Source: Paractinoplanes maris
GTDB lineage: Bacteria > Actinomycetota > Actinomycetes > Mycobacteriales > Micromonosporaceae
Direction of reading: 5' to 3'
Length of the DNA: 64,000 nt
Assembly (NCBI RefSeq): GCF_023544465.1
Contig: NZ_JALPVL010000001.1
Location: 930,001-994,000, forward strand
Within the stretch, counting starts at the first letter, position 1, and every line of letters begins with the position of its first letter. The position numbers were made by a program, and so were the translations under genes. Under the pieces are notes generated by a model, which was not told the origin of the DNA, made no database searches, and saw nothing but the letters and a program-made list of their open reading frames with translations. Shown in pieces: positions 1 through 64,000 of the stretch.

Positions 1-50
1 GCGATCCCGCCCGGGCCGAGGATTCCCCAGCGAACCTTCTGTTCGGTCAT
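1..50 (-). CDS. Gfo/Idh/MocA-family oxidoreductase, N-terminal fragment
   Basis: Only the first 16 codons lie in the window; the gene continues off the left edge. They read M-T-E-Q-K-V-R-W-G-I-L-G-P-G-G-I, the first beta strand and glycine-rich turn (GxGGI) of a Rossmann NAD(P)-binding fold. The RWGILGPGGI form is typical of the N terminus of Gfo/Idh/MocA dehydrogenases, which act on sugars or inositols. The substrate cannot be inferred from so short a piece. The gene is divergent from the NUDIX gene. A TACCGT hexamer ends 7 nt before the ATG, so the mRNA may be leaderless. Confidence 0.7.
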   Translation of the reverse strand, partial: MTEQKVRWGILGPGGI

Positions 51-57
51 GATCGCT

Positions 58-63
58 ACGGTA
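58..63 (-). promoter_or_regulatory. -10 hexamer TACCGT, leaderless-type
   Basis: TACCGT ends 7 nt upstream of the ATG at 50, the spacing expected when transcription starts on the first base of the start codon. No Shine-Dalgarno sequence lies in between. Inferred from sequence alone. Confidence 0.4.
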
Positions 64-97
64 TCGTTTTGGCCCGCTCAGGTGTCAGGATCTGCAC

Positions 98-889
98 GTG
101 ACCGATTCGACGCCCGTGCGGCTTCCCCCGGCAATGGTCAAGAGGGCCCGCGAGTTCTCCGGGACCCCGGCGACGGTGCGCGACGCGGCCACGGTCGTGC
201 TTCTTCGCCCGTCGGGCGAGACCTTCGAGCTGTACGTGTTGCGGCGCGCGGCCACGATGGCCTTCGGCGGCCTGTACGCCTTCCCCGGTGGCGGCGTCGA
301 CCCGACCGACCGCCCCGAGACCATCCGCACCGACTGGCCGGCTCGTCTCGGCGTCCCGCCCGAGCGGGCCCACGCCGTCGTCGGTGCCGCCGTGCGGGAG
401 CTCTTCGAGGAGACCGGTGTCCTGCTGGCCGGCCCGGTCGAGCAGCCCGACCGCACGCTGGCCGACGTCGGCACCGCCGAGTGGGAGGCCGACCGGGCCG
501 CCGTCGCCGCCCGCGAGCTCACCCTGACCGATCTGCTGGCCCGCCGGGGCCTGCGGCTGCGCGACGATCTGCTCTTCGCCTGGGCCCGCTGGATCACCCC
601 GGAGTTCGAGCCCAAGCGGTACGACACCTGGTTCTTCGTCTCGCTGCTGCCCGAGGGTCAGGTGGCCCGGGACGTCTCCGGCGAGGCGACCGAGGCCACC
701 TGGACCGCGCCGGGCGCCACCTCGGGCCTGGCCATGCTGCCGCCCACCCGCCGGACGGTGGACTCCCTCACGGCGTACCGCGAAATGGCCGAGGTCATCG
801 CGGCCGCGAGCCGCCGCGACGCCGCAACCCCGGTCACGCCGCGCGTCGAACTGACCGACGACGGCGGCGCCCTGCTGCACCTTTCCTGA
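98..889 (+). CDS. NUDIX hydrolase
   Basis: A 263-residue protein starting at GTG. It is predicted to cleave a nucleoside diphosphate linked to another moiety; the substrate is unknown. The N-terminal half has the beta-sheet entry VVLLRPSGETFELYVLRR, then FPGGGVD. The Nudix helix follows as AAVRELFEETGVLL, containing the REx2EE metal-binding core. Between the FPGGG turn and the helix is an insertion of about 30 residues, as in larger NUDIX proteins of the NUDT7/NUDT19 (CoA pyrophosphatase-like) type. The gene is alone on its strand, divergent from the oxidoreductase and convergent with pstB. The family is secure; the substrate is not. Confidence 0.85.
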   Translation: MTDSTPVRLPPAMVKRAREFSGTPATVRDAATVVLLRPSGETFELYVLRRAATMAFGGLYAFPGGGVDPTDRPETIRTDWPARLGVPPERAHAVVGAAVRELFEETGVLLAGPVEQPDRTLADVGTAEWEADRAAVAARELTLTDLLARRGLRLRDDLLFAWARWITPEFEPKRYDTWFFVSLLPEGQVARDVSGEATEATWTAPGATSGLAMLPPTRRTVDSLTAYREMAEVIAAASRRDAATPVTPRVELTDDGGALLHLS

Positions 890-921
890 CGCCCAGCAGA
901 ACGCCGCATCAACTTGCCCAC

Positions 922-942
922 CCCGCCCGACCAGGGGGCGGG
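922..942. terminator. Possible bidirectional terminator hairpin
   Basis: A CCCGCCC arm pairs with GGGCGGG across a 7-nt loop, between the convergent NUDIX gene and pstB. There is no T-tract, as is common in high-GC actinobacteria, so this is only a candidate. Confidence 0.35.
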
Positions 943-1016
943 CCCGAGACTACGCGTCGCCGGCCGGCGGAAACGGGTTATCCACAGGCCCTGGCGCGTG
1001 ATCCCGCGGACAATCT

Positions 1017-1793
1017 CTAGCCGAATCGACCGGTGATGTAGTCCTCGGTCTTCTTCTCGGTCGGGTTGCTGAAGATCTTCTGGGTGTCGTCGTACTCGAT
1101 CAGGCGGCCGGGGTCGCCGGTCTTGTCGATCGAGAAGAACCCGGTCTTGTCGCTGACCCGGGCGGCCTGCTGCATGTTGTGCGTGACGATGATGATCGTG
1201 AAGCGGTCCTTCAGCTTGAACATCAGGTCCTCGATGGCCAGCGTCGAGATCGGGTCGAGGGCCGAGCAGGGCTCGTCCATCAGCACGACCTGCGGCTCGA
1301 CCGCGATGGTGCGGGCGATGCAGAGACGCTGCTGCTGACCACCGGAGAGACCGGCGCCGGGCCGGCCGAGCCGGTCCTTGACCTCGTTCCACAGGTTGGC
1401 CGATTTGAGCGACTGCTCGGCGGCGTCGTCCAGCAGCGACTTCTTCTTGACGCCGTTCAGCTTGAGGCCGGCCACCACGTTCTCGTAGATCGACATCGTC
1501 GGGAACGGGTTGGGGCGCTGGAACACCATGCCGATCAGGCGGCGCACGGCCGTGACGTCGACGTCCGGGTCGTAGATGTTCTGCTCGTCGATCCGGAGCG
1601 AGCCCTCGATGCGGGCGTTGGGCAGCACCTCGTGCATGCGGTTGATCGACCGCAGGAAGGTCGACTTGCCACAGCCCGACGGGCCGATCAGAGCGGTGAT
1701 GGTCTTGGGCTCGACCACCATCGACACGCTGTCGATGGCCTTGAACGAGCCGTAGTAGGAGGAGACGTTGCTCGCCTCGATGCGCTTGGCCAT
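1017..1793 (-). CDS. pstB: Phosphate ABC transporter ATP-binding protein PstB
   Basis: The cytoplasmic ATPase of the high-affinity phosphate importer, 258 residues, the normal length for PstB. Walker A is GPSGCGKST at about residues 37-45, the Q-loop lies in FQRPNPFP, the signature LSGGQQQR is at 149-156 and Walker B VVLMDEP at 169-175. The C terminus ([14 protein letters not shown]) is the classic PstB ending. It is the last gene of the pstSCAB operon, 11 nt after pstA, with an AGAGG ribosome-binding site ahead of the ATG. It is expected to follow the PHO box in front of pstS. Confidence 0.98.
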
Positions 1794-1804
1794 GGGGGTT
1801 ACCT

Positions 1805-2890
1805 CTACTTCGACAGACTGTTGCGACGGGCGAGCAACTTGGCGGCGACCGTCAGGACGAGCACGATCGCGACCAGGGTCAGCGCGGCCGTCCAGGCGCG
1901 CGCCGGGGCGTACCGCGAGGCGTCACCGGCCTGCTGGTACACGAAGAGCGACAGGGACTGCTGACCGCCGGCGAACGGGTCGAAGTTGATCGCCGCGGCG
2001 CCACCGGCCACCAGCAGCACCGGTGCGGTCTCGCCGGCCGCGCGGGCGACGGCGAGCATGACGCCGGTGACGATGCCGGGCAGGGCGGTGGGGACGACGA
2101 CCTTGAGGATCGTCTTCCACTGGGGCACCCCGAGCGCGTACGCGCCCTCGCGCAGCGGCCCGGGAACCAGGCGCAACATCTCTTCCGTGGAGCGCACGAT
2201 CGTCGGCAGCATCAGCACGGTCAGCGCCAGCGAGGCGGCGAAACCGGAGAACCGCGGCGTCCCGTTGTTGAACCACGGGCTGACGATCAGCACCCAGAAC
2301 GAGAGGATGAACAGACCGGCGACGATGGACGGGATGCCCGTCATGACGTCGACGAAGAAGCGGACGGTGGTGGCGAACTTGCCCCGGCCGTACTCGACCA
2401 GATAGATCGCGCCGAGCACACCGAGCGGCACGGCCATCAGCGTGGCGATGCCGACCTGCTCCAAGGTGCCGATGATGGCGTGGTAGGCGCCGCCGTCGGG
2501 GTCCCGGGCGCCGATGTTGTTCATCGACGAGCCGAAGAAGTCGCCGTCGAGGCGCCCGACGCCCTTGGAGATCAGCGTCCACACCACCGACGCGAGCGGC
2601 AGGATGGCCAGCACGCAGGCGGCGTAGATGAGCGTCTTCCACATGCGGTCGCGCGCGGCCCGGCGGCCCTCGATGCGGCCGGCCACGATCTGAAGACCCA
2701 CCAGATAGAACACGACGCCGAGAACGACACCGAGCACGTAGTTGCCGATGCCGAAGCCGTACGCCACGGCCATGCCGACGACGAGCGCGGCCACGGCGAT
2801 GCCGATGTTCAAGCCCGGGTGGAGCTTCTGAGATCGAATGTTGTCCGGCGTCATGACGACGCCGGCGGACTCACGTTCAAGAAGGCTCAT
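1805..2890 (-). CDS. pstA: Phosphate ABC transporter permease PstA
   Basis: The second membrane subunit of the phosphate importer, 361 residues. About eight hydrophobic helices are visible: two or three N-terminal helices beyond the usual PstA core, then the binding-protein-dependent permease domain with the EAA-type loop ([21 protein letters not shown]). The ATG at 2890 is chosen because AGGGGAG lies about 7 nt upstream and because the codon overlaps the stop of the preceding mini-cistron as ATGA. The frame stays open upstream through the 74-bp repeats to about 3073, but that extension is Arg-rich, repeat-encoded and would run over the pstC stop, so it is probably not translated as PstA. Confidence 0.95.
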
Positions 2891-3066
2891 GCTGGGCTCC
2901 CCTGGGACATGCGCTCCTGGCCCTCGCCTGCGAGGCCGTCCATAGGTGCGGCTGAGTGCCGCTCGGTGCAGTCGCTCATGCTGTGCTTTCGAGGCATGCG
3001 CTCCTGGCCCTCGCCTGCGAGGCCGTCCATAGGTGCGGCTGAGTGCCGCTCGGTGCAGTCGCTCAT
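2887..3066 (-). CDS. 59-codon mini-cistron made of a duplicated repeat, between pstC and pstA
   Basis: A small open frame of 59 codons, too short to be recognised by family. It consists of a 24-residue unit beginning MSDCTERHSAAP and ending GEGQERM, a five-residue spacer, the same 24-residue unit again, then six residues and TGA. The ATG overlaps the pstC stop (ATGA at 3063-3066) and the TGA overlaps the pstA ATG (ATGA at 2887-2890), so a ribosome could pass through pstC, this frame and pstA without leaving the mRNA. The two units are identical at the DNA level, so selection on the peptide cannot be judged from this copy. It may be a translation coupler, a real small protein, or a frame that is merely open in a spreading repeat. 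Related DNA occurs at 41591-41645. Confidence 0.5.
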   Translation of the reverse strand: MSDCTERHSAAPMDGLAGEGQERMPRKHSMSDCTERHSAAPMDGLAGEGQERMSQGSPA

Positions 3067-3068
3067 GC
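2908..3068 (-). repeat. Two identical 74-bp direct repeats (2908-2981 and 2995-3068)
   Basis: The 74-bp copies match base for base and are separated by 13 bp, giving an 87-bp period, which is 29 codons. On the minus strand each begins GCATGAGCGACTGCACCG and ends CGAGGGCCAGGAGCGCATG. Internal hairpins are possible: GCGGC-ACTCA-GCCGC and CCTCGC-AG-GCGAGG. A diverged copy with the same ends but a shorter middle lies at 41591-41645 in another operon, so this is a dispersed family rather than a local duplication of pst sequence. Confidence 0.95.
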
Positions 3069-4133
3069 CGCACTGTCCCGGAACTCGCGCCGACGGTAGA
3101 TGATCGCCCGGGCTGCCATGTTGACCACCAGGGTGATCGCGAAGAGCACGAGGCCGGAGGCGATCAGGGCGCCGCGGCCCGTCTCGTTGGCCTCGCCGAA
3201 GGAGTTGGCGATGTTGGCGGCGATCGAGTTACCGCCGTTCTCGATGATGTTGAACGAGATGTTGAAGACCACACCCAGCGTCAGGGCCAGGGCGATCGTC
3301 TCGCCGAGGGCGCGGCCGAGACCGAGCATCACGGCGGCGATCACACCGGGCTTGCCGTAGGGCAGGACCGCGGTGCGGACCATCTCCCACTTGGTGGCGC
3401 CGAGGGCGAGCGCGGCCTCCTCGTTCATGCCCGGGGTCTGCATGAAGACCTCCCGCGACAGCGAGGTCACGATCGGCAGCACCATGATCGCGAGCACCAG
3501 GCTGCCGAGCAGGACCGAGCGGCCGAACGGGCCGTCGCCACCGAAGATCGGGATCCAGCTGAAGTATTCGTTGAGCCACAGGGAGAAGTTGCGGACCGGC
3601 TCCAGGAAGACGTCCCGGCCCCAGAGGCCGAAGACGACGCTGGGCACGGCGGCCAGCAGGTCGATCACGAAGCCGAGCGGGGTGGCCAGCCGCTTGGGGG
3701 CGTAGTGCGAGAGGAACAGCGCGATGCCGAGAGCGATCGGCACCGCCACGAGCAACGCGATGATCGAGGTCAGCACGGTGCCGAAGGCGAGGACCGCGAT
3801 ACCGAACTTCGGCTCGGTGTCGTTCGGGAACCACGACTTGTAGGTCAGGAAGTTCTCGGTGTCGGCATTGATCGCCGGCACGGCCTTGGAGATCAGGAAG
3901 ACCGCGATGGCGACGATGATGACCAGCACCATCGCGCCCGCCGCCACGGAGAGGCCCTTGAAGCCGGCCTCCATGCCGAACCGGGTCTTCTTGGGCAGGG
4001 CGCCCCCGCCGCCGAATGGGGGTTCTTCGTAGCTCCTCGGAGAAACACCGGTGCCGGCGCCCCGGGCATGACGTCCAGTCACACCCAGGTCGCCGGCGGT
4101 GGCGTTCTCCGAGCGGGAGGGGTTGTCACCCAT
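3063..4133 (-). CDS. pstC: Phosphate ABC transporter permease PstC
   Basis: The first membrane subunit of the phosphate importer, 356 residues. After a polar, probably cytoplasmic N-terminal stretch of about 50 residues come six or more hydrophobic helices. The PstC-typical FGLWGRDVFLEP and the EAA-like loop (MNEEAALALGATKWEMVRTAVLPYGKPG) are clear. It follows pstS by 38 nt in the same direction. Its TGA overlaps the ATG of the repeat-derived mini-cistron that precedes pstA. The start is the ATG at 4133; no strong ribosome-binding site is visible. Confidence 0.97.
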   Translation of the reverse strand: MGDNPSRSENATAGDLGVTGRHARGAGTGVSPRSYEEPPFGGGGALPKKTRFGMEAGFKGLSVAAGAMVLVIIVAIAVFLISKAVPAINADTENFLTYKSWFPNDTEPKFGIAVLAFGTVLTSIIALLVAVPIALGIALFLSHYAPKRLATPLGFVIDLLAAVPSVVFGLWGRDVFLEPVRNFSLWLNEYFSWIPIFGGDGPFGRSVLLGSLVLAIMVLPIVTSLSREVFMQTPGMNEEAALALGATKWEMVRTAVLPYGKPGVIAAVMLGLGRALGETIALALTLGVVFNISFNIIENGGNSIAANIANSFGEANETGRGALIASGLVLFAITLVVNMAARAIIYRRREFRDSAA

Positions 4134-4171
4134 CTGCTCGCTCGCTGTCGTCTCGGAGGGATTCAGTCAGT

Positions 4172-5269
4172 TCAGGAGATCGAGGCGACCGCGGTCTCGA
4201 CCTTGCCGCGGATGGTCTCCGGCAGCGGGGCGTAGCCCAGGTCGTTCAGCGCCGTCTGACCACCGGTGCTGGAGGTGTAGGTGAAGAAGGCCTTGAGCTC
4301 CTTGGCCTTCGGGCTGCCCTTGCTGCAGACGATCTCGTACGTGGTCAGGACGATCGGGTACGCGCCGGCGGTCTTGGCGGTGTAGTCGATGCTGAGCTTC
4401 AGGTCGTTGCCGGTGCCCTCGATCTTGGCGCCCTCGATGCCCTTGCCGGCGCTCTCACCGGTCAGCTCGGTGTACTCACCGGCACCGTTCTTGATCTTGG
4501 CCTTCTGCAGGTCCTGGTTCTCGGCGTACGACAGCTCGACGTAGGAGATGGCGCCCGGGGTGCTCTTGACCGCGGTGGCCACACCGTCTGACTTGGCCGC
4601 GCCGGTGCCGCCCTTGGCCTTCCACGCCTTGGCGTGGTCGTACTTCCACTCGGCCTCGGCGGCCTTGCTCAGGTACTTGGTGAAGTTGTCGGTGGTGCCC
4701 GACTCGTCCGAGCGGTGCACGGCCGTGATGGGCGAGTCCGGGAGCTTGGCGCCGGAGTTCTGCGCCGCGATCGCCGGGTCGTTCCACTTGGTGATCTGGC
4801 TGTCGAAGATCTTGGCCAGGGTCGGCGCGTCGAGCTGGAGGTTCTCGACACCCTCGGCGTTGTAGACGACCGCGATCGGGCCGACGACCATCGGGAGGTT
4901 GAGCGCGGCGCCACCGGGGCACTTGGCGTCGGCCTGCGGCTGCTCCTCCTCCTTGAGGGCGGAGTCGGAACCGGCGAAGTCGGCGGTGCCGGCGATGAAC
5001 GCCTGGATACCGGCGCCCGAGGCGGTGCCCTGGTAGTCGATCTTGGCGTCGGCGCACTGACCCTGGTAGGTCTTGATCCACTCGTCCATGGCGTTCTTCT
5101 GCGCCGACGAACCCTGGGCAGTCAGGCTGCCGGCGACACAGTTGCCGGACGCGGCGGAAGCGTCACTTCCACCCTCCGGCGATTCGTTGTCCGAGCCGCA
5201 CGCGGCGAGCGCGAGCGTCGCAGTCAGAGCAATGCCGGCTGCGAGGTAACCGGACCGCTGGAGCTTCAC
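4172..5269 (-). CDS. pstS: Phosphate-binding lipoprotein PstS
   Basis: Extracytoplasmic phosphate receptor, 365 residues from the chosen start. The N terminus is a lipoprotein signal: charged KLQRSGY, a hydrophobic core, and the lipobox LAACGS, so the mature protein is lipid-anchored at Cys. PstS phosphate-loop residues are visible in GSSAQKNAMDEW, GSDSALKEEE and HRSDESGTTDNFTKYL. The GTG at 5269 is preferred because GAAGGGA lies 6-8 nt upstream and the signal peptide follows at once; an in-frame ATG at 5293 would add eight residues. First gene of pstSCAB, with a PHO box about 90 nt upstream. Confidence 0.97.
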   Translation of the reverse strand: MKLQRSGYLAAGIALTATLALAACGSDNESPEGGSDASAASGNCVAGSLTAQGSSAQKNAMDEWIKTYQGQCADAKIDYQGTASGAGIQAFIAGTADFAGSDSALKEEEQPQADAKCPGGAALNLPMVVGPIAVVYNAEGVENLQLDAPTLAKIFDSQITKWNDPAIAAQNSGAKLPDSPITAVHRSDESGTTDNFTKYLSKAAEAEWKYDHAKAWKAKGGTGAAKSDGVATAVKSTPGAISYVELSYAENQDLQKAKIKNGAGEYTELTGESAGKGIEGAKIEGTGNDLKLSIDYTAKTAGAYPIVLTTYEIVCSKGSPKAKELKAFFTYTSSTGGQTALNDLGYAPLPETIRGKVETAVASIS

Positions 5270-5350
5270 AATTTTCCCTTCGGTGGGGTGCACGCCGGCG
5301 TCGCACCGGCATCACCGAAGCTAAGAGCGCGAGGTAGCCGGTTAACCGGG

Positions 5351-5372
5351 GCCAAATGAACGCGCGGTGAAC
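5351..5372 (-). promoter_or_regulatory. PHO box (two 11-nt direct repeats) upstream of pstS
   Basis: Reading the minus strand, GTTCACCGCGC is followed directly by GTTCATTTGGC. These are two adjacent 11-nt units with the conserved GTTCA core of the PhoP operator described in Streptomyces. The position, about 90 nt before the pstS start, fits activation by PhoP under phosphate limitation. The sensor-regulator pair itself is not in the window. Confidence 0.75.
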
Positions 5373-5549
5373 ACGTCGACGCCCCCATATGACCTTCCCC
5401 TGAGGGCGAGTTGTCCGTTGCGTGAACTGAGTGACCAGGGACCGACATGTCCGGTTTATCGGGACGGAGGTTACCGCCCTGAGACACGGGCTTGTCCTGG
5501 TTGTTACTCAAGAGGTTCGCGCGCTGTGGCGACCGCCACTTACCTGGGA

Positions 5550-6431
5550 TTATGCGCGGAAGTAGGAGATGTCCGTCTTGAAAATGTCGAATCCGAGCCG
5601 GCGGTAGAGGGCAACGGCGGCCGCGTTGGACTCGTCGACATAGAGATTCGAGACGGTCAGGCCCAGCCCGGCCAGGTGACGCAGGCCGGCCACGCTCAGC
5701 GCCGCCCCCAGGCCCCGCCGGTGGCCGGCCGGGTCGACACCCAGCACGTAGATCTCGCCGATCGCCGGGTCGACCCCGGACGCCGGGTGCACCTTGGTCC
5801 AGTGGAAGCCCAGCAGGGTGTCCTCGATGTCGACGGCCAGCAGGAAGCCGGCCGGATCGAACCATGGCTCGGCCTCGCGCAACCGCAGATCGTCCTCGGT
5901 CCAGCGACCCTGCTCGGGGTGGTGGGCGAAGGCCCGGGAGTTGACGCCCAGCCAGGCCTGCTCGTCGTGGCCGGGGCGGAAGCTGCGCAGGGTGACGCCG
6001 GGCGGCAGCGGGATGTCGGGCAGGGGCTCGGTGAGCGGGCGGCGCATCTGCCACAGGACACGGACGCGCTCGAAGCCGTTCTTCTCGGCGAACGCCCGGG
6101 CACCGGGCTCGTCGCCGTGCGCCCAGAAGCGCAGCGGGCCACCGCCGGCCGCGGCCAGCAAGGCGGTGCCGTGCCCGTGGCGGCGCGAGGACGGGTGCAC
6201 GAACAGCTCGCCCGAGCCGTCGTGCTCGAGATAGGCGTACCCGGACAGGTGGTCACCGGTGTAGGACAGAAAATGCGTGTGCGCGGCCGGGTCACCCCCG
6301 CCGCGCACACGCAGCACAACGTCTTCAGACAATGGGTAGACGCCGTCGGCCTGCTCGGCGGCGGCGGCCAACGCGAGCACGTCGGCCGCCTGAGCAGCAC
6401 TCAACCGGTCAAGAGAGCGGACGGTCGTCAT
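5550..6431 (-). CDS. mshD: Mycothiol synthase MshD
   Basis: 293 residues, the usual length. It acetylates Cys-GlcN-Ins with acetyl-CoA, the last step in making mycothiol, the actinobacterial glutathione substitute. Two GNAT domains in tandem are seen: the first has SSRRHGHGTALLAAA as acetyl-CoA loop, the second has GVDPAGHRRGLGAAL followed by LYVDESNAAAVALYRRLGFD. The tandem layout and the C terminus are typical of MshD. It lies between pst and glnR, an arrangement I also recall from Streptomyces. TAGTGT ends 7 nt before the ATG, suggesting a leaderless mRNA even though glnR lies only 10 nt upstream in the same direction. Confidence 0.95.
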   Translation of the reverse strand: MTTVRSLDRLSAAQAADVLALAAAAEQADGVYPLSEDVVLRVRGGGDPAAHTHFLSYTGDHLSGYAYLEHDGSGELFVHPSSRRHGHGTALLAAAGGGPLRFWAHGDEPGARAFAEKNGFERVRVLWQMRRPLTEPLPDIPLPPGVTLRSFRPGHDEQAWLGVNSRAFAHHPEQGRWTEDDLRLREAEPWFDPAGFLLAVDIEDTLLGFHWTKVHPASGVDPAIGEIYVLGVDPAGHRRGLGAALSVAGLRHLAGLGLTVSNLYVDESNAAAVALYRRLGFDIFKTDISYFRA

Positions 6432-6438
6432 GCCACCG

Positions 6439-6444
6439 ACACTA
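6439..6444 (-). promoter_or_regulatory. -10 hexamer TAGTGT before mshD, leaderless-type
   Basis: The hexamer ends 7 nt before the mshD ATG and overlaps the 3' end of glnR. It would give mshD its own leaderless transcript. Sequence inference only. Confidence 0.4.
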
Positions 6445-7158
6445 GACCGGAAGCGAGACCGGCTCGTTGTCGGGCAGCTGGCGGCCGGACGGCGGGGTCA
6501 CGAACTTGTAGCCCACCTGGCGCACCGTGCCGATCATCGACTCGTACTCCGAGCCGAGCTTGGCGCGCAGCCGGCGGACGTGCACGTCGACCGTGCGGGT
6601 GCCGCCGAAGTAGTCGTAGCCCCAGACCTCGCGCAGCAGCTGGTCGCGGGTGAAGACCCGGCCCGGGTGCTGGGCCAGGAACTTGAGCAGCTCGAACTCC
6701 TTGTAGGTGAGGTCGAGCGGGCGGCCCTTGAGCTTCGCCGCGTAGGTGTCGGGGTCGATGTTGAGCTCCCCGGCGCGGATCGAACCACCGGCACCGGCGG
6801 TCGCGTTGCTCAGGCGGCCGACGGCCAGGCGCAGCCGGGCCTCGACCTCGGCCGGGCCGGCGCTGGCCAGGATGAAGTCGTCGACTCCCCAGTCGGCGTT
6901 GAGCGCGATCAGGCCGGCCTCGGTGACGACCGCCATGAGCGGGACGCCGATGCCGGTCGCGTGCAGCATGCGGCACGTGGCGCGGGCCTCGGAGAGCTCG
7001 GAGCGGGCGTCGACCAGCACAGCGTCGGGGCTGGGCCCGGACACCAGAGTGCGGACGTCGCGGGGGGCGGTGCGTACGGAGTGGGGAAGCAGATCCAGCG
7101 CGGGCAATACGGCGGAAGTCTCGCCGGCCCGTGCGGTCACCAGCAGAAGGATTTCCAC
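6442..7158 (-). CDS. glnR: Nitrogen regulator GlnR (OmpR-type response regulator)
   Basis: 238 residues from the GTG at 7158, which has GGAGG 5 nt upstream. The N-terminal receiver domain is atypical: VLVDARSEL stands where a phosphorylated Asp pocket would be, as in GlnR proteins. The C-terminal winged helix is very well conserved ([59 protein letters not shown]). From memory the whole protein aligns closely with Streptomyces GlnR, including the VLPAL and ADWGVDD segments, and the pst-mshD-glnR neighbourhood agrees. It regulates ammonium assimilation genes. A frame to 7251 exists but is not needed. Confidence 0.9.
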
Positions 7159-7435
7159 ACTCACCTCCGTCCTTGCGGCACGAGGCCGCTCGGGTGACTC
7201 GATGGCGTCACATCTCGGCGTCCGCCACCGGCGGACATTTCCCGGCGTCACCGACGGGTGGGCTGGGCTTACCTTAACCGATGCATCACCGAGAACGCCT
7301 CGATCGTTTGACTGAGTGATGTAGTGAACGCCCTTCCGGCGTACGAATGGCAGTTTCGTAACAGGCCTTTAACGCAGGGCCGGGGAATTGGGCCTTCGCG
7401 TGGGTTCTGGCACCATCCCAGGGGTGTTCCCCACC

Positions 7436-8422
7436 ATGCCGCAGGACGAGTCCTGGGACGCCGACGCCTCGCGCGAGATCGCCAGGGCCGGCGGCAAGCG
7501 TCCGCCGGCCGGTTCCCGGGACGACATCGACCCCGACGACAACACGACCGAGCCCGGCGAGGAGGACGATCTCGACCTCGACGAGCTCGAGGTCGTCCCG
7601 GTCCGCCGGGAGCTGTCGCTGGCCATCGCCGGTTTCGCCGGGCTGCTCGCGCTCGGCCTCGTGCTGGGTGCCCTGACCTCGGCGCCCGACTCCCGCCTGC
7701 CGTACGCGATCGTGCTCTTCGGGGTGCAGCTGCTCGCGCTGCTGGCCTGGGTGATGGCGCTGCACCCGCCGGCGCTGGCCACCACGGCCGGAGTCTGCGT
7801 GGCGGTCGCGCTGGTGGCCGACTATCTGGCCGTCACGAGTACGCGGGCCGCGTTGCTGCCACTGGTCTATGTGGCCCTGGGCGGCTTCGTCGCGGCGGTG
7901 CTCGGTCAGCTGGTGCGGGCCGACGACCGCAAGCGGGTCACCGACTCGTGGCGTACGACCCTGGTGATCGTGTCGGGCGTGGTGGCCTACGCGATCCCGA
8001 TCGTCCTCACCCGGCAGGAGCTGGGCACCCAGACGCTGACCGTCTGCGCCGTCGCCGCGGGTGTCGCGCTCGTGGTCGCCCGGGCCACCGACGCGATCTT
8101 CCCCAAGCCCCGGCTGGCCGCCCAGGTGCCGCGCGGGGCCACCGGGATCGTGCTCGGCGCGATGCTCGGCACGCTGGCCGCGGCCGCCCTGGGCAGCCGG
8201 CTGGTGCTGCCGTTCACCCCGGCCAAGGGTGCGATCGTGGGCCTGATCGCGGTGCTCATCGCGCACCTGGTCGACCTGGCGGTCAACTTCGGGCAGGCCG
8301 ACCGCCGGCTGGCCGGGGACGCGCCGACGTTCTGGGTGGCCCGGCACATGCAGGGGCCGCTGGGCGCTTTCGCCCTGCTCGCCCCGGCCACGTACGCCTT
8401 GAGCCATTGGTTCCTGGCCTGA
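7436..8422 (+). CDS. Conserved membrane protein of unknown function
   Basis: 328 residues from the ATG at 7436; a GTG at 7424 and a frame to 7388 are alternatives. The first ~60 residues are acidic and polar (DDIDPDDNTTEPGEEDD). The rest holds about eight hydrophobic helices in pairs, with a charged loop (RADDRKRVTDSWRTT) in the middle and a conserved-looking PKGAIVGLIAVLIAHLVDLAVN near the end. I do not recognise a named family. It is divergent from glnR across 277 bp, which contains a GTAAC-N6-TTAAC motif at 7358-7373 that vaguely resembles a GlnR half-box. The next gene follows by 69 nt. Confidence 0.8.
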   Translation: MPQDESWDADASREIARAGGKRPPAGSRDDIDPDDNTTEPGEEDDLDLDELEVVPVRRELSLAIAGFAGLLALGLVLGALTSAPDSRLPYAIVLFGVQLLALLAWVMALHPPALATTAGVCVAVALVADYLAVTSTRAALLPLVYVALGGFVAAVLGQLVRADDRKRVTDSWRTTLVIVSGVVAYAIPIVLTRQELGTQTLTVCAVAAGVALVVARATDAIFPKPRLAAQVPRGATGIVLGAMLGTLAAAALGSRLVLPFTPAKGAIVGLIAVLIAHLVDLAVNFGQADRRLAGDAPTFWVARHMQGPLGAFALLAPATYALSHWFLA

Positions 8423-8491
8423 CTGTTTCGCCGGGGCCTGGCCGGGGGCATGTACGGTTCTCGGCAGTTTCGGCTCTGGGAGAGGACGGCC

Positions 8492-9289
8492 GTGAGCGGC
8501 GAGGTCTACGGCACTGAGCGCCCCCGTAAGAAGAAGCGGTGGGGTCGGCGGCTGCTCATCACCCTGCTCGTCTTCCTGATCCTGCTGGCCGCGGTGCTCG
8601 TGGGGCTCGACCGGTTCGCCGCGGGCTATGCCGAGCGCATGATCGGCGACCGCGTCTCCGAGCAGATCGCCGATCAGAAGGCGACCAGCGAGAAGCCGGA
8701 CGTCACGATCGAGGGCATCCCGTTCCTGACCCAGGTGCTCGACGGCCGCTACGAGCAGATCCGCATCCAGCTGGCCAACCTCTCCGGCCCGGCCGGCAAC
8801 AACCGGACCGTCCGGGTGGCCAACCTCGACGTGCACGCCAACGACGTCGACGCGCCGCTCGACACCATCCGCAGCGGCACCGGCGACATCGTCGCCCAGA
8901 CGGTCACCGGCACCGGCACCATCGACTACCCGCAGCTGGCCGAGCTGATCGGCCAGCCCGGCCTCAAGCTCACCGAGCGGGACGGCAAGCTCGTCGGCAG
9001 CGCGCCGGTGCAGGCGCTCGGCCAGACGTTCGACGTCTCCGGCACGGCGACGGTCGCGGTGAAGGAGGGCGTGGTGCAGGTGCGCTTCTCCGACGTGACC
9101 GCCGAGGGCCTGCCGAACGTGCCCATCATCCGCAACCTGATCGACGCCTACGTCCAGAAACTGTCGGTTGACCTGCGGGTTCCGGAGCTGCCGCTCAAGC
9201 TGGCCGTGCAGAAGGTCGAACCCACTCCCGACGGTCTGCGGTTCACCGCCGGAGCCAACGACGTGTCACTCAACGCGGGCGGTCTGTGA
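8492..9289 (+). CDS. DUF2993 (LmeA-like) membrane-anchored lipid-binding protein
   Basis: 265 residues from GTG, chosen because GAGAGGA lies about 6 nt upstream. A Lys/Arg-rich start (RPRKKKRWGRR) precedes one transmembrane helix (about residues 22-42). An extracytoplasmic beta-rich domain of the DUF2993 family follows (VTIEGIPFLTQVLDGRYEQIRIQ, VQVRFSDVTAEGLPNVPIIR). The mycobacterial relative LmeA is involved in lipomannan elongation, and the fold belongs to tubular lipid-binding proteins. A role in envelope lipid or lipoglycan handling is inferred. It follows the membrane protein in the same direction, possibly co-transcribed. Confidence 0.85.
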   Translation: MSGEVYGTERPRKKKRWGRRLLITLLVFLILLAAVLVGLDRFAAGYAERMIGDRVSEQIADQKATSEKPDVTIEGIPFLTQVLDGRYEQIRIQLANLSGPAGNNRTVRVANLDVHANDVDAPLDTIRSGTGDIVAQTVTGTGTIDYPQLAELIGQPGLKLTERDGKLVGSAPVQALGQTFDVSGTATVAVKEGVVQVRFSDVTAEGLPNVPIIRNLIDAYVQKLSVDLRVPELPLKLAVQKVEPTPDGLRFTAGANDVSLNAGGL

Positions 9290-9346
9290 CCCCGGCCATG
9301 TTCCCGGATCGTGGTCGGCGCTGTTACCGGCACGTGAACCGCTGGT

Positions 9347-9352
9347 AGGGTC
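9347..9352 (+). promoter_or_regulatory. -10 hexamer TAGGGT for the leader peptide-sseA transcript
   Basis: TAGGGT ends 7 nt before the ATG of the cysteine leader peptide, the spacing of a leaderless start. TTACCG at 9324-9329 lies at -35 spacing but is a poor match. Confidence 0.5.
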
Positions 9353-9359
9353 CATTCCC

Positions 9360-9437
9360 ATGAGCCCGTTGCTCACCAAAAGGCGTGCGGTCGACCTGTG
9401 CCGCATGGCCGCCTGCCTGTGTCGCCCTGTCATCTGA
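9360..9437 (+). CDS. Cysteine-rich leader peptide upstream of sseA
   Basis: A 25-residue frame beginning MSPLLTKRRAVDLCR and ending ACLCRPVI, with three Cys codons in its second half (positions 14, 19 and 21). Actinobacteria often carry such short RRAVDLC...CLCR leaders before sulfur-assimilation genes. In mycobacteria, cysteine-rich leaderless frames of this kind act as cysteine-responsive attenuators of downstream genes. Here the frame starts 7 nt after a -10 hexamer and lies 181 bp before sseA, so ribosome stalling at the Cys codons when cysteine is scarce may raise sseA expression. Recognition rests on the motif and position. Confidence 0.8.
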   Translation: MSPLLTKRRAVDLCRMAACLCRPVI

Positions 9438-9618
9438 CGGGGCCACCAGTGCTGAGCACGTTCTAGCTCTCCCCGCCGGCAACGCTGCCGGTTCGTGGTG
9501 CCCGTCGCACGACAGCTCGAGATCCGTTCTCCATCTCCACTGGGTCCCGCGCGCGGTGCGACACACAATCTCCGTGCGCTGACTCTCCCCCATCTCTCAC
9601 CTCACAGGGAGTGAATCG
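9438..9618 (+). promoter_or_regulatory. Leader region between cysteine peptide and sseA (possible attenuator)
   Basis: 181 bp without a gene. A CCGGCA-ACGC-TGCCGG hairpin lies at 9476-9491, and GGGGCCACCA just after the leader stop can partly pair with TGGTGCCC near 9496. Alternative pairings could mask or free downstream translation depending on where ribosomes stall. The sseA ribosome-binding site (AGGGAG, 9607-9612) lies at the end. Confidence 0.4.
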
Positions 9619-10467
9619 ATGAGTCGCGACACCGCACTCGTTTCGGCCGACTGGGCCGAGCAGAACCTCGACACCCCAGGCCTGGTCTTCGTCGAGGTCG
9701 ACGAGGACACCACCGCCTACGACGGCGGGCACATCCCCGGCGCCATCAAGCTCGACTGGAAGAAGGACCTGCAGGACCCGGTCCGGCGCGACTTCGTCAA
9801 CCAGGAGCAGTTCGCCGCGCTGCTGTCCGAGCGGGGCATCTCCAACGAGGACACGGTGATCCTCTACGGCGGCAACAACAACTGGTTCGCCGCGTACGCG
9901 TACTGGTACTTCAAGCTCTACGGCCACGAGCAGGTCAAGCTGATCGACGGCGGCCGCAAGAAGTGGGAGCTGGACGCCCGTCCGTACACCAAGGACGTGC
10001 CGGTCCGCGAGAAGACCAGCTACGTGGCCCAGGCGCCCGACCTGTCGATCCGCGCCTTCCGCGACGAGGTCGTCGAGGCCATCGGCGTCAAGAACCTGGT
10101 CGACGTGCGCAGCCCCGACGAGTTCGCCGGTCGCCTGCTCGCCCCGGCCCACCTGCCGCAGGAGCAGTCGCAGCGCGGCGGCCACATCCCGACCGCGATC
10201 AGCGTGCCGTGGAGCAAGGCGGCCAACGAGGACGGCACCTTCAAGTCGGACGAGGACCTCGCCAAGATCTACGGCGAGGCGGGCCTGGACGGCAGCAAGG
10301 ACACCATCGCCTACTGCCGCATCGGCGAGCGCTCCTCGCACACCTGGTTCGTCCTGCGCGAGCTGCTGGGCCACGAGAACGTCAAGAACTACGACGGCTC
10401 GTGGACCGAGTACGGCTCGCTCATCGGCGTCCCGATCGCCCTCGGCGACGAACCCGGAAAGGCGTGA
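9619..10467 (+). CDS. sseA: Thiosulfate sulfurtransferase (rhodanese) SseA/CysA-type
   Basis: 282 residues in two rhodanese domains, the normal length. It moves sulfane sulfur from thiosulfate to cyanide or thiol acceptors. The N-terminal domain is inactive (LYGGNNNWFAAYAYW in place of the active loop). The C-terminal domain carries the catalytic Cys at about residue 233 in YCRIGERSSHTWF, with CRIGERS matching the thiosulfate sulfurtransferase loop. VRSPDEFAG and GHIPTAISVPW are further rhodanese signatures. It starts at ATG after AGGGAG, stands behind the cysteine leader peptide, and is followed after 4 nt by the DUF1416 gene, its usual actinobacterial partner. Confidence 0.95.
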   Translation: MSRDTALVSADWAEQNLDTPGLVFVEVDEDTTAYDGGHIPGAIKLDWKKDLQDPVRRDFVNQEQFAALLSERGISNEDTVILYGGNNNWFAAYAYWYFKLYGHEQVKLIDGGRKKWELDARPYTKDVPVREKTSYVAQAPDLSIRAFRDEVVEAIGVKNLVDVRSPDEFAGRLLAPAHLPQEQSQRGGHIPTAISVPWSKAANEDGTFKSDEDLAKIYGEAGLDGSKDTIAYCRIGERSSHTWFVLRELLGHENVKNYDGSWTEYGSLIGVPIALGDEPGKA

Positions 10468-10471
10468 CACC

Positions 10472-10804
10472 ATGACGTCTCCGTCGAACATCGCGGCCGG
10501 ATGCGCCGCTCCTGACCAGTCGGCCCCCATCCCGGCCAGCGTGGACATCCACCGCGAGACCGTGCTGACCGGCATCGTGCGCAACGCCGAGGGCGAGCCG
10601 GTCGGCGGCGCGTACGTGCGCCTGCTCGACTCGACCGGCGAGTTCACCGCCGAGGTGGTCTCGTCGCCCGAGGGTGTCTTCCGCTTCTTCGCGGCGCCCG
10701 GCTCGTGGACCCTGCGCGCCCTTTCCCGCAGCGGGAACGGTGAGGCCATCGTCGACGCCACGGTCGGTGTCAACGAGGTCGGCCTCAGCGTCGCCCCGGC
10801 CTAG
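10472..10804 (+). CDS. DUF1416 protein, sseA partner
   Basis: 110 residues starting at ATG 4 nt after the sseA stop, so almost certainly co-translated. It reads as a small beta-sandwich of carboxypeptidase-regulatory-like type: VLTGIVRNAEGEPVGGAYVRLLDSTG, then GVFRFFAAPGSWTLRAL. Early cysteine and histidine residues (GCAAPDQ, DIHRET) are present. The family is found next to sseA in many actinobacteria; its biochemical role is unknown. A role in the same sulfur pathway is inferred only from neighbourhood. Confidence 0.85.
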   Translation: MTSPSNIAAGCAAPDQSAPIPASVDIHRETVLTGIVRNAEGEPVGGAYVRLLDSTGEFTAEVVSSPEGVFRFFAAPGSWTLRALSRSGNGEAIVDATVGVNEVGLSVAPA

Positions 10805-10811
10805 TCCAGGC

Positions 10812-12065
10812 TCAGGTGCCGCCGCCCGTGACCACCACAGCGGTCGGCGGCACCTCCGGACGGCGACGGGTCAGCCGGCGGACGCCCGTGTTGAGCACGG
10901 CGATCAGCGGGACCGCGACCAGCGCGCCGATGATGCCGGCCAGCACGACGCCCGAGGTGATGCCGACGATCACGGCCAGCGGGTGGATCGCGACCGCCCG
11001 TCCCATGATCAGCGGCTGGAGCACGTGACCCTCGATCTGCTGCACGAGGATCACCGCGCCCAGCACGACCAGCGCGATCACCCAGCCCTTGTCGACCAGG
11101 GCCACCAGCACGGCGACCGCCCCCGAGACCCCGGCCCCGACGATCGGGACGAACGCCCCCAGGAAGACCAGGGCGGCCAGCGGGAACGGGAACGGGATGT
11201 CCAGGATCATCAGCGCGATGCCGATGCCGAGCGCGTCGATGAACGCGACCAGCACGGTGGCCCGCACGTAGGCGCCCAGCGTGGCCCACGAGGCGTCCCC
11301 GGCGTCGGCCAGCGACCAGCGGGCGTTCACCGGCAGCAGCCGGACGATGAATCGCCAGATCTTGCGGCCGTCACGCAGGAAGAAGAACGTCGAGAACAGC
11401 ACCAGCAGCGCCCCGGTCAGCACCTCGAAGACGGTCGTCGCGGTGGCGATGCCGGTCGAGGTCAGCGACGCGGTGTTCGAGTTGATCCAGTCCTGCGCGT
11501 TGTCGATGGCCTGGTTGACCTGGTCGTCCGACAGGTGCAGCGGCCCGGTCTTGGCCCACTGCTGGATGGTGCGGATGCCCGCGGTGGCGCCCTCGGTGAG
11601 CTGGGGCAGACCGTTGACGAACTGGGTGATCACCAGCGTGAGGGTGCCCGCGACGGCGGCCAGCCCGCAGATCAGGACCAGGAACGTGGCCAGCGACGGC
11701 GGCAGGCGCAGCCGGCGGAGCCAGCCCACGGCCGGAGCCAGCAGGGCCGACAGCAGCAGGGACACCGCCAGCGGGATGACCACCACGCTGATGATGCCGA
11801 TGAAGCGCAGCAGCGCCCAGCCGACCAGGCCGACGACGATCAGCCGCCAGCCCCAGGCGGCGGCCATCCGCAGCGAGTGCGGCACCTCGGCGTCATCCCG
11901 GCTGCTGGTCGAATGGTGCACGTCGTCCGGCTCGGGCGGTGGCGGCATGAATTCGGCCTCGGTGTCCTGCTCCGTCCGCGAATCGTCGCGCGCGAGGCGC
12001 ACGGACTCGCGGCCGGTGTCATAGGCCCGCCGCAGGTTCTGCCGGACTCGCTGCAAGCGGCTCAC
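10812..12065 (-). CDS. AI-2E family transporter (PerM-like)
   Basis: 417 residues with GTG start. The first ~70 residues are polar and cytoplasmic. About seven to eight hydrophobic helices follow in the pattern of the AI-2E/PerM family, including FIGIISVVVIPLAVSLLLSALLAPAVGWLRR, the long extracellular segment around residues 150-210, and the re-entrant IVGAGVSGAVAVLVALVDKGW with VQQIEGHVLQPLIMGRAVAIHPLAV, the family signature. The substrate is unknown; members include autoinducer-2 exporters and Na+/H+ antiporters. It is convergent with DUF1416 and divergent from the GroES-like gene. Confidence 0.9.
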   Translation of the reverse strand: MSRLQRVRQNLRRAYDTGRESVRLARDDSRTEQDTEAEFMPPPPEPDDVHHSTSSRDDAEVPHSLRMAAAWGWRLIVVGLVGWALLRFIGIISVVVIPLAVSLLLSALLAPAVGWLRRLRLPPSLATFLVLICGLAAVAGTLTLVITQFVNGLPQLTEGATAGIRTIQQWAKTGPLHLSDDQVNQAIDNAQDWINSNTASLTSTGIATATTVFEVLTGALLVLFSTFFFLRDGRKIWRFIVRLLPVNARWSLADAGDASWATLGAYVRATVLVAFIDALGIGIALMILDIPFPFPLAALVFLGAFVPIVGAGVSGAVAVLVALVDKGWVIALVVLGAVILVQQIEGHVLQPLIMGRAVAIHPLAVIVGITSGVVLAGIIGALVAVPLIAVLNTGVRRLTRRRPEVPPTAVVVTGGGT

Positions 12066-12162
12066 AACCGCCTACCCCCTCGCTTTCGGTACGAGATAAC
12101 AACCTAGTGCCGTGCGCTCCCGGCCGGGGCCCGCCACGGCGAGCGGCGTACCGTCAGCAATC

Positions 12163-12501
12163 GTGAGTGCCGACACCCAAACCGAGAGCGCGCTGCCGAT
12201 CCGCATGCTGCACGACCGAGTCCTCGTCCGGCAGGACGGGGGTGAGGGTGAGCGGCGCTCGACCGCGGGCATCGTCATCCCGGCCACGGCGTCGATGGGC
12301 CGCCGGTTGTCGTGGGCCACGGCGGTCGGGGTCGGGCCGAACGTACGCTCCATCGTCGTCGGTGACCGGGTGCTGTTCGATCCCGACGACCGCTCCGAGG
12401 TCGAGCTCCACGGCCGGGAATACGTTCTGCTGCGCGAGCGTGACGTGCACGCCGTGGCGGCCGTCCGGGTCGAGCCGGACGGCACCGGGCTCTATCTCTG
12501 A
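12163..12501 (+). CDS. GroES-like (Cpn10 family) protein
   Basis: 112 residues from a GTG that follows TACCGT by 8 nt; the frame opens at 12112. The Cpn10 beta-barrel pattern is clear: [13 protein letters not shown] near the start, [15 protein letters not shown], then [42 protein letters not shown]. The mobile loop is shorter and less typical than in true GroES and there is a C-terminal extension. No groEL lies beside it; the groEL in this window is 12 kb away. A specialised co-chaperonin or a protein that merely shares the fold are both possible. Confidence 0.75.
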
Positions 12502-12545
12502 GCCTGCTTGATCGCCTGGGGGCGGTCGGTCACCGTACGGGTGAC

Positions 12546-12551
12546 TACGCT
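12546..12551 (+). promoter_or_regulatory. -10 hexamer TACGCT, leaderless-type
   Basis: Ends 6 nt before the ATG at 12558 of the PrsW-like gene; no ribosome-binding site lies between. Confidence 0.4.
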
Positions 12552-12557
12552 GACTGC

Positions 12558-14990
12558 ATGGCCGACGATTCGCCGCCCTCGCCCGCCCCCGTCGAGCCGA
12601 CGGCTGCCGCGGCCACCGATGTCATGCCGGGCACGGTGCTGCCCGTGGCGGGCCGCAAGACGGGTTGGCGGCGCTGGCTGCCAATCGCCGGGGTGGTCTC
12701 GTTCCTGCTGGCCGGCGCCATCGGCATGCTGCTGTTCCTGGGTGTCAACATCGGCGTCACCGGCCTGGTCATCGGCCTGACCGCCGCCGTGCTGCCGGTC
12801 CCGCTGCTGGTGGCCGCGTTCCTGTGGCTCGATCGCTACGAGCCCGAGCCGATCCGCTACCTGGCGTTCTGCTTCGCCTGGGGCGCCGCGATCGCGACCG
12901 CGGTGGCGCTGCTGGTCAACACCGGCTCGGCCGTGCTCTTCGACAAGATCGGGCTGCCCGACGCGCTGGTGGCGGTGCTCGTGGCGCCGTTCATCGAAGA
13001 GTTGATGAAGGCGGCCGGCCCGCTGCTGCTCTTCTGGCGGCGGCGCGCGGAGTGGTCCGGCATCACCGACGGCATCGTCTACTGCGGGCTGTCGGCGCTG
13101 GGCTTCGCCATGGTGGAAAACGTCCTCTATCTGGGCGAGCACGGCTACGCGGCGGGCGTCGAGCAGTACGGCCCGGCCACCGGCCTGCAGAACCTCTTCG
13201 CCATCTTCATCGTGCGGATCCTGTTCACCGGCTTCGCCCATCCGCTGTTCACGGCCATGACCGGCATCGGGCTGGGCCTCGCGGCCCGCTCCGGCGACCG
13301 CAAGGTGCGCTGGCTGGCGCCGATCGCCGGCCTGCTGCTGGCGATGATCCTGCACGGCACGTTCAACCTGCTGCCGACGCTCTCGGTCAGCCTGGCCCAG
13401 CCCCTGATCATGCTGTACGGCTATCTCGGGTTCATGGTGCCGTTCTTCTTCGCGGTCGTCGGCTTCGCCATCGCGCTGCGCGCGTGGGAGGGCCGGCTGA
13501 CCGAGCGGGTGCTGCCGTTCTACGTGTCCACCGGCTGGTTCTCACCGCCCGAGGTGGCCGCACTGGGCAGCCTCGGCCGGCGATACTCGGCCCGCCAGTG
13601 GGCCCGTCGGGTGGCCGGCGACGCCGGGCAGAAGGCCATGAAGAGCTTCCAGTTCGCCTCGACCCAGCTGGCTTTGCTGCGCGACGGCATGAACCGGGGC
13701 CTGGACCGCAAGCCGCGCGACGTCGAGAAGGCGGCGGCCGAGGAGCGGCGCCTGCTGACCGAGATCCTCGAATACCGCGCGATCTTCACGGCCAAGGACC
13801 CGCAGGCGCCGCAGGCCTTCTGGGACGGCCACAACTATCAAATCGCCTTCCCCGACGGGATCACCCGCACCGTGCCACCACCGTCCGAACCGGTGGTCCC
13901 GCTCCCCATCCGGGCGCCGCAGCCGGCCTTCGCCTATGGCGGCTATCCGCAGCCCTTGAGCGCGCCGCCGTCCTACGGCGGGCAGCCCGGCCATCCGCTC
14001 GCCGCCCAGCCGACCAGTGGCGCCTACGGCCCGCCTGCCGGCTACAACGCGTGGCCCCAGCCGGGACAAAACCAGCCCGGATACGGAACTCAGCCCGGCT
14101 ACACCCAACCCGGATACGGCAGCCAGCCCGGATACGGCAGTCAGCCCGGATCCACCCAGCCCGGCTACGGGAGCCAGCCGAACTATGGCGGCCAGCCGAC
14201 GCAGGGCGCTCAGCCTGGCTATGCCGGCCAGCCCGGCTATGGCGCGCAGCCTGGCTATGCCGGCCAGCCCGGCTATGGCGCGCAGCCTGGCTACGGCGGC
14301 CAGCCCGGCTACGGCGCGCAGCCGGGCTATGGCGGCCAATCTGGCGATGTTGCTCAGCCTGGCTACGGCGGCCAACCTGGCTACGGCGCGCAGCCGGGCT
14401 ACGGCGGCCAGCCTGGCGATGGTGCCCAGCCTGGCTACGGCAGCCAACCTGGCTACGGCGCGCAGCCGGGCTATGGCGGCCAGCCCGGCGATGGCGGAGG
14501 ACCGAACTCGTACGGTGCTCAGCCGGGACACAACGGCCAGGCTGGGTATGGCGCTCAGCCCGGGCATGGCGGCCAACCCGGACAACCGCCTACCGACGGT
14601 GCACAGCCCGGACAGCATGCTGGACACGACGCCCAGCCTGGACAACACCCTGGATACGGCGCACAGCCCGGATACGGTGCTCAGCCCGGATATGGCGCTG
14701 CGCCCGGACAGCAGCCCGGATATGGCGCCCAGCCGACCATCGGCGCTCAGCCTGGCTATGGTCCCCAGCCGGGCTACACCTACCCCGCTGCCCAGAGCCC
14801 CCAGCACGCACCCGGCGGCGCCTATCCGACGCCGCCCCCGTTCGCGCCCGCGCCCTCCGAGATCCCAGCGGCCGCGACCGACGTATCCCCGCCCGCGGAA
14901 GCCCCCACGGCTACGACTGACGCCTCCCCGCCCTCCGAAGCCCCCGCGGCAACGAACCAGGAGAGCCACCCGAACCCGCCTCAGCCGTAG
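12558..14990 (+). CDS. PrsW-family intramembrane metalloprotease with long Gly-Tyr-Gln-Pro repeat tail
   Basis: 810 residues. Residues ~30-310 form a PrsW-type domain with eight or so transmembrane helices and the expected motifs: FIEELMKA (EExxK, about residue 146), [14 protein letters not shown] and ILHGTFN. PrsW enzymes cut membrane proteins, such as anti-sigma factors, inside the bilayer. A helical cytoplasmic stretch follows to about residue 450. The remaining ~350 residues are low complexity, built of variations on [12 protein letters not shown] and ending Pro/Ala-rich. The tail is far longer than the catalytic part needs and may mediate self-association or partner binding. The substrate is unknown; no anti-sigma gene is adjacent. 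Confidence 0.85.
14060..14800 (+). repeat. Degenerate tandem repeat encoding GYGxQP units
   Basis: Imperfect 15-36 bp units rich in CAGCCCGGCTATGGC, repeated for about 740 bp within the PrsW-like gene. Some neighbouring units around 14210-14300 are nearly identical, indicating recent expansion by slippage or unequal crossing-over. The frame is kept throughout. Confidence 0.9.
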
Positions 14991-15000
14991 GCCCGACGGA

Positions 15001-16179
15001 TCAGGCCGGCGGGCGGCTCAGTCCCGAGCGCGGGGCCGGCCGCCGGCGGCCGGAGTGCGGACGGCCGACGGCCCGGCGGACCAGGCGCGGCGCTTCGGCG
15101 TAGTCGATGCCGCTCGCGCGGAGGATGTCCGTGGCTGTCGTGCGGATCTGGGCGACGATCACGCCGCCCGAGAAGCCCACACCCTCCTCGTACGCCTGGC
15201 CGCACTCCGTCGCCGCCCGCAGCGCCCGCTCGCGGGCCGCGACCGGCTCGACGCCCTTGGCCCACTCCTGGCGCAGCAGGTCGACCGCGTCGCCGAGCAG
15301 CCCCACCGAGACGGCCAGCACTTGCGGGATCGGTTCGTCGTCGCCCAGCGCCGTGTCGGCCCGGCGGCTCATCACCCGGCAATTCCGCAACGCGTACGTG
15401 ATGTGGTTGGCCCCGTCGACATAGAGCGCCAGCGCCCCCCGGCTCCGCCAGCGGGCCGGCGCGAAGGCGACATTTTCCCGGGCCGCGGTGACCGCCGAGG
15501 AGAACGCGGCGAACGTCTTTTCCGCCGCTCGCAGCCCGATCAACGCGTCCGCGATCGTGGTGCGGTCACGCTCGGCCAGCCCCTTGCCGAGCTGGTGCAG
15601 GCCGGCCGCCAGCGCGCGCAGGGCCGGATCGGCGGCCCGCCGCACGACGACGAGCGGGTTGAGCGGCAGCAGCACAGTCATCACGGCCAGCCCGACTCCC
15701 CCGCCGACCAGCGCGTCGAAGAACCGCGTCCACGGCAGCCCGGTGGTCGAGGTCAGCGTGGCCACCAGCACCGCCGACGATGCCGACTGCACGACCAGCG
15801 GCGTGCCTCCGCCGACCGCCGTCGCCAGGACCACGGCGAGCAGGACGATCAGCCCGATCTGCCACGGCCCGCTGCCGATCAGCAGGATGAGGGCGTCGCC
15901 GATGCCGATCCCGATGGCCACCCCGAGAACCAGCTCGGCCGTGCGGCGGGCCCGCTGCCCGACCGACGAGGCCAGCGTGATCACGGCCGCGATCGGCGCG
16001 AAGAACGGCGCGGGCCGCCCGATCACGTCATGCGCCAGAAACCAGGCGATCCCGGCTGCCACGCCGGCCTGCATCGCCAGCGCCAGCCCGTGCCGAGCCC
16101 GCCGTAGCCCCTCGCGCACGCCGGCCGCCGCCCGGGCACCCACCCGTGCGACCCGCTCCTGCCGTGCGCTGTCGGTCAT
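15001..16179 (-). CDS. FUSC/aromatic acid exporter-like membrane protein
   Basis: 392 residues from the ATG at 16179; an in-frame start at 16218 is possible. The N-terminal half has about six close-packed hydrophobic helices, including the FUSC signature APFFAPIAAVITLASSVGQRARRTAELVLGVAIGIGIGDAL. The C-terminal half is a helical cytoplasmic domain. The family includes aromatic-acid efflux pumps such as AaeB and fusaric acid resistance proteins; the substrate here is unknown. The C terminus is Arg/Pro-rich. It is convergent with the PrsW-like gene, with only 10 bp between the stops. TAGGGT lies 8 nt before the ATG, with AGAGGT overlapping that gap. Confidence 0.85.
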   Translation of the reverse strand: MTDSARQERVARVGARAAAGVREGLRRARHGLALAMQAGVAAGIAWFLAHDVIGRPAPFFAPIAAVITLASSVGQRARRTAELVLGVAIGIGIGDALILLIGSGPWQIGLIVLLAVVLATAVGGGTPLVVQSASSAVLVATLTSTTGLPWTRFFDALVGGGVGLAVMTVLLPLNPLVVVRRAADPALRALAAGLHQLGKGLAERDRTTIADALIGLRAAEKTFAAFSSAVTAARENVAFAPARWRSRGALALYVDGANHITYALRNCRVMSRRADTALGDDEPIPQVLAVSVGLLGDAVDLLRQEWAKGVEPVAARERALRAATECGQAYEEGVGFSGGVIVAQIRTTATDILRASGIDYAEAPRLVRRAVGRPHSGRRRPAPRSGLSRPPA

Positions 16180-16376
16180 GACCTCTGACCCTAGGTGCTT
16201 CCTCACCCGAGCATGCACAGGCAGGCGCCGCCTGTGGACAACTCACGATTCCGGGCGGACAAAAAGTGCATGGGCTGGACGAGGGACGCTGCCTGTGGAC
16301 AAGCCACCGGCCGGCTCACCGAGCGCGTACCGTCGCCACCTGCGAACGCGGATCGGCTGCGGGGGAGGATGGCTCG

Positions 16377-17012
16377 GTGGAGAATCTTGTGGGGCGGTTC
16401 CGGGAGGCTGTTCGGGCCGCCGGGGCCACGGCGGCTGATGCGGATCTCGATGCCGCGGCCGGCTATCTGATCGGGCGGTGGTCGGAGCCGCAGCGGCAGT
16501 ATCACACTGTTGCGCACCTAACCGCTGTGCTCGACGTGGTGGATCGGTTCGCCGGGCTGGCGCCGCATCCGGAGCGGGTGCGACTGGCGGCGTGGATGCA
16601 CGACGCCGTCTACGATCCGCGGGCGCTCGGCGACGCCAACGAGCGGGACAGCGCCGAGTTCGCCGAGGGCCTGCTGGCCACGCTGGGCGTGCCCGACGAG
16701 ACCGCGGCCGAGGTGGCGCGGCTGGTCAGCCTCACCGCGGGCCACGCCACCGAGGACGACGACCCGGACGGTGAGCTGCTCTGCGACGCCGACCTGGCCG
16801 TTCTGGCCGGCGACGACGAGGCATATGCGGCCTACACCGCGGCCATCCGGCGGGAGTACGCCCACGTGCCCGACGACGACTTCCAGGCCGGCCGGGCCCA
16901 GGTGCTCAAGGCGTTGCTCGAGCTGCCGTCGATCTACCGCCTGGCACCGCTGCGCGAGCAGTGGGAGTCGACGGCCCGCGCCAACCTGGAGCGTGAGCTG
17001 AACGGTCGGTGA
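16377..17012 (+). CDS. HD-domain metal-dependent phosphohydrolase
   Basis: 211 residues from GTG, chosen because GGGGGAGG lies 8 nt upstream. It is an all-helical HD superfamily protein: RQYHTVAHL supplies the first His, AAWMHDAVYDPRA the HD pair, LTAGHA a further His and LLCDADLAVLAG the distal Asp. Such proteins are predicted phosphohydrolases; the substrate is not known and no partner domain is present. The gene is alone on its strand and ends 2 bp before the convergent DUF4031 gene. Confidence 0.85.
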   Translation: MENLVGRFREAVRAAGATAADADLDAAAGYLIGRWSEPQRQYHTVAHLTAVLDVVDRFAGLAPHPERVRLAAWMHDAVYDPRALGDANERDSAEFAEGLLATLGVPDETAAEVARLVSLTAGHATEDDDPDGELLCDADLAVLAGDDEAYAAYTAAIRREYAHVPDDDFQAGRAQVLKALLELPSIYRLAPLREQWESTARANLERELNGR

Positions 17013-17014
17013 GA

Positions 17015-17290
17015 TCAGTGGCGGGGCGGCCGGGTGAGGTGTTTGGGGCGGCGGAGACCGGCGGCTCGCAGGCGGAAGGCCAGCTCGCGGGAGGGCAGCA
17101 GGACGGCACCCAGCCACAGGGCGCTGCGGAAGCGCATGTCCGGGATGTCGTAGTGGTCGCGGTCGAAGGCCCGGCGTGGAGCACCCAGCATCTCGGCGAA
17201 GACGTGCAGTTCGTCGTAGCTCAGGTCGCTGACCAGGTGCGACCAGAGCCGGCCCCGGGCCGGCCAGAGTGGCTCGTCGACGAGGATCAA
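17015..17290 (-). CDS. DUF4031 protein
   Basis: 91 residues beginning at TTG (LILVDEPLWPARG). The TTG overlaps the glpD stop as TTGA at 17287-17290, so translation is probably coupled to glpD. Family features: W at position 9, SHLVSDLSYDELHVFAEMLGAPRRAFDRDHYDIPD, then an amphipathic C-terminal half ending in basic residues. The function is unknown. The longer upstream frame in the same phase to 17773 is antisense-like, Arg-rich and unlikely to be real. Confidence 0.75.
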   Translation of the reverse strand: MILVDEPLWPARGRLWSHLVSDLSYDELHVFAEMLGAPRRAFDRDHYDIPDMRFRSALWLGAVLLPSRELAFRLRAAGLRRPKHLTRPPRH

Positions 17291-19083
17291 AGGTCGATCT
17301 GCAGCAGGTCGGTCCCGCGGTCGGCGGCGTAACCCCGGACGTCGGCCGCCCCGAGCCGGGCCGCGTCGGCGGCGACGTCGTCGTCCATCGTCTGGCTCTG
17401 CCGTTCGGCGGTCACCCGGGCCACGTAGTGCTCGATCTCGCGCTCGCGCACCGCCTCGTCCCAGCTCAGGGCCTCCCCCATCACGGCCGCCGCGTGGGCC
17501 ACCGACTCGCTGCCCCGGTGGGCCGTCTCGATCGAGATGCGCAGCCGCCGGGTCAGCACGTCGTCCAGGTGCAGGGCGCCTTCGGCGAGAGCGGCGTACG
17601 CCACCTCGGCCGCCAGGTATTCCGGCGCCCCGGCCAGCGGCGCGGCCAGCTGCGGATCCGCCTTGATCATCGCCAGCAGGTGAACCGTCAGCGTGCCGTA
17701 CCGCTCGAGCAGGTGCTCGATCACGCCGGTGGTGACGCCGTGGCGCCGGGCCGTGTCCTGCCGGTCGCGCCACGCGGCGGCGTAGCCGTCGGCCCCGAGC
17801 AGCGGCAGATCCGCCGTCCGGGATGGGTGCTCCACCCCCAGCCGCCGCACCGCCCGGTCGATGACGTCGGCCGCCATCACCCGGTAGGTCGTGTATTTAC
17901 CCCCGGCCACCAGCAGCAGCCCCAGCATCGGCTCGACCACCGCGTGCTCGCGGGACAGCTTGGACGTCGAGTCGGCCTCGCCCGAGAGCAGCGGCCGCAG
18001 CCCGGCATAGACGCCCTCGATGTCGTCGACGGTCAGCGGCCGGTCGAGCACCTCGTTGACCTGGTCGAGCAGGTAGCGGATGTCGCGCGCGGAGGCCGCC
18101 GGGTGGGACCGGTCGAGCTTCCAGTCGGTGTCGGTGGTGCCGATGATCCAGTGGCCGCCCCACGGGATGACGAAGAGCACCGAGGTGGGCGTGCGCAGGA
18201 TGAGCCCGGCCTCGCCGGTGATCGCCGAGCGCGGCACGACCAGGTGCACGCCCTTGGACGCGCGGACCCGCAGGCCGGGGCGCACGCCCACATCGCGCAG
18301 CATCTGCGACATGTCGTCGCTCCAGACGCCGGTCGCGGCGACGACCGTCCGCGCCCGCACCTCGAACTCCGGCGAGTCGGGCGACTCCAGGTCACGGACC
18401 CGGACGCCGACCACCTCGCGCGCCTCGCGGACAAAACCGACCACGCGGGCGCTGGTGACCACGGCCGCGCCCAGGCTGGCGGCCGTGCGGGCCAGGTTGA
18501 CCACCAGGCGGGCGTCGTCGACCTGGCCGTCGTAGTAGCGGATCGCACCGCTGACTGCCTCGGCCCGCAGGCTCGGGAAGAGGTGGCGGGCGCCGTCGCG
18601 GCTGAGGTGCCGGTGCAGCGGCATGCCCCGGCCGGGGCCGAAGACGCCGGCGAAGACGTCATAGGCCGCGACGCCGAGCCCGTAGTAGGCCCGGCGGCCC
18701 ACCCGGGCGACCGGGTGGCCGGCCGGCAGCGGCACCAGGATCGGCACCGGCCGGACGAGATGGGGAGCCAGCCGGGTCGAGAGCAGCCCCCGCTCGGTGA
18801 GCGCCTCGTGCACCAGGTGCAGCTCGAGCTGCTCGAGATAGCGCAACCCGCCGTGGATCAGCTTGCTGGAGCGGCTCGAGGTGCCCGCGGCCAGGTCACG
18901 GGCCTCGACCAGGGCCACCTTGAGCCCCCGGGAGGCCGCGTCGAGAGCGGCGCCGGCGCCGGTGACCCCGCCGCCGATGACCAGGACGTCGAACTGCTCG
19001 TCACGCAGGCGTCGGAGGTCGGCCAGGCGCCGGATCGGGGAGAGCCGGCCGGCCGCGTAACGGGAGACGGTGGGTTCGCGCAC
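17287..19083 (-). CDS. glpD: Glycerol-3-phosphate dehydrogenase GlpD
   Basis: 598-residue FAD-dependent, membrane-associated enzyme oxidising glycerol-3-phosphate to dihydroxyacetone phosphate and passing electrons to quinone. The FAD-binding DVLVIGGGVTGAGAALDAASRG lies near residue 34, then GTSSRSSKLIHGGLRYLEQ, the GlpD signature. The C-terminal DAO_C domain follows residue ~400. GTG at 19083 is chosen: TAACGT ends 7 nt upstream, giving a likely leaderless start, and the longer frame to 19218 adds residues not typical of GlpD. It is followed by the overlapping DUF4031 gene. No glpK or glpF is seen nearby. Confidence 0.95.
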   Translation of the reverse strand: MREPTVSRYAAGRLSPIRRLADLRRLRDEQFDVLVIGGGVTGAGAALDAASRGLKVALVEARDLAAGTSSRSSKLIHGGLRYLEQLELHLVHEALTERGLLSTRLAPHLVRPVPILVPLPAGHPVARVGRRAYYGLGVAAYDVFAGVFGPGRGMPLHRHLSRDGARHLFPSLRAEAVSGAIRYYDGQVDDARLVVNLARTAASLGAAVVTSARVVGFVREAREVVGVRVRDLESPDSPEFEVRARTVVAATGVWSDDMSQMLRDVGVRPGLRVRASKGVHLVVPRSAITGEAGLILRTPTSVLFVIPWGGHWIIGTTDTDWKLDRSHPAASARDIRYLLDQVNEVLDRPLTVDDIEGVYAGLRPLLSGEADSTSKLSREHAVVEPMLGLLLVAGGKYTTYRVMAADVIDRAVRRLGVEHPSRTADLPLLGADGYAAAWRDRQDTARRHGVTTGVIEHLLERYGTLTVHLLAMIKADPQLAAPLAGAPEYLAAEVAYAALAEGALHLDDVLTRRLRISIETAHRGSESVAHAAAVMGEALSWDEAVREREIEHYVARVTAERQSQTMDDDVAADAARLGAADVRGYAADRGTDLLQIDL

Positions 19084-19090
19084 CTGTCCC

Positions 19091-19096
19091 ACGTTA
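19091..19096 (-). promoter_or_regulatory. -10 hexamer TAACGT before glpD, leaderless-type
   Basis: Ends 7 nt before the chosen GTG of glpD and supports that start over the upstream ones. Confidence 0.4.
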
Positions 19097-19216
19097 GCGC
19101 TCGCACCGCTCCCGAAGTCGCTCGCTGCCGCAACCGTCCCGCACTCAGCCGTCCCTAGCGTCGATAGTTCTGGACCGCTGGAGTCCGGGTGCGACGCCGA
19201 GACAACGGGGATCTTC

Positions 19217-22200
19217 ATGCACCGTGCCGTTCTGCGGTCCCAGGCCTATCGAGGATTGGTCCTGGTAGTGGTGACCGCGGTCGCGCTGACTGCGACGATC
19301 ACCTTGCTCGGCAACCGGGCGGACGCGGCCATCACCACCGCCTTCAGCTCCCGCTTCGAGGCCAACGTCAACGGCTCGATCGTGCTCCGCGGCAACACCA
19401 ACATGGTGTGCCCGGTCGCCGCGACCGGCTGCACCGACGGTCAGAACGGCCTGGCCACCGGAAACACCGGCACGTTGAACAACAACAACTACGTCATGGA
19501 GTACGCGAACGCGGACAACGACGCGTCGACCTTCAACGACAGCACGACGACCATCGGGCTCCCGGCCGGCAGCAAGGTCCTCTTCGCCGGCCTCTACTGG
19601 AGCGCCGACACCTCGGCCGGCGCGAACGGCGCCGTCGCCCGGAGCGCGGCCGGCAAGGGCACGGTCAAGTTCCGTACGCCCGGCGCGGCCTGGCAGGCGG
19701 TGACCAGCTCGACCGTCTTCACGAACGCCACCAACTCGGCCTATCAGGGCTTCGCCGACGTGACGGCGCTGGTGTCGGGCGCGGGCAACGGCGTCTACGG
19801 CGTGGCCGACATCCAGGCCGGCACCGGCAAGGACCGGTACGCCGGCTGGTCGCTCGCGATCGCCTATCAGAACTCGGCCGAGCCCATGCACAGCCTGCGC
19901 GTCTACGACGGCTTCGGCGTGGTCAGCAGCAGCGACACCAGCGTGGTCATCCCGGTCACCGGCTTCGAGACCCCGCAGAGCGGCACCGTGAAGACCACCG
20001 TCGGCACCGTCGTCTACGAGGGTGACCTCGGCCTGACCGGCGACAACCTCAAGGTCGACAACCAGAAGATGTCCGACGCGGTGAACCCCGAGGACAACTT
20101 CTTCAACAGCACGGTGAGCGAGGCCGGCAAGCTGATCACCAGCGGGAGCTCGCCGGGCAACAAGAACCTGATGGGCGTCGACATCGACCAGTTCGACGCG
20201 ACCGGCAAGCTGGGCAACAGCGTGCGTGGCACCCAGCTGACGCTGACCACCGGCGGCGAGACGTTCTATCCGGGCGTGGTCACTTTCACCACCGACCTGT
20301 TCGCGCCGGACCTGGTGCCGACGGTGACCGGCGCCGACGTCGACGGCGGCGACCTGCTGCCGGGCGACGTGATCGAATACCGGGTCGCGGTCAGGAACAA
20401 CGGCACCGACGTCGCCCTGAACACCGTCCTCAGCAACGCGATCCCGACGCACACCACCTACGTTCCCGGCACGCTCAAGATCGAAGGCGCCGCGCGGACC
20501 GACGACTCCGGTGACGACACCGCGCAGTTCGCGGGCGGCACCGCGACCTTCGGCGTCGGCTCCACACCCAACGGCATGGCGGGCGGCTCGCTGGCCCACA
20601 ACGACACCACCCACGTCACGTTCCGGGTCCGGGTCGACGTGGACACCCCGGCCGGCTTCACGATCATCAACGTGGCCAACACCGCCTACACGGCCAAGTT
20701 CACCGGCATGGCCATCAACGGCACGCCGGCGAGCAACGGCCTGATCGTGCAACAGCCCCAGGCCGACCTGTCGGCCGCGGTCAGCGTCTCCCCCACCGCC
20801 GTCCAGCGTGTCACGTTGCCCACGGGCATCACCTACACCGTCGTGGTGACCAACAACGGCACCGACCTGGAGCCCGCCGCGCAGGCACAGCTGACGCTGC
20901 CGACCGGCATCACCACCGGGCCGCTGCCGTCGGGCTGCACGCTCGCGGGCGCGGTCGTCACCTGCTCGGCCGGCGCCCTGCTGGCCCGCAGCCAGGCCAC
21001 GTTCACCATCCTGGCCTCGGCCGGCTCGAACGCGGCTGCCGGCCCGGTGGCCACGGTGAAGGTCTCGGGCACCGGTGCCGACTCGGTGCCGGCCGACAAC
21101 ACCGCCTCGGCGACGCTGCGGGTCAACGCGGCGCCGCAGGCCGGGGCCGACACGGCGAGCACCACCAACGGCGTCCCGGTCCCGATCGAGGTCCGGGCCA
21201 ACGACAGCGACCCCGACGACGCCCGCGGCGACCTCGCCGTCACCCTGGGCACCCCGCCGGCCCACGGCCACGCGGTGGTCGAGCCGGACGGCACCATCAC
21301 CTACACGCCCGACCTGGGCTGGACCGGCACCGACTCGTTCGGGTACTTCGTGGCCGACGGCCACGGCGCCGGCGACAGCGCGACGGTCACCGTGACCACG
21401 GCCAACGCCGCCCCGGTGGCGGTGAGCGACAGCCGCTCCACGCCGTCGGGCACCCGCCTCGACATCCTGGTGCTGGACAACGACTCCGACCCCAACAACA
21501 ACCCGCTCCACGTCGACTCGATCAGCCAGCCGCAGGCCGGCGCGGGCACCGCGACGCTGACCGGCGACGTCGTCTCCTACACCCCGGCCGCCGGGTTCAC
21601 CGGCACCGCCGCGTTCAGTTACGTCGTCCAGGACAGCCTCGGCGCCCGCACCACCGGCCAGATCACGGTCGTGGTGGGCAACGCCAAGCCGCACGCCGCC
21701 GACGACCTGGCCACCGTGGCCTACCGCGGGAGCGTGACGATCGACGTGCTCGGCAACGACACCGACGCCAACGGCGACACCCTTACGGTCGCGTCGGCCG
21801 GCTCGCCCGGCCACGGCACCGCGACCATCGCCGGCGGCCGGATCGTCTATCAGGCGCCGGCCGGGTTCTCCGGGGACGCCACCTTCACGTACGTCGTCAC
21901 CGACGGCACCGACACGGACACCGCGACCGTCGTCGTCACCGTGGGCAACGCCGTCCCCACCGCGGCCGACCAGTCCGTGCACACGGCCGGTGACACCGCC
22001 GTCCGCATCGACGTGCTCCGCGGCTCGAACGACCCGAACGGCGACCCGCTGACGGTCGGCGGCTTCACCAGCCCGGCTCACGGCACCCTGGTCCACAACG
22101 CCGACGAGACGCTGACCTACACGCCGGACACCGGCTGGTCGGGTACCGACACGTTCGACTTCACGGTCGGTGACGGCCGTGGCGGCACCGCCACCAAGAA

Positions 22201-24568
22201 GGTCACCGTGGTGGTCACCAACGGCGTACCGGTCGCCCAGCCCGACTCGGTCACCGTCCCGGCCGGCACCGCCGCGACCATCGACGTGCTGGCCAACGAC
22301 CGCGACCCGAACAACGACCCGCTGACTGTCACCATCGACGTCGCGCCGGCCCACGGCACGGCCACGGTCGGGGCGAACGGCAGGGTCACGTACACCCCGG
22401 CGGCCGGCTACCTCGGCACCGACTCGTTCCACTACACGGTCGACGACGGCCGGGGCGGCACGGCCGGCGCCACAGTGACGGCCGGGGTGGTCAACACCGC
22501 TCCGGAGGCCCGCGACGACGCGGTCACCACCGACACCGACACCGCCGTCGTGATCACGCCACTGGGCAACGACCACGACCTGAACGGTGACGCCCTGCAG
22601 GTCACCGCGATCACCGCGCCCGGCAGCGGCTCCGCCGTACTGGCCGCGGACGGGACCGTCACCTACACCCCGCGAGCCGGATTCACCGGCACCGACACGT
22701 TCACCTACTCGATCCGGGACGTGCCCGGGCTCACCGACTCGGCGCTGGTGACGGTCACCGTACGCAACGCCACGCCGATCGCCGTGGACGACCGGTTCAC
22801 CGTACGGCCCGGTCTGACCACGACCCTGAACGTGCTGGCCAACGACCGCGACCCGAACACCGGCCAGTCGCTGAGCATCGCCTCGCTCGGCGCGCCGGCC
22901 AAGGGCACCGTGACCCGGAACGCGGACGGCACCGTGAGCTACCGCCCGAACGCCCTCACCGGCGGCACCGACACGTTCACCTATGTGGTCACCGACGACC
23001 TGGGGGCCACCGACACCGGCACGGTGACTGTGGTCATCGACGCGGCGCCCATCGCGACAACCGACACCGCGGCGACGGCGGCCGGCACGGTGCTCAACGT
23101 CGACGTCACGGGCAACGACACCGACCCCGAGGGCGGCGCGCTGACCCTGGTCTCGGTCGCCACCCCGCAGCACGGCACGACGTCGGTCGTCGACGGCCGG
23201 ATCCGCTATCTCCCGGTCCCCGGCTTCAGCGGCACCGACAGTTTCACCTATGTGGTGCGGGACCGGGCCGGCAACACCGCCACCGGCACGGTGACCGTGA
23301 CCGTGGCCAACGCCGTCCCGGTGGCCACCGACGACGCGGCCGCGGTGCTCGCGGGCAAATATGCCGACGTGGACGTGCTGGCCAACGACACCGACGCCAA
23401 CAGCGGCCAGACGCTGACGGTGGCCTCGGTGGGCACTGCGGCCCACGGCACCGCGTCCGTCGTGGCCGGCCGAATCCGCTACACGGCCCGGCCCGACTTC
23501 GCCGGCACCGACACCTTCACCTACACGGTGAGTGACGGTCATGGCGGCACGGCCCAGGCCACGGTCACGGTGACGGTCAGCTCGGGTGCCGCGGTCGCCG
23601 TAGCCGACCAGCGGACCACGCCCTACCGGCAGCCGGTCACCGTGCCGGTGCTGGCCAACGACCTCGACCCCGACCGCACCCTCGCGCTGCTCAGCGTCAC
23701 CACGCCCGACCACGGCACCGCGACGATCGTCGGGGACAAGGTGAAGTTCACGCCGCCGGCCGACTTCACGGGCGTGGCGAAGTTCAGCTACACGGCTGTC
23801 GACGGCGACGGCAACCACGTCACCACCACGGTCACGGTCGCCGTCGGGGCGCCGCCGGTGGTGCCGGACAAGTCGCTGAGTGCCCACCCGGACAAGGCCG
23901 TGAAGATCACGCTGCCCACCACCGACGAGCACGGTGTGCCGGTCACAGTGCGGTCGATCAGCCGGCCGAAGCACGGAACGGCCAGGCTCAACGCCGACGG
24001 CACGGTCACCTACGTGGCGGCGAAGGGCTTCAGCGGCACCGACAGCTTCACCTACGAGGTGGTCGACGCGGACGGCAACGTCGCCCAGGGCACAATCACG
24101 ATCAAGGTGGTCGGAGTGAACACGGCTCCCACTGCCCAGAACGACGCCGTCGCGGTCGATGCCGGCGACTCGGTGGTGATCGCTCCACTCAAGAACGACA
24201 TGGACGCCGACGCGGACGCCCTGACAATCGTGAAGATCGGTAAGCCGCGGCACGGCACGGCGGTGCTCAACAGCGACGGCACGGTCACCTACGCACCCAG
24301 CAAGTCCTACGCGGGCGGGGTCGACTCGTTCCTCTATTCGGTCAGCGACGGCCACGGCGGCACCGCCACCGCGATCGTCACCATCACCGTGAACGAGGTC
24401 GCGGCGGGCACCGGCGACGACAAGCTCGCCAAGACCGGCCTGAACGTGATCTCGGTGGTCGTGGCGGGCGGCATCGCCGTCCTGGTCGGCGGGTTCCTGC
24501 TGATGGCGGGCGGCGTCCCGATGCTGGGCAGCCCCGGTCGGCACCGCCCCGGACGCCACCGCGGCTGA
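19217..24568 (+). CDS. Giant LAKTG-anchored surface protein with DUF11 and cadherin-like repeats
   Basis: 1783 residues from ATG. Order: signal peptide (about 1-36, ending ADA), a beta-rich N-terminal region of ~360 residues with conserved-looking YAGWSLAIAYQNS, two DUF11-type domains (RVAVRNNGTDVALN and YTVVVTNNGTDLEP), then about twelve cadherin/VCBS-like domains of ~90 residues. The repeats share a DVLANDxDPNxDxLTV start and a GTVTYTPAxGFxGTDSFTYxVxDG core; their Asp-rich loops suggest calcium binding. The C terminus is a cell-wall sorting signal: LAKTG, a hydrophobic helix, and a basic tail. LAxTG is the motif of class E sortases. No sortase gene is nearby. Adhesion or a surface-layer role is inferred. 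Confidence 0.9.
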   Translation: MHRAVLRSQAYRGLVLVVVTAVALTATITLLGNRADAAITTAFSSRFEANVNGSIVLRGNTNMVCPVAATGCTDGQNGLATGNTGTLNNNNYVMEYANADNDASTFNDSTTTIGLPAGSKVLFAGLYWSADTSAGANGAVARSAAGKGTVKFRTPGAAWQAVTSSTVFTNATNSAYQGFADVTALVSGAGNGVYGVADIQAGTGKDRYAGWSLAIAYQNSAEPMHSLRVYDGFGVVSSSDTSVVIPVTGFETPQSGTVKTTVGTVVYEGDLGLTGDNLKVDNQKMSDAVNPEDNFFNSTVSEAGKLITSGSSPGNKNLMGVDIDQFDATGKLGNSVRGTQLTLTTGGETFYPGVVTFTTDLFAPDLVPTVTGADVDGGDLLPGDVIEYRVAVRNNGTDVALNTVLSNAIPTHTTYVPGTLKIEGAARTDDSGDDTAQFAGGTATFGVGSTPNGMAGGSLAHNDTTHVTFRVRVDVDTPAGFTIINVANTAYTAKFTGMAINGTPASNGLIVQQPQADLSAAVSVSPTAVQRVTLPTGITYTVVVTNNGTDLEPAAQAQLTLPTGITTGPLPSGCTLAGAVVTCSAGALLARSQATFTILASAGSNAAAGPVATVKVSGTGADSVPADNTASATLRVNAAPQAGADTASTTNGVPVPIEVRANDSDPDDARGDLAVTLGTPPAHGHAVVEPDGTITYTPDLGWTGTDSFGYFVADGHGAGDSATVTVTTANAAPVAVSDSRSTPSGTRLDILVLDNDSDPNNNPLHVDSISQPQAGAGTATLTGDVVSYTPAAGFTGTAAFSYVVQDSLGARTTGQITVVVGNAKPHAADDLATVAYRGSVTIDVLGNDTDANGDTLTVASAGSPGHGTATIAGGRIVYQAPAGFSGDATFTYVVTDGTDTDTATVVVTVGNAVPTAADQSVHTAGDTAVRIDVLRGSNDPNGDPLTVGGFTSPAHGTLVHNADETLTYTPDTGWSGTDTFDFTVGDGRGGTATKKVTVVVTNGVPVAQPDSVTVPAGTAATIDVLANDRDPNNDPLTVTIDVAPAHGTATVGANGRVTYTPAAGYLGTDSFHYTVDDGRGGTAGATVTAGVVNTAPEARDDAVTTDTDTAVVITPLGNDHDLNGDALQVTAITAPGSGSAVLAADGTVTYTPRAGFTGTDTFTYSIRDVPGLTDSALVTVTVRNATPIAVDDRFTVRPGLTTTLNVLANDRDPNTGQSLSIASLGAPAKGTVTRNADGTVSYRPNALTGGTDTFTYVVTDDLGATDTGTVTVVIDAAPIATTDTAATAAGTVLNVDVTGNDTDPEGGALTLVSVATPQHGTTSVVDGRIRYLPVPGFSGTDSFTYVVRDRAGNTATGTVTVTVANAVPVATDDAAAVLAGKYADVDVLANDTDANSGQTLTVASVGTAAHGTASVVAGRIRYTARPDFAGTDTFTYTVSDGHGGTAQATVTVTVSSGAAVAVADQRTTPYRQPVTVPVLANDLDPDRTLALLSVTTPDHGTATIVGDKVKFTPPADFTGVAKFSYTAVDGDGNHVTTTVTVAVGAPPVVPDKSLSAHPDKAVKITLPTTDEHGVPVTVRSISRPKHGTARLNADGTVTYVAAKGFSGTDSFTYEVVDADGNVAQGTITIKVVGVNTAPTAQNDAVAVDAGDSVVIAPLKNDMDADADALTIVKIGKPRHGTAVLNSDGTVTYAPSKSYAGGVDSFLYSVSDGHGGTATAIVTITVNEVAAGTGDDKLAKTGLNVISVVVAGGIAVLVGGFLLMAGGVPMLGSPGRHRPGRHRG
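21120..24400 (+). repeat. About twelve tandem ~90-codon cadherin-like domain repeats
   Basis: Repeat units of roughly 260-280 bp inside the surface protein gene. They are alike in protein sequence (ANDxDPNxD near the start, GTDSFTY near the end) but diverged in DNA, so the array is old and kept by selection. The eleventh unit, starting VVPDKSLSAHPDK, lacks the ANDxD loop. Confidence 0.85.
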
Positions 24569-24581
24569 TCCGGGCCGACGA

Positions 24582-24613
24582 AAAGGGCGGGTCGCCGAGG
24601 CGACCCGCCCTTT
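24582..24613. terminator. Strong bidirectional terminator
   Basis: A 15-base arm AAAGGGCGGGTCGCC meets its exact complement after two bases, between the convergent surface-protein gene and groEL. The arms begin with AAA and end with TTT, so both strands give a GC stem followed by U residues. Confidence 0.9.
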
Positions 24614-24634
24614 CCTGTGAACTAGAGCATGGAC

Positions 24635-26350
<1,716 letters not shown>

Positions 26351-26464
26351 TCACCACCTGGCGATGTGACGTCCTCAGGTCGAGCCGGATAGCCCGCGAC
26401 GACCGGCCCCGTGCCCCGGCGCCGATGGCGGCACCGCGACCGGAACCCCACCGTCCCGACCTGC

Positions 26465-26491
26465 TTGGCACTCAGGAGACCCGAGTGCCAA
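26465..26491 (-). promoter_or_regulatory. CIRCE operator (HrcA site) 1
   Basis: TTGGCACTC, nine bases, then its exact complement GAGTGCCAA: a perfect CIRCE inverted repeat about 210 bp upstream of groEL. HrcA binding here represses chaperonin genes until heat shock. Confidence 0.9.
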
Positions 26492-26499
26492 TGACCTGT

Positions 26500-26526
26500 T
26501 TAGCACTCCCCGGGGTCGAGTGCAAG
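26500..26526 (-). promoter_or_regulatory. CIRCE operator (HrcA site) 2
   Basis: TTAGCACTC-N9-GAGTGCAAG, 35 bp from the first copy measured centre to centre. The left arm is the canonical CIRCE half; the right arm departs from the complement in its last three bases (AAG for TAA). It extends to within 24 bp of the next gene's stop. Confidence 0.8.
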
Positions 26527-26549
26527 AAAACGGCCCGCGACGGGGACCC

Positions 26550-27470
26550 TCACTCCTCGGGGGCGGCCTGCTCGCCGAACAGGGATCGGCTGGTCACCGG
26601 TTTCTCGGCCCGCCGAGCCTGGGCGTACGTGACCAGGGCGGCGATCGCCCACAGCTGAACCGCCACCACGCCGGCCACGGTCGCGGCAGCCTCGCCGAGC
26701 CAGGCGTCGGCCGCCCGGGGCACCACGGTGACCCCGGCCGCCGCGGCGATCAGGCCGACCGGCCGGACGAGCGAGAGCAGGTGCACCGCCCGGCGCCGCC
26801 CATGACCGCGTTCGATCAGCACGACACAGCCCAGGACGCCGCCGAAGGTCAGCACCCCGGTCGAGACGACCCCCAGCACGAGGGCGAGCGGGACGGCCGC
26901 GGCCAGGCCGAACTGCTCCTCGGTGAGCAGCAGCGGCAGGCTGCCGGTGAGCACCGAGAAGGCGGCGAACCACAGCCACAGCGAGCGCAGCCGCAGGGCG
27001 ACCAGCGACCAGACGCGGCCCGGCCGGGGCCGGAGCCGGTCGGCCGCCCGGGGCAGCGCGATGCCGGCCACCCCGGCCAGCGCGAGCACCTGGGGCAGCG
27101 CCGACACGGCCAGATAGGCCAGCCACATCACCGGGAGCAGCAGCAGACCCAGGCCGCTGGCCAGGTCGGAGAGGGCGGGCGCGGTCACCACGGCCTCGTC
27201 GATCCGGCCGACGAAGAAGTGCATCGGCAGCGCGGCCAGCGCCATCACCGGCAGCAGGGCGAGCCCGTTGCGGGCCAGCACCGCCCCGAACCGCTGCGTC
27301 CACGCCGTCTGGCCGGGCCCGGCGACGAGCGGATCGGTCCACGACGGGGCCGGCGGCACGAACCCCCGGGACAGCGTGAGGTCGGCCGTGCGTCCCTCGG
27401 GGTCGAAGGGATCGGCGGCGGCCACCACCGGTGCCTCGACCATGAAGATGCGCGCTTCGCCGTGGTCCAC
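26550..27470 (-). CDS. Membrane protein of unknown function
   Basis: 306 residues from a GTG with AAGG 7 nt upstream; an ATG at 27443 and a GTG at 27476 are alternatives. The first ~60 residues are polar and proline-rich (VPPAPSWTDPLVAGPGQTAWTQRFG). About six hydrophobic helices follow, with a basic loop RAADRLRPRPGRVWSLVALRLRSLW and another GHGRRRAVHLLSLVRP. It has no motif I can assign. It is transcribed toward groEL, whose CIRCE sites begin 24 bp beyond its stop, and is divergent from a GNAT gene. Confidence 0.75.
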   Translation of the reverse strand: MDHGEARIFMVEAPVVAAADPFDPEGRTADLTLSRGFVPPAPSWTDPLVAGPGQTAWTQRFGAVLARNGLALLPVMALAALPMHFFVGRIDEAVVTAPALSDLASGLGLLLLPVMWLAYLAVSALPQVLALAGVAGIALPRAADRLRPRPGRVWSLVALRLRSLWLWFAAFSVLTGSLPLLLTEEQFGLAAAVPLALVLGVVSTGVLTFGGVLGCVVLIERGHGRRRAVHLLSLVRPVGLIAAAAGVTVVPRAADAWLGEAAATVAGVVAVQLWAIAALVTYAQARRAEKPVTSRSLFGEQAAPEE

Positions 27471-27568
27471 CGGCACACCTTGCCTGACCAGCGGCCCTGA
27501 CCGCCACCCCGTCCGATTCGCGCCAATCCGCTTGCCGGGACGACCACGATCAGGGTAGTCAGGACGGC

Positions 27569-28078
27569 ATGGGGAGCTGGACTGTGCACCGGGTGACGCC
27601 CGACGACGCGGCTCGCATGCGCGCGCTACGGCTGGAGATGCTGGCCGACAGCCCGCTGGCCTTCCTCGAGACGCTGGCCGACGCGGCCGCGCGGCCGCAC
27701 GAGGCCTACCGGCAGCGGATCGTCCAGGCCTCGGCCGGTGACAGCATCGCCAATTTTGTGGCCGACCCGGGTCACGGCGGCCGGCTGATCGGGCACGCGG
27801 GCGGCACGGTGGCGCCCGAGTTCCCGGGCGAGACGGTGATCTTCGCGGTGTATGTCACGCCGGCTCACCGCGGCGGCAAGGTGCTGGCCGAGCTGATCGA
27901 GGCGGTCAACGAGTGGACCCGGGCCGCGGGGCGCAAGCGGGCCCTGCTCGAGGTGGTCGTGGGCAACGATCGAGCCGTCCGGGCGTACGAGAAGCTGGGG
28001 TTCACCGACACCGGCGAGCGCGTGCCGCACCCGGTGATCCCGACGCTCACCGAGCTGCGGATGCGCCGGAGCCTCTGA
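27569..28078 (+). CDS. GNAT-family N-acetyltransferase
   Basis: 169 residues starting at ATG. The GNAT fold is visible: N-terminal [18 protein letters not shown] with LAFLETL, the central strand [23 protein letters not shown] holding the acetyl-CoA loop (a loose R-G-G-K variant), and [24 protein letters not shown] near the end. The acceptor substrate is unknown. Its TGA overlaps the next ATG (TGATG), so the two genes are probably translated together. Confidence 0.85.
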
Positions 28079-28575
28079 TGGCCGCGCGACACGTCACCAG
28101 GGGCGTCCTGACCGCCCTGAACGGCACCACGGGGGCCGGGCTGCTGCTCGCCCTGGCCACCCGGGCCCGCATCCGCCGGGGCCGCCACGGCGTGCTGATC
28201 GCCGAGGGATACCGCCTGCCCGTCCCGCCGGCGTCCTGCTTCACGGTCGGCTCGGTGATCCTGACCCGGCGCAGCGCGCAGTGGCTGCTCGACGAGCAAC
28301 GGGCCGAGCTGTTCGCCCACGAGCACCGCCACGCGGGGCAGTACGCCGTGCTCGGGCCGCTGTTCTGGCCGGCCTACTGGGTCGCCTGCGGCTACTCCTA
28401 CGTGACCACGGGCTCGTGGGGCGTCCGCAACTTCTTCGAGAGGAACGCCGGGCTGAGGGCCGGTGGATACCCCACCGACCTCCCGCTGCGCCCGTGGCTG
28501 AACCGGCTGCCGCTCAGAGGTCCTTCTGCCACTCGATCCAGGCGTCGACGGGACGGAAGCCCATCGCCAGATTGA
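28078..28575 (+). CDS. Small protein with HExxH motif, function unknown
   Basis: 165 residues; the ATG shares one base with the GNAT stop. A short N-terminal hydrophobic stretch ([21 protein letters not shown]) is followed by a globular part with [27 protein letters not shown] satisfies the zincin HExxH pattern, which could mean a small metalloprotease-like fold or be chance. An aromatic stretch [13 protein letters not shown] follows and the C terminus is basic. The 3' end overlaps the convergent GNAT gene by 62 bp, so the last ~20 codons are less certain. I do not recognise the family. Confidence 0.65.
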
Positions 28576-29491
28576 TGCTGAGCATGAAGGCGTTCTCGGT
28601 GGCGTTGAAGGTGTCGATCGCCTCGAGCTGGGGCCGGTGCTCCCGGATGTGGTCGAGGTTGTCCAGCTTGACCAGCATGCCGAGCCGGTGGCCGCGGTGG
28701 CCGGGGGCGACCAGCGTCGTGTTCTGCCAGGCGTGGACCGGTCGGTCGAGGTCGGTGACCAACCAGGTGAAGGCGACCATCCGGCCGTCGATCAGCGCGC
28801 CGGACTGGTAGCTGCGGCGCCCGCGTTTCTGCCGGGCCAGCTCGCCCTGACGCATGCGGTCGGCGTCCACCTTCTCCGGCTCCCAGTTGAGGTCGCCGGT
28901 GGGCGCGTCGACGTTTAGCCGGGCCTCCAGACAGGCCAGGTCGTCGATGATGTCGTCCGGCGCCACACCGACCCAGCGCCGCAGCTGGTATCCCTCGGCC
29001 CGCTTCTCGGCGTCGGCCCGCAGCCCGGCCAGCCGCGCCTCGTCGAGCGCGGTGACGTCGAGCCGGCTGCGGGTCTCGGCCAGACCCAGCTTGGCCCCCA
29101 TCGCCTCGGCGAAGGCAGCACCGTCCGGATGCCGGTCGACCGTGGCCGAGAGCAGATGCTTGCGCCCGCGGGCCCGGGCGCGCTCGACGGCCAGGTCGTG
29201 CAGCGCCCGGCCCACTCCCTGCCGCCGGCGGTCCGGCCGGACGAGCAGGTCGACGTCGACATTGCTCAGATTGTCGAGCTCGGGATAGGACAGATTCAGG
29301 TAGCCGACAGGTTCACCGTCGAGGTGACCCAGGAAGTGCTCCGTCGTCACGTCCGGTGGCGGATTGTCGAAGAACGCCAGAAAGTTCTTCTCCGACTGGA
29401 ACGGAATGTCGGGACAGTCGTGGACCGCGGCGGCGCGGGCGATCCCATAGGCGATCTCGGGTGTGGTCAAAGAACCCGTAGAAATGCGCAT
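28514..29491 (-). CDS. Tandem-GNAT acetyltransferase
   Basis: 325 residues from the ATG at 29491, preferred over the GTG at 29500 because AGGG lies 8 nt upstream. Two GNAT domains are seen. The first is complete: [18 protein letters not shown], then [32 protein letters not shown] with the canonical RRxGxG acetyl-CoA loop. The second has [25 protein letters not shown] and [21 protein letters not shown]. The layout resembles MshD-like tandem GNATs, but mshD is already present at 5550-6431. The acceptor is unknown. A 12-bp hairpin at 29490-29519 covers the start codon region. Confidence 0.85.
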
Positions 29492-29519
29492 GGCCGTCAC
29501 CCTGCTCGGTGACGGCCAT
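29490..29519 (-). promoter_or_regulatory. 12-bp hairpin over the start of the tandem-GNAT gene
   Basis: ATGGCCGTCACC pairs perfectly with GGTGACGGCCAT across a 6-nt loop. On the mRNA the 3' arm runs into the ATG and the AGGG of the ribosome-binding site lies at the loop edge, so the stem would block initiation. The remaining 228 bp up to thrC show no gene. Confidence 0.5.
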
Positions 29520-29747
29520 GAACGCGAGCGAATTTAATCGCCGGAAGTTGGTCGGGAGGACGGACACACAGCGCCTCCGGCACTGGGTCGTTGGGCACCC
29601 TCGGAGATTGTCGCCAAGCTCGAAGGTGAGGGGCCGCGTACGGCATCACGCCCTCCCGCAGAGAGCATCCTGCCGATCCTGAGATCCCGGCGCAAGTCCT
29701 CTCGCGATGGAATTCTCACTTCCTGGCGGAACGCCGATCACCCAGCG

Positions 29748-31031
29748 TCACCCGAGCAGGCCCGCCTCGCGCGCGCCCTTCAGCGAGGGCTTGATCCGAT
29801 GGGTCGGCCCGACCTGGTCGGCCACCGCGTCCAGAGTCTTGAGTCCCTCGCCGGTGTTGTAGACGACGGTCTCCTTCTCCGGGTCGAGCTTGCCGCTCTC
29901 GACCAGCTTCTTGAGCACCGCGACGGTGGTGCCGCCGGCCGTCTCGGCGAAGACGCCGGTGGTCTCGGCGAGCAGCCGGATGCCGGCCCGGATCTCCTCG
30001 TCGTCGGCGTAGTCCATCCAGCCGCCGGTGCGCCGGACGGCCTCGATCGCATACGCCCCGGCGGCCGGGTCGCCGATGTTCAGCGACTTCGCGATGCCGG
30101 TCGGCTTGACCGGGGTGATCTCGTCGGTGCCCGCGTGCAGGGCGGTCGCGATGGGGTTGCAGCCGGCCGACTGCGCGCCGAACACCCTCCAGCCGCCCTC
30201 GGGGGCCTCGACCAGACCGGCCTCGACCAGTTCCGAGAACGCCTTGTCGACCTTGGTCAGCAGCTCGCCGGACGCCATCGGGATGACCACCTGGGCCGGG
30301 ATGCGCCAGCCCAGCTGCTCGGCCACCTCGTAGCCCAGGGTCTTGGAGCCCTCGGCGTAGAAGGGCCGCACGTTCACGTTGACGAACGCGGTGTCCTCGA
30401 ACTCGTCGGTCTCGACCAGCTCGCCGCAGAGCCGGTTCACGTCGTCGTAGGAGCCCTCGATGGCGACCAGGTCGCCGCCGTACACGGCGGTCGTGATGAT
30501 CTTGCCCTGCTCGAGGTCGTCCGGGATGAAGACGATGCTGGGGACGCCGGCCCGGGCCGCGTGGGCGGCCACCGAGTTGGCCAGGTTGCCGGTGGAGGCG
30601 CAGGCGAACCGGGTGAAGCCGAGACCGCGGGCGGCGGTGAGGGCGACCGAGACCACCCGGTCCTTGAACGAGTGGGTCGGGTTGGCCGAGTCGTCCTTGA
30701 CCCACAGCGGCGCGCGCAGTCCGATCGCCGCGGCCAGGGCCGGGGCGCTGACCAGCGGGGTCAGGCCGGGGTCGAGGGTGACCCGGGTGGCCGGGTCCTG
30801 GCCGGCCGGGAGCAGACCGGCGTAGCGCCAGATGTTCTGCGGGCCGGCCTCGATCTGCTCACGGGTGACCCGCGCGAGGGCGGCCTGGTCGTAGGCCACC
30901 TCGAGCGGGCCGAAACACTCGTAACAGGCGTGCTGGGCGATCAGCGGGTATTGCGCACCGCAGGCGCGACAGACCAGCCCGGTGGCGGGCGAGTCGGAGA
31001 CAGCAGCGGGTGCACTGACGGCAGACGTCAT
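29748..31031 (-). CDS. thrC: Threonine synthase
   Basis: 427 residues from the ATG at 31031. It converts O-phosphohomoserine to threonine using PLP. An N-terminal zinc-ribbon-like segment (CRACGAQYPLIAQHACYECFGPLE, two CxxC pairs) precedes the fold type II PLP domain. The PLP lysine lies in DSANPTHSFKDRVVSVAL and the phosphate-binding segment near TTVAVLKKLV. This is the class II-like form with CxxC ribbon, as in plants and many actinobacteria. A SAM-I riboswitch precedes it, with its closing stem next to the ribosome-binding site. No hom or thrB lies nearby. Confidence 0.95.
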   Translation of the reverse strand: MTSAVSAPAAVSDSPATGLVCRACGAQYPLIAQHACYECFGPLEVAYDQAALARVTREQIEAGPQNIWRYAGLLPAGQDPATRVTLDPGLTPLVSAPALAAAIGLRAPLWVKDDSANPTHSFKDRVVSVALTAARGLGFTRFACASTGNLANSVAAHAARAGVPSIVFIPDDLEQGKIITTAVYGGDLVAIEGSYDDVNRLCGELVETDEFEDTAFVNVNVRPFYAEGSKTLGYEVAEQLGWRIPAQVVIPMASGELLTKVDKAFSELVEAGLVEAPEGGWRVFGAQSAGCNPIATALHAGTDEITPVKPTGIAKSLNIGDPAAGAYAIEAVRRTGGWMDYADDEEIRAGIRLLAETTGVFAETAGGTTVAVLKKLVESGKLDPEKETVVYNTGEGLKTLDAVADQVGPTHRIKPSLKGAREAGLLG

Positions 31032-31047
31032 TCTAGAGGCCTTCCCT

Positions 31048-31180
31048 CTCATCTTTCCCCGCGGCGATCTGCCGGACCGGGGACGGAATTAGCACCTGCC
31101 ACGAGCGGCCTCGTCATCGAGACATGCGTGGTGGTTGCCGGGGCTTCACAGGGCCGTTCCCTCTGCCCCTCTGGATGAGG
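31048..31180 (-). ncRNA. SAM-I (S-box) riboswitch in the thrC leader
   Basis: The minus strand carries the S-box core in order: CTCATC (31174-31179), AGAGGGGCAGAGGGAACGG, CCCTGTGAAGCCCCGGCAACC, then GGTGCTAATTCC, and finally GATGAG (31048-31053) closing the P1 stem with CTCATC. The kink-turn GAGGGA...TGAAGCCC and the GCAACC and GGTGCTAATTCC elements match the consensus. The 3' strand of P1 runs directly into GAGGGAAGG, the thrC ribosome-binding site, so SAM binding probably reduces initiation. Control of thrC by SAM makes sense because O-phosphohomoserine is the branch point between threonine and methionine. Confidence 0.85.
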
Positions 31181-31262
31181 TATTCAGTTGTGTTTCCAAC
31201 ACCTTACGTCGAGATCCGCGGAAAGGAAGCCGGGCATCCCGAGGTGTGAGCAAGACCCGCGG

Positions 31263-32126
31263 CTACGAGGTGACGTCCTTGCGGGTGAAGCGCCAGAACG
31301 CGATGCCCCAGCACAGGGTGGCGTAGGCGACCGCGCTGATCGCCCCCTTGACCAGGCCGTCCACCTGCACCGGGGTGGAGAGCAAGCCCATCCAGGCGTC
31401 GCTGAAGTGGGTCGGCAGCAGGTAGCGGATGTTTCCCAGCGCGGTGATCTGGTCGAGGATGCTCGACAGGATCCAGAGCATCACGGCGCCGCCCACCGCA
31501 CCCAGCGGCGCGTCGGTCAGCACCCCCAGCAGAAACGCCAGCCCGGCCACGACCAGCATCGAGACGGCCAGGTAGCCGACGATCGCGAGCAGGCGCAGCA
31601 GACCCGGCCCGGGCGCGATCTCGGCCGCCACCGTGCTGCCCAGCGGGTGCCAGCCGTACCGCAGGGTGCCGGCGATCAGCGCGACCCCGGCCAGCACGAC
31701 CAGCGCCACGGCCGAATAGGCCAGCGCGACGATCAGCTTGGCCGCGAGCAGCCGGGCCCGCGGCACCGGCACGGCCAGCAGGTAGCGCAGGCTGCCCCAG
31801 CTGGCCTCGCTGGCCACCGTGTCGCCGCAGAACAACGCGACCACCACGACCAGCAGGAAGCCCGCCGAGACGGCCAGGCAGAACAGCGCGAAGTTGAGCC
31901 CGCCCGAGGTGGCCAGGCCGACCAGGCTGTCGAAGGCGCCGCCGCTCTCGTCGTCCTCGCCGCCGCCGAACTCGAACGCGGCCAGCACGATCAGCGGCAG
32001 CACGGCCATGAAGCCCAGCGCCAGCTGGGTACGCCGGCGGGACGCCTGGCGGCGTGCCTCGGCCCACAGCGGCATGGTCCGCGACGGCCGATAGCCGGCC
32101 GCACCGGCCGAAGTGTCCACGCTCAT
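31263..32126 (-). CDS. ABC transporter permease (ABC-2 type)
   Basis: 287 residues with about six hydrophobic helices in the ABC-2 pattern: an N-terminal basic stretch (WAEARRQASRRRTQ), helix 1 (LALGFMAVLPLIVLAAF), a short extracytoplasmic loop, then paired helices, including the family-typical SWGSLRYLLAVPVPRARLLAAKLIVALAYS. The ATG overlaps the stop of the upstream hydrolase-ATPase fusion by four bases, so the two form one exporter. The cargo is unknown. It is transcribed toward thrC. Confidence 0.9.
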   Translation of the reverse strand: MSVDTSAGAAGYRPSRTMPLWAEARRQASRRRTQLALGFMAVLPLIVLAAFEFGGGEDDESGGAFDSLVGLATSGGLNFALFCLAVSAGFLLVVVVALFCGDTVASEASWGSLRYLLAVPVPRARLLAAKLIVALAYSAVALVVLAGVALIAGTLRYGWHPLGSTVAAEIAPGPGLLRLLAIVGYLAVSMLVVAGLAFLLGVLTDAPLGAVGGAVMLWILSSILDQITALGNIRYLLPTHFSDAWMGLLSTPVQVDGLVKGAISAVAYATLCWGIAFWRFTRKDVTS

Positions 32127-34885
32127 CGGTCTCCGCTCCCCCGCGAGTTGTCCCCCACCAGCGCCAGGAAGGCGTCCTCGAGCCGCCGCCGCGGCACCAC
32201 CCGGTCGACCGCGACCCCGGCGCGCACCAGCGACGCCACCACCTCGGAACGGGGTGTGCCGTTCATGTCGACGATCAGCCCGGACGGCCCGTCGGGCAGC
32301 ACCGAGCGCACGCCCAGCTCGCCCAGCACCCGCTCGGCGGCCGGCACGTCGGACACGTCGAGCAGCACCGACGGGGAGTCGCCGACGATGTCCTCGACCG
32401 GGCCCGACGCCACGATCCGGCCCTTGTTGACCACGACCGCGTGCGTGCAGGTCTGCTCCACCTCGGCCAGCAGGTGGCTGGAGACCAGCACCGCCCGGCC
32501 GTCGGTGGCGTAGCGCTTGAGCACCCGGCGCATCTCGGCGATCTGCGGCGGGTCGAGGCCGTCGGTCGGCTCGTCGAGCACCAGCAGCTCGGGCAGGCCG
32601 AGCATGGCCTGGGCGATGGCCAGCCGCTGGCGCATGCCGTGGCTGTACTTCTTCGTCCGCCGGTGGATCGAGTCACCCAGCCCGGCGATCTCCAGCGCCT
32701 CGTCGAAACGGGCGTCGGCCCACGGTCGTCCGGTCGCCTTCCAGTACGCGTGCAGGTTCTCCAGCCCGGTCAGGTGGGGCAGGAAGCCGGGCCCCTCGAC
32801 CAGCGCGCCGACCCGCGACAGCACCGGCGAGCCGGGCACCAGCCGGTGACCGAACACCATGGCGTCGCCCGCGGTCGGCATGGTCAGGCCCATCAGCACC
32901 CGCAGGGTCGTGGTCTTCCCGGCGCCGTTCGGACCGAGCAGACCCACCACCTGGCCCCGCTCGACCGTGAAGCTGATCTCCTCGACGGCGACGAACCCGT
33001 CCCCGTACGCCTTGCGCAGGTTGCGGACCACGAGCGGCGTCTCGGCGTATTCGGGGAGCGTCGGGGTGTGCCGGCTCCGCAGCCGCCGGCGCCGCACCAG
33101 CAGCACCACGGCCAGACCCACCACGATCGCCGCGAGCAGACCGGCCAGCACGTACCGCCAGATGGTCTGCGGGTCGGCGATCGGCTTGCCCACCGCGGTC
33201 GGCAGCTCCAGCGCCGCAGCCACCTGCACCGAGTACGTCGCCGGCTGCACCGGGGAGAGGAACGCCTGGTCGGTGGTGGCCACCACGACGCGTACGGTGT
33301 GGCCGGCCTCGATCCGGCGGACGATCGCGGGCAGCCGGATCGTGCGCTCGGGCGCCTCGTCGATCGACTGTGGCAGGTCGGTGAGCCGCACCGGGGCGAC
33401 CAGCCCGGCGCTCAGCGTCTCGGCGCCCGACTCGTCGACGTCGTAGAGCTTGACGAAGAGGGTGGCCTCGCCGGTCGGCGAGGCCGCGCGCAACCGTACG
33501 GTCGGCGAACCGACCACATCGACGGCCGCACTCACCGGCGAGGTCTCGAAGCTCGCGTTCTGCCCCGGGATGTCGGCCGCGACGCCGGCCAGCAGCGTGC
33601 TCAGCCGCCCGCCGGTGCCGGGCAGCGACGAGATCGCGCCGGGGTTGCCGTTGGGCGGGTTGGCGATCGGCTGCGCCGGGCCACGCAGCTCGAGCTCGGT
33701 GCGTCCGGTCCCGGTCAGGCCCGGGTACGCGTCGATCGAATACCCGTTGGTCACGAGGTCGCGGTCGAGCGCGCTGAAACCGGCCACCCGCGAGTAGGTG
33801 AAGTCGTCGGACGGCGTGCCGCCCCCGCCCTTCACGTAGTGGTCGAGCCACTGCAGGGTCAGGAACTTCACCCTGTCCTGATCGCTCTGCGGCCCGGCGC
33901 CCCCGTCGTGGCCACCGGTGAACCAGGCGACCCGTACCGGGGTGCCGGTCGCGGCGATCGACCGCGCGTTGGCGTCGGCCTCACTGAGCGGGAAGAGGGT
34001 GTCGACCGCACCCTGGATGAGCAACGTCGGCGCCTTGATCCGGCCGACTGTCGCCGCGGGGCTCGACCGGCGCAGCAGATCGAGCGTCTTCTGCTCGGGA
34101 TCGCCGGTGGTGGCCACATCGAGGTAGGCCGCGCAGACGTCGGCCGCGAACCGCCCGCACGCCGGGTCGACGGTCATCCCGGTCGGCGGGGCGACCGCCC
34201 CCGTGGCCGGCACGGCGCCGCCGTTGCCGAAGAAGACCCCGGCCCAGCCCTTCTTGAAGACGCCGGTGGCCGACGTGTCGGCCGACTGCGGCAGGAAGAC
34301 GTTCGTCAGGTCGTTCCAGGTGATCGACGGGACGATCGCGTCGACCCGCGGGTCCTGCCCGGCCAGCATCAGCGCCAGCGCCCCGCCGTAGGAGCCGCCG
34401 ACCACGCCCACCCGCGGGTCACCGGCCGCGTCGGTCTGGATCTCGGGGCGGGCGGCGAGCCAGTCGAGCAGGCCCTGCGCATCCCGGATCTCGTGGTCGG
34501 GACTGTTCAGGTGGATCTGGCCGCCGCTGCGCCCGAAGCCCTCGGCGGTGTAGGCCAGCACCGCGTAACCCTGCTCGGCCAGCGACTCGGCGTCGTCGCT
34601 GACCGACTCCTTCGTGCCGCCGAAGCCGTGCGCCAGCAGGACCGCGGGCACCCGGCCGTCCCGGTCGCGGGGCAGATAGAGCCGCGCGTCGAGCCGCACG
34701 TTCTCGTTGCCCTCGGGCCCGCTGACCACGGTGATCGTCTCGTCCTGCGACGTCCACCCGGTGCGCTCGGGCCACACGGCCCAGCCGACCAGCCCGGCGA
34801 CGAGCACGAGGACGGCCGAACCGGCGACGACGCGCCCGCGGGTGGGCCGGGGCAGGGCACGGCGGAGCCGGCTCGTCCATGACAT
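32123..34885 (-). CDS. Alpha/beta hydrolase (CocE/X-Pro peptidase type) fused to ABC ATPase
   Basis: 920 residues. Order: a transmembrane helix (~18-38); an S15/CocE-type hydrolase from ~50 with HGFGG oxyanion loop and nucleophile Ser165 in GGSYGG; an X-Pro peptidase C-terminal beta domain (~400-560); a second transmembrane helix (~575-598) followed by RRRRLR; then an ABC ATPase (~615-920) with GPNGAGKTTT near 651, SHGMRQRLA in place of LSGGQ, and LLVLDEPTDGLDP. The two helices put the hydrolase outside and the ATPase inside. It overlaps its permease gene by four bases. TAGCGT ends 6 nt before the ATG. Confidence 0.9.
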   Translation of the reverse strand: MSWTSRLRRALPRPTRGRVVAGSAVLVLVAGLVGWAVWPERTGWTSQDETITVVSGPEGNENVRLDARLYLPRDRDGRVPAVLLAHGFGGTKESVSDDAESLAEQGYAVLAYTAEGFGRSGGQIHLNSPDHEIRDAQGLLDWLAARPEIQTDAAGDPRVGVVGGSYGGALALMLAGQDPRVDAIVPSITWNDLTNVFLPQSADTSATGVFKKGWAGVFFGNGGAVPATGAVAPPTGMTVDPACGRFAADVCAAYLDVATTGDPEQKTLDLLRRSSPAATVGRIKAPTLLIQGAVDTLFPLSEADANARSIAATGTPVRVAWFTGGHDGGAGPQSDQDRVKFLTLQWLDHYVKGGGGTPSDDFTYSRVAGFSALDRDLVTNGYSIDAYPGLTGTGRTELELRGPAQPIANPPNGNPGAISSLPGTGGRLSTLLAGVAADIPGQNASFETSPVSAAVDVVGSPTVRLRAASPTGEATLFVKLYDVDESGAETLSAGLVAPVRLTDLPQSIDEAPERTIRLPAIVRRIEAGHTVRVVVATTDQAFLSPVQPATYSVQVAAALELPTAVGKPIADPQTIWRYVLAGLLAAIVVGLAVVLLVRRRRLRSRHTPTLPEYAETPLVVRNLRKAYGDGFVAVEEISFTVERGQVVGLLGPNGAGKTTTLRVLMGLTMPTAGDAMVFGHRLVPGSPVLSRVGALVEGPGFLPHLTGLENLHAYWKATGRPWADARFDEALEIAGLGDSIHRRTKKYSHGMRQRLAIAQAMLGLPELLVLDEPTDGLDPPQIAEMRRVLKRYATDGRAVLVSSHLLAEVEQTCTHAVVVNKGRIVASGPVEDIVGDSPSVLLDVSDVPAAERVLGELGVRSVLPDGPSGLIVDMNGTPRSEVVASLVRAGVAVDRVVPRRRLEDAFLALVGDNSRGSGDR

Positions 34886-34891
34886 GCCTGA

Positions 34892-34897
34892 ACGCTA
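34892..34897 (-). promoter_or_regulatory. -10 hexamer TAGCGT, leaderless-type
   Basis: Ends 6 nt before the ATG at 34885 of the hydrolase-ABC fusion gene. Confidence 0.4.
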
Positions 34898-34997
34898 GCC
34901 GCACGCGACTGGGCGATGCTGTGAAACCTCTCAGGGGCGATCGGGCGATAGCGTGGACCCTGGGGACGAGACGATCTATCGACAGGGGCCTGCGCGC

Positions 34998-37217
34998 GTG
35001 GATGAGGAACTGAAGCTGACCGCGGCCCTGCGGCTGGCCGGGCTCGACGACCGCCGGGGCATCGTGCGCCTGCACCCCGAGGTGATGACCGCCCTGGAGA
35101 TCAACGCGGGCGATCCCGTACGCCTGAGCGGGGTCACCACGACGGCGGCGCTCGCGGCCAAGGCCGAGCCGGGGGCGAGCCGCGAGTTCCTTTACGCCGA
35201 CGACCTCACCCTGGGCAATCTCGGTCTGCGCGACGGCGGCCAGGTCACCGTCGCCCGGCAGCCGGCGGTGGCCGCCCGGCGGGTCACGCTGGCCGCCGAA
35301 GCCGACGTGGTGGCACTGGTCTCGCCCGAGATCCTGCGGCTGGCCCTGCTGGGCAAGGTGGTCAGCACGGGCGACCAGGTCTCGCTGCGCCCACAGGACG
35401 TGCTGCCGCTCAGCGGTCGTCCCCAGATGCCCGACATCGGCCGCCGGTTGCGCAACCGGCTCGGCTATCAGTGGAACGTCGCACTGCTCACCGTGGCCGA
35501 GGTCACCGAGTCGGACGGTGCCGTGATCACCATGGACACCGTGGTCGGCTGGCAGGACGGTCCGGTGTCCACCCCGGTGCCCGGGCCGGCCGCCCGCCCC
35601 GAGGCCCCGGCCACCACCGACCCCGAGGTGCCCCCGCTCAGCATCGACGACCTGCCGGGCCTGCGCACCCAGGCCAAGGAGCTCGAGGAACTGCTCGACC
35701 TGGGCTTCAACCACGGCGAGGTGCTGGCCCGGCTGGGCACCAAGATCTCGCTCGGCGTGCTGATCACGGGTCCGGCCGGGTCGGGCAAGTCGGCGCTGGT
35801 CCGCGCGGTGGCCGCCCAGGTGCAGGCGCGCGTGGTGCAGGTCTGGGCGCCCGGCCTGGCCGCGCTGACCAACACCGCCGCCGCCGGCCGCCTGCGCGAG
35901 CTGGCCGGCGAGGCCCGGGCGGGCGGCGGCCCGACGGTGCTGCTCTTCTCGGACGTGGACGCGATCGCCCCGCGCGACGAGCCGGGACCGATCTCGATCG
36001 TCTTCCGGCAGCTGCTCGAGGAGACGCTGCGGACCGGCGTGGCGGTGGTGGCCACCACCAGCCGGCCGGAGTCGGTCGACACGTCGCTGCGCTCCCCCGA
36101 CCTGCTGGCCCTGCAGCTGGCCGTGCCCCTGCCGGACACGGCCATGCGGCTGGAGCAGCTGCGGGTGCTCACCCGGGGCATGCCGCTGGCCGAGGACGTC
36201 CGCCTGGATGACATCGCCGGCCGTACGCCGGGCTTCGTCGCCGCCGATCTCGGTGCCCTGGCCCGTGAGGCCGGCGTCCGCGCCGCACTCCGGCAGACCG
36301 ACAAGCGCGAGTCCGAGGGGACCGAGGCCCCCGAGGTGGCCATGGCCGACTTCGAGGGCGCGCTCGACGTGGTGCGCCCGACGTCGATGGCCGACTCCAC
36401 CCTCGAGGTGGCCTCGGTGACCCTCGACGACGTCGGCGACATGGTCGAGGTCAAGCAGATGCTGACCGAGTCGGTGCTGTGGCCGCTGACCTACCCCGAT
36501 ACGTTCGCCCGGCTCGGCGTCTCGCCGCCGCGCGGGGTGCTGCTCTACGGCCCGCCCGGGTGCGGCAAGACCTACCTGGTCAAGGCCATCGCCGGCACCG
36601 GCAAGGCGAACGTGCTGTCGGTCAAGGGCGCCGAGCTGCTGAGCAAGTGGGTCGGTGACAGCGAGCGCGCGGTGCGTGAGTTGTTCCGCCGGGCCCGGGA
36701 GGCGGCACCGACCCTGGTCTTCCTGGACGAGGTGGACGCGCTGGCCCCGACCCGCGGTCAGGCCAACGACGGCGGCACCACCGACCGGGTGGTGGCCGCG
36801 CTGCTGACCGAGCTCGACGGGGTGGAGGACCTGCGCAACGTCGTGGTCGTCGGCGCGACCAACCGGCCCGACCTGATCGACCCGGCGCTGCTGCGGCCCG
36901 GCCGGCTCGAGCGGCTGGTCTATGTGCCGCCGCCGGACGCCGAGGCCCGGGCCGAGATCCTCAAGGCGTCGGCCAAGTCGGTGCCGCTCGACGAGGCGGT
37001 CGACCTGGTCGAGCTGGGTGCCGATCTGGAGGGCTTCTCTGCGGCGGACTGCGCGGCGCTGATCCGCGAGTCGGCATTGTCGGCCATGCGGGAGTCGCTC
37101 GAGGCGACGACGGTCACCGCGGCCAACGTGGCGACCGCTCGCGAGCGCGTCCGGCCGTCACTCGACCCCGGCCAGGTGGCCTGGCTCGCCGCGTACGCGG
37201 AAACGCACCAGGCCTAG
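34998..37217 (+). CDS. CDC48/p97-like AAA+ ATPase
   Basis: 739 residues from a GTG with AGGGG about 10 nt upstream; a GTG at 34953 is the alternative, but TAGCGT at 34948-34953 suggests transcription begins after it. An N-terminal CDC48_N-type double-barrel (~1-190) precedes two AAA domains. D1 has Walker A GPAGSGKS (~258) but a degenerate Walker B, LLFSDVDAIAP, with Val for the catalytic Glu, and SRP where NRP is usual. D2 is intact: GPPGCGKT (~518), FLDEVDALAP, GATNRPD and the RPGR arginine-finger loop. It probably unfolds protein substrates using D2. The partner is unknown. Confidence 0.9.
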   Translation: MDEELKLTAALRLAGLDDRRGIVRLHPEVMTALEINAGDPVRLSGVTTTAALAAKAEPGASREFLYADDLTLGNLGLRDGGQVTVARQPAVAARRVTLAAEADVVALVSPEILRLALLGKVVSTGDQVSLRPQDVLPLSGRPQMPDIGRRLRNRLGYQWNVALLTVAEVTESDGAVITMDTVVGWQDGPVSTPVPGPAARPEAPATTDPEVPPLSIDDLPGLRTQAKELEELLDLGFNHGEVLARLGTKISLGVLITGPAGSGKSALVRAVAAQVQARVVQVWAPGLAALTNTAAAGRLRELAGEARAGGGPTVLLFSDVDAIAPRDEPGPISIVFRQLLEETLRTGVAVVATTSRPESVDTSLRSPDLLALQLAVPLPDTAMRLEQLRVLTRGMPLAEDVRLDDIAGRTPGFVAADLGALAREAGVRAALRQTDKRESEGTEAPEVAMADFEGALDVVRPTSMADSTLEVASVTLDDVGDMVEVKQMLTESVLWPLTYPDTFARLGVSPPRGVLLYGPPGCGKTYLVKAIAGTGKANVLSVKGAELLSKWVGDSERAVRELFRRAREAAPTLVFLDEVDALAPTRGQANDGGTTDRVVAALLTELDGVEDLRNVVVVGATNRPDLIDPALLRPGRLERLVYVPPPDAEARAEILKASAKSVPLDEAVDLVELGADLEGFSAADCAALIRESALSAMRESLEATTVTAANVATARERVRPSLDPGQVAWLAAYAETHQA

Positions 37218-37552
37218 CGGCGGCGGGTCCGCGCCTTGCTCGATCGCAGGCGCCGCAGGCGGCCGACCAGGACCGGGTCGTGCTCGAGCGCGGCCGGGTT
37301 GTCGAGCAGGGCGTTGAGCAGCTGGTAATACCGCGTGGAGCCCAGGCTGAAGGTGTCGCGGATGGCCTGCTCTTTGGAGCCGGCGTGTTTCCACCAGCGC
37401 GCCTCGAAGGCGAGTATCTGCTGCTCACGCTCGCTGAGCCGGGGCTCGGCAACCTGGTCGGCAACGGGCTCGGCGACCGGCTCGGTGGTGGGCTCGGCGC
37501 GCGGGGCCGGGATGTGCTGCTGCTCTTCGGACGGGTCCGCGGCCGGCTGCAT
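37214..37552 (-). CDS. DUF3263 protein
   Basis: 112 residues from the ATG at 37552. The first ~40 are Pro/Glu/Ala-rich with repeats of TEPVAEPVADQVAEP. The DUF3263 domain follows: LSEREQQILAFEARWWKHAGSKEQAIRDTFSLGSTRYYQLLNALLDNPAALEHDPVLVGRLRRLR. The helix-turn-helix look of the last part and the basic tail (SSKARTRRR) suggest DNA binding, as proposed for the family, but the role is not established. It is convergent with the CDC48-like gene and overlaps it by 4 bp. Confidence 0.85.
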   Translation of the reverse strand: MQPAADPSEEQQHIPAPRAEPTTEPVAEPVADQVAEPRLSEREQQILAFEARWWKHAGSKEQAIRDTFSLGSTRYYQLLNALLDNPAALEHDPVLVGRLRRLRSSKARTRRR

Positions 37553-37649
37553 GACGCTCCAAAAGAGAAAGACGAGCACAGATGTACGAAGCGGGGACCG
37601 TCAGCATAAGTCCGACGGCCCCCGCTCCGCATGTGCGGTCGACGTTACA

Positions 37650-38660
37650 TCACGTGACATCCCGGCTACGCATAGTCCACATCGCCGCCACCACGACGAG
37701 CACGAAGACGCCGGCGAGGATGCCGCCCGCCATCGGCCAGGTGAGCGTGAGCGAGTCGGGCACGCAGCCGGAGGCCGAGGAGAAGTCGCAGGAGTTGTAG
37801 TCCTCGACCTTCACCTCCTTGTCCATCCAGGCGATCATCCAGATCGGGATGAGATAGGCCTCGGCGAACTTCACCTCGGCCAGCGAGAGCACGGTGCCCA
37901 GTCCGAACTGGAAGACGATCAGCGCACCGATCGTCACGCCCAGCGCCATCGCGGTGTGCCGGCCCAGCGAGGCCAGCCCGAACCCGACCGCGCCGGCCAC
38001 GATCACCAGGACCAGACCGCGCAGCTCCATCAGCCCGATCGACTGCCAGGCGCCCGAGGTCAGGCCCTCGGTGCTGCCCCGGGCCTGCGCGATCAGATAG
38101 AACAACCCGGTCCAGACGGCCGAGAACACGACGGTCAGCGCGGTGAAGAAGGCCAGCAGCGCGACCAGCTTGGTGCCCAGCACGCGCAGCCGTTGCGGCC
38201 GCCAGAGCAGCAGGTTCATCATGCCGCCGCTGCTCCACTCGGCGCCGACGAAGGACGCGCCGACGATGAACGCCACCAGGGCGAGCAGCGCAGCCAGCGT
38301 GGTCACCATGTCCGGGAAGTTCTCGAGGAAGTCGAAGGTGGGCGGCATGTACCACTGCGCCTGGAAGTCGTCCGGGGTCGGCTCGACCATGCCCTCGCAG
38401 CCCGGCGGCCAGTTGCCCGCCCGGTCGGTGCCCTGCGCCGCCCGGCAGTCGGCCATGTCCCGGCCGAACTGCTCCTGTGAGCGCTGGTAGTCCTGCTGCG
38501 CCTGGGCCTGGGCCGAGGCGATCTGGGACGGACCGACCTTCTCGTTGGTGAAGAACATCCCGACCGCGACGGCGGCCAGGATCAGCGTCACGCCCAGAAT
38601 GAAGAGCTTGGTGAAGCGGCGCTTGGTCAGCCGCCGGGTCTCGGCACTGTAGAGGCTCAC
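37650..38660 (-). CDS. ABC transporter permease
   Basis: 336 residues from the GTG at 38660, which overlaps the stop of the ATPase gene (GTGA). A basic N terminus (RRLTKRRFTKLF) precedes helix 1. A large extracytoplasmic loop (~40-120) is rich in Gln and holds two Cys (DCRAAQG, PPGCEG). About five further helices follow, ending in VFVLVVVAAMWTMRSRDVT. This is an ABC-2-type export permease. The cargo is unknown. Confidence 0.88.
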   Translation of the reverse strand: MSLYSAETRRLTKRRFTKLFILGVTLILAAVAVGMFFTNEKVGPSQIASAQAQAQQDYQRSQEQFGRDMADCRAAQGTDRAGNWPPGCEGMVEPTPDDFQAQWYMPPTFDFLENFPDMVTTLAALLALVAFIVGASFVGAEWSSGGMMNLLLWRPQRLRVLGTKLVALLAFFTALTVVFSAVWTGLFYLIAQARGSTEGLTSGAWQSIGLMELRGLVLVIVAGAVGFGLASLGRHTAMALGVTIGALIVFQFGLGTVLSLAEVKFAEAYLIPIWMIAWMDKEVKVEDYNSCDFSSASGCVPDSLTLTWPMAGGILAGVFVLVVVAAMWTMRSRDVT

Positions 38661-39646
38661 TGACCCCACCCCCCGCTCGCCGGCGTCGCCGCCGCCGTCT
38701 GGTCGACCTGACGGTTCTGACCCTCGACCGGCGCGGTGCCGGTGAGCTCGAGGAAGACGCTCTCCAGATCGGCCGACATCGGGGTCAGCTCGCTGACATA
38801 GATCCCGCGCTCGGCGAGGATCCGGGTGATCTGGGCCGGGTTGCCGGCGTTGCCGACGGTGAAGTGGTCGTGCTCGACGCTCACCTGGGCGCCGTTGGCC
38901 CGGAGCAACTCGATCGCGGGGCGCATGTCGACACCCGCTTCGAGGCCGACCTTGACCGACGACGAGGTGTGGGTCTTGAGCACATCGGCCACCGAGCCGG
39001 CGGCCACCCGGCGACCGGCCGAGATGATCGTGACGGAGTCGCAGATGAGCTGGATCTCGCCGAGGATGTGGCTGGACAGCACCACGGTCATGCCCGACTC
39101 GGCCAGGTTGCGCATCAGCGTGCGCATCTCCCGGATGCCGCCGGGGTCGAGACCGTTGGCGGGCTCGTCCAGAATCAGCAGCTTCGGCTCCTTGAGCAGC
39201 GCCGACGCCACCGCGAGGCGCTGCTTCATGCCGAGCGAGTAGGTCTTGACCCGGTCCTTGGAGCGGTCCCGCAGCCCGACCAGCTCGAGGACGGCGACGA
39301 CGCGCTCCTTGCGGACCCCACCGGCGTCGGCCAGCAGCGACAGCGTGTCCTGCGCGGTGAAGTTGCCGAAGAACTGCGGGCTCTCCACGATCGCGCCGAC
39401 CTGGCCCGCCACCTCGGGGAGGCTCTCGGGGACCTCGCGCCCGAGAATCGCCATGCGACCGCCGTTGGGCTTGATCAGCCCGAGCAGCGTTCGCAACGTG
39501 GTCGTCTTGCCCGAGCCGTTGGGTCCCAGGAAGCCGTGCACCTGGCCCGCCTCGACAGTCATGTCGAAGCCGTCGAGCGCTCTTCGCACACCTTTACGGC
39601 TGCGATACGTCTTCTGCAGCCCGGCTATCTCCAATACGGCAGTCAC
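38657..39646 (-). CDS. ABC transporter ATP-binding protein
   Basis: 329 residues from the GTG at 39646, where TAGAGT ends 7 nt upstream. Walker A GPNGSGKTTTLR, Q-loop VESPQFFG, signature YSLGMKQRLAVA (Leu-Gly for the usual Ser-Gly-Gly) and Walker B LLILDEPANGLDP are visible. A C-terminal domain of ~90 residues (VKVGLEAGVDMRPAIELL...ERGIYVSEL) is typical of bacitracin/drug-export ATPases. It forms a two-gene exporter with the following permease by GTGA overlap. It lies downstream of the DeoR gene in the same direction, but 51 bp and its own promoter separate them. Confidence 0.92.
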   Translation of the reverse strand: MTAVLEIAGLQKTYRSRKGVRRALDGFDMTVEAGQVHGFLGPNGSGKTTTLRTLLGLIKPNGGRMAILGREVPESLPEVAGQVGAIVESPQFFGNFTAQDTLSLLADAGGVRKERVVAVLELVGLRDRSKDRVKTYSLGMKQRLAVASALLKEPKLLILDEPANGLDPGGIREMRTLMRNLAESGMTVVLSSHILGEIQLICDSVTIISAGRRVAAGSVADVLKTHTSSSVKVGLEAGVDMRPAIELLRANGAQVSVEHDHFTVGNAGNPAQITRILAERGIYVSELTPMSADLESVFLELTGTAPVEGQNRQVDQTAAATPASGGWGQ

Positions 39647-39653
39647 GGGCGAG

Positions 39654-39659
39654 ACTCTA
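39654..39659 (-). promoter_or_regulatory. -10 hexamer TAGAGT before the ABC operon, leaderless-type
   Basis: Ends 7 nt before the chosen GTG of the ATPase gene at 39646. Confidence 0.4.
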
Positions 39660-39697
39660 GACAGACTCGTCAATATCAGCTGATGGATCGCCGGCAA

Positions 39698-40483
39698 TTA
39701 CGCCGTGACGACGTGAACTCCAGCCTCCCGGAAACGGGCGACCACCTCGGCCGAGGCCCCGGAGTCGGTCACCAGCGTCTCGATCTTGGTGATCGGGCAG
39801 ATCCGGGCGAAGGCGTGACCGCCCAGCTTGGACGAGTCGGCGATCACGACGACCCGCTTGGCCCGGGCGACCATGAGGCTGTTCATCGCGGCTTCGCCCT
39901 CGTGGTGCGAGGCCGCGCCCAGCTCGACGTCGACCGCGTCCACGCCGAGCAGCACGATGTCGAGGGTGACCTCCTTGAGCAGCGCGCCGCCGAGCGGCCC
40001 GACCACCTCGAAGGACTGCGGGCGCACCACGCCGCCGGCCACGACGATCTTCATCCGCGAGCGGACCAGCAGCTCGTTGGCGATGTTGAGCGCGTTGGTG
40101 ACCACGGTGAGCTGGGAGCCCTCGCTGCCCGCGTTCAGATCGGGGCGTACGGCGAGAGCGCGCGCGACCTCGGTGACCGTGGTGCCGCCGTTGAGCCCGA
40201 CGACCGTACCCGGGGTGACCAGGCCGGCCGCGGCCTCGCCGATGCGCTGCTTCTCGGCCGAGTGCTTGGCGCTCTTGTAGCGCAGCGGGAGATCGTACGA
40301 GACGCCGTTGGCCACCGCGCCGCCCCGGGTCCGGGTGATCATCTGCTGCTGGGCCAGCTGGTCGAAGTCACGGCGGATGGTGGCCTGCGAGACGTCGAGC
40401 CGCTCGGCCGCGTCCTCGACGCTGACCCGCCCGCTCTCGGCGAGTAACTCGAGCAGGGCATTCCACCGCGCGTACCGGTCCAC
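39698..40483 (-). CDS. DeoR-family sugar-phosphate-responsive repressor
   Basis: 261 residues from the GTG at 40483, with GGGGAG 6 nt upstream; the frame is open to 40525. The N-terminal helix-turn-helix is typical of DeoR: ALLELLAESGRVSVEDAAERLDVSQATIRRDFDQLAQQQMITRTRGGAV. The C-terminal DeoRC domain, an isomerase-like sugar-phosphate sensor, holds GLNGGTTVTEVARAL and VLGVDAVDVELGA. It is divergent from the SIS-ROK-nagA operon across 186 bp and is likely to control it, with an amino-sugar phosphate as effector. Binding sites are not clear; TGTGCACA (40517-40524) is one palindrome present. Confidence 0.9.
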   Translation of the reverse strand: MDRYARWNALLELLAESGRVSVEDAAERLDVSQATIRRDFDQLAQQQMITRTRGGAVANGVSYDLPLRYKSAKHSAEKQRIGEAAAGLVTPGTVVGLNGGTTVTEVARALAVRPDLNAGSEGSQLTVVTNALNIANELLVRSRMKIVVAGGVVRPQSFEVVGPLGGALLKEVTLDIVLLGVDAVDVELGAASHHEGEAAMNSLMVARAKRVVVIADSSKLGGHAFARICPITKIETLVTDSGASAEVVARFREAGVHVVTA

Positions 40484-40669
40484 CCAGACTCCCCGCTGCA
40501 CGTTCCGTGATAAGAGTGTGCACATTAGTGCGCGAAAGCCCGGGAAGCAAAGATCGGCCCTGCGCGGTGCGGCGGCGATGGTTGCGTCGGCGCCGGGCTT
40601 CCACGCAGAATGACGCTCGAAAGTACCGGGTACCGAGCGCTTATGCGCACGCGGTGTGAAGGGTGGCCC

Positions 40670-41590
40670 ATGACATACGTCAAGGCGGAAATCGCCAGCC
40701 AGCCGGAGTGCTGGCGGAAGGCCGCGAAGCTGGCCGACGCCCCCGGCCTCCCGGCGCGGGGCGAGCGCGTCGCCGTGGTCGGCTGCGGCACCTCCTGGTT
40801 CATGGCCAAGGCGTACGCGTCGTTGCGGGAGCAGACCGGTCAGGGGGAGACCGACGCGTTCCAGGCCTCCGAGTTCCCGCGCCGCCGCCGCTACGACCGG
40901 GTCGTCGCGATCACCCGCTCGGGCACCACCACCGAGGTCCTCGACCTGCTCAACGATCTGGCCGGGGGCACGCCGACCACGGTGCTGACGGCCGACGAGT
41001 CGCAGCCGGCCGCACGCCTGGCCGACCAGACCGTGCTGCTCGACTTCGCCGACGAGCAGTCAGTGGTGCAGACCCGCTTCGCCACCAGCACCCTGGCGCT
41101 GCTGCGGGCCCACCTGGGCGAGGACATCGAGGCGGCGGCCACCGACGCCGAGGTCGCGATCCGCCTGCCGCTGCCGGTGCACCCGGCACTGGCCGAGCAG
41201 ATCACCTTCCTGGGCCGGGGCTGGACCGTCGGGCTGGCCGAGGAGGCGGCGCTGAAGTGCCGCGAGGCCGCCATGTACTGGGCCGAGGCCTATCCGGCGA
41301 TGGACTACCGGCACGGCCCGATCGCGATCGCCGCCCCGCGCCGGGTGGTGTGGGCGTTCGGTGACATCCCGACCGGCCTGGCCGACGAGGTCGAGGCGAC
41401 CGGCGCGCTCTTCGTGCACAGCCGCCACCACGGCGGGTATGCCGCGCTCGGCCGCTGGTGCGGCGGACGCGCACCGCTCGACCCGATGGCCGACCTGATC
41501 GTGGCCCAGCGCGTGGCCGTCCTGCTGGCCACCAGCCAAGGCTTGAACCCGGATCACCCTCGCAACCTCACCCGCTCGGTAGTCCTGTAG
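40670..41590 (+). CDS. SIS-domain amino-sugar isomerase/deaminase (NagB-II or AgaS-like)
   Basis: 306 residues from the ATG at 40670, with GAAGGG upstream. Two SIS domains are present: VAVVGCGTSWFMAKAYASLREQ with ITRSGTTTEVLDLL, then TFLGRGWTVGLAEEAALKCREAAMYWAEAYPAMDYRHGPIAIA. This matches the isomerase half of GlmS-like enzymes and the NagB-II/AgaS deaminases. Beside a ROK kinase and nagA, the probable job is deaminating glucosamine-6-phosphate to fructose-6-phosphate. First gene of the operon, divergent from the DeoR regulator. Confidence 0.88.
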   Translation: MTYVKAEIASQPECWRKAAKLADAPGLPARGERVAVVGCGTSWFMAKAYASLREQTGQGETDAFQASEFPRRRRYDRVVAITRSGTTTEVLDLLNDLAGGTPTTVLTADESQPAARLADQTVLLDFADEQSVVQTRFATSTLALLRAHLGEDIEAAATDAEVAIRLPLPVHPALAEQITFLGRGWTVGLAEEAALKCREAAMYWAEAYPAMDYRHGPIAIAAPRRVVWAFGDIPTGLADEVEATGALFVHSRHHGGYAALGRWCGGRAPLDPMADLIVAQRVAVLLATSQGLNPDHPRNLTRSVVL

Positions 41591-41645
41591 GCATGAGCGA
41601 CTGCACCGGAATGAGCGGAGCGGTTCGAGGGCCAGGAGGGCATGC
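41591..41645 (+). repeat. Diverged copy of the pst intergenic repeat, at the start of the ROK gene
   Basis: 55 bp that begin GCATGAGCGACTGCACCG and end CGAGGGCCAGGAGGGCATG, the same ends as the 74-bp repeats at 2908-3068. The middle is about 20 bp shorter and unrelated. It begins directly after the SIS stop (TAG 41588-41590), and its ATG at 41593 opens the reading frame of the ROK kinase. Confidence 0.8.
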
Positions 41646-42579
41646 CACGCCGGCTCAGCGCCGGGTGGTGGTCGCCCTGGATGTGGGCGGGACGGGCATG
41701 AAGTGCGCGCTGGTCCGCCCGGACGGGACGGTCCACCACACCGAGCGGCACCCCACCCAGGCCGAGCGCGGCCCGGAGGCGGTGCTCGGCACGATTCTCG
41801 ACGTCGCCGAGGGACTGGCCGCAAAGGCCCGCGCCGACGGCCTCGAACCGGTGGCGGCCGGGGTGGCCGTGCCCGGCGTGGTCGACGAGGAACACGGCAT
41901 CGCGGCCTGGTCGTCCAACATCGGCTTCCGGGACGTTCCGGTCCGGGCCCGCGTCGAGGAGAGACTCGCCGTGCCCGCCGTGCTCGGCCACGACGTCCGC
42001 GTGGGCGGCATGGCCGAGGCCCGTCTGGGCGGCGGCCGCGGACACCGGCACGTGCTGTTCGTCGCCATCGGCACCGGCATCGCGGCCGCGCTGGTGGTCG
42101 GCGGGGCCGGCTACTCCGGGGCGCACGGCGCGGCCGGCGAGCTCGGCCACATCGTCGTCCGGCCCGGCGGCCCGCTCTGCCCCTGCGGGCAGCGGGGCTG
42201 CATGGAGTCCCTGGGCTCGGCCCGCGCGGTCGGGCTGCGCTACGCCGAGCTGGCCGGCGCCCCGGGCGCGACCGCGCTCGACGTCGTCACCCGGGCCGGC
42301 CAGGGTGACGACCTGGCCCGTACGGTCTGGCGGGAGGCGATCGAGGCGCTGGCCGACGGCATGGTCACCGCGCAGGCGCTCTACGACGTGGGCGTGCTCG
42401 TGATCGGTGGCGGCCTGGCCGAGGCCGGCGACGCCCTGCTGCGGCCCCTGGAGGACGCGTTCCGGGAGCGGCTCACATTCCACCGCCCACCCGCGTTCGT
42501 CCGCGCCGGCCTGGGGGACGAAGCCGGTTGCATCGGCGCCGCCCTGCTGGCCCTCGACCACCTGGAGAAGCTGTCATGA
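41593..42579 (+). CDS. ROK-family kinase, probably N-acetylglucosamine kinase
   Basis: 328 residues. The phosphate-binding DVGGTGMKCALV starts at residue 30, GHDVRVGGMAEARLGGGRG leads to the catalytic region, and the ROK zinc motif is CPCGQRGCME. The first ~19 residues (MSDCTGMSGAVRGPGGHAT) are encoded by a copy of the dispersed repeat also found before pstA; ROK kinases normally begin near residue 24, VVVALDVGG. A true start may therefore lie after the repeat, but no obvious initiation codon with a ribosome-binding site is seen there. With nagA and the SIS gene, it probably phosphorylates GlcNAc at C6. Confidence 0.9.
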   Translation: MSDCTGMSGAVRGPGGHATPAQRRVVVALDVGGTGMKCALVRPDGTVHHTERHPTQAERGPEAVLGTILDVAEGLAAKARADGLEPVAAGVAVPGVVDEEHGIAAWSSNIGFRDVPVRARVEERLAVPAVLGHDVRVGGMAEARLGGGRGHRHVLFVAIGTGIAAALVVGGAGYSGAHGAAGELGHIVVRPGGPLCPCGQRGCMESLGSARAVGLRYAELAGAPGATALDVVTRAGQGDDLARTVWREAIEALADGMVTAQALYDVGVLVIGGGLAEAGDALLRPLEDAFRERLTFHRPPAFVRAGLGDEAGCIGAALLALDHLEKLS

Positions 42580-43670
42580 CCCGCATCGGCGGCCGGATCG
42601 TCCGGCCCGGCGCCGTCGTCGAGGGATACGTCGAGGTGGACGGGCCGGTGATCCTGTCGGTCGAGGCGGCCGGCGGCGCCGGGGACGACATCGTCGTGCC
42701 GGGCTTCGTCGACCTGCACTGCCACGGCGGCGGCGGGCACACGTTCACCACCGGCGACGTCGAGTCGGCGCGCGGGGCGGCCACCTTCCACCTGGGTCAC
42801 GGCACCACGACCATGCTGGCCAGCCTGGTCAGCTCGTCGTTCGAGCTGATGCGGGACGCCACCGTGGCCTACCGTCCGCTGGTCGAGGCCGGGATCCTCG
42901 GCGGCGTGCACTACGAGGGCCCCTATCTGTCCGGCGTGCGGTGCGGGGCGCAGAACCCGGAGTTCCTGCGCGACCCGTCCCTCGACGAGCTGACCGCGCT
43001 GGTCAAGCTGGGCGAGGGCGCGGTCCGGCTGGTGACGATCGCTCCTGAGCTGCCCGGCGCCCTGGAGGCCATCGCGTTCCTGCGCGAGCAGGGGGTGGCC
43101 GCCGCGGTCGGGCACACCGATGCCACGTACGAGCAGACCCTGGCCGGCGTCGAAGCCGGCGCCACCGTCGGCACCCACCTGTTCAACGGCATGCGACCGC
43201 CGCACCACCGCGAGCCCGGACCGGTGGTCGGCCTGCTCGCCTCGCCGGTGGTCTGCGAGCTGATCGCCGACAACATCCACCTGCATCCGGGCATGCTGGC
43301 CTTCGCGGTGCGGACGGCCGGGCCCGACAAAGCCGCGCTGATCACCGACGCGATCGAGGCCACCGGCATGGCCGACGGCACCTACGACCTGGGCGGTCAG
43401 CAGGTCGTCGTGGCCGACCGGGTGGCCCGGCTGGCCCGGGACGGCTCGATCGCCGGCAGCACGCTGACCATGGACCAGGCCCTGCGCAACACGGTCACCG
43501 CCGGCGTCGGGCTGGCCGAGGCGGTGGCCATGGCCTCGACCACCCCGGCCCGCGTGCTCGGCCTCGGCGACCAGGTGGGTGCTCTCGAGGCCGGGCTGCG
43601 AGCCGATCTCGTGGTGCTCTCGCCCGACCTGCGGGTCAAACGGGTGATGCGCTCCGGTCGCTGGGTGTGA
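42576..43670 (+). CDS. nagA: N-acetylglucosamine-6-phosphate deacetylase
   Basis: 364 residues; the ATG overlaps the ROK stop by four bases (ATGA). It removes the acetyl group from GlcNAc-6-phosphate, giving glucosamine-6-phosphate for the SIS enzyme. Amidohydrolase motifs: VDLHCHGGGGHTF (metal site), VHYEGPYLSGVRCGAQNPEF, AAVGHTDATYEQT, GTHLFNGMRPPHHREPG and ALITDAIEATGMADGTYDLGG with the catalytic Asp. Length is normal. Third gene of the amino-sugar operon. Its last 35 bp overlap the convergent PAP2 gene. Confidence 0.95.
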   Translation: MTRIGGRIVRPGAVVEGYVEVDGPVILSVEAAGGAGDDIVVPGFVDLHCHGGGGHTFTTGDVESARGAATFHLGHGTTTMLASLVSSSFELMRDATVAYRPLVEAGILGGVHYEGPYLSGVRCGAQNPEFLRDPSLDELTALVKLGEGAVRLVTIAPELPGALEAIAFLREQGVAAAVGHTDATYEQTLAGVEAGATVGTHLFNGMRPPHHREPGPVVGLLASPVVCELIADNIHLHPGMLAFAVRTAGPDKAALITDAIEATGMADGTYDLGGQQVVVADRVARLARDGSIAGSTLTMDQALRNTVTAGVGLAEAVAMASTTPARVLGLGDQVGALEAGLRADLVVLSPDLRVKRVMRSGRWV

Positions 43671-44355
43671 ACCCGGCCGGCCGCTCCCAGCCGCGCAGTG
43701 CGGGCAGCGGCAGGCGGTCGAAGGGGATGCGCTCGATCAGGCGGGCCAGCACGACACCGAGCAGCAGGCCGGCGATCGAGTCGGTCAGCCAGTGGAAGCC
43801 GGTGTAGACGGTCGTGCAGAAAACGATCACCACCGGCGCCACCCGGAGCGCGTAGGTCTCGGCCCGGCTCAACGGCCGGCGCAGGAGCGCGGCGATCAGG
43901 ATGGCCAGCACGGCGTACCAGACCAGCGAGTTGCCCAGATGGCCCGAGGGATAGCTCATCGCGTAGCCGCCCTCGGCGTACGGGTTGTGCATGACCACCC
44001 GCTCCGGCCCGTCGAATCGCGGTGCGGCCCGGTCGGCCCAGATCTTCAGCGGGCCGATCGTCACGTAGGTCAGCACGAACGCCGCCACGAACGGGAACGC
44101 GGCCCGCGCCGACCGCGTCCGCCAGACCAGCAGCGCGCTGAGCAGAAGCGACAGCGGCATCAGGATCTGACCGCCCTGGCCCAGGTAGTTGAGCACGCGG
44201 GCGGTCCAATACGGCACCGGCGGCTGGTGGCTCAGCGACCAGTCGGCCACCCGCTCGTCCAGTCGCAGCAGGTGACCGCGCATCAGCGCCACGGTGATCA
44301 CGACGAACGCCGCCACCAGGACGGCATCCAGCCACCAGCTCTTCTTCTCGGGCAC
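43636..44355 (-). CDS. PAP2-family membrane phosphatase
   Basis: 239 residues from the GTG at 44355. TAACTT ends 7 nt before it, overlapping the stop of the protease gene upstream, so the mRNA is probably leaderless. Six hydrophobic helices are seen. The phosphatase signature is KIWADRAAP (an RAAP variant of KxxxxxxRP), SYPSGHLGNS and VYTGFHWLTDSIAG with the second catalytic His. Such enzymes dephosphorylate lipid phosphates such as undecaprenyl pyrophosphate or phosphatidate. The substrate is unknown. The stop falls 35 bp inside the convergent nagA. Confidence 0.88.
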   Translation of the reverse strand: MPEKKSWWLDAVLVAAFVVITVALMRGHLLRLDERVADWSLSHQPPVPYWTARVLNYLGQGGQILMPLSLLLSALLVWRTRSARAAFPFVAAFVLTYVTIGPLKIWADRAAPRFDGPERVVMHNPYAEGGYAMSYPSGHLGNSLVWYAVLAILIAALLRRPLSRAETYALRVAPVVIVFCTTVYTGFHWLTDSIAGLLLGVVLARLIERIPFDRLPLPALRGWERPAGFTPSDRSASPV

Positions 44356-44362
44356 GCCTCTT

Positions 44363-44368
44363 AAGTTA
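44363..44368 (-). promoter_or_regulatory. -10 hexamer TAACTT before PAP2, leaderless-type
   Basis: Ends 7 nt before the PAP2 GTG and includes the TAA stop of the protease gene upstream. Confidence 0.35.
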
Positions 44369-45841
44369 GAGCAGCTTGCCCAGCTTGGCGGCGAGCAGGT
44401 CACCGCGGACGCCCGAGTTGGGGCAGCCGCCGAAGTGGTGCAGCGCCACGACCTTGTTCGTCGCGCGCGACAGCACCGGCGAGCCGGACGAGCCCCCCTC
44501 GGTGTCGCAGTAATAGGCCACGTCCGAGCCGGCCGCATACCCGTCGTAGCCCGGGTTGACCACCGCGCAGTTACTGGCCTGCTCACCCAGCGACCCGGCG
44601 ATCCGGGTCGGCTCGCCCGCCGGGTGCTGCGGGACGTAGAGGGGCTGGTTCTTGGCCGGCCGCTTGGTGTCCAGGGTCAGGTAGCCGAACTTCTGCACCG
44701 CCGCGAACTTGTCGACCGTGAACAGCGTGAAGTCGTACGTGCGGTCGGTCGCGATGACCTTGGAGCCCCAGACCTTTGTCGGCTGGTAGACGTCGTACCC
44801 ACCGCATTTCTCGCACTGATAGTTGAACCAGACCTCGGTGTTGTAGGCCTGGGCCGCGGTGGTGAAGCAGTGGTTGTTGGTGAGCATGCGGTTCTGCGTG
44901 CCGATCCGCCACCCGGTGCACAGCTCGGTGCCGTTGATCAGCAGCCGGGCGATAGCCTTCGACTTCGTGTACGCCACCGGGTCGCTCGACCGGTAGCAGG
45001 CGGCGTCGGTCGACGTGTCCGACCCGCAGACCGATTCCTCCCGCCCGGTGCGACCCGGGGCGAGGAGCTGCTTCTCCGGTTGACGGTCCTGTTCCGTACG
45101 GCTGAAGCCGCGCGCCACCCGGTCGACGTCCACCCCGAGCGTGTCCGGCCGGTTGCCCACCTCGAGCGGGTTGCCGGCCGCGCGGTGCACCTCGAGCACG
45201 GCCGTGTCCCCGGTGACCGACATCGCCCAGCGATCCGACTCGGTGGACTCGGCCGGGGCGTCGTACCGGTAGCTCTCGGTGCCGTCGGCGTTCGTCACCG
45301 TCACGTAGTCGCCGGGCCGCAGCGCCATCCGGGCGAAGTGCAGCTTCACATAGGACGCTCCCGGGTATCGGAACGTCTCCTGCTTGGGGCCGTCCTGATA
45401 GCCGAGCAGCTTGCGCACGCTGACCAGCTCGCCGACCTGCTGCCGGCCGCCCGCCGGGGCCGCGGAGGCCGACTCGACCGGGCGTTCCGCGCTGCCCGCC
45501 TCGGGCGCCACCGACTCCGCCTCGGACCGCGCGGTGGTCGTGGTGCTCTCCGGCTCCTCCGGCTCCGGCGCCGGTCCGGAGCTCGACGGCGCCACGATCG
45601 GACCCGATCCGGGGGCCGGCGCCTCGCCCGACCGGGTCCGCGCCTGATCGGCCGAGTCCTGCCCCTGGTCGGCCGAGACCGGCGTCCGGGCGGCCGCGGC
45701 CGGTGCTTCGTGCCAGGAACCGACCGGCTTCCCGGCGCCGGCGGCCTGCCAGGCGGTGGCCCCGGCCGCGCCGGCCAGAACCAGGGCGGCACACGCCGCG
45801 ATCGCCATGCCTGCCTTACGTCGACCGGTCTTCAGGGGCAC
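44366..45841 (-). CDS. Secreted trypsin-like serine protease
   Basis: 491 residues. A signal peptide (basic GRRKAG, hydrophobic AIAACAALVLAGAAGATAW) is followed by ~110 Pro/Ala/Ser/Glu-rich residues, probably a wall-spanning linker, then an N-terminal beta domain and a chymotrypsin-fold domain in the C-terminal 230 residues. The triad is visible: His in LTNNHCFTT, Asp in TYDFTLF, Ser in YCDTEGGSSGSPVL. Cys residues in CEKCGGYD and near the active site suggest disulfides. It resembles lysyl endopeptidase-like actinobacterial proteases. The start follows the frame's first codon; M12 would also leave a signal peptide. Confidence 0.9.
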   Translation of the reverse strand: MPLKTGRRKAGMAIAACAALVLAGAAGATAWQAAGAGKPVGSWHEAPAAAARTPVSADQGQDSADQARTRSGEAPAPGSGPIVAPSSSGPAPEPEEPESTTTTARSEAESVAPEAGSAERPVESASAAPAGGRQQVGELVSVRKLLGYQDGPKQETFRYPGASYVKLHFARMALRPGDYVTVTNADGTESYRYDAPAESTESDRWAMSVTGDTAVLEVHRAAGNPLEVGNRPDTLGVDVDRVARGFSRTEQDRQPEKQLLAPGRTGREESVCGSDTSTDAACYRSSDPVAYTKSKAIARLLINGTELCTGWRIGTQNRMLTNNHCFTTAAQAYNTEVWFNYQCEKCGGYDVYQPTKVWGSKVIATDRTYDFTLFTVDKFAAVQKFGYLTLDTKRPAKNQPLYVPQHPAGEPTRIAGSLGEQASNCAVVNPGYDGYAAGSDVAYYCDTEGGSSGSPVLSRATNKVVALHHFGGCPNSGVRGDLLAAKLGKLL

Positions 45842-45960
45842 TGTCTCAAACCGCCATTCGCGTCATATCCAGGACGTATGTACTAATCCGGCCTTCTTGC
45901 ATCTGTGTAACGAGCCACGTGCGACCGCGACGCGCCGAGCGGAACGTGCACACTGGTTCC

Positions 45961-47181
45961 GTGCGCATCACTTCCGCAGTCGTCGACCCAGCACTGCTGG
46001 ATCTGCCGTGGGAAATTCCGCTGGAGGATTGGCCGGCCGAGCACCTGGTCGCCCTGCCCCAGGGCATCTCGCGCCACATCGTGCGGTTCGTGAAGCTCAA
46101 CGACGTCGTCTACGCGCTGAAAGAGACCCGCGAGCGGATCGCCGAGAAGGAGTACGACCTCCTGCGCGCGCTCGAGCGCATCGACTTCCCCGCCGTCGAG
46201 GCCGTCGCGATCGTCAACGACCGGGAGGACAAGGCCGGCGAAGCGCTCGAGACCGTGCTGATCACCCGGCACCTGCAGTTCTCGCTGCCCTATCGCGCGC
46301 TCTTCTCGCACGTGCTGCGGCCCGACACGCTCAACCGCCTGCTCGACGCGCTGGCCGCCCTGGTGGTGCGCATGCACCTCACCGGTTTCTCGTGGGGCGA
46401 CTGCTCTTTGTCCAACACGCTGTTCCGGCGGGACGCCGGCGCGTTCGCGGCCTACCTGGTCGACGCCGAGACCGGCAACCTCTATCCCAAGCTCTCCGAG
46501 GGCCAGCGCAGCGAGGACATCGAGATCCTGCGGCTCAACATCTTCGGCGAGCTGCTCGACCTCGAGGCGGCCGAGCTGCTGCACGAGTCGATCGACCCCG
46601 AGTCGGTGGTCGACGACATCGTGGCCCGTTACGAGCGGCTGTGGCACGAGGTCACCTACGAGCAGGAGGTGCCGCGCGACGCCCGGCACGACATCGAGCG
46701 GCGCATCCGGCGGCTCAACGAGCTCGGCTTCGACGTGGCCGAGGTCGACATGTCCACGGTGGACAAGGGCTACCGCATCCGGCCCAAGGTCGTCGACGCC
46801 GGCTATCACACCCGGCGGCTGCTGCGCCTGACCGGACTCGACGCCGAGGAGAACCAGGCCCGTCAGCTGCTCAACGACCTCGACACCTACCGCGCCGAGA
46901 GTCTGCTGGTCGACGAGCAGCAGGCGGCCCACCGCTGGCTGACCGAGGTCTTCGAGCCGGTCGTCCGGGCCGTGCCGGTCTCGTTGCGGCGCAAGCTCGA
47001 GCCGCAAGAGATCTTCACCCAGGTCATCCAGCACAAGTGGCTGCTCTCCGAGCAGGCCGGCCGCGACGTGGGCATGGCCACCGCGGTGCAGTCCTACCTC
47101 ACCGACGTGCTGGCCAAGAAGCCTGACGAGCAGGCCGTCCTCGGTGTCGAGGTCGGCTCACTGGCCGCCGGCGGGGTCTGA
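45961..47181 (+). CDS. DUF4032 protein with kinase-like motifs
   Basis: 406 residues from the GTG at 45961. The N-terminal half resembles a degenerate small-molecule or LPS kinase: VYALKETRERIAEKEYDLLRALE could be the Lys and C-helix, GFSWGDCSLSNTLFRRDAG looks like a catalytic loop with Asp and Asn, and AYLVDAETGN stands where DFG/DxD would be. The C-terminal half (from ~210) is the DUF4032 region, charged and helical, with VDKGYRIRPKVVDAGYHTRRLLRLTGL. The function is unknown. It is divergent from the protease gene. Confidence 0.85.
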   Translation: MRITSAVVDPALLDLPWEIPLEDWPAEHLVALPQGISRHIVRFVKLNDVVYALKETRERIAEKEYDLLRALERIDFPAVEAVAIVNDREDKAGEALETVLITRHLQFSLPYRALFSHVLRPDTLNRLLDALAALVVRMHLTGFSWGDCSLSNTLFRRDAGAFAAYLVDAETGNLYPKLSEGQRSEDIEILRLNIFGELLDLEAAELLHESIDPESVVDDIVARYERLWHEVTYEQEVPRDARHDIERRIRRLNELGFDVAEVDMSTVDKGYRIRPKVVDAGYHTRRLLRLTGLDAEENQARQLLNDLDTYRAESLLVDEQQAAHRWLTEVFEPVVRAVPVSLRRKLEPQEIFTQVIQHKWLLSEQAGRDVGMATAVQSYLTDVLAKKPDEQAVLGVEVGSLAAGGV

Positions 47182-47321
47182 GGCGGGGCCCTCCCGCTGT
47201 TCGCCGCGCCGGTTGCCCCGTTCGCGGTCGTAGCCGGGCCGGAACCCGCCCCCGGGCCCGCTCGTTGCCTCCTCCGACGCTTCCCCCCGTTCTCGGGGTC
47301 GCTTCTGCCAGGAGGAGAACA

Positions 47322-48305
47322 GTGCGCAAATTGTGGTACGCCGGAGCGGCTCTCAGCGGCGGGATCATCCTGTTCGGCGCCTCCCCCGCGCAGGCCGATC
47401 TGCTGCCCGGCGTGGACGCCGCGGCCCAGCAGGCCGACGAGCGGCTCGCCGACCTGCTGGGGCAGAGCAACGGCGTCAATGTCGACAATCCGCTCGGCCA
47501 CAGCACCCTGAAGGACACCGCCGCCGGCCAGAGCCCGGTCGCGCGGCTCAAGACCGGGCCGAACAGCCCTGACCTCGACCCGTTGCTGCCCGGCGAACCC
47601 GGCGAACCCGGCGGCGCAACCGCCGGCGGACAGCGACGCGGCCTGGTGCCGCGGGAGTCGCGCGACGCCGACGTTCCCCCGGCCGGCGTGGTGCGCCGCC
47701 CCGGTCGGACGCTGCCCCTCCAGGACCTGCCGATCTTTGGTTCGGGCGGTCTGCCGCTGCTCTCCGGTCTGATGCCGAACGGCCAGGTGCGCGACTTCTC
47801 GGAGCGCCCGACGCGGCGCCAGGCCGAAAGGTTCGACGGCGGGGTGCCGCTGCTCGGCGGCCTCGGCGGCCTGTTCCCGGCCAACGACGGCCCGCGCACC
47901 CTCCCGGCCACCGGTGAGCCCGACGTCTCCGGCATGCCGGACGGCGGCGTAGCGATCCTGCCGGCCGCGAAGCCCACCACCGCGCCCACGGCTGACGCTC
48001 CGCCGGCCGCCGCCCAGGCGCCGGCCTCCTCCGCTTCCGCCGCCTCTGCCGCGTCCGCGTCCGCCCCCGCCTCCGCCGCCGCCTCCGCCGCCGAACGGCC
48101 GACCAAGACCGCCAAGCCCACCAAGGCGGCCAAGCCCGTGAAGCCCCACAAGCCGGCCAAGCCGAAGTCCGCGGCCACGCCCGACGACCCTCGCCTGCAC
48201 GAGGAGCCGGTCGAGCCGGTCGACGCCGAAACGGACGAGCCCGAGCACCGCGAGTTCTCCTCCGAGGGCCGCCCGGTGGCCGGTGTGGACGAGCAGTACC
48301 AGTAG
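47322..48305 (+). CDS. Secreted Ala/Pro/Lys-rich protein, unknown function
   Basis: 327 residues from GTG with AGGAGG 6 nt upstream. A signal peptide (RKLWYAGAALSGGIILFGASPAQA) precedes a segment whose start, LLPGVDAAAQQADERLADLLG, could form an amphipathic helix. Two similar stretches follow: DLPIFGSGGLPLLSGLMPNGQ and DGGVPLLGGLGGLFPANDG. The last third is low complexity: Ala/Ser-rich, then Lys/Pro-rich (TKAAKPVKPHKPAKPKS), then acidic. There is no sorting motif. The basic block might bind the anionic cell wall. I do not recognise a family. Confidence 0.8.
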   Translation: MRKLWYAGAALSGGIILFGASPAQADLLPGVDAAAQQADERLADLLGQSNGVNVDNPLGHSTLKDTAAGQSPVARLKTGPNSPDLDPLLPGEPGEPGGATAGGQRRGLVPRESRDADVPPAGVVRRPGRTLPLQDLPIFGSGGLPLLSGLMPNGQVRDFSERPTRRQAERFDGGVPLLGGLGGLFPANDGPRTLPATGEPDVSGMPDGGVAILPAAKPTTAPTADAPPAAAQAPASSASAASAASASAPASAAASAAERPTKTAKPTKAAKPVKPHKPAKPKSAATPDDPRLHEEPVEPVDAETDEPEHREFSSEGRPVAGVDEQYQ

Positions 48306-48316
48306 TCCGGCAGCGA

Positions 48317-48351
48317 AAAGGCCCGCCCGGCAGGACGCCGGACGGGCCTTT
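48317..48351. terminator. Bidirectional terminator
   Basis: AAAGGCCCG and CCGGC pair with GCCGG and CGGGCCTTT around a short loop, between the convergent secreted-protein and subtilase genes. The A/T ends give U residues on both transcripts. Confidence 0.88.
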
Positions 48352-48369
48352 CGTATCTGGTGCTGCTTG

Positions 48370-51300
48370 TTACGGGGTGACCGACGTGATCGTGATCGGG
48401 GCCCGGCCGACGACCGCACCCTGGTCGGTCACGATCGCGACCTCGCCCGACAGCTCACGACCGGCCGGCGGCACCGAGAGCGCCGTGACCGTGGCGTCGA
48501 CCGTGGTCGACGCGCCGTTGGCCAGGGTGATCGGCGTGGCCGGCACACTCACCGAGCCGAGCGCCGGGCTGAAGAAGGCGTCGAGGTAGTCGTACGCCGT
48601 GGTGCCCGCGGGCACCGAGTAGCCGTCCACCACGGCGGTGTAGGTGCCCGCCGGCGGGTTGGCCAGGGAGATCGACTCCTCCGAGTCGCCGTCGGCGTCC
48701 TGGCCGACCAGGGTGTCACCCTGGTAGAGCGACAGGTCGAGGTCGGCGGCGGCGTCGGCCGGGTTGCCGATCGCCACGTCGAGCCGCGTCGCACCGTCCG
48801 GCACCACGATCTCGTACTCCTGGCTCGCGCCCTCGGCGATGGTCGGACGCTGGCGGCTGGCGCTGCCGAGCGGTCCACCCTGCGCGGTCACCGTGACCGG
48901 GCCGAACAGGTTCTTGACGGTGAAGGTCACCGGCGTCGGCCGGCCGACCGTCACGCCGGGCAGCGTGACGGACTCCGGCGTCAGCTGAACGCCCTGGACC
49001 TTGGCCGCCAGCTTGAACGGGTTGCTCAGCACCGGCGTGGTCCGCCGCGACTCGATCTCGAGCTCCCAGATGCCCGGGATCGGGTTCTCGTAGGCGCGCT
49101 CCTCCGGCTTGCAGACGTTCGCGTCGGAGTAGTTCGTGTAGCAGTTCGCGCTGGCGGTGTCCTCGGCCGGCACGCCCCACGGGTTGATCGCGATCCAGCG
49201 GGTCTGCGAACCGGCGGCGGTGCCGGACAGGTCCACCTGGAGCGCCTTCGCACCCTCGGGAACAGTGACGTAGAACGAGGTGGTCGAGCTGCGGTCGACC
49301 TGGCCTGAGAAGGTGGTCGCGTACGACGGCTTCCTGGTGTCGACACCCGTGACGATCGTGTTGAGCACCTCGAAGTCGACCACGGGCGTGGCCGGGTCGT
49401 CGACCTTGAGGATCGCGCTCGCCACACCGTCCTTCGCCCGCACCACGACCGGCACGCTGACCGTCTTGTTCAGCGGCAGCAGGACCAGCGGGGCGGAGAC
49501 GAACGAGGAACGGTCGCCGATCCACGAGAGCTTGTGCAGCACCGGGTAGCTCGGGCCGGAGGTGCGGGTCAGCTTGATCGTCTGAACCTTCACCTGACCC
49601 GGCTTGAGGCCACCGGCGGCCACGGCACAGCGGTTGTAGAGGCCTTCGCCCCGGCCGGGCGTGGCCAGCTGGTCGTCGAGCGGCGTGCAGACCGGCGCCG
49701 ACGACGTGTACGTGCGGGTGGCCGACTTCCTGGCCAGCAGCTTCCACGCGTCCGGCACGTTGAGCTGACCGTAACCCTGCTCGTTGACCTGCTCACCCGC
49801 GATCGAGTCGGCGGTCGAGTAGATCGCCCGCCGCAGCGACAGCGGGGACACCTTGATGCCGTTGGCTTTGGCCGCCGACAGCAGCAGCGCCGCACCACCG
49901 GCGGCCTGCGGGGAGGCCATCGAGGTGCCGTTCTGCATCGAGTAGCCCGGCGGCAGGGTGTAGGGCACAGTGGCCAGGCCGGGGACGACCTCCCAGGTCG
50001 GCGACAGCGAGATCGCCGAACCGGGGGCGGCGATGTTCGGCTTGAAACCGCCGTCCTCCCGCGGGCCGCGTGACGAGAACGGGATCAGCTGCAACGGCTT
50101 GCGGGTGTCCGCGCCGTAGTTGGCCTTCCACGTGTCGTCCGAGATGCTGGCCGCGACGCTGACCACCGCGGTCGCGCCGGACGGCTCGCCGATCGTGTTC
50201 ACACCCGGACCGCTGTTGCCGGCCGAGATGAACAGCTGGACGCCGTACTTGTTGATCAGGTCGTTGTAGAGCTTGGCCTGCGCGTTGGTGCCGTCGTTGA
50301 GCGAGGGCAGACCACCGATCGACATGTTGACCACGTCGACGCCGCGGTTGATCACCAGATCGGACATGCCGGTGGTCAGCGCGACGTTGGTGCAGCCGCC
50401 GCCCCACGAGCAGGCCCGCGAGGAAACGATCTTCGCGCCGGGCGCCTGACCGTCGAAGGCCGCGTTGCCGAACAGGTCGTTGCCCGCGGCGATGCCGGCC
50501 ACGTGCGAGGCGTGCAGGCTCTCCGGGATGCCGATGTTGACGAAGTCGGCCGTGGGCGGGTAGTTCGGGTTCTCCAGCGGCGCGAGGTCGACGTCCTCGC
50601 GGTACTCGACGACGAACGGCATGCGCTCGACCACCGCGGTGGCGGCGTTGTCGGTGCCGAAGTGCCCGACGTCGTACTTCTCCTTGTACGGCCGCATGAC
50701 GGCGTCGTCGGTGAAGTCGAGGTTCTGGTTGGTGTCGACCCGGATGTCGTGGCTCACCGTGTCGTAGAGGATGCCCCAGGTGTCGGTCGTGTCGCCGTCC
50801 CGGTTGACGTCACCCGCGGCGTCGGACCCGGCGGTGATCGCCTCGCTGAAGCGGTTGATCCGCCAGGTTCCGGCCGGAGCCTTCCAGGTGCCACCCGCGT
50901 ACGTGAACGTCGGGCCGGTCACCTCGGTGATCATGCCCCGCCAGGAGGCGTCGGCCTCGAGCAGCGGGTCGGTGGCGGTCACCCAGTCGACGATCTTGCG
51001 CTCGCCGGTGGTCGTCTTCGCCAGCGCCGGGTGGTCGATGTCCACACCGGAGTCCATGATGCCGATCGTGATGCCGCGACCGTCGTACTTCGGGTTCTTC
51101 TTCTTGAAGTCCACCGAGCCGGTCTCGTCGGTCGGCAGGTACGGGTTCGCGGCCGGCGTCGACGGGCCGGGAGCAGCCAGTTGCACCGGCTTGCCGGGCT
51201 TGTCGTGACTACCGGTCTCCGGGAGCTTGATCGTCTCTTCGAGGTCGACGGCGGCCACACCGGCCAGATTCGCGGCGGCCACCACCTTGGCGATCGGCAC

Positions 51301-51645
51301 GGACGCGAGCACGTAGCCGATCTCGTCGAAGTGCCGGGTGACGACACCGCCGAGCGCCTTGATCTTCGACGCGACCTCAGTGGACCGACCGGCGTCGGTG
51401 GCCACGATCACCGTGACGAACTTCTTGTGGGCGGCTTCGGCCTTGGCCAGCAGCTCGGCGTCATGCCCGCCGAGGGTGTCGGCCGGTGACTCCTTGGGGG
51501 TGGCAGGGTTCTCGGCGGCCTGCAGGGCGCCCTGACCGGGCGCCGCCGCGGCCGGCAGCACACTGCTCAGCGTCGCGCCGGCGGCCACGCCGACAGCCAG
51601 CACAGAGGTGAACGTTCGCCGGCCCCAGGTGGATTGTTGTCTCAC
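48370..51645 (-). CDS. Secreted subtilisin-like (S8) serine protease
   Basis: 1091 residues from the GTG at 51645, with GGAGG 9 nt upstream and a signal peptide (~1-36, ending PAAAAP) directly after it; the frame opens at 51765. A propeptide (~60-140, with FVTVIVATD) precedes the catalytic domain: Asp198 in IGIMDSGVDIDHP, His378 in LHASHVAGIAAG, Ser575 in NGTSMASPQAAGG. The His motif is HASH where HGTH is usual. A ~120-residue insertion separates Asp and His. The C-terminal ~500 residues are beta-rich domains ending in a TYTAVVDGY pre-peptidase-like fold. It probably degrades proteins outside the cell. Confidence 0.92.
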   Translation of the reverse strand: MRQQSTWGRRTFTSVLAVGVAAGATLSSVLPAAAAPGQGALQAAENPATPKESPADTLGGHDAELLAKAEAAHKKFVTVIVATDAGRSTEVASKIKALGGVVTRHFDEIGYVLASVPIAKVVAAANLAGVAAVDLEETIKLPETGSHDKPGKPVQLAAPGPSTPAANPYLPTDETGSVDFKKKNPKYDGRGITIGIMDSGVDIDHPALAKTTTGERKIVDWVTATDPLLEADASWRGMITEVTGPTFTYAGGTWKAPAGTWRINRFSEAITAGSDAAGDVNRDGDTTDTWGILYDTVSHDIRVDTNQNLDFTDDAVMRPYKEKYDVGHFGTDNAATAVVERMPFVVEYREDVDLAPLENPNYPPTADFVNIGIPESLHASHVAGIAAGNDLFGNAAFDGQAPGAKIVSSRACSWGGGCTNVALTTGMSDLVINRGVDVVNMSIGGLPSLNDGTNAQAKLYNDLINKYGVQLFISAGNSGPGVNTIGEPSGATAVVSVAASISDDTWKANYGADTRKPLQLIPFSSRGPREDGGFKPNIAAPGSAISLSPTWEVVPGLATVPYTLPPGYSMQNGTSMASPQAAGGAALLLSAAKANGIKVSPLSLRRAIYSTADSIAGEQVNEQGYGQLNVPDAWKLLARKSATRTYTSSAPVCTPLDDQLATPGRGEGLYNRCAVAAGGLKPGQVKVQTIKLTRTSGPSYPVLHKLSWIGDRSSFVSAPLVLLPLNKTVSVPVVVRAKDGVASAILKVDDPATPVVDFEVLNTIVTGVDTRKPSYATTFSGQVDRSSTTSFYVTVPEGAKALQVDLSGTAAGSQTRWIAINPWGVPAEDTASANCYTNYSDANVCKPEERAYENPIPGIWELEIESRRTTPVLSNPFKLAAKVQGVQLTPESVTLPGVTVGRPTPVTFTVKNLFGPVTVTAQGGPLGSASRQRPTIAEGASQEYEIVVPDGATRLDVAIGNPADAAADLDLSLYQGDTLVGQDADGDSEESISLANPPAGTYTAVVDGYSVPAGTTAYDYLDAFFSPALGSVSVPATPITLANGASTTVDATVTALSVPPAGRELSGEVAIVTDQGAVVGRAPITITSVTP

Positions 51646-51968
51646 GTACGGGTCCTCCGGAAGGAAGGCGCCCAGCGGGGGTTCACTGGGCGCATTCCCC
51701 GGATCTTCCGATCGATCGGCATAGAAGTCACTACGGTCGATGACGTTGTGACTAGCCCGTGACATTCGGTCCGGCGCATTAATTCGGCCGTGTTACCGCA
51801 GGTCACTTCGCATGTCGCTGTATCGACGCATGCGAAAGCAATTGTCCTTGTCGAGAGGCCACTCTCCGCGAGCGTGCCCCTTTCGGACACCGTCGTCCGC
51901 CGATCGGCGGCGAGGTCCGGCGTCGCGGGGTCCGTTCGATCGTCGTACCCGGGTCGTAGCATGACGCC
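51646..51968. other. Divergent intergenic region between subtilase and Hsp70-like genes
   Basis: 323 bp without a convincing gene. A hairpin GCGCCCAG-N10-CTGGGCGC (51668-51693) lies in the subtilase 5' leader, about 23 nt before its start. An AGTCAC-N16-GTGACT inverted repeat (51727-51754) may be an operator. The right end holds TAGCAT (51957-51962), a -10 hexamer 6 nt before the Hsp70-like GTG. Confidence 0.5.
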
Positions 51969-54929
51969 GTGACCGAAGGCTTCGAGCTCGGCGTCGACCT
52001 GGGCACCTCACACACCGTGGCCATGCTGCGACGTCCCGACGGGCGCACCCGGCCGTTGCTGTTCGACGGCCGTCCGCTGCTGCCCTCCGCGGTCTATCTC
52101 GACGCGTCCGGCCGCCTGCACGTCGGGGCCGACGCCCTCCGGCTCGGCCAGGCCGACCCGGGCCGTCTCGAGCCCCACCCGAAACGCCACGTCGACGACG
52201 ACTCGGTGCTGCTCGGCGACGGCCGCGGCGTGCCGACGCCCGACCTGCTGGCCGCCCTGCTGGGCGCGGTGGCCCACGAGGCGGTGGCCACCGCGGGCTT
52301 CCTGCCCCCGGCCACCGTCACCCATCCGGCCTCGTGGGGCGCGCCCCGCCGGGCCGTCCTGGTCGAGGCGCTCGCCCGGGCGGGCTGGCCGGCCGAGACG
52401 GCCCTGCTGCCCGAGCCGGTGGCCGCCGCCCGTTACTTCGCCGAGGTGCTGCGCCGCCCGCTGCCGGTCGGCTCGTCGCTGGCCGTCTTCGACTTCGGCG
52501 GCGGCACGCTCGACGTGGCCGTGGTGCGCCACGACGGGCCCGGGGCCGGCTTCTCGGTGACGGCCTCGGGCGGCGCCGACGACCTGGGCGGGCTCGACCT
52601 CGACGCGGCGCTCGTCGACCATCTGGGCAAGTCGCTGGCCGGGGCCGAGCCCGAGGCGTGGCGGGCGCTGACCGAGCCGGTGACCCTGGCCCAGTGGCGG
52701 GCGCGGCGGCAGTTCTGGGAAGACGTGCGGGGCGCCAAAGAGATGCTGTCGCGCAGCTCGTTCGCCCCGGTGCCGGTGCCGGGGGTCGAGCACGCGATAC
52801 ACCTGACGCGCGACGAGCTCGAGGCGGCCGCCGATCCCCTCGTCCGCCGTGCGGTGGGCGAGGCCGGCGCGGTGATCAAGGCGGCCGGGTTGCCGCCATC
52901 CGAGCTGGCCGGCCTCTTCCTGGTCGGCGGCTCGTCCCGGGTGCCGCTGGTGGCCCGGTTGCTGCACGCCGAGCTGGGCATCGCGCCGACCGTCCTGGAG
53001 CAACCCGAGCTGCCGGTGGCCGAGGGCGCCACCCTCATCGCGTCCTCCGCGGCGCAGCCGGCTTCCGGGCCACCCACGGCGACCGCCGGGCCACCGACTC
53101 GGACTGAAGCCGCACCGCCGCCGACTCGGACCGAGGCCGCGCCGCCGCCGACTCCTCTCCCGATCCCCGCTCCGGCAGCGTCGGCCGCTGGGCCGCCTGC
53201 TGGCCCGGCCGCTGGATCGGTTGCTGGACCGGCCGCCGGGCCGGTTGCTGGACCGGCCGCCGGGCCGGTTGCTGGACCGGCCGCCGGGCCGGTTGCTGGA
53301 CCGGCCGCCGGGCCGGTTGCTGGACCGGCCGCCGGGCCGGTTGCTGGACCGGCCGCTGGACCGGGCGCCTCCGGCGACGATCGTCAGTACGCCGAGCCGG
53401 TCGACCCGTGGGCCACCGGGGAAGCCGCCGCGATCGCCGCCGGTGGCCCGCCCATGCCCGGCTCGCCGTCCTTCCCCGGCTCCGGCGCGGGCTCGGGTTC
53501 CCAGGGCACCTTCGGGCCGCCCAGCGCCGAGCCGTGGCTCGCCTCCGACACACCCCAGCCGGCGCCCGAGCCCACCCCGGCCCGGCCCAACCGCCGCCGC
53601 CGCTGGGTCATCGCCGCGGCCGCCGCGACGGTCGTCGTCGTGGCCGCGGGGGCCGTCCTGACCTGGGTGCTCTGGCCCCGGTTCCCGGCCCTTGACTACC
53701 AGAACCTGAGCGACCCGACCCACGTCACGCCGGCCGTGCCGATCGGCTCGGCCTGGAAAGACGCCGTCGTCCGCGACGACCGCGCCTACCTGGGCAGCGC
53801 CGACTACGACACCGGCAAGGCCGGCGTTGTCGCCATCGACACCGGCGCCGGGAAACCGGCCTGGAGCAACCCCGACGTCGGCACGGCCAAACGCTGGCAG
53901 TCGATGGTCGCCCTGCCCGACGGCGTCGCGCTGTTCAGCGAAACCGACTACGACACCGACTCCCGTCAGCTGATCGTGCTCGGCGACGACCGCGGCGAGA
54001 AACGGTGGGAGCGCACCCTCGGCGACAACGACCTGGTCTTCTTCGCCGGCGACCACGCTGTCATCGCCGACCGCGCCGGCAAACAGCTGGTCGGCCTCGA
54101 CCTGGCCCGCGGACGACAGGAATGGCAGATCCCCGACCCGGAGGGCGTCACGGCGCCCGCACTCGTCGCCGTCACCACCCCGGCCGACCTGTCCGGACCG
54201 GCCAGCCCCGCCGGGCGCCCGCTGTCCCCCGACTTCGGCGACGACCCCCGCCTCGTCCAGGTCAGCGCCGACCGCACCGCGCGGGTGATCGACGCCGATT
54301 CCGGTGAGGTGCTCGCCTCCCGGGCCAACGTCGCCCGCCCCGACGACGAGATGATCGCCCACAACGGCCGTCTCATCGTGCGCGGCTCCGAAGACATCCA
54401 CCGCATCGTGGCCTACGACCTCGGCCGGCTCGACGGCGACACCATCGCCTACACGGCCCGCTCCGCCACCGCACGGCTGACCGGTCTGGCCCCCTGCGGC
54501 GACGACCGGGTGTGCCTGATCGAGGGCACCGGGTCCGGCGACGACAACGCCAAGGTGGTCGCCGTCGACGTGACCGAAGGCCGGCGGGTCTGGGAAGCCC
54601 AGGCCCCCGACGCCGACACCGTCATCCCCGTCGGCGAAGCCGTGCTGGTGAGCTACTCGACGACCACCCGGCTGATCGACTCGGACGGCCACGAGATCTG
54701 GACCAGGCAGGCCGCCGCCGTCCGGCTCGACGCGGCCAACGTCCTCGAATTCAGCAAACCGCTGGCGGGATACGCCGACGACCCCGCCGTCGCCGGCCGC
54801 CACCTCGGCGACGACGCCGTCCAGCTCGGCCCGCTGGCCGACGTCCAGACCGACACCTGCTCGTGGAACACGACCCATCTGGCCTGCGCCACCGCGAAAG
54901 ACTTCATCGTCGTCCAATACGCCGGATAA
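51969..54929 (+). CDS. Hsp70-like ATPase, transmembrane helix and PQQ-type beta-propeller fusion
   Basis: 986 residues. Residues 1-~360 are an Hsp70/actin-fold ATPase: LGVDLGTSHTVAML (phosphate 1), FDFGGGTLDVAVV (phosphate 2), FLVGGSSRVPLVARLL (adenosine). A Pro/Ala linker (~360-540) contains five exact and two degenerate copies of an AGPAAGPV octapeptide. One transmembrane helix (~545-568, after RPNRRRRW) leads to ~400 extracytoplasmic residues with propeller-like repeats (VVAIDTGAGKPAWSNP, LIVLGDDRGEKRWERTL, VVAVDVTEGRRVWEAQ). No substrate-binding domain is seen, so it is not a DnaK chaperone. It may sense an outside signal and relay it inside. Confidence 0.88.
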   Translation: MTEGFELGVDLGTSHTVAMLRRPDGRTRPLLFDGRPLLPSAVYLDASGRLHVGADALRLGQADPGRLEPHPKRHVDDDSVLLGDGRGVPTPDLLAALLGAVAHEAVATAGFLPPATVTHPASWGAPRRAVLVEALARAGWPAETALLPEPVAAARYFAEVLRRPLPVGSSLAVFDFGGGTLDVAVVRHDGPGAGFSVTASGGADDLGGLDLDAALVDHLGKSLAGAEPEAWRALTEPVTLAQWRARRQFWEDVRGAKEMLSRSSFAPVPVPGVEHAIHLTRDELEAAADPLVRRAVGEAGAVIKAAGLPPSELAGLFLVGGSSRVPLVARLLHAELGIAPTVLEQPELPVAEGATLIASSAAQPASGPPTATAGPPTRTEAAPPPTRTEAAPPPTPLPIPAPAASAAGPPAGPAAGSVAGPAAGPVAGPAAGPVAGPAAGPVAGPAAGPVAGPAAGPVAGPAAGPGASGDDRQYAEPVDPWATGEAAAIAAGGPPMPGSPSFPGSGAGSGSQGTFGPPSAEPWLASDTPQPAPEPTPARPNRRRRWVIAAAAATVVVVAAGAVLTWVLWPRFPALDYQNLSDPTHVTPAVPIGSAWKDAVVRDDRAYLGSADYDTGKAGVVAIDTGAGKPAWSNPDVGTAKRWQSMVALPDGVALFSETDYDTDSRQLIVLGDDRGEKRWERTLGDNDLVFFAGDHAVIADRAGKQLVGLDLARGRQEWQIPDPEGVTAPALVAVTTPADLSGPASPAGRPLSPDFGDDPRLVQVSADRTARVIDADSGEVLASRANVARPDDEMIAHNGRLIVRGSEDIHRIVAYDLGRLDGDTIAYTARSATARLTGLAPCGDDRVCLIEGTGSGDDNAKVVAVDVTEGRRVWEAQAPDADTVIPVGEAVLVSYSTTTRLIDSDGHEIWTRQAAAVRLDAANVLEFSKPLAGYADDPAVAGRHLGDDAVQLGPLADVQTDTCSWNTTHLACATAKDFIVVQYAG
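53197..53364 (+). repeat. 24-bp tandem repeat in the Hsp70-like gene
   Basis: Five perfect copies of a 24-bp unit (TTGCTGGACCGGCCGCCGGG followed by CCGG) start at 53221, with a degenerate unit at each end. They encode AGPAAGPV. The exact identity, including third positions, shows recent expansion, so copy number may vary between strains. Confidence 0.95.
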
Positions 54930-54936
54930 CGACGAA

Positions 54937-54968
54937 CCGGGCGGCTCCCCCACAGGGGAACCGCCCGG
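54937..54968. terminator. Bidirectional terminator
   Basis: CCGGGCGG and TCCCC pair with GGGGA and CCGCCCGG around a CACA loop, with one internal mismatch. It lies between the convergent Hsp70-like gene and msiK. Confidence 0.85.
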
Positions 54969-54987
54969 ATCATTACTGCTGTGTCGC

Positions 54988-56073
<1,086 letters not shown>

Positions 56074-56210
56074 GCTGAAACAGACTTCCTTTCCACCGGC
56101 AGGAACGTGCCGGACGATCCGAGTGGAGGAACAGCCCCGTAAACGTAAAGCTTTTTCCACGTCATGCCAAGGAAGCCCAGCAAGTTCCCAGCCGTTATGC
56201 TGGCCCCCAC

Positions 56211-56284
56211 GCCCCTGTAGCTCAGATGGCCAGAGCACCCGTCTTGTAAACGGGAGGTCGTCGGTTCGATCCCGACCGGGGGCT
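56211..56284 (+). tRNA. tRNA-Thr (anticodon TGT)
   Basis: 74 nt that fold as a standard tRNA: 7-bp acceptor GCCCCTG with CGGGGGC (one G-T pair), D-loop, a 5-bp anticodon stem CCCGT/ACGGG around CTTGTAA with anticodon TGT, a variable loop, and the T-loop GGTTCGATCCC. T284 is the discriminator base; CCA is not encoded. It reads ACA and related threonine codons. Confidence 0.97.
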
Positions 56285-56891
56285 CGTCGGAGTGTTCGTC
56301 TGTTTGCCGAAAGCGCAAACCTGGCCGACTCGCATTCCTCCCTGGGGGCCGAGCCCCCAGACCCCCACGTCACGGTGCTGACGGTCGTGGGTGGTCACGC
56401 TGGAAGGCCCTTCGGGCCGGGGGTGGGGGCCATTGGCGGCTGCGCCGCCTTGGCGATCACAACCCCAACGTGCGTCGGGTGCCCAGCTCTACATGAGTCG
56501 GCCGTTCAGACCGTATAAAGCCGTCCAGTCCTGTGTAAAACAGTCGTGCGGGAAGTAATAGCGACTGGGTCTTAGCTGTGGGCGTCACGGGACGTCTGGC
56601 CTGGTGCCCGGCGGGGGTCTGGTTTTTCAGAACAAGGACCCGTTGGGTTGGGGGCTCTCCGGGCGACGGCAGACGTGGCTCATCGTCAGTAGGGGCAGGA
56701 TGCAAGCCGCCTTTTGCTTGCGTCCTGCCCCTACTGACGATTCGCTTTCGGCTGACGACGGCCGGAGAGCCCCCAAGCCACCCACCGCAACCATCGCCAG
56801 GGAGCTCTCCAGCGATGGCCGGGGGTTCGGGGGCAGCGCCCCTGAGGGCTTCGGCCGGAAACCAGTTTCGCCCAGCGTCGTTGGGAAGCGC
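56285..56891. other. Palindrome-rich intergenic region
   Basis: 607 bp without a supported gene. It is full of small hairpins: CTGGGGGC-CGA-GCCCCCAG (56342-56360, possible tRNA terminator), GGCCC-TTC-GGGCC (56406-56418), GGCGGC-TGC-GCCGCC (56435-56449) and GGGGC-AGC-GCCCC (56830-56842), plus the large inverted repeat at 56648-56776. Open frames across it have no ribosome-binding site or recognisable sequence. The look is that of decayed repetitive DNA. Confidence 0.6.
56648..56776. repeat. 129-bp imperfect inverted repeat
   Basis: The outer arms TTGGGGGCTCTCCGG (56648-56662) and CCGGAGAGCCCCCAA (56762-56776) are exact complements. The inner arms at 56683-56707 and 56716-56740 form a 25-bp stem with one mismatched or wobble pair around an 8-nt loop. 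The segments between are not paired. It could be a MITE-like element or a structured RNA gene; I see no clear target duplication. Confidence 0.85.
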
Positions 56892-57002
56892 ATGAAGATC
56901 AAGTTGTACGTCGCGGTTGTGGCGCTCGTTCTGCTTCCGGCGCCGGCCGCGGCCGTGGTCTCGCTGGCCCCCGCAGCCGTCGCGAGCGCCTCGATCGGGT
57001 GA
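56892..57002 (+). CDS. 36-residue putative secreted peptide
   Basis: A small frame starting MKIKLYVAVVALVLLPAPAA. Two lysines, a hydrophobic core and A-x-A sites look like a bare signal peptide, with fewer than ten residues left after cleavage. GGGAAG lies just upstream of the ATG, a little close, and a strong hairpin (57008-57041) follows the stop. These features argue for expression. It may instead be a membrane peptide or a gene remnant. I do not recognise a family. Confidence 0.45.
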   Translation: MKIKLYVAVVALVLLPAPAAAVVSLAPAAVASASIG

Positions 57003-57007
57003 AAGCA

Positions 57008-57041
57008 GAGCCACCCGCCCGTAACGACGGGCGGGTGGCTC
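57008..57041. terminator. Hairpin terminator candidate
   Basis: GAGCCACCCGCCCGT and ACGGGCGGGTGGCTC are exact 15-bp complements around an AACG loop. No T-tract follows. It stands between the small peptide gene and the convergent rlmB and may serve both. Confidence 0.8.
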
Positions 57042-57062
57042 CAGGTCGCTGAGGAGTGCGGG

Positions 57063-58178
57063 CTAGCCGTACGTGCGGCGGCGGGACACCTCGGCCAGGG
57101 TCACGGCGGCGGCGACGCTGGCGTTCAGGGACTCGACGTCGGAGGCCATCGGGATGCTCACCCGCAGGTCGCACGTCTCGCCGACCAGGCGGGACAGGCC
57201 ACGACCCTCGGAGCCGACCACCACCAGCAGCGGGCCGATCGCGGCCTCGAGCTGGTAGAGGTCGGTCTCGCCGTCGGCGTCGAGGCCGATCGCGGTGAAA
57301 CCGGCCTGCTGCGCCGCCTTGATCGCGCGGGTCAGGTTGACCACCTGGGAGACCGGCACGCGGGCGGCCGCACCGGCGCTCGTGCGCCAGGCGGTCGCGG
57401 TGATGCCGGCCGCGCGGCGCTCGGTCATGAAGACGCCGTGGCCGCCGAACGCCGCGACGGAGCGGATGACCGCGCCGACGTTGCGCGGGTCGGTCACGCC
57501 GTCCAGCGCGACCAGCAGCGGGGCGGTCTGCTCGAGAGCGGCGGCGACCAGGTCGTCGTAGTTCTCGTAGGCGAACGGCGGCACCTGGAGGCCGATGCCC
57601 TGGTGCAGGACGCCGCCGGTCATCCGGTCGAGCTCGTTGCGGCTGATCTCGAGGATGGGGATGCCGCGGTCGCCCGCGGTGCGCACGATCTCGGCGACCC
57701 GCTCGTCGATGTCGATGCCCTGGGCCACATACAGCGCCGTGGCCGGCACCGCGGCGCGCAGCGCCTCGTTCACCGGGTTGCGGCCGAGCAGCAGCTCGGG
57801 ACCCTCCCGGGTGGGGTTGGAACGGCGTCCGGGGGCGATCCGCGGGCCGCCGCGACCGGGTGCCTTGCCGCGCTGGGCCGTCTGCCGCCCGTACGCGTTG
57901 CCGCCGGCCCGGCCCCAGGTGGTGTCCTTGCTGCCGGGGAGGCCGACCTTGGGCGCCCGGCCCTCGGCCGCCGCCGCACGGCGTTCCTTGTCCTGCTTGC
58001 GGGCGGTCTTGTCGGGCAGTTTCTCGGTGCCCGAGTATCCCTTGTGCCAGGGACGCTCGTCGGCGGGCAGGGTGCGCCCCTTGCCCTTGAGCCCGGAGCG
58101 GTTCTTGCCCCCGGACCCCATCGCGGCGCCCTTCTTGGCCACCGCCCGCTTGCTCGCGTTGCGCGAATTTCCTGGCAT
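57063..58178 (-). CDS. rlmB: 23S rRNA 2'-O-methyltransferase RlmB (SpoU/TrmH family)
   Basis: 371 residues. It is expected to methylate the 2'-OH of a 23S rRNA guanosine (G2251 in E. coli numbering). The first ~110 residues are a basic extension (GNSRNASKRAVAKKGAAMGSGGKNRSG), usual in actinobacteria. Then come the substrate-binding domain (ELLLGRNPVNEALRA) and the knotted methyltransferase with NVGAVIRSVAAFGGHGVFM, VVVGSEGRGLSRLV and SIPMASDVESLNASVAAAVTLAE, the three SPOUT motifs. The ATG overlaps the cysS stop (TGATG), so the pair is co-translated. Confidence 0.93.
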   Translation of the reverse strand: MPGNSRNASKRAVAKKGAAMGSGGKNRSGLKGKGRTLPADERPWHKGYSGTEKLPDKTARKQDKERRAAAAEGRAPKVGLPGSKDTTWGRAGGNAYGRQTAQRGKAPGRGGPRIAPGRRSNPTREGPELLLGRNPVNEALRAAVPATALYVAQGIDIDERVAEIVRTAGDRGIPILEISRNELDRMTGGVLHQGIGLQVPPFAYENYDDLVAAALEQTAPLLVALDGVTDPRNVGAVIRSVAAFGGHGVFMTERRAAGITATAWRTSAGAAARVPVSQVVNLTRAIKAAQQAGFTAIGLDADGETDLYQLEAAIGPLLVVVGSEGRGLSRLVGETCDLRVSIPMASDVESLNASVAAAVTLAEVSRRRTYG

Positions 58179-59593
58179 CAGTGCTGCTCTCCTACCGTCC
58201 AGCGCGGCCCGGCCGGAGTGTCCTCCACCTGAATTCCCGCGTTCTTGAGCTGGTCGCGGACCGAGTCGGCCGCCGCCCAGTCCTTGCGTGTGCGCGCCTG
58301 CGAGCGCTGCTCGAGCGCGAGTTTGACCAGTGAGTCGACCACCGGCTTGAGGTCGCTCTGGGGTGTGCCGCCGGTCCAGGCCTCGTCGAGCGGGTCGAGC
58401 CCGAGGACGCCCAGCATCGCCCGGACGGCGGTCACCGCCCCGCGAATGCCCGCCTCGTCGCCGGCCGCGAGCGCGGTGTTGCCCTCACGGATGCAGTCGT
58501 GCACGACGGCCAGGGCGGCCGACGTGTTGAGGTCGTCGTTCATCGCCTGGGCGAACGCCGGTGGCACGTCCTTGGGGCGGCCCGGGCCGACGACCTCGGC
58601 CGCCCGCTGCACGAAGCCCTCGATGCGCCGATAAGCCACCGCGGCCTCGCTCAGCGCCTCGTCGGAATAGTCGATGCGCGAGCGGTAGTGCGGCGAGGCG
58701 AGGTAATAGCGGAGCTCGACCGGGCGGATCCCCTGGGCCCGCACGGAGGCCAGGTCGACCACGTTGCCCAGCGACTTGCTCATCTTGGCGTCGCCCAGGT
58801 TGAGCAGCGCGTTGTGCACCCAGTAGCGCGCGAACCCGAGCCCGGCCGAGTGGGACTGGGCGATCTCGTTCTCGTGGTGGGGGAAAGTCAGGTCGAGCCC
58901 ACCGCCGTGGATGTCGAACTCGTCGCCGAGGTAGCGACGGGCCATCGCGGAGCACTCGATGTGCCAGCCCGGGCGGCCCTGACCCCACGGCGACGGCCAG
59001 GTGGCGTCGTCCGGCTCGTCGGACTTCTCGCCCTTCCACAGCGCGAAGTCGCGGTAGTCCCGCTTGTCGGGCTCGCCGCCGTTGCTCGGCGGGCGCATGT
59101 CGTCGGGATTCTGACCCGAGAGAGCGCCGTATTCCGGGTAGGACGTCACGTCGAAATACACGTCGCCGGAGCCACCGGCCGCGACATAGGCCCGGTCGCG
59201 GCGGATCAGCTCGGCGATCAGCTCGTGCATCTCGGGGATGTGCCCGGTGGCGAGCGGCTCGTAGGTCGGCGCCAGCACGTTGAGCTCGCGATAGTTGGCC
59301 TCGAGGACCAGCCTGTTCTCGTGGGCGATGGCCCAGAACGGGCGGCCCTGAGCCTGAGCCTTCTCGAGGATCTTGTCATCGACGTCGGTGACGTTACGGA
59401 TGAACGTGACCTCGTAGTTGGTGTGCCGCAGCCAGCGGCGCAACACGTCGTAGTTGATGCCGCCCCGGAGGTGGCCGATATGGGGAACGGACTGCACGGT
59501 GAGGCCGCACAGGTAGATACCGACCTTACCGGGAGTCATCGGGACGAAGTCCCGGACCGATCGGGTCGCGGTGTCATACAAGCGCAAACTCAC
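58178..59593 (-). CDS. cysS: Cysteinyl-tRNA synthetase
   Basis: 471 residues from the GTG at 59593, where TACCCT ends 6 nt upstream. It charges tRNA-Cys. The class I motifs are PHIGHLRGG (HIGH) and AKMSKSLGN (KMSKS). Zinc ligands include Cys in LCGLTVQ, Cys in IECSAMA and the His-Glu of [12 protein letters not shown]. The KMSKS and overall length separate it from the related mycothiol ligase MshC. It is the first gene of cysS-rlmB. Confidence 0.95.
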
Positions 59594-59599
59594 CTGCCA

Positions 59600-59605
59600 A
59601 GGGTA
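59600..59605 (-). promoter_or_regulatory. -10 hexamer TACCCT before cysS, leaderless-type
   Basis: Ends 6 nt before the cysS GTG; no ribosome-binding site lies between. Confidence 0.35.
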
Positions 59606-59665
59606 CCGGCCCGGCGATACCCGTTTACGCCCCGCCCGAGCGACCCGGGCGGGGCGCAAGATCGG

Positions 59666-61063
59666 TTACGGCCGGGTCATCCGCAGGACGTCGAGGGCCT
59701 CGTCGAGCTGCTGCTCGGTGAGCTTGCCGCTCTCCAGGTGGCCGCGCTCGACCACGACCTCGCGGATGGTGCGGTTCGAGGCGAGGGCGGTCTTGGCGAT
59801 CGCCGCGGCCTCGTCGTAGCCCAGGTAGCGGTTGAGCGGCGTGACGATCGAGGGAGACCCTTCCGCGTACGCCAGGGCGACCTCGACGTTCGGCTCGAGG
59901 CCGGCGACGCAGCGGTCGGCCAGCAGCCGCGCCGCGTTGGCCAGCAGGCGGATCGACTCGAGCAGGTTGCGCGCCATCACCGGGAGCATCACGTTGAGCT
60001 CGAAATCACCCTGCGAACCGGCGAACGAGACCGTGGTGTCGTTGCCCATGACCTGGGCGCAGACCTGGCGCACGGCCTCGGGCACCACCGGGTTCACCTT
60101 GCCCGGCATGATCGACGAGCCGGGCTGCAGGTCGGGCAGGCGCAGCTCACGCAGCCCGGCGCGCGGGCCGGAACCCATCCAGCGGATGTCGTTCACGATC
60201 TTGTAGAGCCCGACGGCGATCACCTTGAGCTGGCCGGACGCCTCGACCAGGGCGTCGCGGGCGCCCTGGGCCTCGAAGTGGTCGCGGGCCTCGGTGACCG
60301 GCAGGCCGGTGCTCTGCCGCAGCCGCTCGATCACCGCCGGGGCGAAGCCGGGCGGCGTGTTCACCCCGGTGCCCACGGCCGTGCCACCCAGCGGCAGCTC
60401 GGCCAGCCGCGGCAGCGTGGCGGTGAGCCGCTCGATGCCGTTGGCGACCTGTCGCGCGTACCCCGAGAACTCCTGACCCAGCGTCACCGGCGTGGCGTCC
60501 ATCAAATGCGTACGCCCGCTCTTGACCACCTCGGACCAGTCGCCGGCCTTGGTCAGCAGGGCCGCGCCCAGGTGCTCCAGGGCCGGGATCAGCTCGCTGG
60601 TCACCGCCTCGGTCGCGGCCAGGTGGATCGACGACGGGAAGACGTCGTTGCTGGACTGGGACGCGTTGACGTGGTCGTTGGGGTGCACCGGCCGGCCCAG
60701 CTCGCGGGAGGCCAGGGTGGCGATCACCTCGTTGGCGTTCATGTTGGACGACGTGCCCGACCCGGTCTGGAAGACGTCGATCGGGAACTGGTCGTCGTAG
60801 CCACCGTCGGCCACGTGCGCGGCGGCCTTGGCGATGGCCTGGGCCAGGTCGTCGTCGAGGACGCCGAGCGCCGCGTTCACCTGCGCGGCCGCCCCCTTGA
60901 TCTGAGCCAGCGCCTTGATGTGGGCGGGCTCGAGACCGCGCCCCGACAGGGGGAAGTTCTCGACGGCGCGCTGGGTCTGCGCCCGCCAGAGGGCGTCGGC
61001 CGGCACCCGGACCTCACCCATCGTGTCCTTCTCGATCCGGTACGCGCTCTCGTCAGTAGTCAC
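59666..61063 (-). CDS. fumC: Class II fumarate hydratase
   Basis: 465 residues from the GTG at 61063, which overlaps the stop of the AfsR-type gene (GTGA). It interconverts fumarate and malate in the citric acid cycle. Signatures: [55 protein letters not shown] and the fumarase family signature [12 protein letters not shown]. Length is normal. Overlap with a regulatory gene upstream is unusual for a housekeeping enzyme and may couple their translation. No other citric acid cycle gene is in the window. Confidence 0.96.
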
Positions 61064-64000
61064 CCGTCCATCGTCCCTCCGCGCGCACCAGATCGCAGAT
61101 GATCCCCGGCACCGAGAACGGCCAGGGACTTCTCGACGTCGCGCAGTTCCGGCGCCTCGAGGCCCGCCAAGCCGGCGGCGGCCTGCTCGAGCAGCCGCCG
61201 GGCCTCGGCCGGGTCGTGGTCGATGAGGGAGTCGCCCAGCCGGGCCTGGGCCACCGCGATCGGATGCGGCATGCGGGACTCGTAGGCCAACAGCAACGCC
61301 TGCCCGAACATGGCCCGGGCGCCCACGACGTCGCCGCTCAGCAGCAGCGTCGCGCCGAAGCCGCAGCGCAGTCGCGACTGTTGTTCCCGGCTGTTCAGCT
61401 GCCCGGCGAGCTCGATGGCGTGCCGATGACCGGCGATCGCGTCGGACAGCCGTCCCCCGGCGGCGAGGAGCAGCGCCAGCTCGTGTCGCGCCTCGGCCTC
61501 CCCGTGCAAATGGCCGGCCCGCTGCGTCAGGCGCAGCGCCACGCGGACCTGGCGGCACGCGACGGCCACGCCCACCTCGCCGATCCGATGCTTGATCACC
61601 GCGACGTTGAGCAGGGTGTCGGCGATCTTGGTGGGCTCCCGGATCTCCAGCTGCTCGAGCAGCCGCAGCCGGTGGTGGCGCAGAGCCTCCCGATAGTGGC
61701 CGAGGCGCTGATAGTTGTTCGCCAGCACGTTGAGCTCGTCGCGGCCGTGCTTCGCTGTGGCCATCCGGCGGACGGCGAGCGCGAGGTCGATGCTCTTCCG
61801 CCACCGGCCCGAGTCGCAATGCACGACGGACAGGTTGATCAGCGCCGAGGCCAGAGCGCTTCGGTCGTCCAGTTGCCGGCGCAACACGATGCACTGCTCC
61901 AGCAGCCGGGCCGCTTCGTCCATCTGTGACTTCCGGTAGTGCACCGAGGCCAGGTAGTTGAGCACGGTCGCGGTGGCCGCGCGGTCTCCCGTACGTTCGA
62001 GGACCTGCAGCGCACGCCGGTTCATCCGCAGGACGTCGTCCAGGTAGCCCCGCGTGAACAGATGACGCCACGCGGCCCGCGGCAGCTGCCAGGTGAAACG
62101 GGCCAGCTCGGGCTCCAGCGCGGCGGCATCGACGTAGTCACCCAGCCGCGGCTGCTCCCGTTCCAGCCGGGCGCTCGGATCGGCCACCGCCTCGAGCAGG
62201 TCGGGCCGGAGCGGGACGAGGCGGCCGACGTCCCGCTCGACCGCCTCGCGGTAGACCGTGAGGTTGGTCGCCGCCGCCGCGTTCAGCTGCTGGTCGAGCA
62301 GCCCGCGAAGGGCCTCGACGCGGGCGCCGGGGGGTAGCTCGGCGGCCAGCGCGGCCGCGTATTGCCGCAGCAGGTCGTGCAGCCGGTAGACCTCCGGCTC
62401 CGGCTCGTCGACCAGATGCACGTCGACCAGATCGTCCAGCAGGTCCTGCACCTCGGGCAGGGGCAGTCCGGTCAGGGCGGCCGCGGTGATCGCGTCGAAC
62501 TCGCCGGCCGGATTGAGCCCGAGCAGGCGGAAGACCCGGCGGGCGGGCGGCGGGAGTTGCTCGTACGACAGGGCGAAGGCGCCGGCCACGGATCTGTCCT
62601 CGGCCGCGAGCTCGGGCAGGGCCGACCCACCCAGCCGGCGGACCAGATCGGCGACCCGCCACCGCGGCCGATGCGCCAGCCGCGCACCGGCGAGCCGGAT
62701 GGCCAGCGGCAGACCGCCACAACGGCGTACCACTTCGGCGCCGGCCTCGGGCTCGGCCCAGACCCGCGCGCCGGCGATCCGGGCCAGCAGCGTGATCGCC
62801 TCGTCCGCGGAGAGCACGGAGAGGGACTCGGGGTGCACGCCGTCCAGGCCCAGCAGCCGGCGGCGCCCGGTGACCAGCGCGAGGCTGCCCGGCGCGGTCG
62901 GCAGCAGATCGGTCAGCTGGGCGCTCGAGGCGGCGTTGTCGAACAGCACGAGTGCCCGCCGCTGGGCCAGCTCGGTGCGCCACAGGCTGACCCGGTCGAC
63001 CAGGCCCGGCGGGATGCGGCCGGCCTCGATCCCGAGCTGGCCCAGCAGCACCAGCAGGGCCGCCGCGGGGTCGAGCGGCTGCTCCGCGTCGTGCCCGTGC
63101 AGGTCGACGAAGAGATGGGCGTCGGGATAGCGGTCGCCCAGCAGAGCGGACACGTGCAAAGCGAGCGTGGTCTTGCCGCTGCCGGCCATCCCGTCGATCA
63201 CCGCGACCACCGGCCTGCCGGCGCCGTCGTCGATCGCGCGGACCAGCCGGTGCACGACCCCGGCCCGGCCGGTGAAGTCGCCCACCGTACGGGGAAGGCA
63301 GCGGATCCGCGACGGAGCGGACGGGGGCCCGGTGGCGTCTCCGCTGAGCATGGCGGCCTGGAGGTCCCGCAGCTCCCGGCCCGGGTCGAGGCCCAGCTCG
63401 TCCCGCAGGACCGACCGGATACGACGGTATTCGGCGAGCGCGTCGGCCGGTCGCCCCGCGCTGTAGAGCGCCCGCATGAGCTGACCGCTCAGCTTCTCCT
63501 GCAGCGGGAACCGGTCGACCGCGGCGGACAGCTCGCCGATCAGGTCGCCCTCGTGCCCGGCCGCCAGTTCGAGCTCGGCCCAGCCCTCCAGCGCGGCGAC
63601 GTGCTGCTGGTCGAGGACGACGGCGGCCTGGCGTACGCCGTGGGCGTCGATACCCGCGGCGGTGTCGCCCCGCCACAGGTCGAGAGCCCGCCGGTACAAC
63701 GCCGGATCCTGATGCTCCCGGGCCCCGGCCACCAGCCGGGTGAACTCGGCGGCATCGAGCTCACCGGCGCCGGGGGTGAGGCAGTAGCCGGCCGGATCGC
63801 TGCGGATCGCGTCGGCGGGCAACGATCGCCGCAGCCGGGAGACGCAGGTCTGCAGCTGGCCGCGCGCGGTAGCCGGCGGGTCGGCGCCCCAGACCGCGTC
63901 GGCCAGCGTGCCGACACCGAGAACGCGCCCCGCGTGCAGCAGGAGCATGGCCAGCACGATGCGATCACGGCTGGCCGTGATGGCGACGTCCCGCCCGTCG
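61060..64000 (-). CDS. AfsR/SARP-family regulator (BTAD, NB-ARC, TPR), N terminus cut by window edge
   Basis: At least 979 residues; the start lies beyond 64000. The part seen begins in the winged-helix DNA-binding domain ([34 protein letters not shown]), then the BTAD domain (to ~230), an NB-ARC/STAND ATPase with [17 protein letters not shown] as Walker A and [15 protein letters not shown] as Walker B, and a TPR-like helical C terminus (~600-970). Such proteins activate antibiotic or other secondary-metabolite genes, but none is seen here. It overlaps fumC by four bases. Confidence 0.92.

Follow-up and report, generated by a model that had tools for sequence, protein, structure and literature searches.

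The window analysed here is a 64,000-nucleotide stretch of the Paractinoplanes maris genome (contig NZ_JALPVL010000001.1, positions 930,001 to 994,000), in which the pstC gene (4133..3063, minus strand) and the pstA start codon (ATG at 2890-2888, minus strand) are separated by a short repetitive segment. The flanking genes were identified as encoding PstC upstream (TIGR02138, E 2.8e-85) and PstA downstream (TIGR00974, E 4.7e-82), in each case above the curated cut-off. The segment is spanned by a 59-codon ORF (3066..2887, minus strand) with an ATG overlapping the pstC stop codon (TGA at 3065-3063) and a TGA (2889-2887) overlapping the pstA ATG. An earlier note, made from the sequence letters, had described this frame and two identical 74-bp repeats 87 bp apart (2908-2981 and 2995-3068); the description was correct to the base, and the gene coordinates confirmed both overlaps. 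Over the full 87 nt, the two copies are 93% rather than 100% identical because the arms differ. A 34-nt part of the repeat, allowing up to 3 mismatches, was found twice in the window and was absent from each of 100 shuffled sequences.

The two units belong to a family of elements with a common anatomy. On the sense strand, the left end consists of a C directly before ATGA N CGACTGCACCG and is followed by a variable middle, and the right part reads GGGCC(A/G)GGAG N' GCATG r1 r2, followed by a right arm, commonly like AAGGAGGCACAGC, and then by the next NTGA; NTGA (ATGA or GTGA) is thus found at both ends of the insert. Both ends are set by the search pattern, which makes their conservation a given; the middle is highly variable, and what the family conserves is nucleotides and base pairs. 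Among 100 primary elements, the length from ATG to GGAG was 66 nt in 55, 65 or 67 nt in 12, 46 nt in 24, 44, 45, 47 or 48 nt in eight, and 57 nt in one. In the window, unit 1 adjoins pstC (2980..3066, minus strand; 87 nt, counted from its ATG up to but excluding the next one) and unit 2 adjoins pstA (2891..2979, minus strand; 89 nt), and the cores of both (3001-3066 and 2914-2979) fit the family pattern. The right arm of unit 2 includes AGGGGAG (2897..2903, minus strand), a putative Shine-Dalgarno-like sequence 6 nt before the pstA ATG.

Searching the P. maris genome at the DNA level with the repeat gave further copies. Two covariance models built here, R1 for the long form and R2 for the short form, together identified at least 15 units at 13 sites (E 5.4e-6 or better) among the best 150 first-look candidates, a sampling in which weak copies may be missed; one further match (E 0.086) was excluded from this count. 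By our reading of the tables, the gene overlap is kept at 10 of the 13 sites. Of the other three, one is fused to a ROK-family gene, one stops early ahead of a ferrochelatase gene and one lies beside an alternative frame of a sigma-factor-like region. The pattern ATGANCGACTGCACCGN{15,45}GGGCCNGGAG was present in 47 of 67 genomes of the genus, and a reversed-pattern control gave 0 matches in every genome listed. In a named collection the pattern marked 87 stretches, all from Actinoplanes or genera grouped with it (Paractinoplanes, Amorphoplanes, Winogradskya, Couchioplanes, Pseudosporangium, Nucisporomicrobium, Mangrovihabitans and Symbioplanes, which we take to be its close relatives). At the level of the bacterial family, R1 (E up to 1e-7) matched 82 of 250 genomes and 5 of 44 genera; 57 of these genomes are in the window's genus and 25 in four other genera, with 22 of the 25 in genus g4, presumably Micromonospora. 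In the other genera the element takes a minimal form, often in tandem, except that a g31 genome has the long form.

The earlier note had envisaged that the repeat might be held by no other genome, or that copies might lie at random relative to genes. The family instead spans the genus, with a shorter form in other genera, and its copies sit at junctions of genes unrelated in function, among them genes for phosphate uptake, heme synthesis, branched-chain transport, a carboxylase and an aldolase. The top matches of open-access literature on Actinoplanes, Micromonosporaceae, Micromonospora and MIRU-like repeats contained no description of such a family, and the portion consulted of the Actinoplanes SE50/110 genome paper mentions short repetitive contigs and no such repeat family (PMC3364876). 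Arrays of at least two minimal-form units precede one same gene in several g4 genomes (L257, L258, L259 and L263); this gene has a start like MTMHTLSVLVENKPGVLARVSGLFSRR and by eye resembles that for the acetolactate synthase small subunit. Three elements with the flank GTC (L063, L109 and L134), also judged by eye, lie beside the start of an opposite-strand gene rather than between co-directed genes.

A comparison of pst operons in relatives had been proposed in the earlier note. The pstC-pstA junction was readable in 66 of 67 genomes of the genus, lying off the contig in G026, and its state was called by eye, with the start in G042 read by hand. In 49 genomes the junction is empty and the pstC TGA overlaps the pstA start, and in 17 an insert is present at exactly this spot. 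As the same junction exists empty and filled, the element can be taken to move. The number of units is 0, 1, 2 or 4, varying by genome; single units, arrays aside, measure 41-88 nt, and the inserts include long, short and very short types as well as other repeats. The junction is empty in G002, the nearest genome by PstA (96% identity). On a tree built from the final 480 nt of pstC, the junction must have changed state 12 times or more, and well-supported branches force 8 of these changes; with shuffled labels an average of 15.2 changes was needed.

In 13 of the 17 pst inserts the mini-ORF ends precisely on the pstA start, and in G012 the start is reached via two chained units, giving 14 of 17. 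Of the others, G041 and G042 hold a single unit at the spot occupied by the tandem pair in the window, with an insert frame that overruns into pstA by 14 nt, and the insert in G019 is a 21-nt in-frame extension. The upstream flank is GGC at 10 of 17 occupied sites and at 8 of 49 empty ones, suggesting either a target preference or a change of the flank upon insertion. A different type of insert sequence, GAGCGAAGCG-like or with related motifs, was seen in G032, G043, G046 and G065 (L201, L205, L219 and L220). These inserts, too, occupy precisely the ATGA and have their end at the pstA start, indicating that several repeat families use one site.

The junction downstream of hemC (product above the cut-off of TIGR00212), which precedes a gene for a uroporphyrinogen-III methyltransferase-like protein (TIGR01469, below its cut-off), is occupied in 4 of 67 genomes and without the element in 63. 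At all four occupied junctions the insert is 66 + 23 nt and the overlap is kept. The last HemC codon is GCA at the four occupied sites and GAA at nearly all empty ones, so the element seems to supply the C before ATGA, and insertion seems able to alter the last residue of the upstream protein.

A -4 overlap at the next gene requires the combined length of unit and arm to be 2 mod 3. An NTGA follows GGAG at a distance of 13-32 nt in 95 of 110 distinct units, and in 77 of these 95 the combined length is 2 mod 3 (0 mod 3 in 16 and 1 mod 3 in two). When arm lengths were shuffled, the mean was 41.6 and the maximum 59 in 10,000 trials; unit length and right-arm length compensate each other, preserving the frame. 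Among the matches listed, and leaving out arrays with a gap between units such as that in G037, array periods of 1 mod 3 occur in 0 of 14 arrays of the genus and 0 of 13 arrays of other genera. An upstream frame of at least 80 codons ends on the element TGA in 85 of 100 primary elements and does not in 15. In 75 of 100 the mini-ORF stop meets the start of an ORF of 80 codons or more, with 15 and 31 for the other two phases, and by our own reading 7 of the remaining 25 end on a following, sometimes degenerate, unit. Both gene frames fit at 65 of 100 primary elements, compared with 172 of 1748 other ATGAs in the same 87 named loci.

The long forms were aligned (A2; 53 of 55 listed, L039 and L122 left out), as were the short forms (A1; 25 of 29, L046, L105, L118 and L142 left out) and MIRU-like units discussed below (A3; 26 of 29); elements close to locus ends were dropped. 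RNAalifold folded the 53 long-form sequences into one long hairpin in which 97.6% of cells are paired and 60 cells are doubly changed, where shuffles gave 13.8. When the partner was shifted by 1-3 columns, pairing fell to 26-44%. Tandem G.A oppositions stand between the helices, and columns 29, 67 and 68, which are not fixed by the search pattern, hold A, G and A in 52, 53 and 52 of 53 sequences, respectively. There are 31 G-U cells and 5 A-C cells in A1 and A2 together, an excess that indicates the sense strand. In the minimal form, one helix swaps letters yet stays paired: each of two variable pairs is formed in 28 of 30 units. Folding energies of the window units as single strands were no better than those of shuffles (z -0.39 for 74 nt, -0.93 for 138 nt and -1.41 for 102 nt), nor were those of the short element found elsewhere in the window (z +0.43) or of window sequences folded as DNA (z -0.52 and +0.49), so that the predicted fold depends on covariation. 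As RNA, a minimal-form unit and a MIRU-like unit did outperform their shuffles (z -2.3 and -2.2).

The closing pairs of the predicted hairpin use the last bases of the upstream host gene. Of the 89 primary elements that carry GCATG, 87 pair base -2 with r1, where 2000 shuffles gave a mean of 55.3 and a maximum of 67, and 77 pair base -3 with r2 (shuffle mean 66.4, maximum 73). Positions l4 to l10 showed no pairing excess in the same 89. The bases N and N' form a Watson-Crick pair in 76 of 101 cases, G-G in 17 and another combination in 8. Base -2 pairs in 27 of 30 minimal-form units, the three misses being later units of one array (L263), and, of a small sample (n=8) of later units from long and short arrays, six pair at base -2 and four at base -3. 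At a shared site the flank and r differ together (GAC with TC in L035 and L085, GGC with CC in L112), and at hemC they can pair at three of the four occupied sites, with G-U counted. By these family statistics, the final pstC bases GGC before ATGA (3067..3069, minus strand) would pair with CC at 2993-2994 inside unit 1 and close a sense-strand hairpin (2993..3069, minus strand), predicted from the covariation of the 53 relatives with a single-sequence energy that is not significant alone. The inner bases that match the flank may come from copying at insertion or from later selection.

It is fairly probable that the element is a MIRU-like, non-autonomous, non-polar mobile interspersed repeat. 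Such an element would land on an ATGA or GTGA stop-start overlap, its left end supplying the TGA of the upstream gene and opening the mini-ORF, and its right arm, usually with a Shine-Dalgarno-like GGAGG, would bring the mini-ORF stop onto the next start. Ribosomes could then re-initiate twice instead of once, coupling translation through the element, so that the insert need not be polar and, with ribosomes handed on through the mini-ORF, could survive in operons of unrelated function. A factor encoded elsewhere would move it, it would persist by being non-polar rather than useful, and the hairpin may be the mobile form, a coupling aid or both. Of the suggestions in the earlier note, the best fit is a repeat that depends for its survival on not being polar, as ATGA overlaps are entered and frame and overlap are mostly kept; in its anatomy the element would also suit a portable translation coupler. 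The overruns in G041 and G042, the extension in G019 and the few elements facing an opposite-strand gene run counter to the non-polar reading, and in one screen, as far as the extract consulted goes, a hairpin right after a stop codon tended to lower coupling (PMC12548453).

A rival account is a selected regulatory RNA, with a hairpin that would adjust how much of the second gene is expressed and with copies kept for their usefulness. In its favour are the strong covariation with a G-U excess on the sense strand and the joint change of flank and inner bases at shared sites. However, presence is patchy at each junction (17 of 66 at pst, 4 of 67 at hemC), the neighbouring genes are functionally unrelated, the middle varies freely, and Rfam gave 0 matches among the loci searched, at the gathering score (5 loci) or at E up to 1 (5 loci), making this account unlikely. 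The third suggestion of the earlier note, a gene for a small functional protein, gains from the open state of frame 0, which is interrupted by a stop in only 1 of 99 distinct elements whereas stops in the middle part were found in 29 and 19 elements for the other two frames. Nevertheless, the 59-aa peptide matched 0 families in NCBIfam and Pfam, the residues of the middle differ widely among copies in which nucleotides and base pairs are conserved, codon 2 covaries with a base near the other end, and certain members are fused with the gene that follows or end prematurely; the suggestion is thus very improbable. A local tandem duplication of no wider meaning would account for two identical tandem copies in the window, but has a negligible chance given that G041 and G042 have a single unit in this position and that units occur throughout the bacterial family, findings which refute it as the origin of the unit itself, though tandem duplication is likely to be how one unit became two.

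The non-polar mobile repeat favoured here has a counterpart in the MIRUs of mycobacteria, a standard typing marker with unsettled mobility and function. Excerpts of the relevant papers describe MIRUs as apparently mobile in many mycobacteria, with start codons as their insertion sites and an ORF whose coupling is at -4 nt (PMC12548453), as restricted to M. leprae and the M. tuberculosis complex (PMC4213456), as placed in 5' UTRs (PMC4128351), and as elements of 40-100 bp at 41 locations (PMC2734929). The last source, in the section seen, also gives the rnc-fpg1 gap as 358 bp in M. tuberculosis and 1-20 bp in non-complex species, M. leprae excepted (54) (PMC2734929). Like MIRUs, the present family is a dispersed repeat of ~40-100 bp between genes, its tandem copy number varies (0, 1, 2 or 4 at pst), its short ORF overlaps flanking co-directed genes at its ends (both in 65 of 100 elements; 14 of 17 at pst), and it occupies TGA/ATG sites that lack it in relatives (49 of 66 at pst, 63 of 67 at hemC). 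By this analogy, the family appears to work like mycobacterial MIRUs. However, its sequence and closing stem differ, and its hosts are Actinoplanes, Paractinoplanes and similar genera rather than mycobacteria. A MIRU core, GAGCGNAGCGATGAGGAG, had 0 matches in the P. maris genome and as a pattern marked 18 of 397 genomes of the order, 17 of them in one genus (g51). The MIRU-like elements found by this core often run from ATGA to ATG, but array periods of 1 mod 3 occur in 3 of 8 of their arrays among the matches listed, so they follow no such frame rule. As GAGCGNAGCGA is common to the MIRU-like elements and the minimal form of Micromonosporaceae, common descent is possible on the strength of this sequence and the placement.

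Other short repeats share single features with the family. REP/BIME elements are short imperfect hairpins between genes that are moved in trans by RAYT transposases, and the present elements are likewise short hairpins between genes; unlike these elements, REP/BIME sequences have, to our knowledge, neither placement on stop-start overlaps nor a frame-keeping ORF. Rickettsia palindromic elements also persist by keeping a reading frame, but they lie inside protein-coding genes and not at gene junctions. Tentatively, there may be an order-wide class of translation-transparent mobile hairpins, with MIRUs as its mycobacterial branch, in which the host gene's final bases close the terminal stem and the inner partners are rewritten at each site, by copying at insertion or by later selection. 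A family outside pathogens, with many copies, junctions in both empty and filled states, a countable frame rule and a fold backed by covariation, makes non-polar entry into operons and the agent that moves the repeat testable. It also serves as a warning for annotation, since a short ORF at a junction of this kind is not necessarily a protein gene.

Identity with integron attC sites was weighed and dropped. The short forms carry GCGNAGC (A1 columns 35-41), with the loop GAA in 13, GGA in 9 and GCA in 2 of 25. GCGAAGC is a very stable DNA mini-hairpin according to the part consulted of one report (PMC4686876). Transposition of single-stranded DNA via GNA loops was considered, as this mini-hairpin in the short forms would favour it, but the G-U cells fit RNA equally.

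The second element in the window, at another of the 13 sites, is a short form (41593..41660, plus strand) between a SIS-domain gene and a ROK-family gene, and its ATG is in frame with the latter. The resulting in-frame fusion (41593-42576, plus strand) has ~26 extra residues before the ROK domain. At the same junction L058 has a related short element, and L269 and L278 have minimal forms, which keep the overlap instead.
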